This document shows positions 1-64,000 of a stretch of DNA of 64,000 nt, piece by piece (position 1 is the first letter of the stretch; the number at the start of each line of letters is the position of its first letter). The stretch comes from Actinosynnema sp. ALI-1.44 (GTDB lineage: Bacteria > Actinomycetota > Actinomycetes > Mycobacteriales > Pseudonocardiaceae). A program made the translations under genes and the position numbers. The notes under the pieces are model-generated. The model made no database searches. It worked only from the letters and a program-made list of their open reading frames with translations, and had not been told where the DNA came from. Location: NCBI RefSeq assembly GCF_001984155.1, contig NZ_MTQO01000047.1, positions 372,001 to 436,000 on the forward strand, in the 5' to 3' direction.

Positions 1-1
1 G

Positions 2-274
2 GCGGTCGTGCTCGCTGACACCCGCAGGCTGGAGACGTGCTTCCCGTCGATCGACTTCTTCGAGAAGCGCGACGTGCCGTTCGTGATCGCGGTGAACTGC
101 TTCGAGGGTGCCGCGCGCTACGAGATGGCCGAGGTGCGTGAGGCGCTGGACGTCGGGGAGGACGTGCCGATCGCGCTGTGCGACGCGCGTGACCGGGAGT
201 CCGCCAAGGAGGTGCTGGTCACACTGGTGGAGTACGTGCTGAGCAAGCAGACGTTGGCTCGTGCCACGATGTAG
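2..274 (+). CDS. GTP/ATP-binding protein of the Cvn (conservon) type, C-terminal part
   Basis: The reading frame is open from the window edge, so only the last 90 or so residues are present. They read as the C-terminal half of a small Ras-like GTPase of the actinobacterial CvnD family: a beta strand ending in 'VVLADTRRL', the guanine-recognition strand '[11 protein letters not shown]' and a '[14 protein letters not shown]' strand. CvnD proteins normally follow a sensor kinase, a roadblock protein and a DUF742 protein; those would lie upstream, outside this window. The gene ends two bases before hemQ, so the two may be co-transcribed, although hemQ is not a usual member of such operons. The family is clear; the specific role is unknown. 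Confidence 0.75.
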
Positions 275-276
275 GT

Positions 277-969
277 ATGGCTCGCCTCAACTTCGCCGAA
301 CTCAACGACACGATCCGGTACACCATGTGGTCGGTGTTCCGGGTCGAACCGGGCAAGCTCCCCGATGACCGCGGCCCGGCGGCCACCGAGGCGCAGTCCT
401 ACCTCGACGCGCTCGACGACAAGGGCGTCGTTGTACGGGGCGTGTACGACGTAGCGGGCCTGCGCGCGGACGCGGACTACATGATCTGGTGGCACGCTGA
501 GGAGATCGAGCAGGTACAGGCCGCGTACACCGGGTTGCGGCGGACCGCGCTCGGTCGCGTGTCCACGCCGGTCTGGAGCCAGGTCGCGCTGCACCGGCCC
601 GCCGAGTTCAACAAGAGCCACATCCCGGCGTTCCTCGCCGGTGAGGAAGCCCGCAAGTACGTCTGCGTGTACCCGTTCGTCCGGTCCTACGAGTGGTACC
701 TGCTGCCGGACGAGGAGCGCCGCAAGATGCTCGCGGAGCACGGTCACATGGCCCGCGACTACCCCGACGTGCGCGCCAACACCGTCGCGTCGTTCGCGTT
801 GGGCGACTACGAGTGGATGCTCGCGTTCGAGGCGGATGAACTGCACCGGATCGTGGACCTGATGCGTCATCTGCGCGGCAGCACGGCCCGGCGGCACGTG
901 CGTGAGGAAATCCCGTTCTACACCGGCACGCGGCTGCCCGCGGCCGAGCTCGTGACCAACTTGCCGTGA
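277..969 (+). CDS. hemQ: Coproheme decarboxylase (HemQ/ChdC)
   Basis: The protein has 230 residues, normal for the actinobacterial chlorite-dismutase-like family. It carries out the last step of the coproporphyrin-dependent haem route, oxidative decarboxylation of coproheme to haem b, and acts in the cytoplasm. Visible family signatures are '[13 protein letters not shown]' (Tyr132 matches the catalytic tyrosine of ChdC) and '[15 protein letters not shown]' (His155 matches the proximal haem ligand). The start ATG at 277 lies two bases after the upstream GTPase stop. No other haem genes are in the window, so the rest of the pathway must be encoded elsewhere. A strong hairpin follows 46 bases after the stop. 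Confidence 0.93.
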
Positions 970-1015
970 TCAGTTCGGTCGTTTCCCCGGGGCGCCGAGG
1001 CTAATTGGGTAGCGC

Positions 1016-1048
1016 AAAGCCCGAATGGTGGTGAACCATTCGGGCTTT
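1016..1048. terminator. Bidirectional hairpin between hemQ and the GMGYD peptide gene
   Basis: A perfect 13-bp inverted repeat (AAAGCCCGAATGG / CCATTCGGGCTTT) encloses a 7-base loop. It ends in TTT on both strands and sits between convergent genes, hemQ on plus and the peptide gene on minus, so it can stop transcription from both sides. Confidence 0.85.
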
Positions 1049-1069
1049 CGTGGTGCTGTGGGAATTCGA

Positions 1070-1255
1070 TCAGTCGTAGCCCATGCCGTCTGTGTTGGTA
1101 CCGCAGTCGTAGCCCATACCGTTCTGGCAGGTCTGGTCGTAGCCCATGCCGTCGGGGCTCGGTGCCGCGACGGCCGCCGCCGCGCCCGAAAACGCCAGTC
1201 CCGCGACTGCCGCCGCGCCCGCGACCAGCATCACGATGCGAGTGGGTGTCCGCAT
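1070..1255 (-). CDS. Small secreted peptide with three GMGYD repeats
   Basis: This 61-residue product is not recognised as a known family. The ATG at 1255 was chosen because GGAGGAAAT lies directly in front of it; the frame extends upstream without a better site. Residues 1-31 look like a Sec signal peptide (MRTPTR, a hydrophobic stretch, then AVAAP). The remaining 30 or so residues are strange: GMGYD occurs three times, at 36-40, 46-50 and 57-61, the last being the exact C-terminus, with single cysteines at 43 and 51. At the DNA level a 12-base unit recurs at 1073, 1106 and 1136. The gene is divergent from a LAL-type regulator. A secreted signalling, adhesive or modified peptide is possible; the function is not known. 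Confidence 0.75.
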   Translation of the reverse strand: MRTPTRIVMLVAGAAAVAGLAFSGAAAAVAAPSPDGMGYDQTCQNGMGYDCGTNTDGMGYD

Positions 1256-1442
1256 GATTTCCTCCGCACGCCGATTCTGTGGAGATCGGACGAAAATGTG
1301 CCTACAGAGTGGCAGTGCGGCAGTAATCGGCAATCGAGCGCGCAGTAAATAGTTGGCCAACGATGGGTTGCGGCGCCGAAAAGTGAACAGCGCTGAGCAA
1401 TCGAAACAATTCTACGGCCATTGTTGGGCTGTCGAGCGAGTA

Positions 1443-1471
1443 TTGTTAAGGTCGCGTTCACCCAGTATTAT
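1443..1471 (+). promoter_or_regulatory. Sigma70-like promoter giving a leaderless regulator mRNA
   Basis: TTGTTA at 1443-1448 and TATTAT at 1466-1471 are separated by exactly 17 bases. The ATG at 1479 lies 7 bases after the -10 hexamer, where transcription should begin, and no ribosome binding site is present. This suggests a leaderless transcript for the downstream LuxR-type gene. The promoter is predicted from sequence only. Confidence 0.55.
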
Positions 1472-1478
1472 CCTGATC

Positions 1479-4214
1479 ATGTCGCGGCCAGGCACGCTCA
1501 TCGGCCGGGGTGCGGAGCTGGCCCGGCTGTCCGGTTGGCTGCGCGCGCTCGGAACCGGTCGCGGCCACGGCGTCCTCGTCGAAGGCGAGCCGGGGATCGG
1601 CAAGTCGATGCTCGTGCGGACGGTCTGCGCGCAGACCGGGTTCCCCGTCTACTGGGGTTCGGGCGACGAACTCGGCCAGGACCTGCCGCTGACGCCGTTG
1701 CTGGACGGATTGCGCGTGCACCGCAACGGCTCCGGCGGGGCCGCGGACACGCGGCGGCAGACGATCGCCCGGTTGATGCGTGGTGAGGAAACCATCGGCC
1801 ACGGTGTGGACGTCGCCACCGCGATGGCCGAACACCTGTTGGCGCTGCTGGAAGAACTGTGCACGGACGGACCGGTCGTCCTCGTGGTCGACGACCTGCA
1901 CTGGGCGGATCGGTACACCGTCGCCCTGTGCGGCAGGCTCGCCCGCCTGGTGCAGCAGATCCCGTTGCTGTTCATCGGGATCACCCGCCCGGTGCCCCGG
2001 CGCGCCGAGCTCATCTCGTTGCGCAGGTCCATCCCGTCGACCGACCGGATCAGGTTGTCGCGCCTGGCGGACACGGACGTCGAGATCCTGCTGGCCGAAC
2101 TGGCCGGTGGCAAGCCCAGCGACCGGCTGCGCAGGCTGGCCGCCGGTGCGGCCGGAAATCCCCTGTACCTGACCGAGCTGCTGGGGTCACTCGAACGCGG
2201 CGGGCGCTTGTTCACCACCGAGACCGGCCTGGTGGAGACGACAGTCGAGCGCACACCGAGGTCGTTGTCCGCCGCGATCGCCGAACGGCTCGAGTTCCTG
2301 CCGCCGCACGTGCTCGAGGTCCTGCGGTCCGCGGCGCTGCTCGGCACGGACTTCTCCGTCGGCGACCTGGCCGTCGTGTCGGGCCAGGGCACGGTCGAGC
2401 TGATCCCCGCCATCGAGGACTCGCGCGCATCAGGAATCCTGACCGAGGCGGGGGACTCGCTGGCGTTCCGGCACCCGTTGATCAGAGCCGCCCTGTACGA
2501 ACAGATGCCGCGGTCGGTACGGGCGGCGTGGCACCGGGACGCGGCCAAGGCGCTGATCGGAGCCGGTGCCCCGGTCGACCGGATCGCCAGGCAACTGGTG
2601 CCCGCGGATGCCACCGACGAGGACTGGGTGGTGGGGTGGCTGGACAAGGCCGCGCCCGTGCTTGTCGGGCACGCGCCCAAAGTCGCCGTCGAGTTGTTGC
2701 GGCGCACAGGAACCTGCCCGGAGTTGCTGGCTGACGCGCTGTACCGGATGGGTGAGCCCGCGGAGGCGGTCACCGTCGCGGAGCGCGCGTTGCTCGATGA
2801 CCCCGCGCCCGACCGATTGGTGGAACTGCACCGGATCATGACGCAGTGCCGTTCGCTCGCCGGGCGGTCCGATGAAGCCCTGGCGGCGCTGAAATCCGCG
2901 TTGCGGGCGCCCGAACTGCAGCCGGTGCACCACGCGAGACTGCTTGTCCTGGCAGCACGGGCCTACCGCGGGCTCGGCCGGGTGGACGAGGCGGAAGCGC
3001 TTGCCCGTGAGGCGTTGGAGCAAACCGGGGACCGGTGGGCCACCGGGTGGGCTTTGCACGTGCTGGTGCTCGTGTCGATGATGCGCGGCACGAGCGACGA
3101 GGCGCTTGCCTTGCTGGAGCGGGCGCTCACGGTCGCGTCGGACGACCCGGACCTGACGGATCTCGCGTTGCTGGTGCGGATCAACCAGGCTGTGACACTC
3201 GGCGACCTGGACCGCTACGACGAGGCCATCGACGTGGCCGGCCGGATGCGCCAGGAGGCCGAACGCACCGGCAGCCTTGTCCGGCTGACCCAGGCGCACA
3301 GCGCGATGGGCCAGCTGCTGCTGGAGACCGGTGGCTGGGACGACGCCCTCGCCGAGGCCGACGCGTTGCCTGCCGAGGTGAAGGACCCGAGCGTGGTCTG
3401 CTGCGACCACGGCATCGCCGCGACGATCTGTTTCCACCGCGACGACCCGGACGCCGCCCGACGGCACCTGGCCGCCGCGGCGCCGTTCGCCGACCACGTC
3501 GGTCTGCGTGCGGTCGCCCAGCTGTGCCTGGCCCGCAGCCTGGACGCGGAGTACGCCGGGGACCCGGCTGCGGCGCTCGCCGAGCTCGTCGACGGCCTCG
3601 CGGACAAGACCGAGATCGAGGACATGCTCCCGGACGCCGTCCGGCTGGCCGTCCAGGTCGGCGACCTTGACGTGGCACGGACGGCAACCACTCGTGTGCA
3701 GGCGCTTGTGCGGTCGTCGCCGCGGTGGCGTGCGGCCGCGTTGTACTGCTCCGGCCTGGTGGCCGACGACCCCGAGATGCTGCTTGCGGCGGCGGGGAAG
3801 TCCAACCGGCGGCTCCCGAAGGCCAAGGCGTTCGAAGCGGCCGCGACGGCCTTCGCCGCCGCCGGGGATCTGAGCTCGGCCCGGCCTGCCTTCGCCATGG
3901 CGGCCGCGGTGTACGAGGAACTCGGGGCCGCGTGGGACATCGCGCGGCTGGCGTCGGTGCAGCGGGCGGCCGGGATCCGCCGGGCCCCGCGTGTCGCGCA
4001 CAGGAAGGCGACGCACGGCTGGGAAAGCCTCACCCCGACCGAGTCGAAGATCGCCGCGCTGGTGGTCGAGGGCCTGACCAACAGGCAGATCGCGGCGCGG
4101 CTGTTCCTGTCACCACGGACGGTGGGAACGCACGTGTCGCACGTCCTCAACAAGCTCGGTGTGCACTCGCGGACGGACATCGCACGGGAGGCCGGCCGTC
4201 GCGCCAGTGGCTAG
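1479..4214 (+). CDS. LAL-type LuxR transcriptional regulator with AAA ATPase domain
   Basis: A 911-residue regulator of the LAL (large ATP-binding LuxR) class. An N-terminal P-loop ATPase has Walker A 'EGEPGIGKS' near residues 35-43 and Walker B 'LVVDDLHWAD' near 133-142. A long TPR-like helical middle section follows, and a C-terminal LuxR/GerE helix-turn-helix occupies the last 70 residues ('LTPTESKIAALVVEGLTNRQ'). The frame is open upstream to 1353, but the ATG at 1479 starts the usual N-terminus ('LIGRGAELARL') and fits a leaderless promoter. LAL proteins commonly activate secondary-metabolite or sugar genes. Here the divergent GMGYD peptide gene and the following NIPSNAP gene are the obvious candidate targets, by position only. 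Confidence 0.9.
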   Translation: MSRPGTLIGRGAELARLSGWLRALGTGRGHGVLVEGEPGIGKSMLVRTVCAQTGFPVYWGSGDELGQDLPLTPLLDGLRVHRNGSGGAADTRRQTIARLMRGEETIGHGVDVATAMAEHLLALLEELCTDGPVVLVVDDLHWADRYTVALCGRLARLVQQIPLLFIGITRPVPRRAELISLRRSIPSTDRIRLSRLADTDVEILLAELAGGKPSDRLRRLAAGAAGNPLYLTELLGSLERGGRLFTTETGLVETTVERTPRSLSAAIAERLEFLPPHVLEVLRSAALLGTDFSVGDLAVVSGQGTVELIPAIEDSRASGILTEAGDSLAFRHPLIRAALYEQMPRSVRAAWHRDAAKALIGAGAPVDRIARQLVPADATDEDWVVGWLDKAAPVLVGHAPKVAVELLRRTGTCPELLADALYRMGEPAEAVTVAERALLDDPAPDRLVELHRIMTQCRSLAGRSDEALAALKSALRAPELQPVHHARLLVLAARAYRGLGRVDEAEALAREALEQTGDRWATGWALHVLVLVSMMRGTSDEALALLERALTVASDDPDLTDLALLVRINQAVTLGDLDRYDEAIDVAGRMRQEAERTGSLVRLTQAHSAMGQLLLETGGWDDALAEADALPAEVKDPSVVCCDHGIAATICFHRDDPDAARRHLAAAAPFADHVGLRAVAQLCLARSLDAEYAGDPAAALAELVDGLADKTEIEDMLPDAVRLAVQVGDLDVARTATTRVQALVRSSPRWRAAALYCSGLVADDPEMLLAAAGKSNRRLPKAKAFEAAATAFAAAGDLSSARPAFAMAAAVYEELGAAWDIARLASVQRAAGIRRAPRVAHRKATHGWESLTPTESKIAALVVEGLTNRQIAARLFLSPRTVGTHVSHVLNKLGVHSRTDIAREAGRRASG

Positions 4215-4278
4215 AAACTTGCGGATATCGGCCGTTCGGCCACTCGTGCGCCGCCTCCGCGCGCACGAGGATGCACGC

Positions 4279-4794
4279 GTGATAGTCGAACTCAGGCAGT
4301 ACACCCTCAAACCGGGGCAGCGCGACACGCTCGTCGACATCTTCGAACGGCACTTCGTCCACACCCAGCAGGCTGTGGGCATCACCCTGATCGGCCTGTT
4401 CCACGACCTCGACAACCCCGACAAGTTCGTGTGGCTGCGGGGGTTCCCCGACATGGAAAGCCGCAGGACGGCGCTGGCGGCGTTCTACGAGCACGGCGAG
4501 GCGTGGCAGACCCACGGTCCTGCGGCGAACGCCACGATGATCGACTCCGACGACGTGTTGCTGTTGCGGCTCCTGGGAAAAACAGCTACCGAGGTTGTGC
4601 ACGGCCAGTACACCGCGATCATCTCACCGGATCCGGTCGTGGTCGCGGATCCGGTCTTGAGCTTCGAGCCTTACGTCACCGAGAACACCTACCCGCGATT
4701 GCCGGTACGCGCGGACAAGATGTACGTCTCCATCCAACCCGGTGACGGTAAGGGGCTCAGGCTGAAGCCCACGGCCGGATCCGCGATGCGGTAG
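4279..4794 (+). CDS. NIPSNAP family protein
   Basis: A 171-residue protein opening with 'VIVELRQYTLKPGQRDTLVDIFERHF', typical of the NIPSNAP fold (a ferredoxin-like alpha/beta barrel dimer). The family occurs in many actinobacteria, with no settled reaction. The GTG at 4279 is chosen because the homologous region begins exactly there and ACGAGG lies 8 bases upstream; the frame runs open further upstream but overlaps the regulator. No signal peptide or membrane segment is seen. It follows the LAL regulator by 64 bases on the same strand and may be co-transcribed with it. A small-molecule binding or oxygenase-like role is possible but not shown. Confidence 0.8.
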   Translation: MIVELRQYTLKPGQRDTLVDIFERHFVHTQQAVGITLIGLFHDLDNPDKFVWLRGFPDMESRRTALAAFYEHGEAWQTHGPAANATMIDSDDVLLLRLLGKTATEVVHGQYTAIISPDPVVVADPVLSFEPYVTENTYPRLPVRADKMYVSIQPGDGKGLRLKPTAGSAMR

Positions 4795-4801
4795 GTGTTC
4801 T

Positions 4802-5338
4802 CTAGCGGGGGGCACGGAGTCTGCTCCACAACGGCAGCAGGTACCAGAAGAACACGAACCACGCCAAGGCGCCGCCGGTCAGCCACGAACCCGCGTTCAT
4901 GCCGAGTACGACGGTCAGGATGAGCAGCAGGGCGGAAGTCAGCGCGAGCATCAGCAACCCCAGTCCGCACAGCGCGAAGCGGTTGGCGTACCGCACGAGC
5001 TGTTCCTTCAGCCGCTTGCGGAACACCATGCGGTGGAAGGCGGCAGGCGCGATCAGCAGCGCGTTGGCGGCCGCGCCGAGCACGAGGCTGGCGACGTAGA
5101 CGTCCCGCTGGAAGAGGCTGAAGCTGGCGAACCTGGGGGTGAACGCGACGGTCAGCAGGAATGCCAGCAGCAACTGCACCCCGGTCTGGGCCACGCGCAG
5201 TTCCTGCAGGATCTCGCCGTAGTTGCGGTCGAGTCGCTGGATCCGGCTCTCGCCGCGGACGGCGTAGTTCCAGCGATCGTGCTCGCTGTCCAGGAGCCGG
5301 TGCTCGGCCCGGTGCTGGGCGGTGTGGTTGGGGTGCAT
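4802..5338 (-). CDS. DUF6328 family four-helix membrane protein
   Basis: A protein of about 178 residues with a hydrophilic N-terminus, the family signature 'ILQELRVAQTGVQLLLAFLL', and four predicted membrane helices in two hairpins. 'IAPAAFHRMVFR' lies between helices 2 and 3. This matches the DUF6328 family of actinobacterial membrane proteins, whose function is unknown. The ATG at 5338 is chosen as the first conserved methionine; an upstream TTG at 5368 would add ten atypical residues, and neither has a clear ribosome binding site. It lies downstream of the subtilase gene on the same strand but is separated from it by a strong hairpin, so it probably has its own promoter. Confidence 0.75.
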   Translation of the reverse strand: MHPNHTAQHRAEHRLLDSEHDRWNYAVRGESRIQRLDRNYGEILQELRVAQTGVQLLLAFLLTVAFTPRFASFSLFQRDVYVASLVLGAAANALLIAPAAFHRMVFRKRLKEQLVRYANRFALCGLGLLMLALTSALLLILTVVLGMNAGSWLTGGALAWFVFFWYLLPLWSRLRAPR

Positions 5339-5400
5339 GAACACACAATGACTCGGAGGTGAACACAAGACATCGGTCGGTTGACGTAGATCGTAAGGGG

Positions 5401-5440
5401 CGGAGCACCCCCGGGATGGGGCGGTCCCGGAGGTGCTCCG
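5401..5440. terminator. Hairpin after the subtilase gene
   Basis: An inverted repeat pairs CGGAGCACC at 5401-5409 with GGTGCTCCG at 5432-5440, and CCGGGA at 5411-5416 with TCCCGG at 5425-5430 inside it. It starts 26 bases after the minus-strand subtilase stop and fits a terminator for that gene. Confidence 0.7.
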
Positions 5441-5465
5441 CTGGGGACGGTCAGTCCCAGTCCAC

Positions 5466-8400
5466 TCAATTCACCTTGTAGGCGTTGATGATCGTCTGCT
5501 CGACGGTGTTGCCCGCCCGATCGGTCGCCTTGGCCCGCAACGACACCGACGTGGCGTCGTTCGGGTGCTGGACGATGGCGAGCACGTTCGCCACGATCGT
5601 CGTCGCCGTCCACGTCTGCCCGCCGTCGAACGACGCGTCGACGGTCAGCGTCTTCGGCACCGTGCCCTGGTTGCTTGCCTGCTGCTGGACGGAGACCGGG
5701 ATGATGAACGACTCACCGGCCGGAGCCGAGTTCGTCGCGTCCAACGCCGGGGTGTACCGCACTGTGGACAGCGGCAGCCGGACCGGGTCGGTGCCCGCCG
5801 GGCCGGACCGGAACGTCCACGCGGCGCGGATCGTGGTCGAGACGTCCGAGACGCCACTGCGGACCGCTTCCGTGGTCAGCGTGTACGAACCCGTGTCGGC
5901 CGGGACCTGGAACTCGCCGTAGCCGGGATCGGTCGATTCGCCGACCTTCTTGCCGTCGCGGTACAGCACGGTCGACGAACTGTCCACAGCGGACGACCCG
6001 GAGTTGCCCGCGCCGTCGCCGAACAGCGGGATGTTCGCCAAGATCGTGTTCTCCGACCGGACGAGGTACTGCCACGGGCTGCGGGTCTGCGGCAGCGCGG
6101 GCGCGAACACGCCGCGGTTGTAGGATTCCTCGTACGTCCGGCCGGCCTGGAACGCCTTCACCGGGCTGGTCAGCTGGACTTCGATGGTGTTGCCGTCGGC
6201 GGACATCTGCCACAGGCCGGGGCGCCACGCGACGTCCTCGGTGGAGTAATACTCGTTGCGGTCACCGGGCAGCTTCACGGGAAGCAGCGCCGCCCATGCG
6301 CCCGGTCCCTCACCGAACTTCGGGTACGGGAACGCGTACCGCAGGCCCGACTTGCCCGGCACGGTCGCGCCGAACGAGCCGTGCACGTGAGCAAGATTCT
6401 CTTTCTTCACCACCCTGGTGAAGCCGGTGGGCACCGTGCCGTTCTGGTAGAACGCCACGCCGTAGTACTCGCCGCTCGGGTTGTCCCACTGGGTGTTGAT
6501 CTGGGTGATCAGCTCCTGCGGGGGCAGTTCCGGCCCGATGTGCGCGGTGCGCAGCGTGCTGATGTCGCCACCGAACAGCACCCAGCCGTAGCCGAACGAG
6601 GACTTGCCTGCCGTCCGCCGGTACGTGAAGTCCGTCAGCAGCATCCGCGCCGACGAGTCCGGCACGGTCACCTTGGTCGGCTTGGCACGCCGGAAGTCCA
6701 GATCGATCGTGGTGTCCTCGGTGAGCGTGAACCCGGGGTAGGACAGCCAGTTGATGTCGGCCGCGGCCAGCGAGCTGTCCACGACGTACTTGCCCTTGGG
6801 CAGGCGCACCGTCGCGCTGCCGTCCGGATCGAAGGCGGAGCTGAACTTCTGGGTGTCCAGACCGTACAGAGTGGTGCGGGCGTTGCCCGCCGGAGCGCCG
6901 TCCAGCCCGATGTGGTTGACGGTCAGCGAGTAGCTCTCCGGCTCGCGGTTGACCGAGACGGGAGTGCTGATCGACGCGTCACCGGAGGTGCCGGTGAGCG
7001 TTCCGGAGTAGACGCCGTCGACCCCGTCGACCCTGGTGTCGGCCGTGACGGTCACCTTGGCCTCGCCGCCCGCGGGCACGGTCACCTTGGCGGGGGACGC
7101 GGTCAGCAGACCATCGGGCGCCTGCTTGCCGTCCGGGCCAAGAGCGTTGACCTTGACGTCGAACGTGACGTCGGTCTTGCCCGCGTTGCGGTACGTCACG
7201 CCCTTCGCGACGGGCTGGTCGTCGTCGTGCGGCCAGAGTTGCGTGCCGAGGTTGACGCTGGTCGGCGACGAGATCACGGCCTGCGTGATCGCCTTGGCCA
7301 CGTCGATCCGGCCGGAGCCCTGCTCGAACGCGTTGAGCTTGGCGTTCGGCTTCGCCGACGCCGCGAGCGCCGCCTTGAGCTGCTCGCCGTTCCAGTCCGG
7401 GTGCACCTGCGCGAGCAGCGCTGCGGCACCGGCGACGTGCGGGGTGGCCATCGAGGTGCCGGACGCGGCGACGTACCCGTCGACGACCGGCGTTCCCATC
7501 CGGCCGTTGGCGGCCTTGGCCGCGGCGATGTTCACGCCGGGCGCGGTGACATCCGGCTTGATCCCCGCGTCACCGACCCTCGGACCACGGCTGGAGAACG
7601 GTGCCAGGCTGTCGTCGCGGTCGACGGCACCGACGGTCAGCGCGGCGTCCGCGCTCCCCGGCGAGCCGACGGTCTCCGCGCGCGGGCCGCTGTTGCCCGC
7701 GGCGATCACGAACAGCGTGCCGTGCTTGGCGGACAACGTGTTCACGGCCTCTTCGAGCGGGTCCACCTCCGGGGTGTCCGGTGCGCCGAGGCTCAGGTTG
7801 ACGATCTTGGCGCCCTGGTCGACCGCCCACTGGATGCCCTCGATGATCCACGAGTCGTAGCCGGAGCCGTTGTCGTCGAGCACCTTGCCGTCGAGGATGT
7901 TGGCGCCGTACGCGACGCCCTTGTACTTGCCTGCCTGCTTGGCGCCGGTGCCCGCGATGGTGGACGCGACGTGCGTGCCGTGGCCGACGCGGTCGACCGC
8001 GTCGGCGGCGTCGGTGAAGTTCTTCTCGGTGACCTCACGGGTGGCCAGGTCGGGGTGCGTCTGGTCGACGCCGGTGTCCAGCACGGCGACCTTCACGCCC
8101 GTGCCGGTGAAACCGGCCTGCCACGCGGCAGGAGCGCCGATCTGCGCGGTGCTGCGGTCCAGCGAGGCAGTGCGTTTGCCGTCGAGCCAGACCTTCTTGA
8201 CGTTCGCCGAGGTCAACGACTGCCACGCGGCACCGGTCTTCTCGGCGGTGACCGCCGAGGCGTTGAGCGCGGGCAGGCTCGCTGTCGTGGTGGCGCCCGC
8301 GATGCGCGCTCCGCTGTCGGATCCGGTGGTGTGGCTGATGATCAGGGGCAGGGTGGCCCGGTGGGCGTCGTCGTAGCCGGACTCGGCCAATGTGGTCACG

Positions 8401-8717
8401 TCGAACAGGCGCTCATCCAAACGCCCTTGTGTGAGCAGGGAAAGAGCGTCTTGCGGGACGACGAAAGTGTGGCCGTCGTGTTTGTAGGTCGAGAAGGCGA
8501 GTTTCTCCCGGCCCTTGCCGGGGATGATGGTGCGCACGTCGTACGCGGCATCGACGGTGACGACCCGGTCACCGGTGATGAGGGTGACGGACTTGCCGTC
8601 TGGTCGAGCGTTTTGCGCGGCGACGGCGGTTGTCACCTGCGCCGTGCTCAGCGCTACCCCCAGGACGAGAGCCCCGACGCCGATGCGTCTCGCGGCTCGT
8701 TTCTTGACTGAATGCAC
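5466..8717 (-). CDS. Secreted S8 subtilisin-like serine protease
   Basis: A 1083-residue secreted protease. The GTG at 8717 follows a GGGAGG site and gives a normal Sec signal peptide (KKRAARR, a hydrophobic core, then AVAAQ). A propeptide precedes the catalytic domain. The triad is visible: Asp214 in 'VAVLDTGVD', His246 in 'GHGTHVAST' and Ser422 in 'GTSMATPHVAG', with the oxyanion Asn342 in 'AAGNSG'. Beyond residue 450 lie beta-rich domains typical of long actinobacterial subtilases, consistent with binding large substrates outside the cell. It is monocistronic with a hairpin after the stop. The substrate is unknown. Confidence 0.93.
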   Translation of the reverse strand: MHSVKKRAARRIGVGALVLGVALSTAQVTTAVAAQNARPDGKSVTLITGDRVVTVDAAYDVRTIIPGKGREKLAFSTYKHDGHTFVVPQDALSLLTQGRLDERLFDVTTLAESGYDDAHRATLPLIISHTTGSDSGARIAGATTTASLPALNASAVTAEKTGAAWQSLTSANVKKVWLDGKRTASLDRSTAQIGAPAAWQAGFTGTGVKVAVLDTGVDQTHPDLATREVTEKNFTDAADAVDRVGHGTHVASTIAGTGAKQAGKYKGVAYGANILDGKVLDDNGSGYDSWIIEGIQWAVDQGAKIVNLSLGAPDTPEVDPLEEAVNTLSAKHGTLFVIAAGNSGPRAETVGSPGSADAALTVGAVDRDDSLAPFSSRGPRVGDAGIKPDVTAPGVNIAAAKAANGRMGTPVVDGYVAASGTSMATPHVAGAAALLAQVHPDWNGEQLKAALAASAKPNAKLNAFEQGSGRIDVAKAITQAVISSPTSVNLGTQLWPHDDDQPVAKGVTYRNAGKTDVTFDVKVNALGPDGKQAPDGLLTASPAKVTVPAGGEAKVTVTADTRVDGVDGVYSGTLTGTSGDASISTPVSVNREPESYSLTVNHIGLDGAPAGNARTTLYGLDTQKFSSAFDPDGSATVRLPKGKYVVDSSLAAADINWLSYPGFTLTEDTTIDLDFRRAKPTKVTVPDSSARMLLTDFTYRRTAGKSSFGYGWVLFGGDISTLRTAHIGPELPPQELITQINTQWDNPSGEYYGVAFYQNGTVPTGFTRVVKKENLAHVHGSFGATVPGKSGLRYAFPYPKFGEGPGAWAALLPVKLPGDRNEYYSTEDVAWRPGLWQMSADGNTIEVQLTSPVKAFQAGRTYEESYNRGVFAPALPQTRSPWQYLVRSENTILANIPLFGDGAGNSGSSAVDSSSTVLYRDGKKVGESTDPGYGEFQVPADTGSYTLTTEAVRSGVSDVSTTIRAAWTFRSGPAGTDPVRLPLSTVRYTPALDATNSAPAGESFIIPVSVQQQASNQGTVPKTLTVDASFDGGQTWTATTIVANVLAIVQHPNDATSVSLRAKATDRAGNTVEQTIINAYKVN

Positions 8718-8874
8718 CTGAAAAACCTCCCGATCGGTTTTCCGCACACCCCAGACATCGACGCTGAGAAGTCGATGAACCACTGTCCGTGGTCATCGCA
8801 AGCTATCGGCACCACCATGGGGTGACAAGTGCCCGGTGGAGCAATCTCGAAAGTAAATTTCCCCAGCGTGGTGT

Positions 8875-9408
8875 TTACAGGCGTTCGCTGAGCACCCCAT
8901 CGGGGGAGACGAGTAGGCCACCCTGCGGCGTGCCGCCTCCACACTCCGGACCACTCGGGTACAGGGTCTTCGGCGTGATCACCAGGCGCGGAGCGGCCAG
9001 CTCGGCACCGGCTGGATCGATCAACCGAAGCGTGACATCGACCGGCTCGCTCACCAGAGTCGGCAGGTCGGCGAAGGAGTTCTTGCCCCCGGTCGGTTCC
9101 ATCCGCGCGCCACAAGCGCTGTCCGGTCCGCCCGTGGCGCACGGCATCGGCCGGGCCGCGGTCGACGGGTACAACTCGAGCGCGGTGTCGGTGCACGACC
9201 CGTTCCAGCAGGTGGTCATCCGGGCCGAACCGACCTTCGGCGAGTACGCGGGGTCGATGTCGAGCGAGATGCCCTTCCTGGCCGCCGCCCCACCGCACTC
9301 AATCGGCGAGTCACATCCCGCGACCAGTGCGGTGGCGGCCAGCAACGCGGCGACGGCGAAAGTCCGGTTCACACCGATGGGACGGCGCCTACCGGCTTTT
9401 CGTTGCAC
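8875..9408 (-). CDS. Cysteine-containing lipoprotein, last gene of the MNIO operon
   Basis: A 177-residue predicted lipoprotein with hydrophobic leader 'FAVAALLAATALVAGC', where LVAGC is a good lipobox. The mature part has further cysteines ('IECGG', 'TTCWNGSC', 'PMPCATG', 'DSACGAR', 'PECGGG') and a beta-rich composition; I do not recognise a domain. The GTG at 9408 overlaps the end of the preceding gene by 20 bases, indicating translational coupling; an internal GTG at 9372 would still leave a full signal peptide. As the last gene of the TIGR04222/MNIO operon it could receive, anchor or protect the modified product at the membrane, but that is inference from position. Confidence 0.7.
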   Translation of the reverse strand: MQRKAGRRRPIGVNRTFAVAALLAATALVAGCDSPIECGGAAARKGISLDIDPAYSPKVGSARMTTCWNGSCTDTALELYPSTAARPMPCATGGPDSACGARMEPTGGKNSFADLPTLVSEPVDVTLRLIDPAGAELAAPRLVITPKTLYPSGPECGGGTPQGGLLVSPDGVLSERL

Positions 9409-9736
9409 GTCTGCGCCACCACTTCACCCTCGGCAGGTGCCCGTTCTCCCGCAACCATTCCACGAACCCGGCCGCGTCCTCACGCGCGCGTGACCCGACC
9501 GTTCTGGGATGTGCTCGGGCGTACTCGGCGAAAAGCGGGACGAATCTGTCCTCGAGGTCGGTGCACACATCCGGCTGGATCATGGCGACGACCCGCCGCC
9601 GCTTCGACCGCAGCGCGGTCGCCTCCACATCGAGTCGTCGTGGGTCGAACCCCGGTGGCGGTGGGCCGTCCGCCAGCAGGGCGCGCAGCAGCTGCGCCTG
9701 CTGTTCGGCGAGCCGGTCTCGTTGCGGCTGTGTCAT
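9389..9736 (-). CDS. Small putative partner of the MNIO enzyme
   Basis: A 115-residue soluble protein encoded 19 bases after the DUF692 enzyme. It is helical and charged, with 'RLAEQQAQLLRALLADG' near the N-terminus and 'DLEDRFVPLFAEYARAHP' in the middle. No cysteine pair or known catalytic motif is seen. MNIO enzymes in studied systems need a small partner, encoded next to them, that binds the precursor peptide. This gene occupies that position, although it does not look like a full-length DUF2063 partner. The ATG at 9736 was chosen over upstream codons because the frame before it is low-complexity and overlaps the enzyme gene. The partner role is inferred. Confidence 0.65.
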   Translation of the reverse strand: MTQPQRDRLAEQQAQLLRALLADGPPPPGFDPRRLDVEATALRSKRRRVVAMIQPDVCTDLEDRFVPLFAEYARAHPRTVGSRAREDAAGFVEWLRENGHLPRVKWWRRRATKSR

Positions 9737-9755
9737 GGCGGCGTCCCTTTCCCTG

Positions 9756-10550
9756 TCACAGCCGATCCCGGATCGCCTGGAGCTCGGCCGCCAGCTCGGC
9801 GTCGGTGGGGTAGTCGCCGTCGCGCTCCAGCAGGACACCCGGCGGCCTGGTGCGTTTCACCAACTCCGACAACAGGTCCAGCACCTCCGGCAGCACCGGG
9901 TGCGTGTGCGTGTCGTGGTAGACGCCGTGGTGTTCCTCGCCGCCAGCGACATGCAGGTACGCCAGGCGTTCCAACGGCAGGTCGTCGAGCAGTTTTTCCG
10001 GGTCCTGGCCGAGGTTTCGGGCGTTGGCGTACATGTTCGCGACGTCCACAAGCAACAGACAACCGGTGCGTTCGGTCAGCTCCGCGAGGAACTGCGCCTC
10101 GGTCAGCTCCGCGTCCGGCCATTCCAGCAACGCCGCGATGTTCTCCAGCGCGAACGGCACGGTCAAGTTCGCCTGCACCGCTTTCACGTTCTCCACGAGG
10201 ACGTCCAACGCTTCCTTCGTGCGCGGCACCGGCATCAGGTGCCCGGAGTCGAGGCCGCCAGCGCGGACGAAACAAACGTGGTCGCTGGCCACCGGCGCGT
10301 CGAGCACGTACGCCAGCTTGGCCAGGTGCTCGACGCGTTTCATGTCAACGGGTTCCGCGCCGCCGACCGACAGCGAAACCGCGTGCGGCAGCACGGGCGT
10401 GCCACGTTCCCGAAGCACCACAACGGACTCCGGCAGCTGGTCCGGATTCAGGTTCTCCGCGACGACCTCGACGAAGTCCACCCCGGGCAGCCGCTCGACC
10501 GTGATGTCGATCTCCGATCGCCACCCGATCCCCACACCGAGTTCACGCAC
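9756..10550 (-). CDS. DUF692 multinuclear non-haem iron oxidative enzyme (MNIO)
   Basis: A 264-residue TIM-barrel enzyme of the DUF692/MNIO family, to which MbnB and TglH belong. Characterised members use two or three iron ions to oxidise cysteine or C-terminal residues of ribosomal peptides. Expected metal and active-site motifs are all present: 'GVGIGWR' at the start, 'PHAVSLSVGG', 'ASDHVCF', 'ALENIAAL', 'DVANMYANARN', 'YLHVAGGEEHHG', 'HDTHTHP' and 'LLERDGDYP'. The GTG at 10550 has AGGAGG 8 bases upstream. The gene sits 63 bases after a TIGR04222-type protein with a Cys-rich tail and just before the small partner gene, so modification of cysteines in those tails is the natural hypothesis. 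Confidence 0.9.
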   Translation of the reverse strand: MRELGVGIGWRSEIDITVERLPGVDFVEVVAENLNPDQLPESVVVLRERGTPVLPHAVSLSVGGAEPVDMKRVEHLAKLAYVLDAPVASDHVCFVRAGGLDSGHLMPVPRTKEALDVLVENVKAVQANLTVPFALENIAALLEWPDAELTEAQFLAELTERTGCLLLVDVANMYANARNLGQDPEKLLDDLPLERLAYLHVAGGEEHHGVYHDTHTHPVLPEVLDLLSELVKRTRPPGVLLERDGDYPTDAELAAELQAIRDRL

Positions 10551-10613
10551 CGCCTCAGCCTCCTGACCCGCATATGGGTGTTGTCGCTGCCGCCGAGAAA
10601 GCGGAGTCCACCA

Positions 10614-11504
10614 TCAGGAACCGCCGCCGCCGCAACCGCCGCCGCCTCCACAGCTACTGCCGCTGCTGCTACTGCTTCCACAGCTACTGCTCCCCCCGCA
10701 GCTGCTGCCGCCGACCAACACTGTCGACCCGTCGCCGGTGGATCCACCGCGGCGACGTGGTGTCGAACTGGCCTTCGGCCGCACCGGGAACAGCTTCGAG
10801 ATCAGCGGATCAGGGTACGCGGCCATCCCGCGGTGAGCGACCAGCGCCGCCGCGCCGCTGCCGCCGGTGTCCGCACGCTTCAACAGCTTGCGCGCTGCTG
10901 CGGTCGGGCCTCGTTTGATCGGGCGCATGGCCAACACCGCCGCCACACACGTCACGATGAGCAACAATGTCAGATAGCCGATCGGAGAGCCGAGATTCGC
11001 GCCGTTGACCGCTCGTACGACGCCGACTACCAGCAGCACGACCAACGGCGAGGCCGCGAGGAACACCGTGCCACGTCCCACGTGATCGACGAGCAGGCCG
11101 CGCCGCACGAGCACGGACTCGACCTCGTCGAACACCGACAGGCGCATGACTCGGAGCTGGTAGTAGTCCACCATGCGGCCGGGGCGGGCAGTGATGTCCC
11201 TGAGCAGCCGCTCTTCCAACGTCGACGCGGGCTTGTGGACCGAACCCCGTACCGCGTGCAGCCGCCCGCTGCGGTCGACGCGGACCACGCCGTGGTCGAC
11301 GAGGTTCGCGATCGCCGACTCGGCCATCCTGGTCCGGCCACCGGCGAGGAGCGCGGTCTCCTCGACCGTCAGCGGATCCCGTGTGTTCGTCGCGCCCGCC
11401 GCCCGGAGCCGCCCGCGCAGCAACAGCGTCGCGATCACGGCGACCGCGAGGCCGCCGCCGTAGAGCCATAAGAACGCCGGACCCGAAATACCCCAGGGGT
11501 TCAT
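10614..11504 (-). CDS. TIGR04222-type membrane protein with Cys/Gly/Ser tail (second copy)
   Basis: A 296-residue protein. The ATG at 11504 has a GAGGGGAGGGG purine run in front. It has one N-terminal membrane helix, a soluble section ('EETALLAGGRTRMAESAIAN', resembling a winged helix), two closely spaced membrane helices near residues 150-200, and a low-complexity tail. The last 32 residues are almost only Gly, Ser and Cys, with cysteines at about 269, 275, 285 and 291. This fits the TIGR04222 ('near_uncomplex') family of actinobacterial membrane proteins, often found beside DUF692. The tail has the composition of a ribosomal peptide core carried on a membrane anchor. That it is modified by the adjacent MNIO is an inference. 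Confidence 0.8.
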   Translation of the reverse strand: MNPWGISGPAFLWLYGGGLAVAVIATLLLRGRLRAAGATNTRDPLTVEETALLAGGRTRMAESAIANLVDHGVVRVDRSGRLHAVRGSVHKPASTLEERLLRDITARPGRMVDYYQLRVMRLSVFDEVESVLVRRGLLVDHVGRGTVFLAASPLVVLLVVGVVRAVNGANLGSPIGYLTLLLIVTCVAAVLAMRPIKRGPTAAARKLLKRADTGGSGAAALVAHRGMAAYPDPLISKLFPVRPKASSTPRRRGGSTGDGSTVLVGGSSCGGSSSCGSSSSSGSSCGGGGGCGGGGS

Positions 11505-11522
11505 CGCCCCTCCCCTCTGTGT

Positions 11523-11562
11523 ACGGGTCGGCCCGGGGATCACGATCCCCGGGCCGACCCGT
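11523..11562. terminator. Perfect 18-bp hairpin between the two TIGR04222-type genes
   Basis: ACGGGTCGGCCCGGGGAT at 11523-11540 and its exact complement at 11545-11562 enclose a 4-base loop. It lies in the gap between two co-directional minus-strand genes of one operon, 18 bases after the first stop. It could be a partial terminator, or could stabilise the upstream mRNA end, so that the first gene is made in excess of the enzyme genes. Confidence 0.75.
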
Positions 11563-11579
11563 CTCCCTCATTCTTTTTC

Positions 11580-12440
11580 CTACCCCCCGCAGCCGCCACC
11601 CCCGCAGCCGCTGCTTCCCCCTGCGTCTCCTCCTCCGGTACTGCCTCCATCGCCGGCCAACCACGCCGACGCGACCATCGCCCCGCCCAGCCCGCTGGCC
11701 GCGTGGATCCCGTGTGCGGATCCACCGAGCAGCGAGGCCCGGATGAGCTGGTCGGGGTGGCTCGCGAATCCGCCCACGGCCACCAGTTCGACCGGTCTGC
11801 TGGCCGGCGCGGTCCCCACCGCGTCGGCCCCGGCGAACGTCCTCGGGCAGATCGGGTGCCGGTACAGCGCGTACCCGATCAGCCCCGTCCCGATCAGCAC
11901 CAGCGTCAGCCAACCGATCGGCCGTCCCGCCGTGATCCCGGACATCCACCGCGCCACACCGGCGGCGAACACCGCGGCGACCGGGACCACGCTGATCAGC
12001 TTGCGGTGCCTGGCCACCTCGTGGTCGACGAGGTAACCCGCCCGCACCAGACCCGCTGCCACCTCACCGACCGAGTCGGACCCGGCCAGCCGGTGGGTCA
12101 GCATCGTGACGGACCTCCGGCCGTGCCGCACCACGTCGGCCAGAACAGTGCGCTCGACCGGGTTGGTACCCCCTGCCCGACCGGCGACCTCCAGGTATCC
12201 GTCGCGAGCCGCGCGCAGCTGGCCGGTCTCGACCAGTTGGGCGACCGCGGCCTCCACCACGCGTCGCCTGCCCCCGGTCAGGCAGGCCAGGTCCAGCGCC
12301 GTCAACGACCCGCCGGGTGCGGTCACCGCACCCGAACGGGTCAGGATTCGAACAGCGAACGAAAACAGCAAAGCAACGGAAAACCCGAGCAGATAAATAC
12401 CGATGAACGTCGGTCCTGGTATTTCCCAGGTGTCTTCCAT
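11580..12440 (-). CDS. TIGR04222-type membrane protein with Cys/Gly tail (first copy)
   Basis: A 286-residue paralogue of the following gene and the first gene of the five-gene operon. The ATG at 12440 has a GGGGGAAG site. The architecture is the same: an N-terminal helix ('FIGIYLLGFSVALLFSF'), the helical segment 'DLACLTGGRRRVVEAAVAQ', two membrane helices around residues 150-195, then a Gly-rich tail with cysteines at about 279 and 284. The tail is shorter and has fewer cysteines than in the second copy, so the two may be different substrates or subunits. The family is known from sequence surveys; no function is established to my knowledge. Confidence 0.8.
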   Translation of the reverse strand: MEDTWEIPGPTFIGIYLLGFSVALLFSFAVRILTRSGAVTAPGGSLTALDLACLTGGRRRVVEAAVAQLVETGQLRAARDGYLEVAGRAGGTNPVERTVLADVVRHGRRSVTMLTHRLAGSDSVGEVAAGLVRAGYLVDHEVARHRKLISVVPVAAVFAAGVARWMSGITAGRPIGWLTLVLIGTGLIGYALYRHPICPRTFAGADAVGTAPASRPVELVAVGGFASHPDQLIRASLLGGSAHGIHAASGLGGAMVASAWLAGDGGSTGGGDAGGSSGCGGGGCGG

Positions 12441-12556
12441 GATCTTCCCCCTCTCTCCCCAGAGAGCCGGAAATCAAGTGGAGACACCACTTTCTTCGTC
12501 GAACGGGCACCCGGCAAGACGCCTTGACGAAGATTTAGGGTTGTGTTGGGGGTAAC

Positions 12557-12997
12557 TTAGGCTTCCGCGCCGCCGCCCTCTTCGGGGCGCAGCGTCAGCG
12601 AGATGCTGTTGATGCAGTACCGCTGGTCAGTGGGGGTCGGGTAGCCCTCACCCTCGAACACGTGTCCGAGATGGCTGTGACAGGTCGCACAGAGCACCTC
12701 CACGCGGACCATGCCGAGTGCGCGGTCCTCGCGAAGAATAACGCTGTCCCCGGCCAGCGGGGAGAAGAACGACGGCCACCCGCAGTGCGAATCGAATTTC
12801 GTGGTACTGCGGAACAGCTCCGCCCCGCATGCGCGGCACGCGTACACGCCGACGGTCTTCGTGTCGGTGTATTCACCGGTGAAGGGCCGTTCTGTCCCGG
12901 CCTCGCGGAGCACCGCGTACTCCTCGGCGGACAGCTCCTGCCGCCACTCCTGGTCGGACTTGACCACGCGAGGCGTGACACCGGTAACGGGCTTCAT
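12557..12997 (-). CDS. msrB: Peptide-methionine (R)-S-oxide reductase
   Basis: A 146-residue cytoplasmic enzyme that reduces methionine-R-sulfoxide in proteins, using thioredoxin. The zinc-binding pairs 'CRAC' and 'CATC', the substrate motif 'DSHCGWPSF', 'GHVFEGEG' and the catalytic cysteine in 'RYCINSISL' are all present, so it should be active. The ATG at 12997 is preferred to the GTG six bases upstream, as GGAGG stands 10 bases before it. The gene follows a small tail-anchored-type protein gene and hisS on the same strand and may be transcribed with them. Confidence 0.93.
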   Translation of the reverse strand: MKPVTGVTPRVVKSDQEWRQELSAEEYAVLREAGTERPFTGEYTDTKTVGVYACRACGAELFRSTTKFDSHCGWPSFFSPLAGDSVILREDRALGMVRVEVLCATCHSHLGHVFEGEGYPTPTDQRYCINSISLTLRPEEGGGAEA

Positions 12998-13016
12998 GGA
13001 CACCTAGCCTCCGAAC

Positions 13017-13310
13017 CTACGACAGGATGAACACCAGCGCGTCCCACGCCGCGACGCCCACCCCGATCAGGATCAGGCCGATCACGAGCAGGGCGAGCAT
13101 CCGGTAGTGGCCGCCGAGGCGGTTCGCGGAGTCCGCGAAGTCCGAGATGCCACCGAGGTATCCCTCCACGGTGTACCCCGACCGGCTCTTCTCGATCCGG
13201 TCGAGGTGGGCCGCGAACTCACGCACCTCGGGGTCATGCGGGTCAAGACCCTCGAGGTCCTCGCGAAACCGCTGTGACGCGGGCTCATCAGGGGACGCGC
13301 TCACTGCCAT
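13017..13310 (-). CDS. Small tail-anchored-type membrane protein
   Basis: A protein of about 97 residues with a charged, helical N-terminal two-thirds ('DPEVREFAAHLDRIEKSRSG') and one or two hydrophobic helices at the C-terminus ('LALLVIGLILIGVGVAAWDA'). No family with a known role is recognised. It lies between hisS (18 bases downstream of it) and msrB (19 bases) on the same strand, suggesting one transcript. The start at ATG 13310 is chosen over an in-frame upstream codon near 13319; neither has a clear ribosome binding site. Similar small proteins next to hisS occur in other actinobacteria as far as I recall. Confidence 0.6.
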   Translation of the reverse strand: MAVSASPDEPASQRFREDLEGLDPHDPEVREFAAHLDRIEKSRSGYTVEGYLGGISDFADSANRLGGHYRMLALLVIGLILIGVGVAAWDALVFILS

Positions 13311-13328
13311 GTACAACACGGTAGCCGG

Positions 13329-14597
13329 TCAGCTTGATTCCCGGCTCCCCAAAACCCGCTCGTCCGCCACCTCGCCGGAGCGGACGTGCACCATGGAGGT
13401 GAACCCCCATTCCTCCAGCCTGCCCAGTTGCGCGCCGAACTTGCCGCGCCGCTTGATCGCCGTGACCTGGCGACCCTCCGCGCGCAGCCGCCGCGCCACG
13501 GCCAGGACCTCGGCCGGGGTGACGTCGGCCTCGTGCAGAACGGCCACCGCGTCCGTGCGTGGAGCGGCGTCGAGCAGGTTCACGATCCGCTCGAAACCGA
13601 TGGAGAACCCACAGGCAGGCACGTCCTTGCCCAGCGAGCGGCCGATCAGCTTGTCGTAGCGGCCGCCACCGGCCACCGACGCGCTCGTGCCCGGGTGGCT
13701 GACCTCGAAGATCTGCCCGGTGTAGTACCCCATCCCGCGGACCAGCGTCGGGTCGAACTCCCACCCGATCTCCCGGGTCGCGGCCAGGTCGGCGAGCGCG
13801 GTCGTGGTCGCCACCAGGTCGGCCGCGACGCCCTCCGGCAGATTCGGCACGGCGTCGGTGAGCTGGTCGGCCAGTTTGGCCGGGTCGAGGCCCTGCAACG
13901 CCGTGATGGCCGTCTGGACGCCGTCCGCCTGCTCAGGGCTGAACCCGGCCCGCTCGGTCAGCTCCTTGCGCACCCCGTCCCAGCCGATCTTGTCCAGCTT
14001 GTCCAGGGTGATGAAGAACGCGCCTTGCGCCTCGGGCGCGACTCCGGCGCCTTCGGCGAGGGCGGACAGGAACCGGCGGTCCGACAGGCGCACGGTCGTG
14101 CCGGGCAGACCGACGGCTTCCAGCGCCTCCGTCGTCGCCTCGATCAGCTCGGCCTCGGCCAGCACCGACTCCTCGCCGATCACGTCGATGTCGCACTGGT
14201 AGAACTGGCGGTAGCGGTCCTTCTGCGGCCGCTCGGCCCGCCAGACCGGGCCGATCTGGAACGACCGGAACGGCGTCGGCAAAGCGGCGTGGTTGTTGCC
14301 GTAGAACCGGGTCAGCGGGACCGTCAGGTCGAACCGCAGGCCGAGGTCCGCCAGCTCGTCGACGCTCGCGGGCAGCTCGGTCAGGCCGCGGCGGAGGATC
14401 TTGAAGATCAGCTTCTCGTTCTCGCCGCCCTGGCCGCCGGTCAGCCGCGCGATGTCCTCCAGCGCGGGCGTCTCGATGCGCTGGTAGCCGTACCGGTGGT
14501 AGACCTCGGCGATCCGGGCCAGGACATGATCGCGCACGGCGACGGTCGCGGGCAGCAGGTCACGAGTGCCCCTTGCGGGGCTGTTGTCCATCTTCAC
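13329..14597 (-). CDS. hisS: Histidyl-tRNA synthetase, divergent type
   Basis: A 422-residue class II synthetase that charges tRNA-His. Visible signatures are 'FRSFQIGPVWRAERPQK' (motif 2), 'YQCDIDVIG', the histidine-specific 'LVRGMGYYTGQIFEV', 'VAGGGRYDKLIG' (motif 3 region) and a C-terminal anticodon-binding domain. The N-terminus reads 'SPARGTRDLLP' rather than the 'APKGVPDY' form common in housekeeping actinobacterial HisS. It resembles the second HisS type known from Bacteroidetes and some actinomycetes, so it may be a paralogue or a horizontally acquired replacement. The start GTG at 14597 follows a GAGG with good spacing. It heads a probable transcript with the small membrane protein and msrB. 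Confidence 0.9.
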   Translation of the reverse strand: MKMDNSPARGTRDLLPATVAVRDHVLARIAEVYHRYGYQRIETPALEDIARLTGGQGGENEKLIFKILRRGLTELPASVDELADLGLRFDLTVPLTRFYGNNHAALPTPFRSFQIGPVWRAERPQKDRYRQFYQCDIDVIGEESVLAEAELIEATTEALEAVGLPGTTVRLSDRRFLSALAEGAGVAPEAQGAFFITLDKLDKIGWDGVRKELTERAGFSPEQADGVQTAITALQGLDPAKLADQLTDAVPNLPEGVAADLVATTTALADLAATREIGWEFDPTLVRGMGYYTGQIFEVSHPGTSASVAGGGRYDKLIGRSLGKDVPACGFSIGFERIVNLLDAAPRTDAVAVLHEADVTPAEVLAVARRLRAEGRQVTAIKRRGKFGAQLGRLEEWGFTSMVHVRSGEVADERVLGSRESS

Positions 14598-14675
14598 CGG
14601 TAGTCCTCATCGAGTCGGATGCGTTCTCCAAAACTACCGGGCGCGTGCCACTGCATTTGTCACTAGGGTTGCCCC

Positions 14676-15680
14676 ATGGCTTCGAAGGCTGTCGAGCTCC
14701 CGGTCGGTGATCGGACCATTCGCGTGTCCAATCCGGACAAGGTGTACTTCCCCGAACGCGAGATCACCAAGCGCCAGGTGGTCGAGTACTACATCTCGGT
14801 GGCCGAGCCGCTGATCAAGGCGTTGCGGGACAGGCCGACAACCCTGAAACGGTACGTCGACGGCGTGACCGGCGAGTGGTTCTACCAGAAGCGCGTGCCC
14901 AAGGGGGCGCCCGACTGGGTGCGGACCGCGACGATCAAGTTCCCGTCCGGCCGGACCGCCGACGAGATCTGCCCGACCGAACCGGCGGTGATCCCGTGGG
15001 CGTCCAACCTGGGCACGTTCGACTTCCACCCGTGGCCGGTGCGCACGCCGGAGGTGGACCACCCGGACGAGTTGCGCGTGGACCTCGACCCGCAGCCGGG
15101 CACGGACTTCGCCGACGCGGTGAAGGTCGCCGGGGTGCTGCGGGAAGTGCTGGTGGACAACGGGTTGACCGGCTACCCCAAGACCTCCGGCGGACGCGGC
15201 ATCCACGTACTGGTCCGGATCCGGCCGGAATGGGACTTCATCGACGTGCGGCACGCGGTGATCGGCCTCGCGCGCGAGGTGGAGCGCCGGATCCCCGACC
15301 TGGCCACCACGGCGTGGTGGAAGGAGGAGCGCGGCGAGCGCGTGTTCCTCGACTTCAACCAGGCCGCGCGGGACCGGACGATCGCGTCGGCGTGGTCGGT
15401 GCGCGGCACCCCGCGCGCCACGGTGTCGATGCCGTTGACGTGGGACCAGTTGTCCGATGTGGACCCGGACGACTTCGACATCTTCACCGTGCCGGATTTG
15501 CTTGCCTCGCAAGGGGACGCGCACGCCGACATCGACGCGGAGGTGTTCGGCATCGAGTCGCTGCTCGAGCTGTACTCGAGCGACCCTCGCGGCGAGATGC
15601 CCTACCCGCCGGACTACCCCAAGATGCCGGGAGAGCCCAAGCGGGTTCAGCCGTCGAGGGCCCGGCCCGACACCGACTAG
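14676..15680 (+). CDS. LigD-type DNA polymerase/primase (NHEJ polymerase domain)
   Basis: A stand-alone 334-residue polymerase domain of the LigD family (archaeo-eukaryotic primase fold), which fills gaps at DNA ends during non-homologous end joining. The catalytic acid pair appears in 'ELRVDLDPQPG', with 'TSGGRGIHVLVRI' and 'DFNQAARDRTIASAWSVR' as further conserved segments. There is no ligase or nuclease domain; a separate ATP-dependent ligase lies at 32-33 kb. The ATG at 14676 is the only sensible start and lies divergent from hisS. No Ku gene is in the window. The C-terminal 40 residues are Pro-rich and probably disordered. Confidence 0.9.
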   Translation: MASKAVELPVGDRTIRVSNPDKVYFPEREITKRQVVEYYISVAEPLIKALRDRPTTLKRYVDGVTGEWFYQKRVPKGAPDWVRTATIKFPSGRTADEICPTEPAVIPWASNLGTFDFHPWPVRTPEVDHPDELRVDLDPQPGTDFADAVKVAGVLREVLVDNGLTGYPKTSGGRGIHVLVRIRPEWDFIDVRHAVIGLAREVERRIPDLATTAWWKEERGERVFLDFNQAARDRTIASAWSVRGTPRATVSMPLTWDQLSDVDPDDFDIFTVPDLLASQGDAHADIDAEVFGIESLLELYSSDPRGEMPYPPDYPKMPGEPKRVQPSRARPDTD

Positions 15681-15687
15681 CGGTGGG

Positions 15688-16494
15688 TCAGGGCTTGCGG
15701 GCCAGGCCCGCGACGATCAGGCGCTGCGGCCGGACGAGGGGCCGCACCCTCGGCCCGTCCGGCCACCACTCGGCCGCCGCGACGATGCCCGGCTCGACCA
15801 GGTCGAGACCGGCGAAGAAGGACTCGATCTCCTCCCGCAGGCGGAAGAACCCGCTGCCCATCGGGCTGTTGGTGAGCAGCCGCTGTGTGCGCTGCGCCGA
15901 CTCGCTGTCCTCGCCGCTGCCCGGGTCGAAGAAATGGCTGATGGCCACGTAGGACCCCGGCGCGAGCGCGTCCACGTACACCCGCATGAACTCGCGGATG
16001 GCTTCCGGGTCGGCGCAGTGGTGCAGCGTGCCGATCTGGTACAGCGCGACCGGTTGGGAGAAGTCGAGGTAGCGGTCGATGTCCGACCGCTCGAGCAGTG
16101 CGGGCGCATCGGTCAGGTCACCCGCGACGAAATGCGTCTGCTCGTTCTCGGCGAGCAGGGCGCGGCCGTGTGCGAGCACGATCGGGTCGTTGTCCACGTA
16201 GACGACCGTCGCGTCGGAGTTGAGCCGCTGCGCGACCTGGTGGGTGTTCTCCGCCGTCGGCAGGCCGGAGCCGAGGTCGAGGAACTGGCTGATCTTCGCC
16301 TCGCCCGCGAGGAACCGGGTGACCCGGATCAGCCACTCGCGGTTGTCCCGCGCCGCGAGCATGGCGTCCGGCGACTGCTCCAGGATGGCGTTCAGGATCG
16401 CGCGATCGACCTCGTAGTTGTCCTTGCCGCCCAGTCCGGCGTCGTACACGCGTGCGATGCTCGGCTTGGTGATGTCGATCTGCGGTAAGTCCAT
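15688..16494 (-). CDS. DUF574-family SAM-dependent methyltransferase (copy 1)
   Basis: A 268-residue protein with the family opening 'KPSIARVYDAGLGGKDNYEVD', SAM-binding 'ISQFLDLGSGLPTAENTHQV', acidic strand 'VVYVDNDPIVLAHGRAL' and C-terminal 'WWPDGPRVRPL'. DUF574 enzymes are very numerous in actinomycetes, often as tandem copies near regulators, and substrates are mostly unknown. It is a close paralogue of the next gene upstream, and the pair presumably arose by tandem duplication. It is convergent with the LigD-type gene, with only seven bases between stops. The ATG at 16494 gives the conserved N-terminus. Confidence 0.85.
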   Translation of the reverse strand: MDLPQIDITKPSIARVYDAGLGGKDNYEVDRAILNAILEQSPDAMLAARDNREWLIRVTRFLAGEAKISQFLDLGSGLPTAENTHQVAQRLNSDATVVYVDNDPIVLAHGRALLAENEQTHFVAGDLTDAPALLERSDIDRYLDFSQPVALYQIGTLHHCADPEAIREFMRVYVDALAPGSYVAISHFFDPGSGEDSESAQRTQRLLTNSPMGSGFFRLREEIESFFAGLDLVEPGIVAAAEWWPDGPRVRPLVRPQRLIVAGLARKP

Positions 16495-16531
16495 CGCGAC
16501 ATCCTGCCAGAACCGCCGGTCTTTGTCGGGG

Positions 16532-17344
16532 TCACACCTTGCGCCCCAGCCCGGCGAGGAACAGGCGCTGGGGCGTGATGAGCGGTTTCACCTGTGGACC
16601 GTCCGGCCACCACCGCGGGGCGAGCACCAGTCCAGGTGGCACGAGCTCGAGGTCGCCGAAGAACGACTCGATGTCCGCCCGGCTGCGGAAGTAACCGCTG
16701 CCCATCGGGCCGTCGGACATCACCCGCTCCAGGTCCTCGGCGGCGGGCCCGTCCTCGCCACCCGGGTTGTGGAAATGGCTGATCGCGACGTACGAACCGG
16801 GCGCCAGCCGCTCGATGTACTGGCGCATGATCTCGCGGACCTCGTCGGTGTCCTTGACGTGGTGCAGCACGCCGATCTGGTAGAGCGCCACCGGCTCGGC
16901 GAAGTCCAGGTAGCGCACCACGTCGGAGTTCGCGAACACCTCTTGCGGCTTGGTCAGGTCCGTCGAGATGAAGTGCGTGCGGTCGTTCTCCTCCAGCAGC
17001 GCACGGCCGTGTGCGAGCACCATCGGGTCGTTGTCCACGTACACCACCGTCGCCTCGGGGTTGACCCGCTGCGCGACCTGGTGGGTGTTCTCGGCTGTCG
17101 GCAGGCCGGAGCCGAGGTCGAGGAACTGCGAGATACCGACCTGGCCCGCGAGGTAACGCGTGACCCTGATCAGCCAGTCTCGGTTGTCGCGTGCGACGAT
17201 CGCGTGGTTCGGGACAGCGGCGTCGATCGCCCGCAGCACTTCGCGGTCGACCTCGTAGTTGTCCTTGCCGCCCAATCCAGCGTCGTAGACACGGGCAACG
17301 CTCGGCCTGGTGCTGTCGATGTGCGGGAAATCCACCCCGCGCAT
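16532..17344 (-). CDS. DUF574-family SAM-dependent methyltransferase (copy 2)
   Basis: A 270-residue paralogue of the following gene with the same blocks: 'RPSVARVYDAGLGGKDNYEV', 'ISQFLDLGSGLPTAENTHQV' and 'VVYVDNDPMVLAHGRALL'. The frame is open far upstream, but the ATG at 17344 begins the conserved N-terminus and the upstream stretch overlaps another gene. The two copies have diverged mainly in the middle segment that would contact substrate ('KPQEVFANSDVVRYLDFAEP' here), so they may act on different targets. It lies 16 bases after a small zinc-ribbon-like gene on the same strand and may share its transcript. Confidence 0.85.
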   Translation of the reverse strand: MRGVDFPHIDSTRPSVARVYDAGLGGKDNYEVDREVLRAIDAAVPNHAIVARDNRDWLIRVTRYLAGQVGISQFLDLGSGLPTAENTHQVAQRVNPEATVVYVDNDPMVLAHGRALLEENDRTHFISTDLTKPQEVFANSDVVRYLDFAEPVALYQIGVLHHVKDTDEVREIMRQYIERLAPGSYVAISHFHNPGGEDGPAAEDLERVMSDGPMGSGYFRSRADIESFFGDLELVPPGLVLAPRWWPDGPQVKPLITPQRLFLAGLGRKV

Positions 17345-17360
17345 CCTGCCAGAGAGGCCG

Positions 17361-17621
17361 TCAGCCAGGCAGCGCGCCCACGGTGTCCCTGATCTGGCCG
17401 CCGAGGCCGCTCGCGCCCTGCCTGGCGCAGTGGGCGCAGCAGAAGAAGCGGCCCTCGACCTCGACACCGTGTCCGAGTATCCGGCATTCGCAGTGTTCGC
17501 ACCGCGGCGCCAGCTTCTGGATGGCGCACTCGAAACTGTCGAACGTGTACACGTCGCCGCTGACGGTCCGCACTTCGAACGCCATCCAGTAGTCGTTTCC
17601 GCAGACGTCGCACCTGGCCAT
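17361..17621 (-). CDS. Small zinc-ribbon / metallothionein-like protein
   Basis: An 86-residue Cys-rich cytoplasmic protein. Cysteine pairs 'CDVC', 'CEHCEC' and 'CCAHC', with a histidine in 'ILGHGVEVEG', suggest two metal sites, most likely zinc. 'TFDSFECAIQKLAP' between them is a block seen in similar short actinobacterial proteins, which are usually annotated as hypothetical. It could sense or store metal, or bind nucleic acid; nothing in the context decides this. The ATG at 17621 is preferred, though an ATG nine bases upstream is also possible; neither has a clear ribosome binding site. Confidence 0.7.
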   Translation of the reverse strand: MARCDVCGNDYWMAFEVRTVSGDVYTFDSFECAIQKLAPRCEHCECRILGHGVEVEGRFFCCAHCARQGASGLGGQIRDTVGALPG

Positions 17622-17913
17622 CTCATGCATGCGCTGAGCGTGCGACGGGGGCGGGGCAGCGGCAACTCGGGACTCGAACGGGTGACAGAACCGTCCGGGC
17701 GCGCGCGATCCACTGTGCAGCAGATAGGAAATGTTGTATATCGTCTGACTTTATATTGTCGATTTTGTGTACCGTCAGAAATTGGCACAGAAGAAGACGA
17801 TGTAGGTACTGCATTTGGCGGCTTTCAATGCAAACGTCTGCCACTAACCTTCGGCGCTACTCGAGCAACGCGGTGCTGCGCTACGGAAGCACTTGGGAGA
17901 GGACAAACTTCGC

Positions 17914-18897
17914 ATGCGTCGGAAACGACTTGTCGTTACCGCCTTGACAATGGCGCTGGTGACGGCAACAGCGAGCTGTGCGGCACTCGGTGGATCCGCC
18001 GAAACACCGCAGGGCGGCGGTGATCTGGAGAAACCGACGATCAAGGTCGCCGACCTCAAGATCATCGACAGCGCGCCGATTCGCCTCGCGGTGGACAAGG
18101 GGCATTTCAAGGCCGAAGGCCTGAACGTGGAGCTGACCACCGGCGGGAAGGGCTCGGTGAACGTCGACAACGTGATCGGCGGGTCCATCGACATCGGACT
18201 GACCAGCTACCCGCCCGCGATCGCGGCGGTGGTGAAGGGCAAGAACGACATCAAGATCGTCGCGGACGCCATGACCACGACGGAGAACCTGTTCCTGCTC
18301 GTCGTGGCGAAGGACGGGGCGGTCAGGACCGTGAAGGACCTGATCGGCAAGAAGATCGGCGTCAGCTCGAAGGGCGGGATCGGTGAACTGGCGCTGCGGT
18401 CGCAGATGGCGATCAACGGCGTCATCATCACCAACGAGCAGTACTTCTCCATGCCGTTCGCCGACATGCCCGCGGCGCTGGAGCGCAACGACATCCAGGC
18501 GGCGATCATGAACGAGCCGTTCCTCACCCAGACGTTGCAGGCCAAAGGCGTCTCCAAGCTGCTGTCGCCGTTCAGCGGGTCGACCGCGGACTTCCCGACG
18601 TCCGGCTGGATCGCGAAAAGGGACTTCGTCGAGAAGAACCCGAAGACGCTCGCGGCCTTCCAGCGAGCGATGGCCAAGGCGGTCCAGGACGCGCAGGATC
18701 GCGGCACCGTCGAGGCCGCGGTGGTCAAGTACGTCGGTGTGCCGCCGAATGTGGCTTCGCTGATGACGATGCCGGTGTTCTCGTCCAGCACGGACGCCCG
18801 CCGCTTCCAGCGAGTGGTCGACCTGATGAAGGAGACCGGCGAGCTGCCGAAGGGCACCGACCTCGACATGCGCACGATGGTGACCGATCCCCAGTAG
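17914..18897 (+). CDS. Orphan ABC substrate-binding lipoprotein (SsuA/THI5-like), copy 1
   Basis: A protein of about 327 residues with a signal sequence and a slightly atypical lipobox 'TATASC', then the type II periplasmic-binding fold. Blocks include 'LKIIDSAPIRLAVDKGHF', 'AIMNEPFLTQTLQAKG' and 'TADFPTSGWIAKRDF'. Such proteins deliver nitrate, sulfonates, taurine or pyrimidine precursors to an ABC permease. No permease or ATPase gene is nearby, so it is an orphan here. The ATG at 17914 has GAGAGGA in front; a TTG at 17893 is less likely. The 280 bases upstream contain AT-rich promoter-like sequence. It resembles the protein encoded at 35.2-36.2 kb. The ligand is unknown. Confidence 0.85.
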   Translation: MRRKRLVVTALTMALVTATASCAALGGSAETPQGGGDLEKPTIKVADLKIIDSAPIRLAVDKGHFKAEGLNVELTTGGKGSVNVDNVIGGSIDIGLTSYPPAIAAVVKGKNDIKIVADAMTTTENLFLLVVAKDGAVRTVKDLIGKKIGVSSKGGIGELALRSQMAINGVIITNEQYFSMPFADMPAALERNDIQAAIMNEPFLTQTLQAKGVSKLLSPFSGSTADFPTSGWIAKRDFVEKNPKTLAAFQRAMAKAVQDAQDRGTVEAAVVKYVGVPPNVASLMTMPVFSSSTDARRFQRVVDLMKETGELPKGTDLDMRTMVTDPQ

Positions 18898-18908
18898 ACA
18901 GTCGGGGC

Positions 18909-18932
18909 GCCGGGGAGCGCGGGCTCCCCGGC
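18909..18932. terminator. Bidirectional hairpin between binding-protein and methyltransferase genes
   Basis: GCCGGGGAGC and GCTCCCCGGC form a perfect 10-bp stem with a 4-base loop between two convergent stops (18897 and 18945). Confidence 0.75.
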
Positions 18933-18944
18933 ACTTGTCCGGCG

Positions 18945-19682
18945 TCAGCCCAGGCGGTGCGTGCGGTACAGCGTGGCCACGAACGGGATCGCGAGCGTCG
19001 GCGTCCCGCGCCGCGCCGCGTGCCCGGCCAGGTGGTCACGCAGTTTTCCAAGCAGGGCAGCGCGTTCATCGTCCGGTAACGAGATCGTCGCGCTGTAGGT
19101 GAAGTGCATCGCGCAGATCTCGTCCGGCGTCATCTCGCGTTCGTAGTCGACGACGTGTTTCTCGATCGGCCCGAACGGCAGTTCCGGCGGCAGCTGTAGC
19201 CATTGCACCGGCTGGCCGGGTATGTGCGCCGACAGGATCACGTTCTGCACTTCGTCGAGCCACAGGTCGCTGTCGCCGCGGTCGTGCCACGAAACACCGA
19301 GAACGCCACCGGGTTTCAGGCACCGCGCGGCTTCCGCGCCCGCTTTGGGCGGATCGAACCAATGCCACGCGTTGCTGGAAACAACGGCGTCGGCGTGGGC
19401 GTCCGCAACGGGTAGATCCTCCGAACTGCCGACGTGCACGGAAGCGCCGGGGAACTTTTCCCGCAGCCATGCGACCATCTGCGGATCCGGGTCGACCGCG
19501 ATCACCCGGCCTGCCCGTTTCAGCAGAATCCGGGTCATGTGGCCGGTACCGGCGCCGACGTCGACGACAACACCGGGGTCCGCGGGCAGCAGCCAATCCG
19601 CGGCGAGTTCCGGCACGGCGGGGCGGTGCTGGTCGTAGTGGGCGGGATCGGCACCGAAAACCAATCCGGGCTGAGCCGTCAT
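18945..19682 (-). CDS. Class I SAM-dependent methyltransferase
   Basis: A 245-residue methyltransferase of the Methyltransf_11 (UbiE-like) type. The SAM-binding motif is 'VVDVGAGTGHMTRILLKR', the acidic strand is 'VIAVDPDPQMVAWLREKF', and 'DAVVSSNAWHWFDPPKAG' together with 'LKPGGVLGVSWHDR' completes the fold. The opening 'FGADPAHYDQHRPAVPELA' is typical of the subgroup. The ATG at 19682 has GGAGG 9 bases upstream. The substrate cannot be told from sequence, and it has no operon partner: the terminator hairpin lies downstream and a PHP-domain gene upstream. Confidence 0.85.
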   Translation of the reverse strand: MTAQPGLVFGADPAHYDQHRPAVPELAADWLLPADPGVVVDVGAGTGHMTRILLKRAGRVIAVDPDPQMVAWLREKFPGASVHVGSSEDLPVADAHADAVVSSNAWHWFDPPKAGAEAARCLKPGGVLGVSWHDRGDSDLWLDEVQNVILSAHIPGQPVQWLQLPPELPFGPIEKHVVDYEREMTPDEICAMHFTYSATISLPDDERAALLGKLRDHLAGHAARRGTPTLAIPFVATLYRTHRLG

Positions 19683-19761
19683 TCGGGGAGTCCTCCAGTC
19701 GGTGGCGAAAAGCACATCGAGGCTAGCGCTGTTTCGATCACCGCCGGTACGGCCGATCGCC

Positions 19762-20754
19762 CTATTTGGTCGTTGGATTCGACCGCGCGTTGATGACGCG
19801 TTCGACGGGTACACCGCACGCTTCGGCGCGTTCACAGCCGTGCGGCAGCCAATCGAGTTGACCGGGTGCGTGCGCGTCGCTGTCGATGGCGAACTCGCAG
19901 CCGATCTCCACGGCCATCCGCAACAACCGCTTCGGCGGGTCGAGCCGTTCGGGCCGTGAGTTGATCTCGACCGCGACACCGTTGTCCCGGCACGCCTCGA
20001 AGACCGCCTTCGCGTCGAAAGTCGACTCGGGCCGATCGCGTTTCGCGGTGCGCATCCGACCTGTGCAGTGACCGAGGATGGTGACAAGCGGGTTGCCGAC
20101 GGCCCTGATCATCCGCCGGGTCATCTCGGCGGACGGCATGCGCAGCTTGGAATGCACGCTGGCGACGACGATGTCCAGCTCCGCAAGCAGATCCTCGTCC
20201 TGGTCGAGTGCGCCGTCGAGGAGGATGTCGACCTCGATACCGGTAAGGACGCGGAACGGCGCGAGCTCCTCGTTGAGCTCGGCGACGATGTCGAGCTGGC
20301 GGCGTAGCCGGTCCGCGGTGAGGCCGTTGGCGACGGTGAGGCTGGGGGAGTGGTCGGTCAACGCCATCCACTCGTGGCCGATGTCCCGTGCCGCCTCGGC
20401 CATCTCACGGATGGTGCTGCCGCCGTCGGACCACTCGGAGTGCGTGTGGCAGTCGCCTTTGAGCGCGGCACGCAACGCATGCCCACCAGCGACGGGAATT
20501 GTCGCCTCCTCGATGAGCCTGCCGAGGTAGTCGGGCTGGCGGCCGGCGACGGCATCGCTGATGACACCCGCCGTCGACTTCCCGATGCCCGGCAGCTGCG
20601 TGAGCGTGCCGCGTCGGGCGCGCAGCCGGACCTCGTCGTCGGACAGGCCGTCCACTATGGCCGCGGCTTTCCGGAAGGCCTGGACCTTGAACGTGGGTTC
20701 ACCCTTGCGTTCGAGGTAGAACCCGATCTGCCGGAGTGCTTTCGCAGGATCCAT
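19762..20754 (-). CDS. PHP-domain phosphoesterase with helix-hairpin-helix (PolX-like, no polymerase)
   Basis: A 330-residue protein. The first 80 residues are a helix-hairpin-helix DNA-binding region ('LTQLPGIGKSTAGVI'); the rest is a PHP metal-dependent phosphoesterase with 'GDCHTHSEWSDGG', 'MALTDHSPS', 'GIEVDILLDG' and 'FAIDSDAHAPGQL'. The arrangement resembles the C-terminal half of bacterial PolX together with its HhH region, without the polymerase palm. It may process DNA 3' ends or act on a phosphorylated metabolite. The ATG at 20754 lies in a short divergent promoter region shared with the small gene at 20812. Confidence 0.85.
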   Translation of the reverse strand: MDPAKALRQIGFYLERKGEPTFKVQAFRKAAAIVDGLSDDEVRLRARRGTLTQLPGIGKSTAGVISDAVAGRQPDYLGRLIEEATIPVAGGHALRAALKGDCHTHSEWSDGGSTIREMAEAARDIGHEWMALTDHSPSLTVANGLTADRLRRQLDIVAELNEELAPFRVLTGIEVDILLDGALDQDEDLLAELDIVVASVHSKLRMPSAEMTRRMIRAVGNPLVTILGHCTGRMRTAKRDRPESTFDAKAVFEACRDNGVAVEINSRPERLDPPKRLLRMAVEIGCEFAIDSDAHAPGQLDWLPHGCERAEACGVPVERVINARSNPTTK

Positions 20755-20811
20755 GCGTACATCATGGTCCTTAGTACGATGGATCGAGTGCACATGGTGG
20801 AGGGAGAGCCG

Positions 20812-21012
20812 ATGTCGCAGGACTACGTCGTGCGTTACGTCGGCGGACCGCTGGACGGACGCGTGGACACGCTGTCGGAGCTGCCCGCGACGTTGAAGGA
20901 AACGGTGACCCACGTGCACCTGCACGGAGGGCCGAAGATCGTGCACCACTACGACCTGCACTACGCGGTGGAGTACGGCTGCGAGTACCGGTTGCGCGGT
21001 GGTGCAGAGTAA
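20812..21012 (+). CDS. Small conserved hypothetical protein
   Basis: A 66-residue soluble protein, 'SQDYVVRYVGGPLDGRVDTL' at the start, with a His-rich middle ('THVHLHGGPKIVHHYDLHY'). No function is recognised. The ATG at 20812 is fixed by an excellent GGAGGGAGAG site; earlier in-frame ATG codons lack one. The gene ends six bases before the next coding region on the same strand, so the two probably form a unit, and it is divergent from the PHP-domain gene. Confidence 0.7.
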   Translation: MSQDYVVRYVGGPLDGRVDTLSELPATLKETVTHVHLHGGPKIVHHYDLHYAVEYGCEYRLRGGAE

Positions 21013-21017
21013 GGCCC

Positions 21018-21632
21018 ATGCTCTCCGACAACGACATCACCCAACTGCGTGACGCGCTGGAAAAAGGCAAGCCCCCAACAGTGTGGTTCACAGGACGGGC
21101 AGTGGGCGTGGACCCGGGGAAAGCGGGGAAAGTGGTGTCCTTCGCGAACCCGGCGGAGGGCGACTTCATAGAAGTGAAGCCAACGGGCTCCCAGGACACC
21201 CTGTCGTTCTCGAAGGCGGAACTGACCCTGACCCGTCCGAAACAGCGTCCGGCACCGAAGAAGCCCTCGCCGCCGCCAGTAGCCGAGCCCGCGGCCGAGC
21301 AGATCTACCAACCGGAGCCAGCGGCACCGGCCGAGAAGAAGAAGGCCGCGCCCCGCCGTCGCACCGTGCCGCCCGCCGAAGTGACGGTGACACTCCACTC
21401 CACACCACGCGGCGACTGGACCGTGGACGTGGTGGTGGGCAAGAAGCGGAGCGTGCGCTCGATGCCGATCCAGGCGGCGGCGATCCACAAGATCGCGAAA
21501 GAGCTGCCGAACCAGGTGGAAGAAGCGATCAGCGCGGTGATGGCGGCGGCGCGGCAGCAGCACGAGGAACGGATCGCGTTCCTGCAGGCCGAGCTGGACG
21601 CCGCCAGGCGAGCGCTGAACGAGTTGACTTAG
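21018..21632 (+). CDS. DUF6319-like protein
   Basis: A 204-residue protein in three parts. The N-terminal domain has 'PTVWFTGRAVGVDPGKAGKV' and 'EGDFIEVKPTGSQDTLSFSK'. A Pro/Ala/Lys-rich linker covers roughly residues 75-120. The C-terminal helical region ('VEEAISAVMAAARQQHEERI', then 'LQAELDAARRALNEL') probably forms a coiled coil. It resembles the DUF6319 family of actinobacteria, of unknown role. It is basic, so nucleic-acid binding is possible. The stop overlaps the DUF397 stop on the opposite strand as TTAG. Confidence 0.65.
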   Translation: MLSDNDITQLRDALEKGKPPTVWFTGRAVGVDPGKAGKVVSFANPAEGDFIEVKPTGSQDTLSFSKAELTLTRPKQRPAPKKPSPPPVAEPAAEQIYQPEPAAPAEKKKAAPRRRTVPPAEVTVTLHSTPRGDWTVDVVVGKKRSVRSMPIQAAAIHKIAKELPNQVEEAISAVMAAARQQHEERIAFLQAELDAARRALNELT

Positions 21633-21787
21633 GCGGTTCGCAGGTGCGCGACTAAGGAACGGACGTCGACGGTCAGGACGGCGGACGGGTTCTTGCTGTC
21701 GCGCACCCGCCGAAGATGCCGATCAACCTCGACACAGTCGGTGGCTTGGTGGCTGTGGCTGCTCTTGCGCCACTCGTTCTCGGTCAT
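21629..21787 (-). CDS. DUF397 domain protein
   Basis: A 52-residue protein with the DUF397 pattern: 'EWRKSSHSHQATDCVEV' at the start and 'VRDSKNPSAVLTV' in the middle. Such proteins nearly always sit next to a helix-turn-helix DUF5753-type regulator, in pairs related to WhiJ-type developmental control in Streptomyces. Here the ATG at 21787 overlaps the upstream regulator's stop as ATGA, so the two are translationally coupled. In studied pairs the small protein modulates the regulator; the same is likely here but not shown. Confidence 0.85.
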   Translation of the reverse strand: MTENEWRKSSHSHQATDCVEVDRHLRRVRDSKNPSAVLTVDVRSLVAHLRTA

Positions 21788-22638
21788 GCCTCCAGTGTGG
21801 CGAGAACGGAGGCTACGTGGTCCATTGACTCCTCGGGCCCCATCACACACTGGCGGATCGCATCCACTGCGGACTCGTAGGCGGTGATGTCCTCGTCGTC
21901 GACAAGGAACACGCCGCTCTGAAGATGCTCGATGTGAACGACGGTGGGCTGGAAGCCGAATTTGTAGAGCACGAACGGTCCAACGAACCCTGGGTGCCAT
22001 TCGCCGGTCATGCGCACAAGCTGCACGGTGATGGCATCTAGTTTGCTCATGGCGTGCAAGTGCCGGAGTTGATCGCGCATGACCGGTGGTCCGCCGATGC
22101 CACTGTGGATGGCCTGCTCACCGATCAGGACGACCAGTTCGGCCGGGTCTGCGCGCATGAAGACGTCTCGGCGCCCCATCCGCAGCGTCACCAGCGTCTG
22201 GATTTTGGATGGCGACAGAGTACTCTGGCTGAATATCGAGCGGGCGTAGTCGCTGGTCTGCAACACGCCCGGGATGACTAGTGGAGACCAATAGGTGATG
22301 TGTTGCGCAGTGCGCTCGCACTCCAGCATCCCAGCCATTGACTGTGACACACCGTAGGGCGCCGGGCCGGAAGCCAGCCAGGCCGTGTTGTCCGAGTCTT
22401 GCGCCAAGGCCATGATCTTGTCGCGATCGGCCTGATCGATTTTCAACACGTCAAGCAGGGCCGCGACATCTGCGGCAGTGGGCAAGATGTCGCCGCTCTC
22501 CCACCGCCCGATCGTGGAATGCGCCAAACCGATCTGTGGCGCGACATCTCGCATGCTCAAGCCCGAGGACTTGCGCGCCTGTCTCAGCACTGCGCCCAAT
22601 GTCCGCGCTCGCGGCAGACCGGGACTGGAAACTCCCAC
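21784..22638 (-). CDS. XRE-family regulator with DUF5753 domain
   Basis: A 284-residue regulator. The N-terminal helix-turn-helix is 'LGAVLRQARKSSGLSMRDVA' followed by 'GLAHSTIGRWESG' (residues about 13-55). The C-terminal DUF5753 domain has the marker 'ERTAQHITYWSPLVIPGVLQ'. It forms a coupled pair with the DUF397 gene and is divergent from a second regulator of the same class; the 123 bases between contain repeated GCGAC/GTCGC elements that are likely operators. The start at 22638 gives 25 bases more than the minimal domain and is not certain. Confidence 0.88.
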   Translation of the reverse strand: MGVSSPGLPRARTLGAVLRQARKSSGLSMRDVAPQIGLAHSTIGRWESGDILPTAADVAALLDVLKIDQADRDKIMALAQDSDNTAWLASGPAPYGVSQSMAGMLECERTAQHITYWSPLVIPGVLQTSDYARSIFSQSTLSPSKIQTLVTLRMGRRDVFMRADPAELVVLIGEQAIHSGIGGPPVMRDQLRHLHAMSKLDAITVQLVRMTGEWHPGFVGPFVLYKFGFQPTVVHIEHLQSGVFLVDDEDITAYESAVDAIRQCVMGPEESMDHVASVLATLEA

Positions 22639-22690
22639 CCCTGCATCCTAGAGGTAACTTCGTGCGACAAGTCTTCGCCCGATCGATACA

Positions 22691-22734
22691 TTGCGTAACT
22701 GTCGCGCGACATGAGAGCGTTGCGCGACTGTCGC
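22691..22734. promoter_or_regulatory. Repeat-rich operator between two divergent regulators
   Basis: Two copies of TTGCG(T/C)(A/G)ACTGTCGC begin at 22691 and 22720, that is 29 bases apart, close to three helical turns. Between and within them lie the palindromes GTCGCGCGAC (22701-22710) and GCGACTGTCGC (22724-22734). The block lies in the 123-base gap between divergent XRE genes and ends 28 bases before the plus-strand start, fitting autoregulatory binding sites. Confidence 0.55.
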
Positions 22735-22761
22735 ATTCATGATCGTCAAGGTGAGGGAGCT

Positions 22762-23589
22762 ATGGCCGGGGATCGAGCCGAGCAGAACTACTACGGAAGG
22801 CAGTTGCAGCGAGAACTGAGAAGACTTCGGGTCGAAGCGGGACTCACCCTCGGTGAGGCGGGACTGCGAGCACACGTCGACCTGAAGAAGCTGAGCCGCA
22901 TCGAGCTCTTCCAAATGCCCTCGTATCACGAGCTGGCGCTGCTGCTCGACGTCTACGGCGTGGCCTGCGCCGAAACGCGGCAGTACCTGGATCTCTGGGA
23001 ACTCGCCAAGCAGCCGAGTTGGTGGCGTCGCTACACCAAGCTCGACAACGACTACTTGCGCATGGAGGACCGTGCCGTGGCGAAGACCGAGTTCCAACTC
23101 GGCTTCTTGCCCACGTTGCTGCAGACCGCGGCCTATGCGCACAAGTCCCTGGCGACGGCAGTAACCAACCGCGCGGCCCGCAACGACCTGGTGGCGTTGC
23201 GGATGCACCAGAAGGAACGGTTGTTCTCGGTAGAACGCCCGCTCCGCCTACGTGCGTTGGTGCACGAACCCACGCTTCACCAGGGCGTCGACGAGGAGCA
23301 GCTTGCTCACTTGGCGGAATGCTCACAGCTGCCGAACGTCACGTTCCAGATCGTGCCGCAGTGCCGTGGAATGCACCTCGGCCAGCGCGGATCGGCGATC
23401 CTGCTGACTTTCGACGACGGCAAGGAGCCCGACACCGTGTTCACCGAGACCCACTTCGGTTTGGCGGAAGCCCAAGCGCCGGGGCATGTCTCAACCATCA
23501 AACAAGTGCTCGACCATGTGGCGAGGCATGCATTGAGCCCAATCGACTCGGCGGCCATGCTCCACCAAATGCTCGTCGGTCACCGATGA
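22762..23589 (+). CDS. XRE-family regulator with DUF5753 domain, second copy
   Basis: A 275-residue protein with a helix-turn-helix near residues 10-60 ('LQRELRRLRVEAGLTLGEAG', 'HVDLKKLSRIEL') and a DUF5753-type domain carrying 'TEFQLGFLPTLLQTAAYAHK' and a long 'VSTIKQVLDHVARHAL' end. The ATG at 22762 follows GAGGGAG. Its stop overlaps the next start as ATGA, so it is coupled to the propeller lipoprotein gene instead of to a DUF397 gene. The recognition helix differs from that of its divergent neighbour, so the two may read different sites. Confidence 0.85.
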   Translation: MAGDRAEQNYYGRQLQRELRRLRVEAGLTLGEAGLRAHVDLKKLSRIELFQMPSYHELALLLDVYGVACAETRQYLDLWELAKQPSWWRRYTKLDNDYLRMEDRAVAKTEFQLGFLPTLLQTAAYAHKSLATAVTNRAARNDLVALRMHQKERLFSVERPLRLRALVHEPTLHQGVDEEQLAHLAECSQLPNVTFQIVPQCRGMHLGQRGSAILLTFDDGKEPDTVFTETHFGLAEAQAPGHVSTIKQVLDHVARHALSPIDSAAMLHQMLVGHR

Positions 23590-24845
23590 AGCGCCGCTGG
23601 ATGTACGTGCTCGTCGCGGCCTTGGCAGTCAGTTGCAGCACTGTGGTGAAGGGGGATCCCATGTCGAATGCCCTGTCTTCGTGGTCGTTGTCTCACAGGG
23701 ATATGCCCGCATGGGGAAACCTGCTGCACGCGTGGGCGTACCGCGACTCCCTGATCGTGGCCACGGATGGATATGTGATCAGCTACTCGCGGGCCAGTGG
23801 TGCGCAGCAGTGGGCCGTCGAGCCACCTACGGACGTTGCGGGTGTGCCGTTGTTCTGCGGGGCGACCCCGACCGTCGTTGGCGGCAGGATTGCCTTGGCC
23901 TATGGCAGTGAAACGCATGACCGGTTCGTTGACTGCACACACGCAGCTGTGGTGGATGTGGACACCGGCAAGCTCGGGTGGCACACGGCGATCGGTGACC
24001 CGCGTGAGGGCATCAACGGCGCTCCCAATGAGGCGTACCTCGACATCCACGGTGATCTGCTGCACGTCGGATGGGACGACTTCCTGTCGACCCACCGCAT
24101 GTCCGATGGTGTGCAACAGTCCAAGATCGCGTTGAGGCACGACACGGGCCGCTGCTCGGTCCTGTCGATGACGTCGTTGCACCTCGTCGCTCGTTGCCTC
24201 GGGCCAGGTCTGCCCGATCTTTCTATTGCTTCGGTGAGCGCTACTGGGCGGTTGACAACGGTCAAGGATCACGCCAAGGCCACTGCGGGTCTCGCGATCA
24301 TGGCTGGCCGCCTCGTCTCGACCTCGCCGCCGATCCTCTGGGTGCTGGACAACGAGACAGCCGGAGTCGCGGACTACCTCGTCCTCTCGCCGACATTCGA
24401 GGTCGCGCACCGCATCACGGGAACCGGGTCCGACCTGGCCATGACCAGCCTCGGACCACCGAATACGGAAGGGGGCATCCGTCAGTTCAGGACTCTGGTC
24501 GTGGATCAGACGTTGGTCACCGTGACCGTGCCTTATCCGGGCGGGCCGAACAGGGTGGTCGCCTATGACCTCGCGACAGGCCAACGTCGCTGGGAATCCC
24601 ATGCCGAGAACGCTCGTATCGTCATGCCTGTCGCCGTTGAGGGCTCGACGGTGGTCATGGCCGCCGATGTCGGCCTCATACGGTTCAGCCTCACTGACGG
24701 CTCGGTCGCTTCGATCATCCCCTCGCCACCCCACGATGGCACGAGCGTGCTGGAGGACTACCGCTTCGTCTGGGCCGACGGCCGTGCCTACGCGATCCAC
24801 AACGGCCACAGCACGTTCCTGCCGCTGATATACACCATGGGCTGA
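23586..24845 (+). CDS. Beta-propeller (PQQ-like) lipoprotein coupled to the regulator
   Basis: A 419-residue protein with a short signal sequence ending in a lipobox-like 'LAVSCS', then repeating beta blades typical of PQQ-like/WD propellers: 'SLIVATDGYVISYSRASGAQ', 'HAAVVDVDTGKLGWHTAIGD', 'NRVVAYDLATGQRRWES', 'VVMAADVGLIRFSLTDGS'. No catalytic residues are seen. Coupling to a DUF5753 regulator through a four-base overlap is unusual and suggests an external sensor or binding module whose expression is tied to the regulator. The base composition is slightly less GC-biased than the flanks, in keeping with an accessory island. Confidence 0.8.
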   Translation: MKRRWMYVLVAALAVSCSTVVKGDPMSNALSSWSLSHRDMPAWGNLLHAWAYRDSLIVATDGYVISYSRASGAQQWAVEPPTDVAGVPLFCGATPTVVGGRIALAYGSETHDRFVDCTHAAVVDVDTGKLGWHTAIGDPREGINGAPNEAYLDIHGDLLHVGWDDFLSTHRMSDGVQQSKIALRHDTGRCSVLSMTSLHLVARCLGPGLPDLSIASVSATGRLTTVKDHAKATAGLAIMAGRLVSTSPPILWVLDNETAGVADYLVLSPTFEVAHRITGTGSDLAMTSLGPPNTEGGIRQFRTLVVDQTLVTVTVPYPGGPNRVVAYDLATGQRRWESHAENARIVMPVAVEGSTVVMAADVGLIRFSLTDGSVASIIPSPPHDGTSVLEDYRFVWADGRAYAIHNGHSTFLPLIYTMG

Positions 24846-24968
24846 CCCGCCTGAACGGGTGAATCAGCAGGTCGCCGGAACCAACCGGGCCCCAGTTCCG
24901 TCACAGTCAAGACGGGCCACGTCACCCCTTGATACCGTGGCTCGGGGAGGCTGGACGAGGGGATCGAC

Positions 24969-25379
24969 ATGTACGAAGACGTTGACGCAAGCGGCCAGGG
25001 CGCATTCGGCTGGGACTCCATCGGCGCGAGCATGGACCAGTTCGCAGGCTTGGCCGCCAGCGGCGCCTTCGAGGTCAGCAAATCCGGCGGGGATGCCCTG
25101 CTCGGCGCCATAAGAACGATGCGTGAATGGGCGAACCAGCAGCAGAACAGCCTCGCCTTCTTGGCCCAGCAGATGCCGCTGGGGAGCACCAACGCTGCGA
25201 AGGTGATCGCGCCCTACGCTCAGCAGGTGGCCATCGACGAGCGAGGTTTCCTGACGCAACTTGCTCAGTTCCACGAATCTTTGGCCAAAGCTGAAGAAGC
25301 TATCAACAAGGCCATGGCCAACTACGAGGCCACCGAGCAGGCCAACCAGGCCGCACTCGGGCGTATTGAGTCGGTGTGA
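24969..25379 (+). CDS. WXG100/ESX-like small helical protein
   Basis: A 136-residue protein with no signal peptide, made almost entirely of amphipathic helices ('SIGASMDQFAGLAASGAFEV', 'IRTMREWANQQQNSLAFLAQ', 'LAKAEEAINKAMANYEATE'). It lacks the exact WxG turn of short ESAT-6 proteins but has the size and helical pairing of the larger ESX-associated proteins of Pseudonocardiales. The ATG at 24969 follows GAGGGG. It opens a run with a DUF3558 lipoprotein and a PPE-like protein, which supports export or function with a type VII secretion system encoded elsewhere. Confidence 0.7.
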   Translation: MYEDVDASGQGAFGWDSIGASMDQFAGLAASGAFEVSKSGGDALLGAIRTMREWANQQQNSLAFLAQQMPLGSTNAAKVIAPYAQQVAIDERGFLTQLAQFHESLAKAEEAINKAMANYEATEQANQAALGRIESV

Positions 25380-25424
25380 AGTCAACTGCCCATGCGGAAG
25401 AACAGTGAACAGGTGAGGCGTTCA

Positions 25425-26009
25425 GTGAAGAACTCGGTGCTGGCAACTGCGACTCTTGTTGCTTTGGCGGCGAGCTTGACCGCATGTAAGAGTGAAACCG
25501 ACGGGTCTCCAACGCCAGAAGACACGCCTTCGGCGTCGAGCCGGCCCACCATCCCGGGCAGCGGGGGTGGTTCCGGGAAGTCGTCCTCTTCACAATCCCC
25601 TGGTGACAGCCCTGTGGCTGATCTGGACCCGTGCAAGCTGATCACCTCCGCTGACGCGACATCGCTCGGGGTAGGTTCCGGCAAGACCCATGAAGGGCTG
25701 GACAATTCCGCCAGAGGTTGTGCCTGGAATTCGCTGGACCAAGGTAGTTTCTCGATCCAGGTGAATGTTTTCGATTCGCGCGGCGTCAAGGACGTAAGCA
25801 CCACGGGGCAAGTGAAAAAGCTGCCCGATATCGGTAAGCACCGCGCGGTGCAGTACTTGTTCGGTGCTCAGTGCAACGTAGGACTTTTCGTCACCGAAAC
25901 CTCTCGCGTCGACGCGACAGCCGCGTCGGGGAACGACACGAAGAAGGCATGCCAGGTGGCGGAACAGGTGGCCAAGGCTGTCGAACCCAAACTGCCAGGT
26001 GGGAGCTGA
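25425..26009 (+). CDS. DUF3558-family lipoprotein
   Basis: A 194-residue lipoprotein. The GTG at 25425 is chosen because GGTGAGG precedes it and the product begins with a compact signal ending in the lipobox 'LTAC'; an ATG at 25392 would add eleven charged residues. A Ser/Pro/Gly-rich linker follows, then the DUF3558 domain with 'DLDPCKLITSADATSLGV', 'RGCAWNSLDQGSFSIQVNVF' and 'FGAQCNVGLFVTETSR'. The paired cysteines probably form disulfides. DUF3558 lipoproteins of Pseudonocardiales and mycobacteria commonly accompany ESX-type genes, as here. Confidence 0.85.
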   Translation: MKNSVLATATLVALAASLTACKSETDGSPTPEDTPSASSRPTIPGSGGGSGKSSSSQSPGDSPVADLDPCKLITSADATSLGVGSGKTHEGLDNSARGCAWNSLDQGSFSIQVNVFDSRGVKDVSTTGQVKKLPDIGKHRAVQYLFGAQCNVGLFVTETSRVDATAASGNDTKKACQVAEQVAKAVEPKLPGGS

Positions 26010-26016
26010 GTAGATC

Positions 26017-27621
26017 ATGGCACCGAGGCACGCGGAGCAGAACCCGGAAATAGCGACGGCCTACCACCCGTCGAACCACCGGGGCGACACCCACGGCGTC
26101 GAGATGCAGGGGACGTCGGACAAGCGCGGTCAGGTGCAGACGCAGGTCGAAGGTCAAGTCGACCAGGAGATCCGTGATCAGAGCTGGTGGGACAAGATCT
26201 TCTCGGAGATCTCACGGGAAGGCACCGTGCAGGAACGTGTCGACCAGCAGATGCGGGATCAGGCTGCCGCCCTGCAACAAGGGGTGCAGACGCGTCAGCC
26301 GCCGATGATGCAGTGCACGAACTACCAGAGCTACGAGCACCAGCAGCTCGAGACGATGGTCAAAGAGGGTGTGGACCCCGGGCAGGTCGGCAAGGTCGGC
26401 GCGAAGTGGCTTGACGCGGGCAACAACATGGTCGAGTTCCAGACGGATGTCGTCAAGGCCATCGGCGACAGCCAGACGGAGTGGCGCGGCACGGCGGCCG
26501 AGAAGGCCCGGCAGTTCATGACGGACGTGGGCAACTGGGTCGGTAAGGCGGGCGTGAGCGCGCAGCTCGCGGGAACGCAGACCCAGCAGTACAGCGCGGC
26601 TCTCGAAACGGCCAAGAACAACATGCCGCCGCCGGTCGACTTCGATGTGGACAAGGCGAACGCGGATCTGGATCGCACGACGGACCCGTTCTCGTACATG
26701 ACCAAGTACGTGACCTACATGGCCAAGTACAACAAGCAGCAGGAGGCCAAGGAACAGGCCGTGCAGGTCGTGGGCACGTATGACAGCACCCTCGGTGGTG
26801 CGAGCACGATGCCTGCGTTCGCGGCTCCGCCCACGATGAGCGGGGGTTCGACGCCTCCGCCGCCTCCCCCTCCTCCGCCGCCCAGGCCTCCGGGCAAGGA
26901 TGACCCGAACGGTCCTGGTGGTGGGCCGGGCGGTGGTCCTGGTGGCGGGCCGGGCGGCGGTCCTGGTGGGGGCCCGGGTGGTGGGCCCGGTGGCGGCCCT
27001 GGCATTGGTCCTGGTGGTGGACCCGGCGGCGGCCCTGGTGGTGGTCCTGGCGGCGGTCGGCCTGGGCCAGGTATCGGTACGGGCACGGGCGGTGGGGTCA
27101 AGCCGGGCGGTGGCCCTGGCAGCGGCACCAGTGGTCAGGGCTACATCCCTGGCCCCGGCGGCCGTGGCAACAACTTCGGCAACAACTCCGGTTACGACTC
27201 GTCCACCAGCGGCATGACTCCTGGTTTCATGCCTCCTCCCGGCGGCGGCGGTTTCGGGCCCGGCGGTGGTGGCGGCGGTGGTGGCGGTGGCGGTCGTGGT
27301 GGCGGTGGCTACAACCCCGGCGGCACCGGGACCGGTACGGGGGCCGGTGGTCCTGGGCCGAAGGGTGGTTTTGGGCCTGGTGGCAACGCCGCGGGTGTTG
27401 GTGGTCTTGCCGCTGAGCAGGCTGCCGCTGGCGGAGGACGTGGTGGGGCCGCTGGCCGTCCTGGCGCCGCGGGTATGGGCGGTATGGGTGGCATGGGCGG
27501 TGCCCGCGGCGAAGGCGGGGAGGACGAGGAGCACCAGCGCCCCTCATACCTCGTCGAGCCTGACCCGGACAGCATGTTCGGCACCGATGAGATGACCGCT
27601 CCGCCCGTTATCGGCGGTTAG
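26017..27621 (+). CDS. PPE-like ESX-associated protein with Gly/Pro-rich region
   Basis: A 534-residue protein. Residues about 95-240 are helical and resemble the PPE/WXG100 fold, including 'DSQTEWRGTAAEKARQFMTD' in the place of the WxG-type turn. After residue 265 comes a run of ten prolines, then collagen-like GGGP repeats, then a Gly-rich region, and last an acidic tail ('GEDEEHQRPSYLVEPDPDSM') typical of Pseudonocardiales homologues. The ATG at 26017 lies seven bases after the DUF3558 stop. It is probably the third member of an ESX-linked unit. Its stop shares a four-base TTAG with the opposite gene. Confidence 0.8.
   Translation: MAPRHAEQNPEIATAYHPSNHRGDTHGVEMQGTSDKRGQVQTQVEGQVDQEIRDQSWWDKIFSEISREGTVQERVDQQMRDQAAALQQGVQTRQPPMMQCTNYQSYEHQQLETMVKEGVDPGQVGKVGAKWLDAGNNMVEFQTDVVKAIGDSQTEWRGTAAEKARQFMTDVGNWVGKAGVSAQLAGTQTQQYSAALETAKNNMPPPVDFDVDKANADLDRTTDPFSYMTKYVTYMAKYNKQQEAKEQAVQVVGTYDSTLGGASTMPAFAAPPTMSGGSTPPPPPPPPPPRPPGKDDPNGPGGGPGGGPGGGPGGGPGGGPGGGPGGGPGIGPGGGPGGGPGGGPGGGRPGPGIGTGTGGGVKPGGGPGSGTSGQGYIPGPGGRGNNFGNNSGYDSSTSGMTPGFMPPPGGGGFGPGGGGGGGGGGGRGGGGYNPGGTGTGTGAGGPGPKGGFGPGGNAAGVGGLAAEQAAAGGGRGGAAGRPGAAGMGGMGGMGGARGEGGEDEEHQRPSYLVEPDPDSMFGTDEMTAPPVIGG
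26911..27059 (+). repeat. GGGP-coding tandem repeat inside the PPE-like gene
   Basis: A run of about 12 near-identical 12-base units that encode Gly-Gly-Gly-Pro, with one Gly-Ile-Gly-Pro interruption. Units differ only at third positions, pointing to slippage-driven expansion. It is likely to vary in length between strains. Confidence 0.85.
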
Positions 27622-28565
27622 ACGTCTGGGCGGGCGCCACGGGTGGCGCCCGCCGAAGCGGCCACCACGCACAGCACCGCGACCCACTGCATCATGTGCA
27701 GGGACTCCTGCAGCACAACCAGGCCTATGACGGCCGCTACCGCTGGTTCGAGGCTCATCAGGATGCCGAACACGCGCGGTGGGATCTTGCGCAATGCTTC
27801 CAGTTCCAGCGAGTACGGGATCACCGACGACAACAGCGCCACGCCAAGCCCCACAACCAGCACCCATGGCTGGAACAGCGCTGTTCCGCCCTCTGCCACG
27901 CCGAATGGCACGGCTACCAGCGCCGCGACCGTCATGCCCAACGCCAGGCCGTTGCCTTCCGAGGTGTGCTTGCCCAGCGACGCGCTCAGCAGGATGTACA
28001 GGCCCCAGCACGCTCCCGCCGCCAGTGCGAACAGGAACCCGGCGAGGTTGAGGTCTCCCCGCCCTTCCATCAGCAGGACCACGCCTCCTGCCGCGAGCAC
28101 CGCCCACAACGCGTCCAGCCAGCGCCTCGACCCCGCCAACGCCACCGCGAGCGGCCCGAGGAACTCGATGGTCACCGCGATCCCGAGCGGGATCCGGGCC
28201 AGCGCCAGGTAGAAGCACAGGTTCATCACGCCGAGAACCACGCCGAAGCCGAGCACCACTGCCCAACTGCGACGGTCCATCCGCACCGACGGCCGCCACC
28301 ACAGCATCAGCACCGCTGCGGCGAAGAACAGCCGCACCGCCACCGTGCCCAGGCTGCCGATCGCGCCGAACAGGTTCTTGGCCAGTGCCGCGCCCACCTG
28401 CACGCTGATGATGCCGACCAGGATCTGGGCGGTCGGCGGGATCGCGCCTATGGTCCGACCGGCCAACGCGACCAGGTTGAAACGGGGGAACGGGCCGCGT
28501 CCGGCTCGGTCGACGTGCATGGTGGCCATATCCGGATAGTCGACGATCGGCCCGGCGGGCGTCAC
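27618..28565 (-). CDS. EamA/DMT-family exporter (RhtA-like)
   Basis: A protein of about 315 residues with ten predicted membrane helices in two five-helix repeats, the EamA arrangement. Blocks such as 'FYLALARIPLGIAVTIEFLG' and 'VIPYSLELEALRKIPPRVFG' match the RhtA-like subgroup, which exports threonine, homoserine or other metabolites. The GTG at 28565 is uncertain: an ATG at 28529 would drop twelve residues that are not conserved. It is convergent with the PPE-like gene, sharing TTAG at the stops, and divergent from the TAP-like gene. The substrate is unknown. Confidence 0.85.
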   Translation of the reverse strand: MTPAGPIVDYPDMATMHVDRAGRGPFPRFNLVALAGRTIGAIPPTAQILVGIISVQVGAALAKNLFGAIGSLGTVAVRLFFAAAVLMLWWRPSVRMDRRSWAVVLGFGVVLGVMNLCFYLALARIPLGIAVTIEFLGPLAVALAGSRRWLDALWAVLAAGGVVLLMEGRGDLNLAGFLFALAAGACWGLYILLSASLGKHTSEGNGLALGMTVAALVAVPFGVAEGGTALFQPWVLVVGLGVALLSSVIPYSLELEALRKIPPRVFGILMSLEPAVAAVIGLVVLQESLHMMQWVAVLCVVAASAGATRGARPDV

Positions 28566-28634
28566 ATGATTTCCAGCACGTGGGACCGCTGACCCTCACG
28601 GAGTCCTCACGAACTCCGTGCGAGGGTGTAGGTC

Positions 28635-30188
28635 ATGGGCACCATGGCGCGACGGGGGATTGTGCTGCTCGCGGCGGTTGCCTCCATCACCACCGCGTGC
28701 ACGGCAGCGCCGTCGCAGCGCCCCGCGATCGTGGTCAACGACGGCCCGATCGACCAGTCGGCGCCGCCATCGCCCAGTGCCGCGCAGCTGCCCGTCCCAC
28801 CGCTGGAGGAGCCGACTCGGTCCAGCGTGACATGGGGCGACTGTGACGCGGTCGTCAAGACCCGGATGAGCACCTACGGCGTTCCCGACCAGCCCGTGCA
28901 GTGCGCTCGCGTCCAGACCGTGGTGGACTCGCCGAGTATGCCCGGTCGCACCCCGCTGCGGCTGACTGTCCTCAAGGCAGGCACTGGCCGGGCGCCCATC
29001 GTGGTGGTCAGCGATGTGCAGGGGGAGCCGGGCACGGTCAAGGCCGCGCGGCTGGCCGCGAGCCTGCCACCGGAGTTCCTCACCAAGTTCTCGCTGATCG
29101 GGGTCGACCGCCGGGGGTCGGGCAGTTCCGAGCCGGTCCGGTGCATCGAGGACGACATCCGGATGGACATCGTCAACGCCGACCCGGCGTCCGAGGACCT
29201 CGAGGACCTGCTCGACGTGGTCCGCCAGGCCGGTCAGCAGTGCATCATCAGCCTGGAGAACCGGCTGTACGCGATGGACACCTGGCGCACCGCCGCCGAC
29301 CTGGAGAAGGTCCGCGAGGCGTTGGGCCTGCAGCGGCTGAGCGCGATCGGTGTCGGTGAGGGGTCGCGGGTGCTCGGCGTCTACGGCGACCGGTTCCCCG
29401 ACCGGGTCGGCCGGATGGTGTTCGACGGCCTGCCCGATCCCAGCGGCGACTCGCTGGTCACGATGGAAGGCGTCGCGACCGGCGCGGAGGCCGCGTTCGC
29501 CGAGTTCGCCAAGGACTGCGTGGCCCGCACCTGTGCGCTCGGCCCGGATCCGAAGCAGACGTTCCTCGACCTGATCCGCAAGCTGCGCGCCAGCCCGATC
29601 CCGTCGCCCGACGCCGGGCTCACGGCAGGCAGCGCGACCCGTGCGGTGCTCACGGGCTTGGCCAACCGGTCGGGCTGGCCCGCGCTGGCCGACGCGATCG
29701 CCAAGGCACGGGACAATGACGGTGCCCCGTTGAGCAAGTACGTCAAGCCGCTCGTGGAAGACAGCAGGGAACAGCCGACCGCGTTGGACATCGCGCTGGT
29801 GACCGGCTGCAACGACACCAAGACCAGGCTCGCGTTGGAACGCCTCAACAGCACGGGCAAGGAGTGGCGCACCAGGTATCCGTTGTTCGGTGGCGTGATG
29901 GCGCAGAACCTCGTGCTGTGCAGCGCTTGGTCCGTCGCGGCCCAGCCGCCGTTGTCGCTCAGCGGCCGTGGCCTGCCGCCGATCGTGGTGTTGAGCACGG
30001 CCAGCGACCCGGTGACGCCGCAGCCAGGCACGCAGCGCAGTGCGCAGCAACTGCCGAGCGCGGTGCTGATCTCGTGGCAGGGCGCGGGGCACGGCGCGCT
30101 GGGTCTGTCGCCCTGCGCCACGGACGCGGTGCGGGGGTTCCTGGGCGACGGCAAGGTGCCCGCGGCGGGCACCGCCTGCCCACCGTAG
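28635..30188 (+). CDS. TAP-like alpha/beta-hydrolase lipoprotein lacking the serine nucleophile
   Basis: A 517-residue secreted lipoprotein (lipobox 'ITTAC') of the tripeptidyl-aminopeptidase-like alpha/beta-hydrolase family, with a C-terminal TAP-type domain. The acid and base of the triad are present: Asp458 in 'STASDPVTP' and His486 in 'GAGHGALG'. The nucleophile elbow, however, reads 'AIGVGEGSR' where family members have GxSxG such as 'GYSYG': residue 241 is glycine, codon GGT at 29355-29357. Unless Ser244 takes over, which the geometry makes unlikely, this is a non-catalytic homologue, perhaps a peptide-binding protein. The ATG at 28635 is followed by a second ATG at 28644. Confidence 0.85.
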   Translation: MGTMARRGIVLLAAVASITTACTAAPSQRPAIVVNDGPIDQSAPPSPSAAQLPVPPLEEPTRSSVTWGDCDAVVKTRMSTYGVPDQPVQCARVQTVVDSPSMPGRTPLRLTVLKAGTGRAPIVVVSDVQGEPGTVKAARLAASLPPEFLTKFSLIGVDRRGSGSSEPVRCIEDDIRMDIVNADPASEDLEDLLDVVRQAGQQCIISLENRLYAMDTWRTAADLEKVREALGLQRLSAIGVGEGSRVLGVYGDRFPDRVGRMVFDGLPDPSGDSLVTMEGVATGAEAAFAEFAKDCVARTCALGPDPKQTFLDLIRKLRASPIPSPDAGLTAGSATRAVLTGLANRSGWPALADAIAKARDNDGAPLSKYVKPLVEDSREQPTALDIALVTGCNDTKTRLALERLNSTGKEWRTRYPLFGGVMAQNLVLCSAWSVAAQPPLSLSGRGLPPIVVLSTASDPVTPQPGTQRSAQQLPSAVLISWQGAGHGALGLSPCATDAVRGFLGDGKVPAAGTACPP

Positions 30189-30275
30189 GCGAAAGGCGGT
30201 TCTCCGCGGCGGCGGTTCCCCCTACTTTGGGTGACGGACCCGGCATCGGGTCTCTATACAAGGGGAGGACATCGC

Positions 30276-30989
30276 ATGCGAAAGCGTTTGCTGCTTCTGC
30301 TCTTGACCACCTCTCTGGCGTTGGTCGCCCTGCCCGCGACGGCGTCGGCCATCATCGGAGGCACACAGGTCGGCCAGCCACACCCGTTCGTGGTCTCGGT
30401 ACAAGGGTCCGGCGGTCGGCACATCTGCGGTGGCGCGCTCATCGCGTCGAAGTGGGTCGTCACCGCCGCGCACTGCGGCACGCCGGTTCAGGTGCGGATC
30501 GGCAGCCTGAACCGCACCAGCGGCGGCACAGTGACACAGGTGGCCCAGACCATCCGGCATCCCAGCGAGGACATCGAACTGCTCAGGTTGGCGACCACGG
30601 TCACCCACCGGCCGATTCCGATCGCGACCGAGTCAGGTCCCGTCGGTACTCCCGTCGTGATGCTCGGATGGGGCCGGACCTGCCCGACGGGCTCCTGCGT
30701 CGAGCCACTCATGCTGCACCAGTTGACCAGCACGATCGTCGAGGACAGCCGGTGCGCGGGCGGCGGTATCCGCCCGCCGAGCGAGATCTGCGTCGACAAC
30801 AAGGGCAACACGGGTCCGTGCAGCGGTGACAGCGGCAACCCGCTGGCCAAGCACGTTTCCGGTGCATTGCAGCTGATCGGTGTGTACAGCCGGACAGGCC
30901 GTGGCACTCCCACCTGCGGGGCTGCTCCGTCCATCCACGTCGACGTGCCCTACCTGCGCACCTGGATCCGCCAGCACACCGGGGTCTAG
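30276..30989 (+). CDS. Secreted S1 family serine protease, chymotrypsin-like
   Basis: A 237-residue exported protease. A Sec signal runs to about residue 25, and the mature enzyme would begin directly with 'IIGGTQVG', with no propeptide of length. The triad is visible: His66 in 'VVTAAHC', Asp99 in 'SEDIELLRL' and Ser186 in '[10 protein letters not shown]'. The residue six before the serine, which sets S1-pocket specificity and is Asp in trypsin, is Gly here, so trypsin-type Arg/Lys cleavage is not expected. The ATG at 30276 has AGGGGAGGA upstream. Its stop overlaps that of the opposing LLM gene as CTAG. Confidence 0.9.
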
Positions 30990-31969
30990 GACCGCAGTCC
31001 GGCGACGAGTTCGTACGAGCGCAGCCGGTCGGTGGCGGAGTGCACCATGGTGGTGATCATCAGCTCGTCGGCCTCGGTCTCGGACAGCAGCTTCTCGATG
31101 CCGCGTTCGACGGTCGACGGGCTGCCGACGATCTGCGTCGACAGCCGCTCCTCGACGATGAGCCGTTCGACGTCGGTGTACGGGTACGCCGCGGCTTCCT
31201 CCGGCGTGGCGATCAGCCCGGGGCGCCCGGATCGCAGCTTGAGGAACGACAACGCGCCGGGACCGGCCACATAGGCGGCCTGTTCGTCGGTGTCGGCGCA
31301 GATGACCCCGGCGGCGACCATCGCGTACGGCTTGTCCAGCACGGCCGACGGCCGGAAGTTCTGCCGGTACAGGGCCAGCGCGGGCAACGTGTTCTGCGCG
31401 CTGAAATGGTGGGCGAACGCGAACGGCAACCCGAGCATCCCGGAAAGCTGTGCGCTGTAACCACTTGAGCCGAGCAGCCAGACCGGCGGCTGGTTGCCCG
31501 CGGCGGGCACGGCGGCGATTCCCTCGGCCTCGCCGCGGAAGTACGAGATCAGCTCGCCGAGCTGCTCGGGGAAGTCGTCGGCCGACAGCGGCTGCGGGGA
31601 CCGGCGCAGCGCGTGCGCCGTGCGCGGGTCGGTGCCGGGTGCGCGGCCGAGCCCGAGGTCGATCCGGCCGGGGTGCAGTGCTTCGAGCATGCCGAACTGC
31701 TCGGCGACCACGAGCGGCGCGTGGTTGGGCAGCATGACGCCACCGGAGCCGACGCGGATGCTCGACGTGGCCGACGCCAGGTGCGCGATCAGCACGGCGG
31801 GCGCCGAGCTGGCGACGCCGGGCATGTTGTGGTGCTCGGCCACCCAGTACCGGTGGTACCCCAGCTCTTCGGTGCGCCGGGCGAGCTCGATGGAGTCGCG
31901 CAGCGCCTGGGCGGACGTGGTGCCCTCACCGACGGTGGCGAGGTCGAGTACCGAGTAAGGAATGGCCAT
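30986..31969 (-). CDS. LLM-class flavin-dependent oxidoreductase (MsnO8-type)
   Basis: A 327-residue luciferase-like TIM-barrel enzyme with '[20 protein letters not shown]', '[20 protein letters not shown]', '[14 protein letters not shown]' and '[15 protein letters not shown]', typical of the MsnO8-like group that uses FMN. The substrate is unknown, and no neighbour points to one. The ATG at 31969 starts the conserved '[14 protein letters not shown]'. It may be transcribed after the ligase gene, since only 29 bases separate them on the same strand. Confidence 0.88.
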
Positions 31970-31998
31970 ACCCGGACTAACCGGTGGCAGGCTCCGCT

Positions 31999-33075
31999 TT
32001 ATTCCCGGGTGCGGACCTCGCCGCGCAGCACGGCGTCCAGGTCGTACCGGGCGGGCTCCTCCAGCTGCGAGTAGTCGCACGAGGACGGCTCGCGGTCCGG
32101 GCGCCACCGTTTGAACTGCGCGGTGTGCCGGAACCGGCTGGGGTAGCCGCCTTCGGTGTGCTCGTAGCCCACTTCGACCACGCGCTCCAGCCGGAACGGC
32201 ACCCACTCGGCCTGTGCGCTGCGCCACCGGTTGATCTCGCCGGGAACCCTTGTGCCCTCGGCGATCTCGCCCGTCCACGGGTGGCCTTCGGCGCCGTCGG
32301 GGATGAGGTACGCCAGTTCGGCGGCCAGTTCCCTGCGCCGCTCGGCCGGGAACGACCCGACCACGCCGACGCTGTGCAGGGTTCCTTTGTCGTCGTAGAG
32401 GCCCAGCAGCAGCGAACCGACGGCGGTGCCCGGTTCGGTGTCCTTGTACCAGCGGATCCCCGCCACGACGCAGTCCGCGGTGCGGGAGTGCTTGTACTTC
32501 AGCATGGTCCGTTTGTCCGGTGTGTACGGACCCTGCGCGGGTTTGCCGATCACACCGTCGAGCCCGGCGCCTTCGAAGAGCGTGAACCACTCCCTGGCCA
32601 GGTCCGCGTCCTGGGTCGCCGGGGTGAGGCTGACCGCGTCGGTGCCCGCGACCAGCTCCTGGAGGATCTCGCGGCGCTTGACCCCTGGCTCGTCGAGCAC
32701 TTCACCGGCGGGCACCTGCAGCACGTCGAACGCCACGAACGTGGCCGGTGTGGTCTCGGCGAGCATGGTCACGCGGCTGGCCGCCGGGTGGATCCGCTCG
32801 GACAGCGCGTCGAAGTCGAGGCGCCCGTCCCGGCCGACGACCAGTTCGCCGTCGAGCACGACGCCGGAGGGCAGGCCCTGGGTCAGCCGCTCGACCACTT
32901 CGGGGAAGTACCTGTTGAGCGGCTTCGACGAGCGGGACTGCAGCACGACGTCGTCGCCGTCGCGGAACACCAGGCAGCGGAACCCGTCCCACTTCGGTTC
33001 GAAGATCAGGTCGGCACCGTCGGGGATCGCGCCCGCCGCCTTGGCGAGCATGGGTTTGACCGGTGGAGTCAGCAC
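31999..33075 (-). CDS. ATP-dependent DNA ligase (LigC/LigD-ligase type)
   Basis: A 358-residue ligase with an adenylation domain and an OB domain. Motif I is '[13 protein letters not shown]' with the lysine nucleophile; other nucleotidyltransferase motifs are 'VVLDGELVV', 'AFDVLQV', 'GLDGVIGKP' and 'MLKYKHSR'. The short size matches stand-alone LigC-type ligases for repair and end joining. It is not fused to polymerase or nuclease domains; the matching LigD-type polymerase is about 17 kb away. The GTG at 33075 directly follows the RibD-like stop (TGAGTG), so the two are coupled although their functions differ. Confidence 0.9.
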
Positions 33076-33813
33076 TCAGCGACGATAGGCCAGCATCAGG
33101 AAGTCGTCATCCCGCAACGCCGCCGCGAGCTTCATGCGCCTGGTCCCGGCCAGCACCGGCCCGCTGGCGATCCGGCCGGAGTCGCCCGCGGTGAGCAGGG
33201 GCGACAGCGTCAGGTTGAGCTGGTCGACCAGGTCGTCGGCGATCATCCCGCCGAACAGCCGCGGCCCGCCCTCGCAGTTGACCCGGTTGAGCCCACGGCG
33301 GCCGAGTTCGGCGACCGCCAGCTTCAGGTCGACGTGCTCGTCGCCGACGACGACGACATCCGCGCCCGCGTCGGCCAGCGCGGCACGTCGTGGGGCGGCC
33401 TCGGCGGTGAGCACGATCGTCGGCACGGCTGCTTCGGTGATCAGCGGCGAGTCCGGGGAGATCGAGCACTTCCCCGTGACGACCGCGACGGGCGGCAGCG
33501 GCGCGAGGCCGAGCCGTTCGCGGCGTTCGGTGCGGACTTCCTTGGGCTTGAGGCCCTGGTAGCGCTCGATCAACGCGGTCGTCGCGCCGACCATGATCAC
33601 GTCGGCGAGGTCGCGCTGCGTGTGGAAGACCTTCTGGTCGCCCGGTCCGGACAGCCCGGCGGATCTGCCGGACACGGTCACCGCGCCGTCCAGGCTGGAC
33701 ACGAAGTTCACCTGGACGAAGGGCCGGTCGAGGTCCGCGGGGTAGTCGTAGAGCGCTTCCAGCGCGGTGTCGTTCAGCTCACTGGTGCCGGGGTCCGGCC
33801 AGAGGGTCTGCAC
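33076..33813 (-). CDS. RibD C-terminal-type pyrimidine reductase
   Basis: A 245-residue protein of the dihydrofolate-reductase-like RibD C-terminal family, comparable to mycobacterial Rv2671. It has 'RPFVQVNFVSSLDGAVTVSG', 'ADVIMVGATTALIERYQGLK' and 'NRVNCEGGPRLFGGMIADDL'. Relatives reduce the ribosylaminopyrimidine in riboflavin synthesis or act on folate analogues. There is no deaminase domain. The GTG at 33813 begins the conserved part and lies about 15 bases from the divergent ZapE start, the same arrangement as in mycobacteria. Confidence 0.85.
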   Translation of the reverse strand: MQTLWPDPGTSELNDTALEALYDYPADLDRPFVQVNFVSSLDGAVTVSGRSAGLSGPGDQKVFHTQRDLADVIMVGATTALIERYQGLKPKEVRTERRERLGLAPLPPVAVVTGKCSISPDSPLITEAAVPTIVLTAEAAPRRAALADAGADVVVVGDEHVDLKLAVAELGRRGLNRVNCEGGPRLFGGMIADDLVDQLNLTLSPLLTAGDSGRIASGPVLAGTRRMKLAAALRDDDFLMLAYRR

Positions 33814-33828
33814 GGGTGCAATGAGACC

Positions 33829-34869
33829 ATGCCGGGCATGTCCGCTCCACGCCTGGTAGACCGCCATCCGGAGATCGAGGCGGCGGAGCTGGTCGCCGCT
33901 CTGGTGCCGCCACCGAGGTTCGTGGACGTCAGGTTCGACACCTACGTGCCCAACCCCGCCGAGCCGACGCAGGCGGCGGCCGTGGCCGCGGGGCAGCGGT
34001 TCGCCAGTGGCATCGGCCCCGTCGCCACGCAGGGCCTGTTCAACCGGATCTTCAGCAAGCGCGTGCCCGACCCGGCGCCGGGCCTGTACCTGGACGGCGG
34101 GTTCGGCGTCGGCAAGACGCACCTGCTGGCGTCCGTCTGGCATGCCGTGCCGTCGGTCGAGAAGTCGTACGGCACGTTCGTCGAGATCACGCACCTCGTT
34201 GGCGCGCTTGGCTTCGCTGAGGCCGTGCGGCGGCTGTCCACGCACCGGCTGCTGGCCATCGACGAGTTCGAGTTGGACGACCCCGGCGACACGACGCTGG
34301 TCACCCGGCTGCTGACCGAGCTGACCGACGCGGGTGTGCACGTGGCCGCGACCTCGAACACGTTGCCGGACAAGCTCGGCGAGGGCCGGTTCGCCGCCGA
34401 CGACTTCATCAGGGAGATCCGTGCCCTGTCCGCGCGGTTCACCGTGGTGCGTGTGGACGGCCCGGACTATCGGCACCGCGGTCTGCCCGACGCGCCGGAT
34501 CCGTTGACCGATGCGGAGATCGACGCGCGCGCCGCCGCGGTCCCCGGCTCCACGGTGGATGATTTCGACGAGCTGTGCGCGCATCTGGCCAAGCTGCACC
34601 CGTCGCGCTACGGCAAGCTGGTCTCCGATGTGCCCGCGGTGCACATCAAGGGTCTGCACGCGGTGCCGGACCAGGACGTGGCGTTGCGCATGGTCGCGCT
34701 GGCGGACCGGTTGTACGACCGCGCGGTGCCGGTCGCGGTGTCAGGGGACTCGTTGTCCTCCTTGTACACCGACGAGATGCTGCGTGGCGGTTACCGCAAG
34801 AAGTACCTTCGTTCGATCAGCAGGCTGACCGCTCTCGCGCGCGACGCCGGTACTGCTTTCGGCCGGTGA
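33829..34869 (+). CDS. zapE: ZapE/AFG1-like cell-division ATPase
   Basis: A protein of about 346 residues with Walker A 'LDGGFGVGKTHLLAS', Walker B 'LLAIDEFELDDPGDT' and sensor region 'VAATSNTLPDKLGEGRF', matching ZapE, an ATPase that affects FtsZ in E. coli. The frame is open for 1.8 kb upstream, but that section is antisense to two genes and is not coding. The start is ATG 33829, or ATG 33838 nine bases on; neither has a strong ribosome binding site. It is divergent from the RibD-like gene, an arrangement kept in other actinobacteria. 'GGYRKKYLRSISRL' near the end is typical of the family. Confidence 0.88.
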   Translation: MPGMSAPRLVDRHPEIEAAELVAALVPPPRFVDVRFDTYVPNPAEPTQAAAVAAGQRFASGIGPVATQGLFNRIFSKRVPDPAPGLYLDGGFGVGKTHLLASVWHAVPSVEKSYGTFVEITHLVGALGFAEAVRRLSTHRLLAIDEFELDDPGDTTLVTRLLTELTDAGVHVAATSNTLPDKLGEGRFAADDFIREIRALSARFTVVRVDGPDYRHRGLPDAPDPLTDAEIDARAAAVPGSTVDDFDELCAHLAKLHPSRYGKLVSDVPAVHIKGLHAVPDQDVALRMVALADRLYDRAVPVAVSGDSLSSLYTDEMLRGGYRKKYLRSISRLTALARDAGTAFGR

Positions 34870-35237
34870 TGATACCGGTATGGCGGCTTTGCTAATCCGT
34901 GACAATACGGGATTCTCCGTATAGCAAAAACTGATCACCGAATAACTCCGAGAGTGTTCGATTGGTCACTCGATTGACCGTGCCAGTTGATCGGTTTCGT
35001 TATGGTCAATAACAGTGGAAAGTTTCCAACGTAGATCAACTTGCGGGTCTGACATGCGCGAACGGGATTCTGTTGCGCTTGCTGATGTTGGTGTGTTAGT
35101 ACTCTCGGACCACAATGCGTGTGCCGGTTGGCTCCATCCGATAGTGGGTTACAGGTGGTTAGCCTGTCGTTTAAGGTCCGGGCACGCCCGTAGACTGGCG
35201 GTATTCGAGGGGGTCGCAGAAAATTGAGGAACGCGTG
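34870..35237. other. Intergenic region with promoter-like sequence
   Basis: A 368-base gap of lower GC content. It holds a repeated TCGATTG (34958 and 34970), a possible TTGATC(34987)-17-TAACAG(35010) promoter, and TAGACT at 35191-35196, a plausible -10 for the binding-protein gene that follows. One short open frame (35054-35227) has non-coding codon usage, and I do not accept it as a gene. Confidence 0.5.
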
Positions 35238-36242
35238 GTGAGACGGTCCTTGGAAACCGTGCGGCAAACCAGCACGATGAGCCGCCGAACACTGCTCGCG
35301 GGTATGGGTGCCTTCGCGCTGAGCGCCTGCACCGACTCGTCCTCGTCGACGCCCGCCAACCCGGCGCCCGAGATCCCGGAGATCCGGCTGGGTGTGTTGA
35401 AGGTGACCGACACCGCCCCGCTGTTCGTGGCCCAGCGCGAGGGGATCTTCGCCAAGTACGGCCTGAACCCGAAGTTCGTCGCCATGGAGCTCACCGGCGA
35501 CCAGCGACCGGACCTCGAGGTCGGCGGCCAGGCCGACGTGGCCTTCGACAGCTGGGTCACCATCTTCCTCAACATCACCGACGGCGCGGACTGGGTCGTG
35601 CTCGGCGAGGCCTACCAGGCGGCGCCGCGGTGCACCGGACTCGTCGCGAATTCGCAGACCCGGATGCGCACGATATCCGACCTGGCCACCAAGCCGGTCG
35701 GAGTCAACAACCTGCGCGGGCTGGGCGTGCTGCTGACCAACAGTTTGTTACGTACCAGCGGAATGAAGCCGACGGACATCAAGTACGTGGAGAAGCCGTT
35801 CGACACGCTCGCCGACGCCGTGCGCAACGGCGAGGTCGCGGCGGCCTGGATGGTCGAGCCGTACATGACACGCTCGCAGCTGGAAGCGGGGTGTGTGTTG
35901 TTCGCCGACACGGCTGTCGGCCCCACAGCGGACTTCCCCCAGTCCGGGTACGCGTGCGCGCGCAGCTTCGCACGCAAGAACCCCAACACGGTCCGCGCGT
36001 TCCAACTCGCGCTCGCCGAGGCGCAGCAGCGTGCGCTCGACCGGTCGCTGGTGGAGAACGTGCTGCCGGAGTACATCTCGGTCAGCAAGAACGTGGCGCA
36101 GCTGATGAGCATCGGCAACTACCCCAGCACGACGTTGGCCATCCGGCCGCAGCGGGTGGCCGACCTGATGCTCGAGCAGCAGTTCATGACCCAGAAGATC
36201 GAAGTCAACACTCGGATGGCGAGCATCAACCCGCCATCCTGA
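35238..36242 (+). CDS. Orphan ABC substrate-binding lipoprotein (Tat-type signal), copy 2
   Basis: A protein of about 334 residues. The signal carries 'SRRTLLAGMGAFALSAC', a twin-arginine plus lipobox, so export may be through Tat. The mature part is a THI5/SsuA-like binding fold with 'LKVTDTAPLFVAQREGIF', 'AAWMVEPYMTRSQLEAG' and 'TADFPQSGYACARSF', clearly related to the protein at 17.9-18.9 kb. No transporter partners are nearby. The GTG at 35238 sits six bases after GAGGAA; ATG 35277 would leave the signal almost intact but has no ribosome site. The ligand may be a nitrogen or sulfur compound, or a pyrimidine precursor. Confidence 0.83.
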   Translation: MRRSLETVRQTSTMSRRTLLAGMGAFALSACTDSSSSTPANPAPEIPEIRLGVLKVTDTAPLFVAQREGIFAKYGLNPKFVAMELTGDQRPDLEVGGQADVAFDSWVTIFLNITDGADWVVLGEAYQAAPRCTGLVANSQTRMRTISDLATKPVGVNNLRGLGVLLTNSLLRTSGMKPTDIKYVEKPFDTLADAVRNGEVAAAWMVEPYMTRSQLEAGCVLFADTAVGPTADFPQSGYACARSFARKNPNTVRAFQLALAEAQQRALDRSLVENVLPEYISVSKNVAQLMSIGNYPSTTLAIRPQRVADLMLEQQFMTQKIEVNTRMASINPPS

Positions 36243-36261
36243 GCCACTGCTGTGCTTGCGC

Positions 36262-36486
36262 TCAGCTCCTGCGGTTGGCGTTGACCAAAGTCCAGACCGA
36301 GACCGGTTTGCGCGTCTCCTCGGCGGGAGGCGCGGACCTGACCGTGGGCGCGGCCTGCACGCGCTCCGCACGGGTTCTCGGCCTGGGCGGGGTTTGTTTG
36401 GCAGGAGGGGGCGGTGGAGGGTCGGCCACGGCGCGTCGCGAGCTCAGTTCGAGGCGGAGTTGGTCGTAGATCGGTGTATCAGTCAC
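36262..36486 (-). CDS. Small Pro-rich conserved hypothetical protein
   Basis: A 74-residue protein starting 'TDTPIYDQLRLELSSRRA', followed by a proline run and a basic, disordered middle, and ending 'PVSVWTLVNANRRS'. No signal peptide or domain is recognised. The GTG at 36486 is chosen because GGAAGGA lies upstream and the N-terminal block begins there. It is convergent with the binding-protein gene, 19 bases between stops. The 190 bases upstream hold no other gene. Confidence 0.6.
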   Translation of the reverse strand: MTDTPIYDQLRLELSSRRAVADPPPPPPAKQTPPRPRTRAERVQAAPTVRSAPPAEETRKPVSVWTLVNANRRS

Positions 36487-36677
36487 ACCGCCGTCCTTCC
36501 GTCGCCGTGGATGATGCGACAAGGTTACGCCGGGTGCGCAAGCACACTCACAGCGCCACCCCTATTTTACGAGGACCATACGCGCCATAACGTGCGTAAA
36601 TGCCCGTTGCGCCGTCATCTCGACTCGTGGAACGGCCGTAGCGGAGCTTGCCTTCGGCGGGCGTCAACGTGTGGGGC

Positions 36678-37355
36678 TCACCGCGTCCCGCTGGTGGCGG
36701 GCTGCTCGACCGGCACGGACTTCCGCACGCGCCGATCGGCGACACGGTCGATGACCAGGGCGACCGTGAGCACAGTCGCGATGGCCACACACGCACCGCC
36801 GACGGTGTCCGTGACGTAGTGGTACTTCATGCCCACGAGCGCCGTCGCGCCGATGACCGCGACGACGAGCGCACCTACGGCGGTCAGCACGAGCACAGTC
36901 GTGCGCGTCGTGACCGTGGCTATCACCAACACGGTCAGCACGGCGACCATGGTGGCGGTGTGACCGCTCGGGAACGCGAGTGACCCGTTGTTGATCGTCC
37001 GGCCGAACGCGGGCTTCAGCACAGCGCTGCTGAACACGGCCGAGAGCAGCGGCGCGGCGACGGCGAGAACGGCCAGCCGGGGCCGTCCCCGGGCGACCGC
37101 GACCATCACGATCAGGCCGATCACGATGACCAGGAGGACGGGCTCTGTGGGCGTCAGCATCGCCTGCAGCAGGCCCCGTTCGCCGACGAACTGCCGGTAC
37201 ACCGCCCAGTGGACGGAGTCGTCCACGGCAGTGCCGGTCCGCTGACCCGCGAAGATCAGGCCCAACGTGGTGACCACCAGGGCACAGACCGAGGCGAGGA
37301 CCACGATCAGCGGGACGAGTCCGCGCGGAACGAGTCGGGTGATCGGCTGCACCGT
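36678..37355 (-). CDS. PAP2-family membrane phosphatase
   Basis: A protein of about 225 residues with five or six membrane helices and the PAP2 motifs: 'LKPAFGR' (first), 'FPSGHTATM' (second, with the general-acid histidine) and 'MKYHYVTDTVGG' (third, with the nucleophile histidine). Such enzymes hydrolyse lipid phosphates such as phosphatidate, undecaprenyl pyrophosphate or polyprenol-linked sugars at the outer face of the membrane. The GTG at 37355 is a best guess, as the frame is open further upstream and overlaps the divergent ABC-F region. No operon partner is evident. Confidence 0.85.
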   Translation of the reverse strand, partial: TVQPITRLVPRGLVPLIVVLASVCALVVTTLGLIFAGQRTGTAVDDSVHWAVYRQFVGERGLLQAMLTPTEPVLLVIVIGLIVMVAVARGRPRLAVLAVAAPLLSAVFSSAVLKPAFGRTINNGSLAFPSGHTATMVAVLTVLVIATVTTRTTVLVLTAVGALVVAVIGATALVGMKYHYVTDTVGGACVAIATVLTVALVIDRVADRRVRKSVPVEQPATSGTR

Positions 37356-37415
37356 TCCACTATGCCGGACGAAAACCGTTCGCGATCGAGGCACCACTGT
37401 GTGCACCATCCGGCG

Positions 37416-39035
37416 GTGGGATTCCTTGACGCGACCGCGCTCGCATACCGGCTGCCCGACGGGCGAGAACTGTTCCGTGACGTCACGTTTCGCGTGAGCG
37501 CGGGATCTGTGGTGGCGATCGTCGGCGCGAACGGTGTCGGCAAGACCACACTGTTGCGGATCCTCGGCGGCGAGCTCTCCGCGCTGGACGGCGGCGTACG
37601 CGTCGAGGGCGGAATGGCGGTCATGCCCCAGTTCGTCGGCTCGGTCCGCGACGACCGGACCGTGCGTGACCTGTTGCTCGCGGCGGCGCCGACCCCGCTG
37701 CGGAAGGCAGCGGAGGAACTGGACGCCGTCGAGCTCGTGCTGATGGAGGACGACAGCGAACCGGTGCAGATGCGCTACGCCGAAGCGCTCGCCGCATGGG
37801 GCGAGTCAGGCGGATACGCCGCGGAAGTCCTATGGGACACCGTGACGGTCGCGGCGCTGGGCGTGCCGTATGACCGTGCGAAGTACCGGGGCGTGAAGAC
37901 GCTGTCCGGCGGTGAGCAGAAGCGGCTCGTGCTGGAGGCGTTGCTGCGCGGCCCCGAGCAGGTGCTGCTGCTGGACGAGCCGGACAACTACCTCGACGTG
38001 CCGGGCAAACGGTGGCTGGAGGAGCGGCTGGCGGAGACGTCCAAGGCCGTCCTGCTCGTCAGCCACGACCGTGAGCTCCTGGCGGTCGCCGCCACACACG
38101 TCGTCACCGTCGAAGGCGGCAGCGCGTGGGTGCATCCGGGTGGGTTCGGCACGTGGCACGAGGCCAGGGAGGCTCGCTGGGAGCGCATCGCCGAACAACG
38201 CACCCGCTGGGACGAGAAACACGCCCAGCTGCGCCAGCTCGTGATCACGTTGCGCCAGCAGGCCAGCTACAACGACGGGATGTCGTCGCGGTACCAGGCC
38301 GCGCAGACGCGGCTGCGCAAGTTCGAGGAGGCGGGCCCGCCGCCGCTGCCGCCCAAGCAGGAACGGCTCAAGCCCCGGCTGCGCGGCGGCCGGACCGGGA
38401 TCAGGGCGATCACCTGCGAGAACCTGGAGCTGACCGGCTTGATGAAGCCGTTCGACCTGGAGGTGTTCTTCGCCGACCGGGTGTGCGTGCTCGGCTCCAA
38501 CGGCTCGGGCAAGAGCCACTTCCTGCGGCTGCTCGCGGGGGATCCCGTCACCCACAACGGCGTGGCCAAGCTCGGTGCCCGGGTCGTGCCGGGCTTGTTC
38601 GCGCAGACGCACCAGCACCCGGAGTGGGTGGGCCGGACGTTGGTGGACATCCTGTGGCAGGGCGACGAGACACGATCGGGCATCGACCGCGACTCGGCGA
38701 TCGCCGCGCTGTCCCGGTACGGCCTCGCGGGGCAGAACGACCAGCGGTTCGAGACGCTGTCCGGTGGCCAGCAGGCACGGTTGCAGGTGTTGCTGCTGGA
38801 GCTGTCCGGCGCGACCCTGCTGCTGCTCGACGAGCCGACCGACAACCTCGACCTGAACTCAGCCGAGGCTTTGCAGGCCGCGCTGGCCGAGTTCACCGGT
38901 ACCGTCGTCGCGGTGACGCACGACCGGTGGTTCGCCCGGTCCTTCGACCGGTTCGTGCTGTTCCGCTCGGACGGTGCCGTGTCCGAAGTGGACGAGCCGG
39001 TGTGGGACGAGGAGAGGGTGCGGCGAGCGCGATGA
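37416..39035 (+). CDS. ABC-F family ATPase
   Basis: A 539-residue soluble protein with two ABC ATPase domains and no membrane part. Domain 1 has 'VGANGVGKTTLLR', 'LSGGEQKRL' and 'LLLDEPDNYLDVPG'; domain 2 has 'LGSNGSGKSHFLR', 'LSGGQQARL' and 'LLDEPTDNLDL'. ABC-F proteins act on the ribosome, as translation factors or as antibiotic-protection proteins. The inter-domain linker here (about residues 230-320) is helical and basic. The GTG at 37416 begins 'GFLDATALAYRLPDGRELF', the usual N-terminus. Its stop overlaps the next start as ATGA. Confidence 0.88.
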   Translation: MGFLDATALAYRLPDGRELFRDVTFRVSAGSVVAIVGANGVGKTTLLRILGGELSALDGGVRVEGGMAVMPQFVGSVRDDRTVRDLLLAAAPTPLRKAAEELDAVELVLMEDDSEPVQMRYAEALAAWGESGGYAAEVLWDTVTVAALGVPYDRAKYRGVKTLSGGEQKRLVLEALLRGPEQVLLLDEPDNYLDVPGKRWLEERLAETSKAVLLVSHDRELLAVAATHVVTVEGGSAWVHPGGFGTWHEAREARWERIAEQRTRWDEKHAQLRQLVITLRQQASYNDGMSSRYQAAQTRLRKFEEAGPPPLPPKQERLKPRLRGGRTGIRAITCENLELTGLMKPFDLEVFFADRVCVLGSNGSGKSHFLRLLAGDPVTHNGVAKLGARVVPGLFAQTHQHPEWVGRTLVDILWQGDETRSGIDRDSAIAALSRYGLAGQNDQRFETLSGGQQARLQVLLLELSGATLLLLDEPTDNLDLNSAEALQAALAEFTGTVVAVTHDRWFARSFDRFVLFRSDGAVSEVDEPVWDEERVRRAR

Positions 39036-40522
39036 ACGATGCCGGGGTGGACGCGGTTGTCGTGGGTGGTGGGCACAACGGACTGGTCGCGGCGGCGTAC
39101 CTGGCGCGTGCCGGGCTGTCGGTGCTCGTGCTGGAGCGGCGGGCCGAGGTGGGCGGCGCGGCGGTGTCGTTCCGCGCGTTCGAGTCGGTCGACGTCCGGC
39201 TGTCGCGCTACTCGTACCTCGTCAGGCTGCTGCCCCGCAAGATCGTCGACGACCTGGGCCTGCGCGTCGAATTGCGCAAGCGCACGGTCTCGTCGTACAC
39301 CCCGGTCGGCTCGGGCGGGATCCTCGGCGGCGACCCGGCGTCGCTCGGCGCGGATGCCGATGCCTGGCAACGGTTCTACGCGATGACGGGCTCGGTCGCC
39401 GAGCGGGTCTTCCCGACGCTGACCGAGCCGCTGCCCACCAAGAGCCAGTTGCGCGAACGCGTCGGCGACGACCACGCGTGGAACGCGTTGTTCGAGCAGC
39501 CGTTGAGCGAGGTGATCGAGTCCACCTTCACCGACGACACGATCAGGGGAATCGTGCTGACCGACGCGCTGATCGGCACCTTCGCGCCCGCGGACGACCC
39601 GTCGCTGCGGCAGAACCGGTGTTTCCTCTACCACGTGATCGGCAACGGCACGGGCGACTGGGACGTGCCGGTCGGCGGGATGGGCGCGGTCACGGCCGAG
39701 TTGGCCAGGGCCGCCGCACAAGCGGGTGCGCGGATCGTGACCGGCGCGGAGGTGACCGCGATCGACCCGGACGGCGAGGTGACCTACCGGCTCGGCGACG
39801 ACGAACACACCGTCGCAGGTGGACACGTTCTCGCCAACGTCGCACCGGCCACCCTCAGCGCCCTGATGGGGGAAACGCCTGACGTGCAACCAGAAGGCGC
39901 CCAACTCAAGGTGAACATGGTGGTGCGCAGGCTGCCCCGGCTCAAGGACAGCACCGTCGACCCACGGGCCGCCTTCGCCGGGACGTTCCACGTCAACGAG
40001 AGCTACCGGCAACTCGAGACGGCGTACCGGGAGGCCGCCGCGGGCCGGATCCCCAGCCTGCCGCCGTGCGAGATCTACTGCCATTCCCTGACCGATCCGT
40101 CCATCCTCGGACCGGCGGCCCAAGCGGCGGGCGTGCACACCCTGACCCTGTTCGGGCTGCACATGCCCGCCCGGTTGTTCCGCGAGGACAACGAGAACGC
40201 CCGTGAGGAGGCCCTGCGGGCGACGTTGCGGTCGTTGGACAGCGTGCTGGACGAGCCCATTGCCGACTGCGTGCAGCCGGGTTGTGTCGAGGCCAAGACT
40301 CCGGTCGACCTGGAGAACGAACTCGGCCTGCCCGCAGGTCACATCTTCCACAAGGACCTGTCCTGGCCGTACGGCGAGGAAGGCGCGTGGGGTGTGGAGA
40401 CCGCACACGACCGGGTTTTGCTTTGTGGTGCCGGTGCGCAGCGTGGCGGCGGTGTGAGCGGGATCCCAGGGCACAACGCGGCAATGGCTGTGCTGGAAAA
40501 GTCGGCGCTGAGAAGTCGCTGA
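39032..40522 (+). CDS. FAD-dependent phytoene-desaturase-like oxidoreductase
   Basis: A 496-residue flavoenzyme. The N-terminal Rossmann motif 'AVVVGGGHNGLVAAAYLARAG' and 'VLERRAEVGGAAVS' bind FAD; 'VPVGGMGAVTAELARAAAQA' and the C-terminal 'LLCGAGAQRGGGVSGIPGHN' complete the crtI/phytoene-dehydrogenase-like (PYROXD2-type) fold. No carotenoid genes are near, so the substrate is open. It is coupled to the ABC-F gene by a four-base overlap, a partnership I cannot explain by function. Confidence 0.87.
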   Translation: MNDAGVDAVVVGGGHNGLVAAAYLARAGLSVLVLERRAEVGGAAVSFRAFESVDVRLSRYSYLVRLLPRKIVDDLGLRVELRKRTVSSYTPVGSGGILGGDPASLGADADAWQRFYAMTGSVAERVFPTLTEPLPTKSQLRERVGDDHAWNALFEQPLSEVIESTFTDDTIRGIVLTDALIGTFAPADDPSLRQNRCFLYHVIGNGTGDWDVPVGGMGAVTAELARAAAQAGARIVTGAEVTAIDPDGEVTYRLGDDEHTVAGGHVLANVAPATLSALMGETPDVQPEGAQLKVNMVVRRLPRLKDSTVDPRAAFAGTFHVNESYRQLETAYREAAAGRIPSLPPCEIYCHSLTDPSILGPAAQAAGVHTLTLFGLHMPARLFREDNENAREEALRATLRSLDSVLDEPIADCVQPGCVEAKTPVDLENELGLPAGHIFHKDLSWPYGEEGAWGVETAHDRVLLCGAGAQRGGGVSGIPGHNAAMAVLEKSALRSR

Positions 40523-40551
40523 GACAGCGTTGTTCGTGGTACTCGTGACGC

Positions 40552-41250
40552 ATGCAGCGCGAGTACGTGGACAACTACTGCGAGCGGACTGACGGTTCTT
40601 TTTGGAGTGAGCCGCTCAACGCCGTCAGCAACGTCTCGTTCCTGATCGCCTCTGTCGCCGCGTGGCTGGTCATCCGCCGGACAGTGCAGGCGTCGGGGCA
40701 GGCGTCGGGCCGACCAGCGGGCGAACTGTACGCGTTGCCGGTGCTGATCTTCGTGATCTTCTTCGGCAGCAGCGCGTTCCACACCACGGCGACCCGGTGG
40801 GGCCTGGTGCTGGACAGCGGGTCGATCGGGGTGTTCATGGTCTACTTCATCGTGCTGTGGGCCCGGTTGTACTGGGACCTGCCGTGGTCACGGGCGTGGA
40901 TCGCGGCACCTGTTTTCCTGGCGTTCGTCGGGCTCTTCTCGGTGCTGCCGATCGGCATGCCGGGCAGCTACCTGGCCGCGGTCCTCGGCCTGGTCGTCCT
41001 CGGGGGACTGCTGCTGTTCTCCCGGCACGAGGACCGCAAGGTCCACTGGCCCTGGTACCTGGGCACGGCGCTGGTCTTCGCGGTCTCGCTGACCTCCCGC
41101 ACGCTCGACCAACCGCTGTGTGACGAGGTGCCGATCGGCACCCACTACATCTGGCACACCCTCAACGGGATCGTGCTGTACCTCGTCACACACGCGGCGG
41201 TCGTGCGCTGGCGTCAGATCTCTAGCCGAGAACCTCAGCGATCGCGTTGA
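40552..41250 (+). CDS. Ceramidase/CREST-superfamily membrane hydrolase
   Basis: A 232-residue integral membrane protein with about seven helices and metal-binding motifs of the alkaline-ceramidase family: 'DNYCERTDGSFWSEPLNAVS' at the N-terminus, 'FFGSSAFHTTATRWG' in the middle and 'DQPLCDEVPIGTHYIWHTLN' near the C-terminus. These residues normally bind zinc for amide hydrolysis in a membrane lipid. Actinobacteria rarely make ceramides, so a different lipid amide may be the substrate. Its 3' end overlaps the convergent rocD gene by 29 bases. Confidence 0.85.
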   Translation: MQREYVDNYCERTDGSFWSEPLNAVSNVSFLIASVAAWLVIRRTVQASGQASGRPAGELYALPVLIFVIFFGSSAFHTTATRWGLVLDSGSIGVFMVYFIVLWARLYWDLPWSRAWIAAPVFLAFVGLFSVLPIGMPGSYLAAVLGLVVLGGLLLFSRHEDRKVHWPWYLGTALVFAVSLTSRTLDQPLCDEVPIGTHYIWHTLNGIVLYLVTHAAVVRWRQISSREPQRSR

Positions 41251-42427
41251 CGCCGAAGTCGATCTCCTCACGGGTGATCACCAGTGGCGGCGCCACGCGG
41301 AGCGTCATCTCCTGGGTTTCCTTGCACAGCACACCGAGCTTCATCAGCGCCTCGGACGCCTGGCGCCCGGCCGGGCCGCCTTCGGCGATCTGCACGCCCG
41401 CCCACAGGCCACGGCCGCGGACCTCGGCCACGCCGTCCAGTTCGCCCAGCCGCGAGTGCAGGTACGCACCCAGCTCACGCGACCGCTCCTGGAACTCGCC
41501 CGTGGCCAGCAGTTTGACGACCGCGCGGCCGACCGCGCACGCCAGCGGGTTGCCGCCGAACGTGGAGCCGTGCTCGCCCGGCTTGAGCCTGCCGAGCACG
41601 TCCGCGCGACCGACCACCGCCGACACCGGCATGATCCCGCCGCCCAGCGCCTTGCCCAGGGTGTACAGGTCCGCGCGGATGCCTTCGTGGTCGAGCGCCA
41701 GCATGGAGCCGGTCCTGGCCAGGCCGGACTGGACCTCGTCGGCGATGAACAGGGTGTTGGTGTCGTCGCAGATCTGTCGGACCTCGGCGAGGTAGCCCTT
41801 CGGCGGGACGACCACGCCCGCCTCGCCCTGGATCGGCTCCAGCAGGACGGCCGCCGAGTTCTCGGTGATCGCCGACCGCAACGCGTCGATGTCGCCGTAC
41901 GGCACGACCTTGAAGCCGGGGGTGAACGGGCCGAAGTCGTTGCGGGCGTCCGCGTCGGTGGAGAAGGAGATGATCGTCGTGGTGCGGCCGTGGAAGTTGG
42001 CCCCGGCGACCACGATCTCCGCGGTGCCGTCCGGCACGCCCTTGACCTGGTACGCCCACTTCCGGGCGACCTTCACCGCGGACTCGACCGCCTCGGCGCC
42101 CGAGTTGGCCGGCAGCACCATCTCGGTGCCGGTCAGCTCGGCCAGCTCGCGGCAGAACAGGCCGAACTGGTCGTGGTGGAACGCCCGGCTGGTCAGCGTC
42201 AGCCGGTCGAGCTGCGCCTTGGCCGCGGCGACGAGGTCGGGGTGCCGGTGGCCGAAGTTCAGCGCGGAGTAGCCGGCGAGGAAGTCGAGGTAGCGCCGAC
42301 CGTCCACATCGGTCATCCATGCGCCCTCGCCCTCGGCGAGCACCACGGGCAGCGGGTGGTAGTTGTGCGTGCTCCAGCGCTCGTCGAGGGCGATGTAGTC
42401 ACGGGTGGTGGCGGCGTCCACAGTCAT
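41222..42427 (-). CDS. rocD: Ornithine--oxo-acid aminotransferase
   Basis: A 401-residue class III PLP aminotransferase that converts ornithine to glutamate semialdehyde in arginine catabolism. It has 'WMTDVDGRRYLDFLAGYSAL', 'LPANSGAEAVESAVKVARKW', 'LFIADEVQSGLARTG' and the PLP lysine in 'LYTLGKALGGGI'. 'FGHRHPDLVAAAKAQLDRL' and the overall size match RocD better than GabT or ArgD. The ATG at 42427 opens the conserved N-terminus. No dimethylargininase (ddaH/rocF) gene is next to it in this window. Confidence 0.9.
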   Translation of the reverse strand: MTVDAATTRDYIALDERWSTHNYHPLPVVLAEGEGAWMTDVDGRRYLDFLAGYSALNFGHRHPDLVAAAKAQLDRLTLTSRAFHHDQFGLFCRELAELTGTEMVLPANSGAEAVESAVKVARKWAYQVKGVPDGTAEIVVAGANFHGRTTTIISFSTDADARNDFGPFTPGFKVVPYGDIDALRSAITENSAAVLLEPIQGEAGVVVPPKGYLAEVRQICDDTNTLFIADEVQSGLARTGSMLALDHEGIRADLYTLGKALGGGIMPVSAVVGRADVLGRLKPGEHGSTFGGNPLACAVGRAVVKLLATGEFQERSRELGAYLHSRLGELDGVAEVRGRGLWAGVQIAEGGPAGRQASEALMKLGVLCKETQEMTLRVAPPLVITREEIDFGVNAIAEVLG

Positions 42428-42556
42428 ATCGACAGGTTAAGCCCTGTTGACGGCGATTTCATCCGCTGGCCGTTGCTTGCAGTGAGGATTCGTTGCGTGA
42501 TTCACGGTTTTCGCGTTCGATCGTTGTTCTGGTTCAAGATTGGATAGTCTCCCGGG

Positions 42557-43384
42557 ATGGGTATGGGACGTGTACGGGACGCGCTGCGGTTCCGGCGTGG
42601 CAAGAAAAGCGGCATCGAACCGGGAGACCAGCCGGTCGGCCCGACCTCGAAGTCGAACGCGGCGAAGCAACTGCAGGCCACCGCCGACCAGCTCGACCGG
42701 TTGCAGGAGGCCCTGTACGCGAGTGCGTCCCAGAGCGTGCTGCTCGTGCTGCAAGGCATGGACACCTCGGGCAAGGGCGGCACGATCCGGCACGCCTGCG
42801 GCCTGGTCAACCCGCAGGGGTTGCACATCAAGTCGTTCAAGAAGCCGACCCGCGCCGAGTTGAAGCACGACTTCCTGTGGCGCGTCCGCCGTGGGCTGCC
42901 GACCCCCGGCATGATCGGCGTCTTCGACCGCTCGCACTACGAGGACGTGCTCATCGCCAGGGTCGACAGCCTGGTCAAGCCGGACACGTGGGAGAAGCGC
43001 TACGACCAGATCAACGCCTTCGAGCAGGAGCTGGCCGACAGCGGGATCACGATGGTGAAGTGCTTCCTGCACATCTCCCGCGAGGAGCAGCGCAAGCGGC
43101 TGATCGCCAGGCTGGAGCGCCCGAACAAGCTCTGGAAGTACAACCCCGCGGACCTCGACGCCCGAGCCAAGTGGGACGACTACCAGGACGCGTACACCGA
43201 CGCGCTGAGCCGCTGCGACACCGACACCGCGCCGTGGTTCGTCGTCCCGTCCGACCACAAGTGGTACCGCAACTGGGCGGTCTCACAGCTGCTGCTGGAG
43301 ACGCTGGAAAGCATGGACCCGCAGTTCCCCGAGCCGCCGTTCGACGTGGAAGCGGAACTCGAACGGGTGAAAGAAGCCGAGTGA
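42557..43384 (+). CDS. ppk2: Polyphosphate kinase 2 family protein
   Basis: A 275-residue PPK2 enzyme, which moves phosphate between polyphosphate and nucleotides. Walker A is 'LQGMDTSGKGGTIRH', and the lid and Walker B region is 'IGVFDRSHYEDVLIARV'. 'WKYNPADLDARAKWDDYQDA' is the typical C-terminal block of class I/III members. Direction of reaction and base preference cannot be read from sequence. The ATG at 42557 is followed in frame by another at 42563. A bidirectional hairpin follows the stop. Confidence 0.9.
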   Translation: MGMGRVRDALRFRRGKKSGIEPGDQPVGPTSKSNAAKQLQATADQLDRLQEALYASASQSVLLVLQGMDTSGKGGTIRHACGLVNPQGLHIKSFKKPTRAELKHDFLWRVRRGLPTPGMIGVFDRSHYEDVLIARVDSLVKPDTWEKRYDQINAFEQELADSGITMVKCFLHISREEQRKRLIARLERPNKLWKYNPADLDARAKWDDYQDAYTDALSRCDTDTAPWFVVPSDHKWYRNWAVSQLLLETLESMDPQFPEPPFDVEAELERVKEAE

Positions 43385-43385
43385 G

Positions 43386-43434
43386 ACCTCGTGAGTGTCC
43401 ACCGGGGTTCTCCCCGGCGAAACACCCACGAGGT
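43386..43434. terminator. Bidirectional hairpin between ppk2 and the pyrimidine operon
   Basis: ACCTCGTGAGTGT at 43386-43398 pairs with ACACCCACGAGGT at 43422-43434 with one mismatch, and an inner CCGGGG/CCCCGG extends the stem. T-residues follow on the plus strand. It sits between convergent stops. Confidence 0.8.
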
Positions 43435-43438
43435 TTCT

Positions 43439-44428
43439 TCAGAGCTTTTCGAGGATCTTGCCGTAGGCGTTGAGCGTCTCGTCGCGCTGGTCGTGCATCA
43501 GGTACAGCGAGAACTGGTCGACTCCGAGCTCCTTGAGCTCCTGCAGCCGCTCGATGTGCGCCGACTCGGGGCCGACCAGGCAGAAGCGGTCGACGATCCC
43601 GTCGGGGACGAAGTCGGTCGACGGGTTGCCCGCCTTGCCGTGGTGGGCGTAGTCGTAGCTCTCCCTGCCCTTGATGTAGTCGGTCAGCTCGTGCGGTACC
43701 GGCCCGGAATCGCCGTAGCGCTCCACGAGGTCCGCGACGTGGTTGCCGACCATGCCGCCGAACCACCGCAACTGGTCGCGCTGGTGCGCGACGTCTTCGC
43801 CGACGTAGGCGGGAGCCGCCACGCACATGGTGATCTCCGACGGATCCCGGCCCGCCGCCGTCGCCGCGTCCCGCACGGCGCCGATCGTCCACCGGGTGAT
43901 GGCCGGGTCGGCTGTCTGCAGGATGAACCCGTCAGCGTGCTCACCGACAAGCTGCAACGCCTTCGGGCCGTACGCGGCCATCCACATCCCCAGTTGGCCG
44001 TCACGCACCCACGGGATGCGCACGGGCGTGCCGTGGTGCTCCACCTCGCGGCCCTCGGCGAGCTCCTTGATCACGTGCATGGCGTCGCGCAGGGTCGCCA
44101 GCGTCGCCGGTTTCCGGCCGATCACTCGCCTGGCCGAGTCGCCGCGACCGATCCCGCACACCGTCCGGTTGCCGAACATGTCGTTCAGCGTGGCGAACAG
44201 CGACGCCGTCACCGACCAGTCCCGTGTGGACGGGTTGGTCACCATCGGGCCGACGGTCAGGTTCTTCGTCGCCGCGAGGATCTGCGAGTAGATCACGAAC
44301 GGTTCCTGCCACAGCACCACCGAGTCGAACGTCCACCCGTAGGTGAAGCCCCGCTCGTCGGCGGCCTTCATCAGCCGCACGACCTCGGTCGCGGGCGGAT
44401 CGGTCTGCAGTACGACGCCGATGTCCAT
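43439..44428 (-). CDS. LLM-class F420-dependent oxidoreductase (TIGR03842-like) in the pyrimidine operon
   Basis: A 329-residue luciferase-like enzyme. It begins 'DIGVVLQTDPPATEVVRLMK', with 'GFTYGWTFDSVVLWQEP', 'GIGRGDSARRVIGRKPATLA' and 'MWMAAYGPKALQLVGEHADG', matching the TIGR03842 group of predicted F420 oxidoreductases. It is the last gene of a tight operon with dihydropyrimidinase (8 bases upstream), a nitrilase and an NCS1 transporter. TIGR03842 genes recur in such clusters. A role in forming or recycling a reduced pyrimidine is attractive because no dihydropyrimidine dehydrogenase is present here; this is inference. Confidence 0.87.
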   Translation of the reverse strand: MDIGVVLQTDPPATEVVRLMKAADERGFTYGWTFDSVVLWQEPFVIYSQILAATKNLTVGPMVTNPSTRDWSVTASLFATLNDMFGNRTVCGIGRGDSARRVIGRKPATLATLRDAMHVIKELAEGREVEHHGTPVRIPWVRDGQLGMWMAAYGPKALQLVGEHADGFILQTADPAITRWTIGAVRDAATAAGRDPSEITMCVAAPAYVGEDVAHQRDQLRWFGGMVGNHVADLVERYGDSGPVPHELTDYIKGRESYDYAHHGKAGNPSTDFVPDGIVDRFCLVGPESAHIERLQELKELGVDQFSLYLMHDQRDETLNAYGKILEKL

Positions 44429-44436
44429 CGGGGCTC

Positions 44437-45822
44437 CTAGTTCAGGTACTGACAGAGGTCGCGGGACAGGAACTGGCCGTGCCCGGCCGAACCGTGGAAG
44501 GCGTCGCCCTCCACCACGACCCGGCCACGGGACAGCACGGTGTCCACCTTGCCAGTGATCTCCATGCCCTCGTATGCCGAGTAGTCGACGTTCATGTGAT
44601 GTGTCTCCACCGACAACGTCTGCTTCGCCGCCGGGTCGTACACCACGATGTCCGCGTCCGAGCCCGGGGAAATCGTTCCCTTGCGCGGGTACAGGCCGAA
44701 CATCCGGGCAGGCGTGGTCGACGTGATCTCGACCCAACGCGCGAGCGAGATCTCCCCGGCGACCACCCCTTGGTGCAGCAGGTCCATCCGGTGCTCGACA
44801 CCGGGGATCCCGTTGGGGATCTTGGAGAAGTCGCCCCGGCCGAGCTCCTTCTGCTCGTTGAAGCAGAACGGGCAGTGGTCGGTCGACACCACCGACAGGT
44901 CGTTGGTGCGCAGCCCGTTCCACAGCGACGCCTGGTGCTCCTTGGGGCGCAGCGGGGGAGAGGCGACGTACTTCGAGCCCTCGAAGTCCGGCTTGGCCAG
45001 GTCCTCGATGGACAGGTACAGGTACTGCGGGCACGTCTCGGCGAACACGTTCTGGCCGGTGTTCCGGGCCTGTGCCACCGCTTCGAGCGCCTCGGCCGCC
45101 GACAGGTGCACGATGTACAGCGGCGATCCGGTCACCTTGGCCAGCGTGATGGCCCGGGACGTCGCCTCGCCCTCCAGCGCCGAGGGACGCGTCAGCCCGT
45201 GCTGGACCGGATCGGTCCTGCCCTCCCGCAACGCCTGTGCCACGAGCTCGTCGATCGCGATGCCGTTCTCGGCGTGCATCATGATCAGGCCGCCGATGTT
45301 CTCGGCGCGCTGCATCGCCCGTAGGATCTCGCCGTCGGTCGCGTAGAACACGCCCGGGTAGGCCATGAACATCTTGAAGCTGTTCACGCCCTGGTCGACG
45401 CAGGTCTGCATCTCCTTGAGCGACGTGTCGTCGACGTCCGACACGATCATGTGGAACCCGTAGTCGATGGCGCAGTTGCCGTCGGCCTTGCTGTGCCACT
45501 TGTCCAGAGTGGACTGCAAGGTGGTTCCCTTCGCCTGCACGGCGAAGTCGACGATCGTGGTTGTGCCGCCCCACGCGGCCGCGATCGTGCCGGTCTCGAA
45601 CGTGTCGTGCGACGACGTCCCGCCGAACGGCATCTCCATGTGCGTGTGCCCGTCGATCCCGCCCGGCAGCACGTACTTGCCGGTCGCGTCGATCACCTTG
45701 TCTGCCTGCCACTCGATGCCCGGCGCCGAGAGCGCCGCGACCGTCTCGCCGTCGACCAGCACGTCGGCGGTGATCGCGCCGGTCGAGCTGAGCACGGTCC
45801 CGCCCTTGATCAGGATTCGCAT
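44437..45822 (-). CDS. hydA: Dihydropyrimidinase (D-hydantoinase)
   Basis: A 461-residue cyclic amidohydrolase that opens dihydrouracil, dihydrothymine or hydantoins to N-carbamoyl beta-amino acids. It has the metal motif 'LPGGIDGHTHMEMPFGG', the carbamylated lysine in 'GVNSFKMFMAYPG', further ligands in 'MMHAENG' and 'YIVHLSAAEAL', and 'VSTDHCPF' with the catalytic aspartate. The ATG at 45822 overlaps the preceding nitrilase stop by one base. Together with the next enzyme it forms the second and third steps of reductive pyrimidine catabolism. Confidence 0.93.
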   Translation of the reverse strand: MRILIKGGTVLSSTGAITADVLVDGETVAALSAPGIEWQADKVIDATGKYVLPGGIDGHTHMEMPFGGTSSHDTFETGTIAAAWGGTTTIVDFAVQAKGTTLQSTLDKWHSKADGNCAIDYGFHMIVSDVDDTSLKEMQTCVDQGVNSFKMFMAYPGVFYATDGEILRAMQRAENIGGLIMMHAENGIAIDELVAQALREGRTDPVQHGLTRPSALEGEATSRAITLAKVTGSPLYIVHLSAAEALEAVAQARNTGQNVFAETCPQYLYLSIEDLAKPDFEGSKYVASPPLRPKEHQASLWNGLRTNDLSVVSTDHCPFCFNEQKELGRGDFSKIPNGIPGVEHRMDLLHQGVVAGEISLARWVEITSTTPARMFGLYPRKGTISPGSDADIVVYDPAAKQTLSVETHHMNVDYSAYEGMEITGKVDTVLSRGRVVVEGDAFHGSAGHGQFLSRDLCQYLN

Positions 45823-46664
45823 CAGGGCTTCACCAGGCCGTCGTAGGTGTCCGGCCTGCGGTCGCGGTAGAACTGCCACAGGTCGCGGACCTCGGCCAGC
45901 CGGTCCATGTCCAGATCGCGGACGACCACTTCCTCCTCGGTGTCCGACGCCGCGTCCCCGACGAGCTGCCCGCGCGGATCCACGAAGTACGACTGACCGT
46001 AGAAGTCGTTGTCACCCAGCGGTTCCACGCCGACGCGGTTGATCGTGCCGACGTAGTACTCGTTCGCCACGGCCGCCGCGGGCTGTTCGAGCCGCCACAG
46101 GTACTCCGACAGGCCACGGCTCGTGGCCGACGGGTTGAACACGATCTGCGCACCCGCCAGGCCCAACGCCCGCCAGCCCTCGGGGAAGTGCCGTTCGTAG
46201 CAGATGTACACGCCGATCCGGCCGACCGCGGTGTCGAACACCGGGTAGCCGAGGTTGCCCGGCCGGAAGTAGAACTTCTCCCAGAAGCCCTTCACCTGCG
46301 GGATGTGGTTCTTGCGGTGCATGCCGAGGTACGTGCCGTCGGCGTCGATCACCGCGGCGGTGTTGAAGTAGACGCCCGGCTGCTCCTGCTCGTACATCGG
46401 TACGACGAGCACGACGCCGTGGTTGCGGGCGACCTCCTGCATCAGCTTGGTGGTCGGGCCGTCGGGGATCCGCTCCGTGTAGGAGTAGTAGTCCGTGTCC
46501 TGCACCTGGCAGAAGTACGGGCCGTAGAACAGCTCCTGCAGGCAGACCACCTGGGCTCCCTGCGAGGCCGCGGTCGCGATGTGGTCCACCGCGGCCGCGA
46601 TCATCGAGTCCTTGTCACCCGTCCACCGCTGCTGGATCAATCCGGCTCGAACGATCTGCGGCAC
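45822..46664 (-). CDS. Nitrilase-family beta-ureidopropionase
   Basis: A 280-residue carbon-nitrogen hydrolase with the triad Glu in 'VVCLQELFYGPYF', Lys in 'GMHRKNHIPQ' and Cys in 'VYICYERHFPEGW'. In this context it would hydrolyse N-carbamoyl-beta-alanine to beta-alanine, CO2 and ammonia. The GTG at 46664 has a strong GGAGGAA seven bases upstream, placed inside the end of the transporter gene: the two coding regions overlap by 50 bases. The match to animal beta-ureidopropionase and bacterial N-carbamoylputrescine amidases is close in the 'GFWEKFYFRPGNLGYPVFD' region; pathway context favours the former. Confidence 0.9.
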   Translation of the reverse strand: MPQIVRAGLIQQRWTGDKDSMIAAAVDHIATAASQGAQVVCLQELFYGPYFCQVQDTDYYSYTERIPDGPTTKLMQEVARNHGVVLVVPMYEQEQPGVYFNTAAVIDADGTYLGMHRKNHIPQVKGFWEKFYFRPGNLGYPVFDTAVGRIGVYICYERHFPEGWRALGLAGAQIVFNPSATSRGLSEYLWRLEQPAAAVANEYYVGTINRVGVEPLGDNDFYGQSYFVDPRGQLVGDAASDTEEEVVVRDLDMDRLAEVRDLWQFYRDRRPDTYDGLVKP

Positions 46665-48165
46665 TTCGTTCCTCCTCGGTGTGCTTGGTGTTGACGGAAA
46701 GCACCAGGTAGACGACGTAGCCGACAACGGCGCCGACCACCCAGCTGTAGTCGTAGAGCGGCTTGAGCAACGGGATCAGCCCGTCCGCGGGGAACGGCCC
46801 GCCGTACGCCCCGCCGATCGCGAGCAGGCCCGCGAGCAGCGTCGCGACGACCGCCCGCCAGTTCCAGCCGCCGTTGAACCAGTACGCGCCTTCGCCGTCC
46901 TTGTACAGGTCGGCCAGCTTCAGCTTGGTCTTGGCCAGCGTCCAGTACCCCGCGACGAACACACCCGCGATCGCGGCGAGCAGCCCGCCGTAGAAACCCA
47001 GCCACGCGAAGATGTAGATGCTCGGGTCCGAGATCAGCCGCCACGGCTGGATCAGGATGCCGATCACACCGGTGATCAGGCCGCCCATCGCGAACGTGAT
47101 CCGCTTGGGGAAGGCGTTGGAGAAGTCGTACGACGGACTGACCACATTGGCCGCCAGGTTCGCCGACACGGTCGCCAGCACCAACGCGATCAACGCGATG
47201 ACGACCAGGATCGGGCTGTCGAACCGGCTGGCCAGCTTCGCCGGGTCCCAGATCGCCTCGCCGTAGAGCGACATCGCGCCGGACGTGGTCAGGATGGCCA
47301 CGATCGCGATGAACGACATCGTCGTCGGCAGGCCGAGGATCTGACCGGTGACCTGCTTGCGCTGGCTGCCGCCGAACCGGGTGAAGTCCGGCATGTTCAG
47401 CGAGAGCGTCGACCAGAACGCGATCATGCCCATCAGCGCGGGCGCGAACACCTTCCAGAAGTCGCCACCCCAGCCCAGCTTGGACGGCTCGGACAGGATC
47501 GGGCCGAACCCGCCCGCCTTGATCACCACGTACGCCAGCAGGATCAGGAAACCGACCGACACCAGCGGCGCGGTCCAGTTCTCGAACCGCCGGATCGCCT
47601 CCATGCCCCGCCAGATGATCAGCATCTGCACGACCCAGAACAACCCGAAGCACAGCCACAGCGTCCACGGCTGGCCACCGACCGCGGCCGCGTTGATCCA
47701 GCCGCTGCCCGCGAGTTTGCCGACGATTACGTACAGCGCCTCACCGCCGACCCACGTCTGGATCCCGAACCACGCGCACGCGATGAACGCGCGCAGCAGC
47801 GCCGCCAGGTTCGCGCCGCGCACACCGTAGAAGGCGCGGGCGAAAACGGGGAACGGGATGCCGTACTTGGTGCCCGAATGGCTGTTGAGCAACATCGGGA
47901 CCAGCACGATCAGGTTGCCCAGCGTGATCGTCAGGAACGCCTGCACCCAGTCCATGCCCAGCGCGATCAGCGAGGCCGCCAGCGTGTAACTGGGGATGTT
48001 GTGGGCCATGCCCATCCACAGCGCGAAGTAGTTGTACGTCGACCAGTGCCTGCCCTCGACCGGCACGGGTGCGAGTTCCGGGTTGTAGAAGCGGCTGGCC
48101 GCGATACCGGACGAGTCGATCAGATCCACCCTGCCGTCGGGATGGGTCAACTGGGATCCAGCCAC
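46615..48165 (-). CDS. NCS1-family nucleobase/hydantoin:cation symporter
   Basis: A 516-residue transporter with about twelve membrane helices of the NCS1 (Mhp1/codB-like) family. Blocks are 'YNYFALWMGMAHNIPSYTLA', 'IACAWFGIQTWVGGEALYVI' and 'TLSLNMPDFTRFGGSQRKQV'. It imports uracil, allantoin or hydantoins with sodium or protons. As the first gene of the operon it supplies substrate to the hydrolases that follow. The GTG at 48165 has a GGGGGAG site. The C-terminal 30 residues are polar, and their coding sequence contains the ribosome binding site and start of the next gene. Confidence 0.92.
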   Translation of the reverse strand: MAGSQLTHPDGRVDLIDSSGIAASRFYNPELAPVPVEGRHWSTYNYFALWMGMAHNIPSYTLAASLIALGMDWVQAFLTITLGNLIVLVPMLLNSHSGTKYGIPFPVFARAFYGVRGANLAALLRAFIACAWFGIQTWVGGEALYVIVGKLAGSGWINAAAVGGQPWTLWLCFGLFWVVQMLIIWRGMEAIRRFENWTAPLVSVGFLILLAYVVIKAGGFGPILSEPSKLGWGGDFWKVFAPALMGMIAFWSTLSLNMPDFTRFGGSQRKQVTGQILGLPTTMSFIAIVAILTTSGAMSLYGEAIWDPAKLASRFDSPILVVIALIALVLATVSANLAANVVSPSYDFSNAFPKRITFAMGGLITGVIGILIQPWRLISDPSIYIFAWLGFYGGLLAAIAGVFVAGYWTLAKTKLKLADLYKDGEGAYWFNGGWNWRAVVATLLAGLLAIGGAYGGPFPADGLIPLLKPLYDYSWVVGAVVGYVVYLVLSVNTKHTEEERSAADRSSRIDPAAVDG

Positions 48166-48250
48166 TGGTCACTCCCCCGCGTCGTGGGTATCCGGGCATC
48201 TCATCGCGGCGGCTCTGACGACGGCAGAGTCACTGTGTGCGCCGTTCGAC

Positions 48251-48268
48251 CATACGATGAACAGTATG
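48251..48268. promoter_or_regulatory. Inverted repeat upstream of the pyrimidine operon
   Basis: CATAC and GTATG, separated by eight bases, lie 86 bases before the NCS1 start and 138 bases before the protease start, in the divergent control region. It could be a binding site for PucR or a GntR-type regulator. There is no matching copy in the pucR/transaminase gap that I can see, so the assignment is weak. Confidence 0.3.
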
Positions 48269-48405
48269 TATGTTGCGTTCTGATCCTTCGACCGATGCGC
48301 CATCAGTCACCCTTATGGGCAGAACGGTGTCGGTTGTGGCGATTTGCCTGGTTACGTTGGGGCCCTGCCGTATCCCAAACCCTGCACCGTGAAGGAGATA
48401 CCGGC

Positions 48406-49872
48406 ATGTCCCACCTCTTACCCCGTGCGTCCCGGACCGCCATGGCGACGATCGCGCTGCTGGCGATCGCCACCCTGACGGGTACCGCGGACGCCGCTCC
48501 GGTCCCAGCCACCGCCACGGCGACGGACCTCGCTCCTGAAGTGCTGACCGCTCTGCAACGCGACACGGGACTGAACCCCGACGCCGCCAGGGCCCGGCTG
48601 GCCGCCGACAAGGTGGCGAGCGACACCGGGAGCACGCTTCGCAAACGCATGCCGTCGACTTTTGGCGGCGCGTGGATCGACGAGGGCAAACTCGTCGTCG
48701 GGGTCACCGACGCGAAGTCCGCCGACGCCGTGCGCGCGGCAGGCGGGCAGGCACGCCTTGTCGGGCGTACCGAAGGACACCTGGACGCCGTCAAGTCCAG
48801 GTTGGACGCCAACGCGACGGCCGCGCCGAAGTCGGTGCCGGGCTGGTTCGTCGACCCGGCCAGCAACAGCGTCGTGGTCAAGTCCCGGCCGTCGGCCTAC
48901 CGCGCGGCATACCAGTTCGCCGCGGCCAGCGGCGCGGACATGACAGCCGTCCGCGTCGAGGCGAGCGACGAGTCACCGCGACCGCTGATCGACGTCGTGG
49001 GCGGGAACGCCTACTACATCGGCAGCGGAACCCGGTGCTCGGTGGGCTTCTCGGTCAACGGCGGCTTCGTCACCGCGGGTCACTGCGGAACGACGGGCGC
49101 GTCGACAACCCAGCCGAGCGGCACGTTCCGCGGGTCGAGCTTCCCCGGCAACGACTACGCCTGGGTCCAGGTCGCGGCGGGCAACACCCCGCGTGGCCTG
49201 GTGAACAACTACTCGAACGGCACGGTCGCCGTCGCGGGTTCGCAGGACGCCGCCGTGGGCGCGACCGTCTGCCGATCCGGGTCGACGACAGGGTGGCACT
49301 GCGGCACGATCCGTGCCCGCAACTCCTCGGTGAGCTACCCGCAGGGGACGGTCTCGGGGCTGATCCAGACGAACGTGTGCGCGGAACCCGGTGACTCCGG
49401 CGGCTCCCTGCTGGCCGGCAACCAGGCTCAGGGCGTGACGTCCGGTGGATCGGGCAACTGCCGCTCCGGCGGGACGACGTACTTCCAGCCGGTGAACGAG
49501 ATCCTGCAGACCTACGGGTTGACGCTGGTGACCGACGGTGGCGGGCCTGGACCCGGCACCTGCCAGAACCCGCAGAACACCTACAACGGTTCGCTCACGT
49601 CGAACCAGAGCGTCTACCAGCCGACCGGCGGTTCGTACACCACAACCGGTTCCGGTGCGCACGTCGGGTGCCTCAACGCCCCGGCCGGTACGGATTTCGA
49701 TCTGTACCTGGAGAAGCGGAACGGTTCGACGTGGAGCGTCGTCGCCAAGTCGGACAGTCCGCAGAACGTGGAGACCGTCAACTACAACGGCACCGCGGGG
49801 ACCTACCGGTACCGCGTGCACGCGTACAGCGGTTCCGGCTCCTACACGCTGGGAGTCTCCAAGCCTCAGTGA
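48406..49872 (+). CDS. Secreted streptogrisin-like S1E protease with C-terminal PPC-type domain
   Basis: A 488-residue exported protease. The signal ends near 'GTADAAP'. An alpha-lytic-type propeptide covers about residues 30-195, with 'GAWIDEGKLVVGVTDAKSAD'. The mature S1 domain shows His in 'GFVTAGHCG', Asp in 'PGNDYAWVQ' and Ser in 'CAEPGDSGGSLL', followed by a beta-rich C-terminal domain of the pre-peptidase type ('AGTDFDLYLEKRNGSTWSVV'). Only the last 1.5 kb of a long open frame is coding; the ATG at 48406 has AAGGAGAT. It faces an SSI-type inhibitor gene across a terminator, a classic protease-inhibitor arrangement. Confidence 0.93.
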   Translation: MSHLLPRASRTAMATIALLAIATLTGTADAAPVPATATATDLAPEVLTALQRDTGLNPDAARARLAADKVASDTGSTLRKRMPSTFGGAWIDEGKLVVGVTDAKSADAVRAAGGQARLVGRTEGHLDAVKSRLDANATAAPKSVPGWFVDPASNSVVVKSRPSAYRAAYQFAAASGADMTAVRVEASDESPRPLIDVVGGNAYYIGSGTRCSVGFSVNGGFVTAGHCGTTGASTTQPSGTFRGSSFPGNDYAWVQVAAGNTPRGLVNNYSNGTVAVAGSQDAAVGATVCRSGSTTGWHCGTIRARNSSVSYPQGTVSGLIQTNVCAEPGDSGGSLLAGNQAQGVTSGGSGNCRSGGTTYFQPVNEILQTYGLTLVTDGGGPGPGTCQNPQNTYNGSLTSNQSVYQPTGGSYTTTGSGAHVGCLNAPAGTDFDLYLEKRNGSTWSVVAKSDSPQNVETVNYNGTAGTYRYRVHAYSGSGSYTLGVSKPQ

Positions 49873-49885
49873 GTGAGGGGGAATC

Positions 49886-49920
49886 GCAGGCCCCCGCCTA
49901 CCCTGCCGGCGGGGGCCTGC
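49886..49920. terminator. Bidirectional hairpin between protease and inhibitor genes
   Basis: GCAGGCCCCCGCC and GGCGGGGGCCTGC form a perfect 13-bp stem with a 9-base loop, 13 bases after the protease stop and 17 bases before the inhibitor stop. Confidence 0.85.
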
Positions 49921-49937
49921 TTCCCTTCAGCGCAAGG

Positions 49938-50357
49938 TCACCAGCGGAAGATGTCGCTGCTGTCCGCAGCGGCCACACACGGGTTCGAGTACACCGCTTC
50001 GAAGTCCACGCGCTTGCCCTTGTAGGTGCCGGTGGCCCGAGCGGTGACCGGGTTGAACTCCATCGTGCAGATCCTGGGCTCGGAGTTGGTCGGCAACTTC
50101 TTGAAGTCGCCGTTCACCTTCGCCAGCTCCGTGCAGGACTGCTCCCGGCGCGGGTGCGTTCCCGCTGTCGCTTCCGGGAACTGGTCACAGCCGAGGGTCC
50201 GCACGCTCGGGATGATCAGCATGTGCTCGTCCTGTACCGACAGCGTCAGCGTAGGGAACGAGGGAGACGCCGCTGACGCCGGGGCGATCAGCAGCGCCGT
50301 GGCCAGTGCCGAGACGCAGGCACCGACGGCGAGGGGTTTGAGGGAAGAAGACTGCAT
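49938..50357 (-). CDS. Subtilisin inhibitor-like (SSI, I16) secreted protease inhibitor
   Basis: A 139-residue secreted protein with a Sec signal ending near 'PASAAS'. The mature part follows the SSI pattern: 'TLTLSVQDEH', 'GTHPRREQSC', 'ICTMEFNPVTARATGTYKGK' and 'DFEAVYSNPC', with four cysteines placed as in SSI for two disulfides. The reactive loop reads CTM-EF where SSI has CPM-VY, so P1 is methionine as in SSI, while P1' is Glu instead of Val. It is convergent with the S1E protease gene and probably restrains that enzyme or a related one. The inhibition target is inferred. Confidence 0.88.
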   Translation of the reverse strand: MQSSSLKPLAVGACVSALATALLIAPASAASPSFPTLTLSVQDEHMLIIPSVRTLGCDQFPEATAGTHPRREQSCTELAKVNGDFKKLPTNSEPRICTMEFNPVTARATGTYKGKRVDFEAVYSNPCVAAADSSDIFRW

Positions 50358-50392
50358 ACCCCGACTATCGGCCCTGCGGTCATAACTCTGTG

Positions 50393-52024
50393 TTACTCGG
50401 TCGGGTGATGTGCTTGCACGTCCAGGGTCAATAGCGCCACGTAGAGCGACAGCATCGATTCAGGGTCCTCCAACGACACTCCCAGCACCTGTTCGATCCG
50501 GGAAAGTTGCTGGTAGTACGCGGTTCTGGACATGTGCGCCGCCGTGGCCGCCGCCGACTTGTTCCCGCCTTGCTCGCAGTAGTGCCGCAGCGTTTCCACC
50601 AGGCGGCTGCCGTGTGCGGCGTCGCGGGCGATCAGCGGACCCAGCTCACGATCGGTGAAGGCCAGCACCCGTTCGTCGTTGGCCAGCAGGTGCAGCAGGC
50701 CACGCAGCCGCACGTCGTCGAGCCGGTGGTACAGCCGGTCCGAAGTGGACTTCCAGGCCGCGTCCGCGACGTGGGCCGCTTCGACGAGCGTCCGGCGGGC
50801 GCTCGTGATCCGTTCGACCGTGGTGCCGACGGCGATCACGACCGGCACCATGCGGGGCGTCGCACCCGCCGCGTGGTGCATCTCCTTGGTGAGCTTGCGC
50901 AGGACGTTGGCGACTTCGGCTTGGGGTGGCAGGGAAAGCAACGCGCGCACGCTCGTGTCGTCGACGACTCCCACCAACGCCGCTGTCTGCGTGCGCCGGG
51001 CCGCCAACGCCGTTGCCTCGGCGAGATCACGCAGGATCTCCTGCGTCGCCATCGCGGGCGCCGGGTTCACGCTGGTCCGTGGCCGCACCGCGACGCCGAC
51101 AAGCCTCCGGTGTTCCAAGGGCACGCCCAACGCCGCCGCTCGCGCGTTGATGTCGGCGCCGGGCGTGGCCAGCATTTCCGTCAACAGCGTCCGGTGCGCG
51201 TGCCGTTCCAGGCCTTCGCGGTCCCGCGCGACCAGCCGGTGCACGGCCAACGCCGACGCGGCCCGTTCAGCGACCACGACCTGCCGGTGTTGTGGCTCCC
51301 GTGGGCACAACAGCACGAGTCTGCCCCAGTCGTTGCCACGCGCCCCGACCACGGTCACGAGCCAGCCCGCGTCGGAGTCGTAGCTGGTCCGGTCGGTCAC
51401 GTGGACGGTTCTGGACCGGCGGGCCCAATCGCGCAGCAGGTCGGTGGGGTTCCCGCCTGCCGTGTCGTACGCCAACACATCGTGCGACAGCGTCTCCAGC
51501 ACGACGGGCAGGCCCGCGGTCCGTGCGACCTCGCGCAACACCTCGGCTGGTTCCGCGCCCGCGACCGTCAGCGCCGTGAACGTCTCGTGCACCTGCTCGG
51601 CCGCTCGCAGCTCCGCGACCTGGGCGTCCACGATCAGCCCGACGATCGACTCGGTCACGGTCACGAACCGGGTCTCTTCGGACAACGTCACCAGCGGCAC
51701 GCCGCGGTGCTCCGCGGCGGCCACGAACGCCGGTGGGAGTTTGTCGCTCCAATGCCGCAGCAACTCGACCACGATGCCCGCGACACCCACGTCGGCCAGC
51801 TCGTCGACGTACCTGGTCAGGCCGTCCGGCTCGTCCGGCAGCGCGATGCCAGTGGTGAGCACGAGCTCATCGCCACGCAGCAGATGCGCCAAATCGGCTA
51901 CCTCGGCTACGTGCACCCAGCGGACACGCCGGTCCAACGCGCCGTGCGCGGCGACGACGCGGGGTTTGCCCTCCCTGATCACGGGCAGGGCGAGCACTTC
52001 GGCAACCGTCGGGTACACGCACAC
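50393..52024 (-). CDS. PucR-family transcriptional regulator
   Basis: A 543-residue regulator. The N-terminal PucR domain begins 'YPTVAEVLALPVIREGKPRV', a GGDEF-like/CdaR middle domain follows, and the C-terminus has the PucR helix-turn-helix: 'LVETLRHYCEQGGNKSAAA' with 'HMSRTAYYQQLSRIEQVLG'. PucR proteins control purine and pyrimidine catabolism. Divergence from the transaminase/dehydrogenase operon and closeness to the dihydropyrimidinase operon make both likely targets. The GTG at 52024 is the best start, with GAAGG nine bases upstream; the frame is open a little further. Confidence 0.88.
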   Translation of the reverse strand: MCVYPTVAEVLALPVIREGKPRVVAAHGALDRRVRWVHVAEVADLAHLLRGDELVLTTGIALPDEPDGLTRYVDELADVGVAGIVVELLRHWSDKLPPAFVAAAEHRGVPLVTLSEETRFVTVTESIVGLIVDAQVAELRAAEQVHETFTALTVAGAEPAEVLREVARTAGLPVVLETLSHDVLAYDTAGGNPTDLLRDWARRSRTVHVTDRTSYDSDAGWLVTVVGARGNDWGRLVLLCPREPQHRQVVVAERAASALAVHRLVARDREGLERHAHRTLLTEMLATPGADINARAAALGVPLEHRRLVGVAVRPRTSVNPAPAMATQEILRDLAEATALAARRTQTAALVGVVDDTSVRALLSLPPQAEVANVLRKLTKEMHHAAGATPRMVPVVIAVGTTVERITSARRTLVEAAHVADAAWKSTSDRLYHRLDDVRLRGLLHLLANDERVLAFTDRELGPLIARDAAHGSRLVETLRHYCEQGGNKSAAATAAHMSRTAYYQQLSRIEQVLGVSLEDPESMLSLYVALLTLDVQAHHPTE

Positions 52025-52128
52025 AATGTAAGGCCTTCGCCGGATTTCCGGTACAGGTTGTCCGTAGAGGGTGAGCCGGTTGGCCAGCACACTCGACACA
52101 GGAAACCCGCGGATCCTGGAGGCTTGTG

Positions 52129-53445
52129 GTGCCTGAACACGCGTCCGACCACGACCTGCTGCAACGCCACCGGGCGGTGCTGCCGAAGTGGCTGTCGTTG
52201 TACTACGCGGACCCGATCGAGATCGTCAGCGGTCAGGGCCGCCGGGTCGTCGACTCGCAGGGCAGGGAGTACCTCGACTTCTTCGCGGGCATCCTGACCA
52301 ACGCGATCGGCTACGACATCCCTGAGATCAGCGACGCCGTGCGGGCCCAGGTCGACTCGGGCGTGCTGCACACGTCCACGCTGTACCTGATCCGCAAGCA
52401 GGTGGAGCTGGCTGAGAAGATCGCGGAGCTGTCCGGCATCCCGGACGCCAAGGTCTTCTTCACCAACTCCGGCACCGAGGCCAACGAGGCCGCGCTGCTG
52501 CTGGCCACCCAGTACCGCAGCTCCAACCAGGTCCTGGCGTTGCGCAACTCCTACCACGGCAGGACTTTCGCCGCGATGGGCATCACGGGCAACCGCGGCT
52601 GGTCGGCCAGTTCGCTCTCGCCGGTGAAGGTCAGCTACGTACACGGTGGCCACCGGCTGCGCGGGCCGTTCGCGTCGTACTCCGACGCGGACTACATCGC
52701 GGCGTGTGTGGAGGACCTGCGTGAGGTCATCGAGGTGACCACCGCCGGTGACGTCGCCTGCATGATCGCCGAGCCGATCCAGGGCGTCGGCGGGTTCACC
52801 GTTCCGCCGGACGGGCTGTTCGGCGCGATGAAGGAAGTCCTCGACGAGTACGGCATCCTGTTCGTCTCCGACGAGGTGCAGACGGGGTGGGGCAGGACCG
52901 GCGAGCACTTCTGGGGCATCCAGGCGCACGGTGTCGTGCCGGACGCGATGACGTTCGCCAAGGGACTGGGCAACGGTCTCGCGATCGGTGGCATCGTGGC
53001 GCGCGGCGACCTGATGGACTGCCTGACCGCCAACTCGATCTCGACCTTCGGCGGCAACCCGATCTCCACCGCGGGCGCGAAGGCGGCGCTCGACTACTTG
53101 CTGGACAAGGACTTGCAGGCCAACGCCGCCAAGCTGGGCAGCATGCTGATCAACGGGCTGCGCGACGTCTCCAGCGAGCACCCGGTGGTGACCGACGTGC
53201 GCGGCAAGGGCCTGATGATCGGGATCGAGCTGGTCGGCCCGGACGGCAGCTCGCCGAGCCCGGCCGCCGCGAGCAGGCTGTTGGAGGAGACCAAGGCGCG
53301 TGGGCTGCTCGTCGGCAAGGGCGGGCTGCGCAACAACGTGATCAGGCTGGCGCCGCCGCTGACCCTGACCGAGGACGAGGCCGAGGAGGGCCTCGCCATC
53401 CTGACCGAGTCGATCGCGACCGTGGACAAGGAGAACAAGGCGTGA
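52129..53445 (+). CDS. Class III aminotransferase, probably beta-alanine:pyruvate type
   Basis: A 438-residue PLP aminotransferase with 'GREYLDFFAGILTNAIGYDI', 'VFFTNSGTEANEAALLLATQ', 'ILFVSDEVQTGWGRTG' and the PLP lysine in 'AMTFAKGLGNGLAIG'. It resembles alanine-glyoxylate/beta-alanine transaminases of the AGXT2 group. Coupling to a methylmalonate-semialdehyde dehydrogenase and the nearby dihydropyrimidinase operon point to beta-alanine (and 3-aminoisobutyrate) as amino donors. The second of two tandem GTG codons, at 52129, is chosen because GGAGG stands six bases before it. Confidence 0.88.
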   Translation: MPEHASDHDLLQRHRAVLPKWLSLYYADPIEIVSGQGRRVVDSQGREYLDFFAGILTNAIGYDIPEISDAVRAQVDSGVLHTSTLYLIRKQVELAEKIAELSGIPDAKVFFTNSGTEANEAALLLATQYRSSNQVLALRNSYHGRTFAAMGITGNRGWSASSLSPVKVSYVHGGHRLRGPFASYSDADYIAACVEDLREVIEVTTAGDVACMIAEPIQGVGGFTVPPDGLFGAMKEVLDEYGILFVSDEVQTGWGRTGEHFWGIQAHGVVPDAMTFAKGLGNGLAIGGIVARGDLMDCLTANSISTFGGNPISTAGAKAALDYLLDKDLQANAAKLGSMLINGLRDVSSEHPVVTDVRGKGLMIGIELVGPDGSSPSPAAASRLLEETKARGLLVGKGGLRNNVIRLAPPLTLTEDEAEEGLAILTESIATVDKENKA

Positions 53446-54938
53446 CCGGGCGGATCACCCATTGGATCAACGGCAAGCCGTGGGACGGCGTCGCCGAGCG
53501 GACCGGCGAGGTCTACGACCCGGCGACCGGGAAGGTCAGCGGGCGCGTCGACTTCGCCGCGCAGTCCGAAGTGGACTCGGCGGTGGCGGCGGCCGCGGCG
53601 GCGTTCCCCGCGTGGCGCGACGCGTCGCTGGCCAAGCGTTCCAACGTGCTGTTCAAGTTCCGCGAGCTGCTCGCGGCGCGCAAGGACGACCTCGCCGCGA
53701 TCGTGACGGCCGAGCACGGCAAGGTGCTCGACGACGCGGCGGGCGAGGTGCAGCGCGCGTTGGAGGCGGTCGAGTTCGCCTGCGGCATCCCGCACCTGCT
53801 CAAGGGCGGCTTCAGTGAGAACGTCTCCACGAAGGTGGACGTGTACTCCATCCAGCAGCCGCTCGGTGTCGTGGCGGTGATCTCGCCGTTCAACTTCCCG
53901 GCGATGGTGCCGTTGTGGTTCGTCCCGAACGCGATCGCCTGCGGCAACACGGTTGTGCTGAAGCCGTCGGAGAAGGACCCGTCGGCAGCGGTGTTCATCG
54001 CGGAACTCTGGGCCGAGGCCGGTCTGCCCGACGGCGTGCTGAACGTGCTGCACGGCGACAAGGTTGCGGTCGACGGTCTGCTGGAACACCGCACGGTGAA
54101 AGCCGTTTCGTTCGTGGGCTCGACGCCGATCGCCCGGTACGTCTACGAGACGGGAACCAAGCACGGCAAGCGCGTGCAGGCGTTGGGCGGGGCCAAGAAC
54201 CACATGGTCGTCCTGCCGGACGCGGACCTGGACCTGGCCGCGGACGCGGCGGTGTCGGCCGGGTTCGGCTCGGCGGGGGAGCGGTGCATGGCCATCTCGG
54301 TCGTGGTCGCCGTGGACCCGATCGGCGACGAGTTGGTGGCGAAGATCGCGTCCAGGATGTCCGGGCTGCACATCGGCGACGGCAGGCGCACGGGTTGCGA
54401 GATGGGACCACTGGTGACCCGCGCGCACCGCGACCGCGTCGAATCCTATGTGGAGGCCGGTGTGGCGTCGGGGGCCACGCTGGCCGTCGACGGTCGTGGC
54501 CACGCGGTGGACGGAGCGGCCGAGGGGTTCTGGCTCGGCCCGACCCTGTTCGACCGGGTGGGCACGGACATGTCGATCTACACCGACGAGATCTTCGGCC
54601 CGGTGCTGTCGGTGGTGCGTTCGCCCTCCTACGACGAGGCGCTGGACCTGGTCAACAGCAACCCGTACGGCAACGGAACCGCGATCTTCACCAACGACGG
54701 CGGTGCGGCCCGGCGGTTCCAGAACGAGGTCGAGGTGGGCATGGTCGGCGTGAACGTGCCGATCCCGGTACCGGTCGGCTACTACTCGTTCGGCGGCTGG
54801 AAGGACTCGCTGTTCGGTGACACGCACGCCTACGGAACGCACGGGATCCACTTCTTCACCCGGTCCAAAGTGGTCACCAACAGGTGGCTCGACCCCTCGC
54901 ACGGCGGCGTGAACCTGGGCTTCCCCAGGAACGTCTAG
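53442..54938 (+). CDS. mmsA: Methylmalonate-semialdehyde dehydrogenase (CoA-acylating)
   Basis: A 498-residue aldehyde dehydrogenase of the MmsA type. It has 'VISPFNFPAMVPLWFVPNAI', 'ALGGAKNHMVVLPDADLDLA', the catalytic cysteine in 'GSAGERCMAISVVVAVD' and 'VGMVGVNVPIPVPVGYYSFG', which is specific to MmsA. It oxidises malonate semialdehyde and methylmalonate semialdehyde to acetyl-CoA and propionyl-CoA with NAD. The start GTG overlaps the transaminase stop as GTGA. It completes the lower half of pyrimidine reductive catabolism and could also serve valine breakdown. Confidence 0.93.
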   Translation: MTGRITHWINGKPWDGVAERTGEVYDPATGKVSGRVDFAAQSEVDSAVAAAAAAFPAWRDASLAKRSNVLFKFRELLAARKDDLAAIVTAEHGKVLDDAAGEVQRALEAVEFACGIPHLLKGGFSENVSTKVDVYSIQQPLGVVAVISPFNFPAMVPLWFVPNAIACGNTVVLKPSEKDPSAAVFIAELWAEAGLPDGVLNVLHGDKVAVDGLLEHRTVKAVSFVGSTPIARYVYETGTKHGKRVQALGGAKNHMVVLPDADLDLAADAAVSAGFGSAGERCMAISVVVAVDPIGDELVAKIASRMSGLHIGDGRRTGCEMGPLVTRAHRDRVESYVEAGVASGATLAVDGRGHAVDGAAEGFWLGPTLFDRVGTDMSIYTDEIFGPVLSVVRSPSYDEALDLVNSNPYGNGTAIFTNDGGAARRFQNEVEVGMVGVNVPIPVPVGYYSFGGWKDSLFGDTHAYGTHGIHFFTRSKVVTNRWLDPSHGGVNLGFPRNV

Positions 54939-54951
54939 GACGATCCGGCCC

Positions 54952-54991
54952 GCGCGTGGTCAGCGGCTCCGCCTGCTCGCTGACCACGCGC
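54952..54991. terminator. Bidirectional hairpin after mmsA
   Basis: GCGCGTGGTCAGCG at 54952-54965 and its exact complement at 54978-54991 form a perfect 14-bp stem with a 12-base loop between convergent stops (54938 and 54998). Confidence 0.82.
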
Positions 54992-54997
54992 ACCTGT

Positions 54998-56116
54998 CTA
55001 GGTGAGCCGGATCGGGTTGACGATGTCAGCCGTGATGGTCAGCACGACGAACAACCCGCCGACCACCACCAACGCCATGGTCACGTTCGCGAGCCGCGTG
55101 TAGTCGACCGGTCCGAGCGCGGGACGGCCACGCAGACCCCTGATCTTGTCGCGGATCTTCTCGTACCACGTGACAGCGATGTGGCCGCCGTCCATGGGCA
55201 GCAACGGCAGCAGGTTGAACACGCCGAGGAAGAAGTTCAGCCCGGCCAGCAGCAGGAAGAAGATCGACCACAGCCCGGCCTCGGCGGCCTCGCCGCCGAG
55301 CCTGCTCGCGCCGACGACGCTGACCGGCGAGTTCAGCTCCCGCTCCCCGCCGAACACCGCGCTCACCAGACCCGGAATCCGTTGCGGCATCTCGATCAAC
55401 CGCTCGAAAGTCTGCGTGAACATCTGCCCGGTGTACGCGGCGGTCGCGCCGACGGCGTCGACCGGACCGTACTGGAAAGCCGTCTGGACGGACGCGCCGA
55501 TGACACCGATCTCCCCGACGCCGTCACGGTGCACGCGGGGAATGGTCACCTGGAACGTCAACAGCTGATCGCCACGCTTGACCTCGACCGGCGTCGGCCC
55601 GGACTGCGCACGGACAACGCCGACCATCTCCTGCCACGTCGGCGTGGACTTGCCCGCGACGGACACGATCTCGTCACCGGGCCGGATCCCGGCCGCGGCG
55701 GCCGCACCACCCTCGGTCGACGCGAGCACGGGCTTGCTCGCGGTGTTGGGCAACCCCAACGACATCGCCATCACGAACAGGATGAGGAACCCGAGCAGGA
55801 AGTGGGTGAGCGGCCCCGCGGCCATCACGGCGGTCCGCTGCCAGGTCTTGAAGTTCCACATGGGTCGCTCGTCGCGGACGTTCTCGTCCAGCGTGGTCAT
55901 CCCGGAGATGTCGCAGAACCCGCCGATGGGGATGGCCTTGAGCCCGTACTCGACACCCCGGCGGCGGAACGAGAACAGTGTCGGCCCCATCCCGACGAAG
56001 AACCGCCGCACCTTCATCCCGAAGGCACGCGCGGTGAGCATGTGCCCAGCCTCGTGCAGGGCCAGTGAGAGACACACGCACAGCGCGAACAGCACGATCC
56101 CGGCGATGTATGCCAC
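54998..56116 (-). CDS. M50 site-2 metalloprotease (Rip1/RseP-like)
   Basis: A 372-residue integral membrane zinc protease. The zinc site is 'LALHEAGHMLTARAFG', and the third ligand is in 'NLLPLLPMDGGHIAV'. A PDZ domain lies between ('GIRPGDEIVSVAG'). Four membrane helices are expected. Rip1-type enzymes cut anti-sigma factors within the membrane. In mycobacteria the gene is flanked by dxr and gcpE; neither is adjacent here, so this may be a paralogue or a rearranged locus. The GTG at 56116 begins the first helix. Confidence 0.9.
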   Translation of the reverse strand: MAYIAGIVLFALCVCLSLALHEAGHMLTARAFGMKVRRFFVGMGPTLFSFRRRGVEYGLKAIPIGGFCDISGMTTLDENVRDERPMWNFKTWQRTAVMAAGPLTHFLLGFLILFVMAMSLGLPNTASKPVLASTEGGAAAAAGIRPGDEIVSVAGKSTPTWQEMVGVVRAQSGPTPVEVKRGDQLLTFQVTIPRVHRDGVGEIGVIGASVQTAFQYGPVDAVGATAAYTGQMFTQTFERLIEMPQRIPGLVSAVFGGERELNSPVSVVGASRLGGEAAEAGLWSIFFLLLAGLNFFLGVFNLLPLLPMDGGHIAVTWYEKIRDKIRGLRGRPALGPVDYTRLANVTMALVVVGGLFVVLTITADIVNPIRLT

Positions 56117-56128
56117 GGCAGGACTGTC

Positions 56129-56311
56129 TCACCCGGCAGGTGAAGCAGGCGTGCGGAAGACATCCGGGCTTTGACCTCGTCCGATGATCGGAGGGCGGGT
56201 GCGGTCCGCCAACTGCAGCCGGACTCCGGCGCGATGCATGATCGGCAGGTCGAACGCCTCGAAGACGTATTGCCGCCGTCCGTCCTCGGTCAAGGTCTGG
56301 ATTGTCCGCAT
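56129..56311 (-). CDS. Short hypothetical protein, 5' limit uncertain
   Basis: A frame of 60 residues, 'RTIQTLTEDGRRQYVFEAFD' at the start and 'HRAGVRLQLADRTRPPIIG' later. I do not recognise it. The same frame reads sensibly for about 25 codons further upstream ('IVLPPGFDAYHEPIGIEHDE') without an ATG or GTG, up to and slightly past the stop of the small membrane-protein gene at 56368. It may therefore be the remainder of a coupled gene with an unusual start, or a decayed gene. Coding is only moderately supported. Confidence 0.4.
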   Translation of the reverse strand: MRTIQTLTEDGRRQYVFEAFDLPIMHRAGVRLQLADRTRPPIIGRGQSPDVFRTPASPAG

Positions 56312-56367
56312 CTCGTCGTGCTCGATGCCGATCGGCTCGTGGTACGCGTCGAAGCCTGGCGGCAGAA

Positions 56368-56736
56368 CTATACGGTACGCGATATGATGAATTCCTTGGT
56401 GTCCCCTCGCCTGTTGATGATGTGGGCGACCTGCTCCCAGTGGATGACCCGGTACATGGGGTGCGACTCGTCGAGGGCCTTGGAATAGCGCGAAACCAGT
56501 TGCTTGTGCTTTTCCAGTTCGTTGTTCAGCGAATGCAGGCTTGCCTGGGAAAGTTTGGCCCAGTTTGCGAGCACTGCCATCAGGAACGCGAGGCCGCAGA
56601 TCCGGGTGGTGAGATCACCCGCCACGACGCCGAATATTGCCGACAACGACACGGTACCGATGGCCGCGCATACGGCTGTCGATGGCCTTGCGCCGGTTCG
56701 GTAGTTTCCGAACCAGTAGACATCGCGTCGTATCAT
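56368..56736 (-). CDS. Small two-helix membrane protein with coiled-coil tail
   Basis: A 122-residue protein with two hydrophobic segments ('TAVCAAIGTVSLSAIFGVVA' and 'CGLAFLMAVLANWA') followed by a charged helical region ('LHSLNNELEKHKQLVSRYSK'). No family is recognised. The ATG at 56736 has GGGAG seven bases upstream. Codon use is noticeably less GC-rich than in neighbours, suggesting a recent arrival or a weakly expressed gene. It stands between the HtrA gene's terminator and the short hypothetical gene on the same strand. Confidence 0.6.
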   Translation of the reverse strand: MIRRDVYWFGNYRTGARPSTAVCAAIGTVSLSAIFGVVAGDLTTRICGLAFLMAVLANWAKLSQASLHSLNNELEKHKQLVSRYSKALDESHPMYRVIHWEQVAHIINRRGDTKEFIISRTV

Positions 56737-56864
56737 GATCCGCTCCCTTCAGAGCGCGAGCATGCCCGATCCGCTGATGCCACCACGACCCGACAAGGTC
56801 AGGATATCCGGTTTCCGGAGCTCCTCGTGTGAATTACTGCGTTCAACTCGGCCGGCCACGGCGA

Positions 56865-56892
56865 ACGCGTCCACCTGGCGGGATGGACGCGT
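56865..56892. terminator. Hairpin after the HtrA gene
   Basis: ACGCGTCCA and TGGACGCGT form a perfect 9-bp stem with a 10-base loop, 16 bases after the minus-strand stop at 56908. Confidence 0.7.
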
Positions 56893-56907
56893 GACCCGGT
56901 TCGCCGG

Positions 56908-57873
56908 TCAGCTGTTGACGATCTTGTCGATCACGGTCTTGGCGTCGTTGATCGGGATCGAGAAGCCGATGCCGACGCTGCCGGCGCGTCCGTCCGGAGT
57001 GGACACGGGCGAGTAGATCGCCGAGTTGATGCCGATCACCTGGCCGGCGGAGTTCACCAGCGGCCCGCCGGAGTTGCCCTGGTTGATCGACGCGTCGGTC
57101 TGGATGGCCTTGTAGGTGGTCTGTTCGCCGCGGCTGTTGCTGGCGTACGGGTTGCCGTCGCCTTCATCCTCCGAGACGTTCACGTCGCGGTTCAACGCGC
57201 TGACGATGCCGGTGGTCACCGTTCCCTGCAGGCCTCCCGGCGAGCCGATCGCCACCACCTGGTCGCCGACCTTCACCGCGCTCGAGTCGCCCAGTGCCGC
57301 CGGGGTCAGGCCGCTCGCGCCGTCCAGCTGCAGGACCGCCAGGTCGCTCGCCGCGTCCGTGCCGACCACCTTCGCGCTGAACTTCCGGCCGTCGTTGAGG
57401 GTCACGCTCACCTGCGACGCACCCGCGACCACGTGGTTGTTGGTCAGGATCCGCCCGTCAGCGGTCAGGATCACCCCTGAGCCGAGGCCCTGCTGGTTGC
57501 CTGACCGGACGTTCACCTGCACCACGCTCGGCAGGACCTTGCTCGCCACCGCGCTGACGTCCGCCGCCGTGTTGTTCCCGACGTTCTGGGAGATCGGGGT
57601 CGACGCAGGCGGCACGGCACCCGAGTCGCCGCCGACGAGGCTGCCGGTCACGCCGCCGACCAGTCCCGCCGCCACCACCGCGGCGATCGACAGCGCCACC
57701 GCTCCCCGGCGTGCCCTCCCCGGCTTGCCTGGTCCGGCCAGCGCCGGCGGGACCGGTCCGCCCGTCGGCGGTAGCCCGCCGCCGTACATGGGCGGGGGCG
57801 GTGTCGCTGCCGGGTACTGCGCCGGACCGTAGCCGTAGGGGTGCTGCTGCTGGGGTTCCTGCGTCGCTGTCAT
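56908..57873 (-). CDS. HtrA/DegP-type membrane serine protease without PDZ domain
   Basis: A 321-residue protein: a Pro/Tyr/Gln-rich cytoplasmic N-terminus, one membrane helix ('GAVALSIAAVVAAGLVGGV'), then a trypsin-like protease domain with His in 'ILTNNHVVAGASQ', Asp in 'DAASDLAVLQLDG' and Ser in 'INQGNSGGPLVNS'. It ends directly after 'FSIPINDAKTVIDKIVNS', where typical HtrA proteins continue into a PDZ domain; that domain is absent and a terminator follows. It is a likely surface-stress protease. The ATG at 57873 is the first sensible start. It is divergent from the S9 peptidase. Confidence 0.88.
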   Translation of the reverse strand: MTATQEPQQQHPYGYGPAQYPAATPPPPMYGGGLPPTGGPVPPALAGPGKPGRARRGAVALSIAAVVAAGLVGGVTGSLVGGDSGAVPPASTPISQNVGNNTAADVSAVASKVLPSVVQVNVRSGNQQGLGSGVILTADGRILTNNHVVAGASQVSVTLNDGRKFSAKVVGTDAASDLAVLQLDGASGLTPAALGDSSAVKVGDQVVAIGSPGGLQGTVTTGIVSALNRDVNVSEDEGDGNPYASNSRGEQTTYKAIQTDASINQGNSGGPLVNSAGQVIGINSAIYSPVSTPDGRAGSVGIGFSIPINDAKTVIDKIVNS

Positions 57874-57951
57874 GAGACCACTGTGCGTGGCACGTATGAG
57901 AACAGCCTGAGGATCACCATTCAGTAATCCAAGAAAGGTTAGGGTTTCGCT

Positions 57952-60030
57952 GTGAACCGCGAGACACCATTCCTCCAGCTGCAGGCCCGCACCCAACGCT
58001 TCACGCTCGGCACACCCAAGGAGATCAAGGTCGCGCCGGACGGCGACCGCGTGTTGTTCCTGCGGTCACCGTCCGGCGAGGAGCGCAGGCACAGCCTTTG
58101 GCAGCTCGATCTGGCCACCGGCAAGGAGGCCGTGCTGGCCGACCCCGCCGAGTTGCTGGCCGACGGCGACGAGGAACTGTCCGCCGAGGAACGTGCTCGC
58201 CGTGAGCGCAGCAGGCTGCAGGCCAGCGGCATCGTCGGCAACGCGACCGACGCCGACGCCAGGATTGTCGCGTTCGCCCTGTCCGGGCACCTGTATGTCA
58301 CGGACGCGCTGACCGGGCAGACGCGGCAGCTGGAGACCGCCACACCGGTGGTCGACCCGCGCCCGAACCCGACGGGCACCCATGTCGCGTACGTCTCCGG
58401 CAACGCGCTGCGTGTGGTGAATGTGGACGGTACGGGCGACCGCGCGCTGGCCGAGCCGGAGGGGGAGAACAGGGCGTACGGTCTCGCGGAGTTCATCGCG
58501 GCCGAGGAGATGGGCCGGTCCCGTGGCTACTGGTGGTCGCCGGACGGGCAGCGGCTGATCGTCAGCCACACCGACCGCTCGGCCGTGCGCAGGTGGCACA
58601 TCTCGGACCCGGCCGACCCCGCCGCGGCGCCGCACATCGTGCACTACCCGGCCGCGGGCACGCCGAACGTCAAGGTCCAGCTGGTCGTGCTGGGCCTGGA
58701 CGGCTCCCGTGTCCCGGTGAACTGGACCGGCACGGAGTACCTCGCGACCGTGCACTGGTCGGCGGGCGGCCCGCCGCTGATCAGCGTGCAGACCCGTGAC
58801 CAGCGGACCACGCAGATCCGTGCGGTCGATCCCGACACCGGCGAGACCGAGCTGGTGCACGAGCAGCACGACCCGCACTGGGTGGACATCGTCGCCGGTG
58901 CTCCGGCGTGGACGTCCGACGGCAGGCTGGTCAGGGTCGTGGCTGAGGACGACGCCTACCGCCTGGTCGTCGACGGCAAGACGGTCACCGATCTGCCGTT
59001 GCAGGTCCGTTCGGTGCTCGACGTGGCCGACGACGTGTTGTTCACGGCGTCCGCTGAGGACCCGGCGCAGGTGCACGTCTACCGGGCCGGGCCGGGCGGT
59101 GTGCACCGGGTGTCCTCTGTGGAGGGTGTGTCGTCGGCGACGCGCAGTGGCGCTGTCACCGTGCTGACGTCGTGGCGAATGCACGCCACCGGCCCGGAAG
59201 TCACGGTGTCGCGCGACGGCGAGACGATCGCGAAGGTGGAGTCGCTCGCGGTCACGCCGGCACTGGAACCGGAGGTCATCCGGTTGACGCTCGGCGAGCG
59301 AAAACTGCAGGGCGCGTTGCTGTTCCCGACCGGGCACCAGCCGGGCAGCGGCAAACTGCCTGTCCTGCTCGACCCGTACGGCGGGCCGCACGCGCAGCGC
59401 GTGCTGGCGTCGCGCAACGCCTACCTGACCTCGCAATGGCTGGCGGACCAGGGTTTCGCGGTCCTGGTGATCGACGGCCGCGGCACGCCCGGTCGTGGAC
59501 CGGTGTGGGAACGGGCGATCGCGTTCGACTTCGCCGACACCACACTGATCGACCAGGTCGACGGCCTGCACGCGGCCGCTCACCTGTACCCCGATCTCGA
59601 CCTGTCCAGGGTGGGCATCCGGGGCTGGTCGTACGGCGGTTATCTGGCGGCACTCGCCGTGCTGCGGCGCCCTGATGTGTTCAAGGCTGGCATAGCGGGC
59701 GCGCCCGTGACCGACTGGCGGTTGTACGACACGCACTACACCGAGCGTTACCTCGGCCATCCGGACACTCACCCGGAGGTGTACGAGCGCAACTCGTTGC
59801 CCGCCGACGCGCCGAACCTCGAACGTGCGCTGATGATCATCCACGGGCTGGCCGATGACAACGTCGTCGTGGCCCACTCCCTGCGGCTCTCCGCGGCGCT
59901 GGTGGCCGCCGGGCGCCCGCACACGCTGTTGCCGTTGCCGAACGTGACGCACATGACGCCCCAGGACGAGGCCTCCGCGGAGAATTTCCTGCTGCTTCAA
60001 ACATCCTGGCTGAAGGACGCACTTGGGTAA
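57952..60030 (+). CDS. S9 family prolyl oligopeptidase (DPP IV-like)
   Basis: A 692-residue peptidase with an N-terminal beta-propeller (about residues 20-420) and a C-terminal alpha/beta-hydrolase domain. The nucleophile is Ser560 in 'RGWSYGGYLAALAV'; the acid is in 'IHGLADDNVVVAHS' and the histidine in 'NVTHMTPQD'. 'FIAAEEMGRSRGYWWSPDG' contains the double-Glu motif that binds the peptide N-terminus in DPP IV enzymes, so it probably removes dipeptides. No signal peptide is seen, so it should be cytoplasmic. The GTG at 57952 has AAGG upstream. Confidence 0.92.
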   Translation: MNRETPFLQLQARTQRFTLGTPKEIKVAPDGDRVLFLRSPSGEERRHSLWQLDLATGKEAVLADPAELLADGDEELSAEERARRERSRLQASGIVGNATDADARIVAFALSGHLYVTDALTGQTRQLETATPVVDPRPNPTGTHVAYVSGNALRVVNVDGTGDRALAEPEGENRAYGLAEFIAAEEMGRSRGYWWSPDGQRLIVSHTDRSAVRRWHISDPADPAAAPHIVHYPAAGTPNVKVQLVVLGLDGSRVPVNWTGTEYLATVHWSAGGPPLISVQTRDQRTTQIRAVDPDTGETELVHEQHDPHWVDIVAGAPAWTSDGRLVRVVAEDDAYRLVVDGKTVTDLPLQVRSVLDVADDVLFTASAEDPAQVHVYRAGPGGVHRVSSVEGVSSATRSGAVTVLTSWRMHATGPEVTVSRDGETIAKVESLAVTPALEPEVIRLTLGERKLQGALLFPTGHQPGSGKLPVLLDPYGGPHAQRVLASRNAYLTSQWLADQGFAVLVIDGRGTPGRGPVWERAIAFDFADTTLIDQVDGLHAAAHLYPDLDLSRVGIRGWSYGGYLAALAVLRRPDVFKAGIAGAPVTDWRLYDTHYTERYLGHPDTHPEVYERNSLPADAPNLERALMIIHGLADDNVVVAHSLRLSAALVAAGRPHTLLPLPNVTHMTPQDEASAENFLLLQTSWLKDALG

Positions 60031-60058
60031 GGTCCGGAGGCAGGCGCTAGAAGGGAAT

Positions 60059-61015
60059 ATGGGAATGGGCCGCTGGGGCATCACGCTGCCGTTGACCGCA
60101 GTTCCGCTCGCCGAGCACCGCGACCTGGTCAGAGAACTGCCCGACCTCGGCTACACCGACGTGTGGACAGCCGAAACCGCGGGAACGGACGCGTTCACCC
60201 CGCTCGCGCTGGTCGCCGAGTGGGCGCCTGAACTGCGCCTCGGCACCGCGATCGCCCCGGTGTACACGCGCGGCCCCGGTCTGCTGGCCATGACCGCGGC
60301 CACCGTCGCCGAACTCGCGCCGGACCGGTTCGTGCTGGGTATCGGCACGTCGTCGCCGGTGATCGTGCGGGGCTGGAACGCGCAGGAGTTCACCGAACCG
60401 TACGCGCGTACTCGGGACACGTTGCGGTTCCTGCGTTCCGCGTTCGCCGGGGAGAAGGTCACCGAGCGCTACCCGACGTTCGAGATCTCGAAGTTCCGCC
60501 TCGAACGGCCGCCGCAGCCGCCGCCCCAGGTCATGCTCGCCGCGCTGCGGCCGGGCATGCTCCGGCTGGCGCGCAAGGAAGCCGACGGCGCGATCACCAA
60601 CTGGCTCGCGCCGTCCGATGTCCCGAAGGTCAGGGCGGAGGTCGGTGACGGCTTCGAACTGGTCGCCAGGGTGTTCGTCTGCCCGACCGAGGACGTGGCC
60701 GCGGCTCGTGGCCTGGGCAGGCTGTTGATCTCCAGCTACCTGACCGTGCCCGTGTACGCGGCGTTCCACGACTGGCTCGGCCGTGGTGACGCGCTCAAAC
60801 CCATGCACGACGCGTGGGCAGCAGGCGACCGGCAGCGGGCCAACGAGGTCATCCCGGACGAGGTGGTCGACGCGCTGATCGTGCACGGCAGTCCGGAGCG
60901 CTGCCGGGAGATCGTCGGCCAGTACGTCGAGTCCGGTCTGGACACCCCGGTGATCAACGTGCTGCCGACCGGCGAGGACCCGCGCAAGGTGGTCAGGGCA
61001 CTGGCGCCGGAATGA
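60059..61015 (+). CDS. LLM-class F420-dependent oxidoreductase
   Basis: A 318-residue luciferase-like enzyme: 'RWGITLPLTAVPLAEHRDLV', 'YTDVWTAETAGTDAFTPLAL', 'LRLGTAIAPVYTRGPGLLAM' and 'FVLGIGTSSPVIVRGWNAQ', as in actinobacterial F420-binding oxidoreductases. The ATG at 60059 follows AGAAGGGA; an earlier start at 60023 overlaps the peptidase gene. Its stop overlaps the next gene's start as ATGA, joining it to a decarboxylase-like protein. The substrate is unknown. Confidence 0.87.
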   Translation: MGMGRWGITLPLTAVPLAEHRDLVRELPDLGYTDVWTAETAGTDAFTPLALVAEWAPELRLGTAIAPVYTRGPGLLAMTAATVAELAPDRFVLGIGTSSPVIVRGWNAQEFTEPYARTRDTLRFLRSAFAGEKVTERYPTFEISKFRLERPPQPPPQVMLAALRPGMLRLARKEADGAITNWLAPSDVPKVRAEVGDGFELVARVFVCPTEDVAAARGLGRLLISSYLTVPVYAAFHDWLGRGDALKPMHDAWAAGDRQRANEVIPDEVVDALIVHGSPERCREIVGQYVESGLDTPVINVLPTGEDPRKVVRALAPE

Positions 61016-61893
61016 TCGAACCCTCGATCCAGACCGGCGTCGCACGGCTGTGCTTCCCGCGAGGGGTGCCCGGCGCGGTGATCACCAACGGGGGCACCGA
61101 GTCCACTCTGCTGGGGTTGTTGCTGGCCAAGAAGGACGCGGCGGGCGCGCCCGTGCGGGTGGTGTGCGCCCGCAGCGCGCGGCCGGGTGTCACCGCCGCT
61201 GCCGAGCAGTTGGAACTGCCGCCGCCGGTCGTGCTCGACTCGATCACGCAGGTCGCCGAGGCGCTCGCCGAACTGCGCGACGCCAGTGTGGTCGTGGCGT
61301 CGGCGGGCACGGCCGACACCGGGTCGATCGATCCGTTGCGGGACGTCGGCAGGGTGTGCCGCCGCCGGGGCAGCTGGTTACACGTGGATGCCGCGGGCGG
61401 GGGAGCGGCGCTGTTCAGCGATCGGTTGCGGCCCTTGCTCGACGGGCTCGACCTGGCCGACTCGGTGACTGTCGAACTGCCCGAACTGGGGGCTTCGACG
61501 GGTTTGCTCGCCGTACGCGACGTCGGCTCGTTGACCGGGGTGCGGATGATGGGTCACCCGGAGGTCGCCGCGGTGTTCCGCGCGTGCCGGACCGACATCG
61601 GGCCCGCTGCCGAACGGCGGTGTGACATGGCATCCGCGGTCGCCGAAGCGGTCGTGGCCCGGCCCGGTCTCACGTTGTGGGAACAGCCGGCGCTGGCGAC
61701 TGTGGTGTTCCGCCCGGCGGACGCGCCGGACGAAGTGGTCGCCGACCTGGCTGGCGGCGGCCTCGAAGCGACCACTGTGGACGGTCGGACGTGGCTGCGG
61801 ATCACCGTCACCGACCGGCCGTTGCGGGACTACCTGGCGCTGCTTGAGATGGATCACGTCAAGGTGATGCGAACGACCCCGAATGACCGATGA
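61012..61893 (+). CDS. Group II PLP-decarboxylase homologue without PLP lysine (probable pseudoenzyme)
   Basis: A 293-residue protein with the central part of the group II decarboxylase fold: 'AVITNGGTESTLLGLLLAKK', 'VVASAGTADTGSIDPLRDVG' and 'SWLHVDAAGGGAALF' with Asp126 that normally holds the PLP ring nitrogen. The segment that should read like 'DPHKLG' instead reads 'VELPELGAST', with Glu158 in place of the Schiff-base lysine. Family members have about 100 further N-terminal residues that are missing here. The gene is intact and coupled to the F420 oxidoreductase by a four-base overlap, so it seems maintained. It may have a non-catalytic or altered role. Confidence 0.75.
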   Translation: MIEPSIQTGVARLCFPRGVPGAVITNGGTESTLLGLLLAKKDAAGAPVRVVCARSARPGVTAAAEQLELPPPVVLDSITQVAEALAELRDASVVVASAGTADTGSIDPLRDVGRVCRRRGSWLHVDAAGGGAALFSDRLRPLLDGLDLADSVTVELPELGASTGLLAVRDVGSLTGVRMMGHPEVAAVFRACRTDIGPAAERRCDMASAVAEAVVARPGLTLWEQPALATVVFRPADAPDEVVADLAGGGLEATTVDGRTWLRITVTDRPLRDYLALLEMDHVKVMRTTPNDR

Positions 61894-61971
61894 AACCGCG
61901 GACTTGATCACGTAATCTGACTTGTGTTTTAACGCAGTGTCCGGTCCGATCTAACTCTCTGTGAGGTACGG

Positions 61972-62097
61972 ATGGCTCAGGAACAGGCGAACACACCCCC
62001 CGCGAGCGGCCTGCTGATCGGCGTCGAGCCGCTCACCACCGCCGTGGACCGTGGCAAGGCCAACGGTGCCGTGACCGACAACGACGGCAACGACTGA
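61972..62097 (+). CDS. Short peptide gene abutting the cupin oxygenase (RiPP precursor candidate)
   Basis: A 41-codon gene with a good GAGG site six bases before the ATG at 61972. The product begins 'AQEQANTPPASGLLIGVEPL' and ends in a polar, Asp/Asn-rich tail ('VTDNDGND'). It has no signal peptide, cysteine or membrane segment. Its TGA is followed without a gap by the GTG of the cupin gene, so the two are translationally coupled. A leader-like hydrophobic first half and an Asp/Asn/Gly tail beside a JmjC-type hydroxylase fit a ribosomal peptide substrate, but I know of no matching family. A TTGATC at 61904-61909 may be part of its promoter. Confidence 0.6.
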   Translation: MAQEQANTPPASGLLIGVEPLTTAVDRGKANGAVTDNDGND

Positions 62098-63288
62098 GTG
62101 GCCGGATCGTTCACCCTGGCTGACCTCGTGGCACCGCTCGAGGTCAGCCAGTTCCTCGGTTCGGTGCAAGGCCAGTCCCACCACCGGTTCCCCGGAACCG
62201 CAGGCCGGTTCTCCTCGTTGATGCCGTGGTCGACGCTCAACACGGTGCTCCGTCAGCACCGCCTCGACTTCCCCCGGCTACGGCTCGCCATGGACGGCGA
62301 CGTCGTCCCCGCTCACACATACACCGAGATGGTGACGCCCAAGCGCGGCCCGCAGATCCCGAAGCTGCTGTCCGCGCCGCTCACCGAACACCTGCGCAAC
62401 GGCGCCACCCTGGTGCTGGACGCCGTGCAGGAACTCGTCGACCCGGTGGCCGACCTGACCGCCCGGCTGGAACACGACCTGCGGGAACGCGTCCAGGTGA
62501 ACCTGTACGCGGGCTGGGGCAAGACGCACGGCTTCGACGTGCACTGGGACGACCACGACGCGTTCATCCTGCAGATCTCCGGCCGCAAACGCTGGCGGAT
62601 CCACGGCGCCACCCGGCCGTCACCGCTGCACCGGGACGTCGAGCCGCCGCCGCAGCCGCCCGCCGAGCCGATCGCGGAGTTCATGCTGGAGGACGGCGAC
62701 GCGTTGTACGTGCCGCGCGGTCACTGGCACGACGTGTCCGCCATTGGCGAGGAGTCGCTGCACCTGACCATCGGGTTCAACCCGGCCACCGGGGTCGACC
62801 TGGTGAACTGGCTGGCTGACCAGTTGCGCGTGGACGAGCGGTTCCGCCGCGACCTGCCCCGTTTCGGCACGGAGTCGGCGCGGCACACGCACGCCGCCGA
62901 GCTCAAGGCCGGGATCGAGGCGCTGCTGACGCCGGACGTGGTCGACCGGTTCCTCACCGACCGTGACGCGCACGGCCCGGCGCACACCCGGATCGGCCTG
63001 CCGTGGGCGGCGACGTCGGACCTGTTGCCGCCTCAGGACACGGTCGCTGTTCAACTGCTGACCCCGCGGGCGGTCCTGCGGCACCAGGATTCGACAGTGA
63101 CTCTTCTCGCAGCCGGTAGCAGGTTTACCTTCGCCGCCGCGGCGGGTCCGGTGCTGTCCGCCCTGCTCAGCGGGACTCCCACGGCGGTCGAGGCACTCGT
63201 GGAAATGGCCGAACCGACCCTCGATCGCGACACCGTCCGGGCACTCCTCGGCGAGTTGATCACCCAGGGGCTGCTCGCGGTGGCTTAG
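62098..63288 (+). CDS. JmjC/cupin-4 family 2-oxoglutarate-type oxygenase
   Basis: A 396-residue protein of the Cupin_4 (ROXA/MINA-like) family. The iron motif H-x-D is His149/Asp151 in 'FDVHWDDHDAFILQISGRKR', and the distal histidine is His209 or His211 in 'LYVPRGHWHDVSAI'. A basic residue in 'GRKRWRIHG' would hold 2-oxoglutarate. The C-terminal 150 residues form the helical dimer/winged-helix region of such enzymes. Known relatives hydroxylate ribosomal proteins, for example YcfD on an Arg of L16. The direct junction with a peptide gene suggests instead, or in addition, a small peptide substrate. The GTG start is fixed by this junction. Confidence 0.87.
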   Translation: MAGSFTLADLVAPLEVSQFLGSVQGQSHHRFPGTAGRFSSLMPWSTLNTVLRQHRLDFPRLRLAMDGDVVPAHTYTEMVTPKRGPQIPKLLSAPLTEHLRNGATLVLDAVQELVDPVADLTARLEHDLRERVQVNLYAGWGKTHGFDVHWDDHDAFILQISGRKRWRIHGATRPSPLHRDVEPPPQPPAEPIAEFMLEDGDALYVPRGHWHDVSAIGEESLHLTIGFNPATGVDLVNWLADQLRVDERFRRDLPRFGTESARHTHAAELKAGIEALLTPDVVDRFLTDRDAHGPAHTRIGLPWAATSDLLPPQDTVAVQLLTPRAVLRHQDSTVTLLAAGSRFTFAAAAGPVLSALLSGTPTAVEALVEMAEPTLDRDTVRALLGELITQGLLAVA

Positions 63289-63293
63289 CCATG

Positions 63294-63312
63294 TAAGATT
63301 AGGCATGCCTAA
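63294..63312 (+). promoter_or_regulatory. IdeR/DtxR-type iron box
   Basis: The 19 bases match the consensus TWAGGTWAGSCTWACCTWA at 16 positions, with the palindromic core TTAGGCATGCCTAA. It overlaps two TAAGAT hexamers that could be -10 elements and ends 33 bases before the ATG of the ferredoxin-like gene. Repression when iron is plentiful is expected. Confidence 0.75.
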
Positions 63313-63345
63313 GATAAGTTCGCAGCGCCAGGGGGTGGCGGTCGG

Positions 63346-64000
63346 ATGACCGCGCAACTCTCCGGCGCCGCAGCTTCCGCGGGGAAGCTGCCGGGGTGCG
63401 CCGTCGTGGCGCGGATGCTCGGTGGCAGCCCGGCGGGCACAGCGGCCCACATGCGGGCCTGGCTGTTGATCGAGTATCCGGGTCCGTGGCCGTCGGACGC
63501 GCTGGAACTGGCGCTTGCCGAGGCGTTTCCCGGCGAACGCCACGACCATCTGGAAGCGGTGCGGGCCCGTGGCCTGCGTCCGCTGCTGATCCGCCAGCCC
63601 GGCAGGCACACCCGCGAGCCGAACCTGGCGGGCAGGCGTGTGTTCGTCGGCGGGACCTCCGGGCCGTCCGGCCACTGGATGGAGTCCTTCCGGATCAACG
63701 AGCTCAGCGACCTCGCCGACCTGGACCTCGACGCGATCGTCGACGGCAGGGGCGGGATCGGCAAGTCCTACCAGGGACCGATGTTCCTCGTCTGCACCCA
63801 CGGCACCAAGGACATGTGCTGCGCGCTGCTCGGCAGGCCGCTGGCCAGTTCGCTCGGCGCGACGTACCCGGGCCGCGCGTGGGAGGTCAGCCACGTCGGT
63901 GGCGACCGGTGGGCGGGCAACCTCCTGGTCGTGCCGGACGGGTTCCTGCACGGACAACTCGATCCCGACGAGGCGCACACCGTCGTCAAGGCCGCGCTCG
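63346..64000 (+). CDS. Sucrase/ferredoxin-like (thioredoxin-fold [2Fe-2S]) protein, partial
   Basis: 218 codons are visible before the window ends. The product matches the Sucrase/ferredoxin-like family: 'GCAVVARMLGGSPAGTAAHM' near the start, 'RAWLLIEYPGPWPSDALELA', and the cluster-binding loop 'FLVCTHGTKDMCCALLGRP', with further Cys expected from the family. Such proteins carry a [2Fe-2S] cluster on a thioredoxin-like fold; actinobacterial members are linked to siderophore use. The ATG at 63346 follows GGGGTGGCG. The IdeR-type box just upstream points to iron control, which agrees with this role. Confidence 0.87.
   Translation, partial: MTAQLSGAAASAGKLPGCAVVARMLGGSPAGTAAHMRAWLLIEYPGPWPSDALELALAEAFPGERHDHLEAVRARGLRPLLIRQPGRHTREPNLAGRRVFVGGTSGPSGHWMESFRINELSDLADLDLDAIVDGRGGIGKSYQGPMFLVCTHGTKDMCCALLGRPLASSLGATYPGRAWEVSHVGGDRWAGNLLVVPDGFLHGQLDPDEAHTVVKAAL

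Follow-up and report, generated by a model that had tools for sequence, protein, structure and literature searches.

The closest described systems pair an MNIO enzyme with a partner protein. In the available part of the source (PMC12668002), bufferins and captophorins, which are produced by an MNIO with a PME-type 1 partner, are 5-thiooxazole, copper-binding peptides, and the 5-thiooxazoles are placed on cysteines of metallophore precursors. TIGR04222 proteins were listed as putative MNIO substrates by Antoine et al. in 2025 (PMC12452194), and the initial annotation was correct in its belief that this pairing had already been surveyed. As far as the accessible part of that paper describes it, the modelled proteins include a Saccharothrix PME-type 2 protein of 115 residues and a Micromonospora TIGR04222 protein whose C-terminal segment is rich in Cys, at least 10% of TIGR04222 sets contained a PME-type 2 protein, MNIO was missing from a third of the genomes with TIGR04222, and the TIGR04222 tails, like the bufferins, were placed in the periplasm. 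In the open-licence literature that was searched, so far as it was accessible, we found no characterised product of TIGR04222-MNIO sets, nor any member with evidence from mass spectrometry, on metals or on copper. The gene combination is already in print; what is new here is the almost one-to-one co-occurrence, a test of the tails, the partner frequency, an alternative tail anchor in a distant locus, and the cytosolic prediction.

The window, the whole stretch of 64,000 nucleotides that was analyzed, carries five adjoining genes on the minus strand. The first gene of the operon (positions 11580 to 12440) encodes a TIGR04222 membrane protein of 286 amino acids (protein 2; 118.9 bits) with three transmembrane (TM) segments predicted from TM and charge analysis. 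It is followed by a second TIGR04222 membrane protein of 296 amino acids, also with three predicted TM segments (protein 1; positions 10614 to 11504, from an ATG; 115.3 bits). Both scores are well above the NCBIfam cut-off of 43, and for the TIGR04222 domain no PDB match with an E value below 0.47 was found. The MNIO (DUF692/PF05114; 9756 to 10550, 264 amino acids), the 115-amino-acid partner (9389 to 9736) and a Cys-containing lipoprotein with the lipobox LVAGC (8875 to 9408) complete the operon, with the lipoprotein and partner genes overlapping by 20 nucleotides. Upstream, an inverted repeat, AAGTGG-N5-CCACTT (12476 to 12492), is kept in six aligned Kibdelosporangium upstream regions and has no second exact copy anywhere in the 11.7-Mb draft genome; it is possibly an operator or a 5' UTR hairpin. 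No Rfam element reached its gathering score between positions 5000 and 16000. The host is a soil bacterium with a Kibdelosporangium genome. A defence system was considered and set aside because a PADLOC search gave no match at an E value of 0.1.

The MNIO is complete, scoring 278 bits against PF05114 (cut-off 25) and keeping the nine iron ligands named for TglH (PMC10880893), which alignment to TglH and conservation place at H56, H91, E136, D169, N172, H200, D213, H215 and E242. The residue-conservation check covered 104 of 108 rows, with L128 and identical rows left out and the distant locus G501 not included. The best NCBIfam model for the enzyme was BufB, at 201 bits, below its cut-off of 310. 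The fold family and iron ligands are common to TglHI and MbnBC, as is a helical partner, to judge from a weak Foldseek match to MbnC. However, the substrates of those systems are short peptides with known products, whereas the candidate substrate here is a three-TM protein.

The protein in the partner position proved to be a real, near-universal partner: its gene lies directly after the MNIO gene in 92 of 93 loci with TIGR04222 and MNIO, and it is fused to the MNIO in 20 of them. PME-type 2 proteins are recognized by a gene directly after MNIO, a score below the Pfam DUF2063 cut-off, and a structure like the DUF2063 domain of NGO1945. The position of the window partner fits, and its similarity to DUF2063 is weak but consistent (14.5 bits, E value of 0.044, cut-off 27.2). 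DUF2063 was matched by 8 of 34 partner relatives, and hhalign alignment with five proteins confirmed by models as DUF2063 gave an E value of 0.0012 with a probability of only 19%. The top Foldseek match was MbnC, weakly (E value of 2.3); NGO1945 was absent from the Foldseek matches and from the PDB profile-search matches, which held no sequence relative of the partner profile better than an E value of 0.15. The partner is probably a PME-type 2 protein, with a DUF2063-like domain but no RRE domain. The families are those of the sets described by Antoine et al., in the same gene order in most loci. The partner stands in 92 of 93 of the actinobacterial loci analyzed here, against the at least 10% of sets given in the accessible part of that paper; samples and cut-offs differ. 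The bufferin and captophorin systems, as the available part of PMC12668002 presents them, likewise join an MNIO and a partner with repeated cysteines as the target, here a candidate one. In contrast, bufferin partners are DUF2063-RRE proteins, and the short chain of the window partner leaves no room for an RRE domain. Bufferin precursors are peptides with Sec signals (DUF2282, EGKCG or 6/12-Cys) accompanied by a PME-type 1 partner; the operon offers no candidate precursors other than the three-TM TIGR04222 proteins, and the partner falls short of the DUF2063 cut-off.

Across three genome samples, the co-occurrence of TIGR04222 with MNIO is close to one-to-one. The phylum sample of 398 genomes had TIGR04222 in 30, MNIO in 36 and both in 29 (Fisher p of 2e-36); the corresponding numbers were 63 (over cut-off), 60 and 59 among 120 genomes of a first family (7e-28), and 103, 98 and 97 among 150 genomes of a second (9e-31). 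These p values ignore relatedness, and four genomes stand in two samples. In the phylum sample, seven genomes with MNIO had no TIGR04222 protein at an E value of 1e-10 (G141, G272, G501, G167, G191, G204 and G472). The relationship is looser in the accessible part of Antoine et al. than under the strict cut-offs used here, samples and cut-offs being different. Linkage is conserved, and the refuting condition set by the initial annotation, an absence of conserved co-occurrence, did not materialize. Among the coded families, f1 is Pseudonocardiaceae, since the named Kibdelosporangium loci belong there, and f3 appears to be the Micromonospora family.

The presence of Cys tails followed the presence of MNIO. 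Where the TIGR04222 proteins of a genome were read, 106 of 123 genomes with MNIO had one or more tails containing at least two cysteines, versus 2 of 10 genomes without MNIO (p of 2e-5; by genus, 1e-4). Both Cys-tailed genomes of the 10 are fragmented assemblies; G096 and G104 have Cys tails, with MNIO not found. Four MNIO genomes (G722, G642, G688 and G732) counted as untailed only because their unlinked copy alone was read. The test excluded G132, represented by fragments, and entered G050 separately, since its MNIO is broken; this genome has a single tail Cys. Of the 103 genomes with a match in the second family, the 30 best-scoring loci and 20 hand-picked loci away from MNIO were read. Within MNIO genomes, 60 of the 241 TIGR04222 proteins read had no tail Cys and 9 had one, and some of these adjoin MNIO.

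In the window, the tail of protein 1 (10617 to 10772, minus strand; residues 245 to 296, ending in GGSSCGGSSSCGSSSSSGSSCGGGGGCGGGGS) has four cysteines in SSC/GGC units and is predicted to be disordered: in an AlphaFold2 model with a mean pLDDT of 78 and TM helices at 8 to 35, 152 to 171 and 176 to 192, pLDDT falls below 50 at residues 245 to 290 and 292 to 296. The tail of protein 2 (11583 to 11654, minus strand) comprises the last 24 residues, of Gly, Ser and Cys with two cysteines, and closes in CGG (end, GGSTGGGDAGGSSGCGGGGCGG). One possibility is that such tails are functionless junk, produced by slippage in a GC-rich repeat. The codons GGC (Gly), AGC (Ser) and TGC (Cys) are one base apart, and bacteria often carry other Gly-rich tails. 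However, across the 30 C-terminal residues of 195 TIGR04222 proteins that were not selected by composition, Cys (8.9%) is nearly three times as frequent as Arg (3.2%) and five times as frequent as Val (1.7%), with Ala at 4.5% and Asp at 4.2%. In 150 distinct tails of at least 15 residues, drawn from 198 TIGR04222 proteins by a G/S/C/D-rich rule that itself favors Cys, the values were 9.9% Cys, 4.2% Ala, 3.1% Asp, 1.1% Arg and 0.9% Val. Half of the Ser codons in these 150 tails are TCN (873, versus 857 AGY). Their cysteines are never one or two residues apart; 24 pairs are three apart, versus a mean of 147 pairs at three or fewer, and a least of 120, in 500 shuffles. Composition, Ser codons and Cys spacing already make slippage unlikely, and with the tail kept in most of the MNIO genomes read it is highly improbable. 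The Cys tails are more than chance, with Cys spacing and neighbors constrained. The motif VALxGLxAYPD before the tail was rejected as a leader because it is present in tail-less members too, and it therefore looks like part of the fold.

The tails could instead be plain thiol brushes, with the MNIO modifying another target in the operon or genome, either a missed small ORF or another TIGR04222 residue. The Cys-less TIGR04222 proteins of MNIO genomes would fit, as would a tail-less clade (f5/g53, apparently Streptomyces) that keeps MNIO and partner. Of its 14 MNIO rows, 11 have a tail-less TIGR04222 protein, 2 have none in the stretch and 1 meets a contig break; the partner is fused in all 14, and all listed conserved MNIO residues are kept in the 13 checked, so the enzyme there has another substrate or is decaying. 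Against this reading stand the genome-level association of tails with MNIO and the distant locus G501, where MNIO and partner are kept and the tail is carried by a 90-amino-acid single-TM protein that matches no NCBIfam model and whose start overlaps the partner's stop. These two observations tie the tails to MNIO, and we regard the thiol-brush explanation as unlikely. The tails, which the initial annotation raised as possible substrates, are likely to be so.

On that premise, the annotation had the product exposed on the cell surface or released from it, a view that the present evidence does not support. In 69 of 73 three-TM members, K/R residues are denser on the tail side than on the other side (0.225 versus 0.066 per residue), and in 4 they are less dense; by count, with flanks of unequal length, the numbers are 68 and 4. 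The count took only full-length distinct proteins (148, of which 73 have three TM segments). Median insertion energies in 147 members, calculated on an approximate scale and with some segments misplaced by automatic choice, were -0.2, 2.5 and -0.1 for TM1, TM2 and TM3 and 6.3 for the lowest stretch after TM3; TM2 is itself marginal (below 2 in just 61 of 147). These statistics suggest that the window proteins have three TM segments and a cytosolic tail, and favor the same in most members. The opposite placement, modification in the cytosol before the C terminus crosses to give a surface or periplasmic metal-binding tail, agrees with the model-based prediction in the accessible part of Antoine et al. 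(PMC12452194). It could also apply to the 53 of 148 members with a fourth hydrophobic stretch, which is preceded by about seven K/R and followed by few charges. However, the stretch after TM3 costs 9.4 and 5.5 in the window proteins and less than 2 in only 14 of 147 members, the homologue of the fourth segment bears His/Arg in protein 1 and, where the clade has lost its tails, Arg, and the G501 anchor (TM, then FNRTARRSSHGRRR) points its tail inward. We consider an outside tail improbable for the family.

Of the initial interpretation, then, the complete MNIO, the real partner and the tails as likely substrates stand, and surface display or release is not supported. Our preferred reading, which we judge somewhat likelier to be right than wrong, is that MNIO and partner oxidize the tail cysteines in place. 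A cytosolic MNIO-partner complex would recognize the TIGR04222 membrane proteins and oxidize Cys in their C-terminal [GS]-C-[GS] tails. By analogy with metallophore precursors, as presented in the available part of PMC12668002, Cys-derived heterocycles of the 5-thiooxazole kind would be the likeliest product. The host protein would remain intact, with its N terminus outside and its tail at the cytosolic face, so that the modified tail stays tethered to the membrane and probably binds a soft metal, with copper as a first guess, and no peptide is released.

The lipoprotein matched no family in family-model searches; its relatives occur in just 20 of 93 loci, which makes it an accessory. It was rejected as the core substrate for this reason and because its cysteines, which by eye resemble fold cysteines, lie outside any G/S-rich tail. 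RiPPs are ribosomal precursors that are post-translationally modified and usually cleaved; an S8 peptidase adjoins 26 of 93 loci, so cleavage is possible but is no core function. The neighbors hemQ, hemE and DUF4142 were confirmed by models, and hemY fell under its NCBIfam cut-offs. We dismissed msrB and hemQ as functional partners because a similar gene order is presumably found without MNIO in M. tuberculosis; the neighborhood is thus only a hint of vertical descent. More tentatively, and with real doubt, we suggest that a RiPP-type iron enzyme acting on the cytosolic tail of a multi-pass membrane protein would yield a permanently tethered intracellular metallophore tail, shared in trans by several paralogues of a cell. 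It would belong to core physiology and not to a mobile natural-product cluster, being inherited vertically in one chromosomal neighborhood near hemQ and, in Pseudonocardiaceae, also near msrB.

The proposal can be tested now on proteins with at least two cysteines in a G/S tail, a partner in nearly every locus, and a predicted membrane side, with the tail-less clade, the G501 anchor swap and G050 as natural comparisons. Should modification of the tails be borne out, the reach of MNIO chemistry would no longer end at small secreted peptides but would include membrane proteins, and 59 of 120 sampled genomes of one actinobacterial family and 97 of 150 of another would carry a modified-Cys, probably metal-handling device.

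The five-gene operon claimed in the initial annotation was borne out. It lies on the minus strand, in the order of two TIGR04222 membrane proteins (#2, 11580-12440; #1, 10614-11504), the MNIO (9756-10550), a 115-residue partner (9389-9736), and a lipoprotein (8875-9408), with msrB upstream. The window MNIO matched PF05114 with 278 bits and, when aligned to TglH, kept all nine iron ligands named in PMC10880893. None of these ligands varied among the 77 distinct MNIOs adjoining tailed proteins or among the 14 beside tail-less or missing TIGR04222 proteins (13 from a tail-less clade, plus that of locus L121). The MNIOs of five close loci are 88 to 91% identical to that of the window, and four of the five are from strains named Kibdelosporangium; on this sequence evidence, the host (11.7 Mb, 54 contigs) is a Kibdelosporangium. 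An MNIO 90% identical to that of the window was also found in a record titled Rhodococcus rhodnii NRRL B-16535 (L203), which is probably a mislabelled strain. The host has a second MNIO of another subtype (L100, on contig C28 of G000). A weak relative of the partner accompanies it (E = 7e-10), and the stretch beside it showed no TIGR04222 protein.

The conserved linkage of MNIO and TIGR04222 expected from that annotation was found in every sample. In the family sample, 59 of 120 genomes held both (TIGR04222 over the cut-off in 63, MNIO in 60), as did 29 of 398 in the phylum sample (30 and 36, respectively; E of 1e-10) and 97 of 150 in a second family, presumably that of Micromonospora (103 and 98; E of 1e-8). 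Fisher tests of co-occurrence were extreme, with kinship among genomes uncorrected. The link is tighter than in PMC12452194, in which a third of TIGR04222 genomes are reported to lack MNIO, with samples and cut-offs that are not the same. TIGR04222 genes precede MNIO in 72 of 93 loci and come after it in 21, and 43 of the 93 loci have two to four of them.

With a clean profile, the partner was found directly after MNIO in 92 of the 93 loci with both genes; of 15 MNIO loci lacking TIGR04222, 5 had it in this position. It is fused to the MNIO C terminus in 20 loci of a group taken as Streptomyces. The partner is probably a DUF2063-like domain that has diverged. Of 34 partner relatives, 8 matched DUF2063 (best E = 0.0018), hhalign against five confirmed DUF2063 proteins gave an E value of 0.0012 but a probability of 19%, and MbnC ranked first of 30 Foldseek matches to the partner model (pLDDT, 72; E = 2.3), each result being weak alone. 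This reading is in keeping with the 115-residue Saccharothrix protein that Antoine et al. model as PME-type 2 (PMC12452194).

Within flanks of a few kilobases, hemQ (NCBIfam confirmed) was near at least 42 of the 93 loci, in the Streptomyces group and Pseudonocardiaceae alike, and msrB was near at least 48, in Pseudonocardiaceae only; neither was seen in the flanks of loci from other families. This neighborhood, together with an MNIO tree that, judged by eye, clusters largely by taxon, suggests vertical descent within a core neighborhood. The gap between msrB and the operon is strongly conserved across six aligned regions. A perfect inverted repeat upstream of the operon, AAGTGG-N5-CCACTT (12476-12492), was found in every examined Kibdelosporangium locus that covers the region, with no other exact copy in the 11.7-Mb genome. 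Relatives of the lipoprotein, a family with conserved cysteines (ACWxGxC and others), occur in 20 of the 93 loci, in Pseudonocardiaceae only. Just downstream, on the same strand, is an S8 peptidase (PF00082; 5466-8783), relatives of which adjoin 26 of the 93 loci; it may be a processing enzyme, but not a core one.

Among 150 distinct tails picked by a G/S/C/D rule, Gly or Ser flanked nearly all of the 627 Cys residues (preceding residue, 593 of 624 listed; following residue, 605 of 627), Cys spacings of 1 or 2 residues were never seen, and a spacing of 6 was commonest. The final Cys was third from the C-terminal end in 61 of 145 Cys-bearing tails. When the last 30 residues were taken without the rule, Cys still made up 8.9%. 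The Cys context, the spacing, and the unfiltered Cys content look like the outcome of selection on the protein sequence rather than of slippage.

Tails with at least two Cys were found in 106 of 123 genomes read that have MNIO versus 2 of 10 without it; the assemblies of the two exceptions, G096 and G104, are split into about 480 and 370 contigs, respectively. Per protein, 172 of 241 TIGR04222 copies in MNIO genomes had at least two tail Cys, 9 had one, and 60 had none; several of the Cys-less copies adjoin MNIO plus a tailed copy (e.g., L069, L073, and L087). At all 29 MNIO loci read from the second family, the tail of the top-scoring TIGR04222 protein contained 2 to 6 Cys, a 30th locus stopping at a contig edge; one extra copy (at L253) had no tail Cys and another had one. 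Copies in the six MNIO-less genomes of that family carried 0 or 1. MNIO genomes, the host included (L135), also hold Cys-tailed copies with no MNIO nearby. For these unlinked copies the enzyme would act in trans.

In genome G501 (L195), MNIO and the partner are kept and no TIGR04222 was found; the third gene, whose ATG overlaps the partner stop, encodes a 90-residue protein with one transmembrane segment, the same kind of tail, and no match to NCBIfam models. With the tail on a different anchor, the shared element at this single locus is the tail, not the TIGR04222 domain. Any MNIO occurs in only 2 of 100 genomes of its family, the other being of a different kind. In G050 (L128), the sole locus with both genes and no partner found, MNIO is in three pieces and the adjoining tail is down to one Cys, possibly through natural loss or sequencing error. 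At L121 (G031), a decaying operon, a deletion fuses the TIGR04222 gene start to the MNIO reading frame. What counts against the tails as substrates is one clade of the Streptomyces group (L162-L166, L168, L169, L172-L174, L177, and L180; support, 99/83), nested among tailed members, in which the fused MNIO-partner is kept beside a TIGR04222 protein that has lost its tail. Some of its genomes have an unlinked small TIGR04222 protein with one tail Cys. A DUF4142 protein sits in between in some loci of the clade; across the genus, 13 of 21 loci have one.

In the AlphaFold2 model of TIGR04222 protein #1, transmembrane helices span residues 8-35, 152-171, and 176-192. A small domain separates the first from the second, three short helices follow the third, and the tail is modeled with very low confidence. 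Lys and Arg per residue were 0.225 on the tail-bearing side versus 0.066 on the other, and 69 of 73 three-helix members agreed with this bias (4 disagreed). A fourth hydrophobic stretch is present in 53 of 148 members. On an insertion-energy scale, the second helix is marginal (median, 2.5) and the lowest energy after the third has a median of 6.3 (9.4 and 5.5 for the window proteins; below 2 in 14 of 147). On balance, the charge bias and high insertion energy make it likelier that the tails of the window proteins are cytosolic, not periplasmic as in the published view, and the proposal of a product displayed at the surface is weakened. The operon is a member of an already catalogued class without a known product. 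The proposal that the tails are MNIO substrates is better supported than before, the modification itself being putative, and a cytosolic tail would remove a difficulty because MNIO could reach it at any time.
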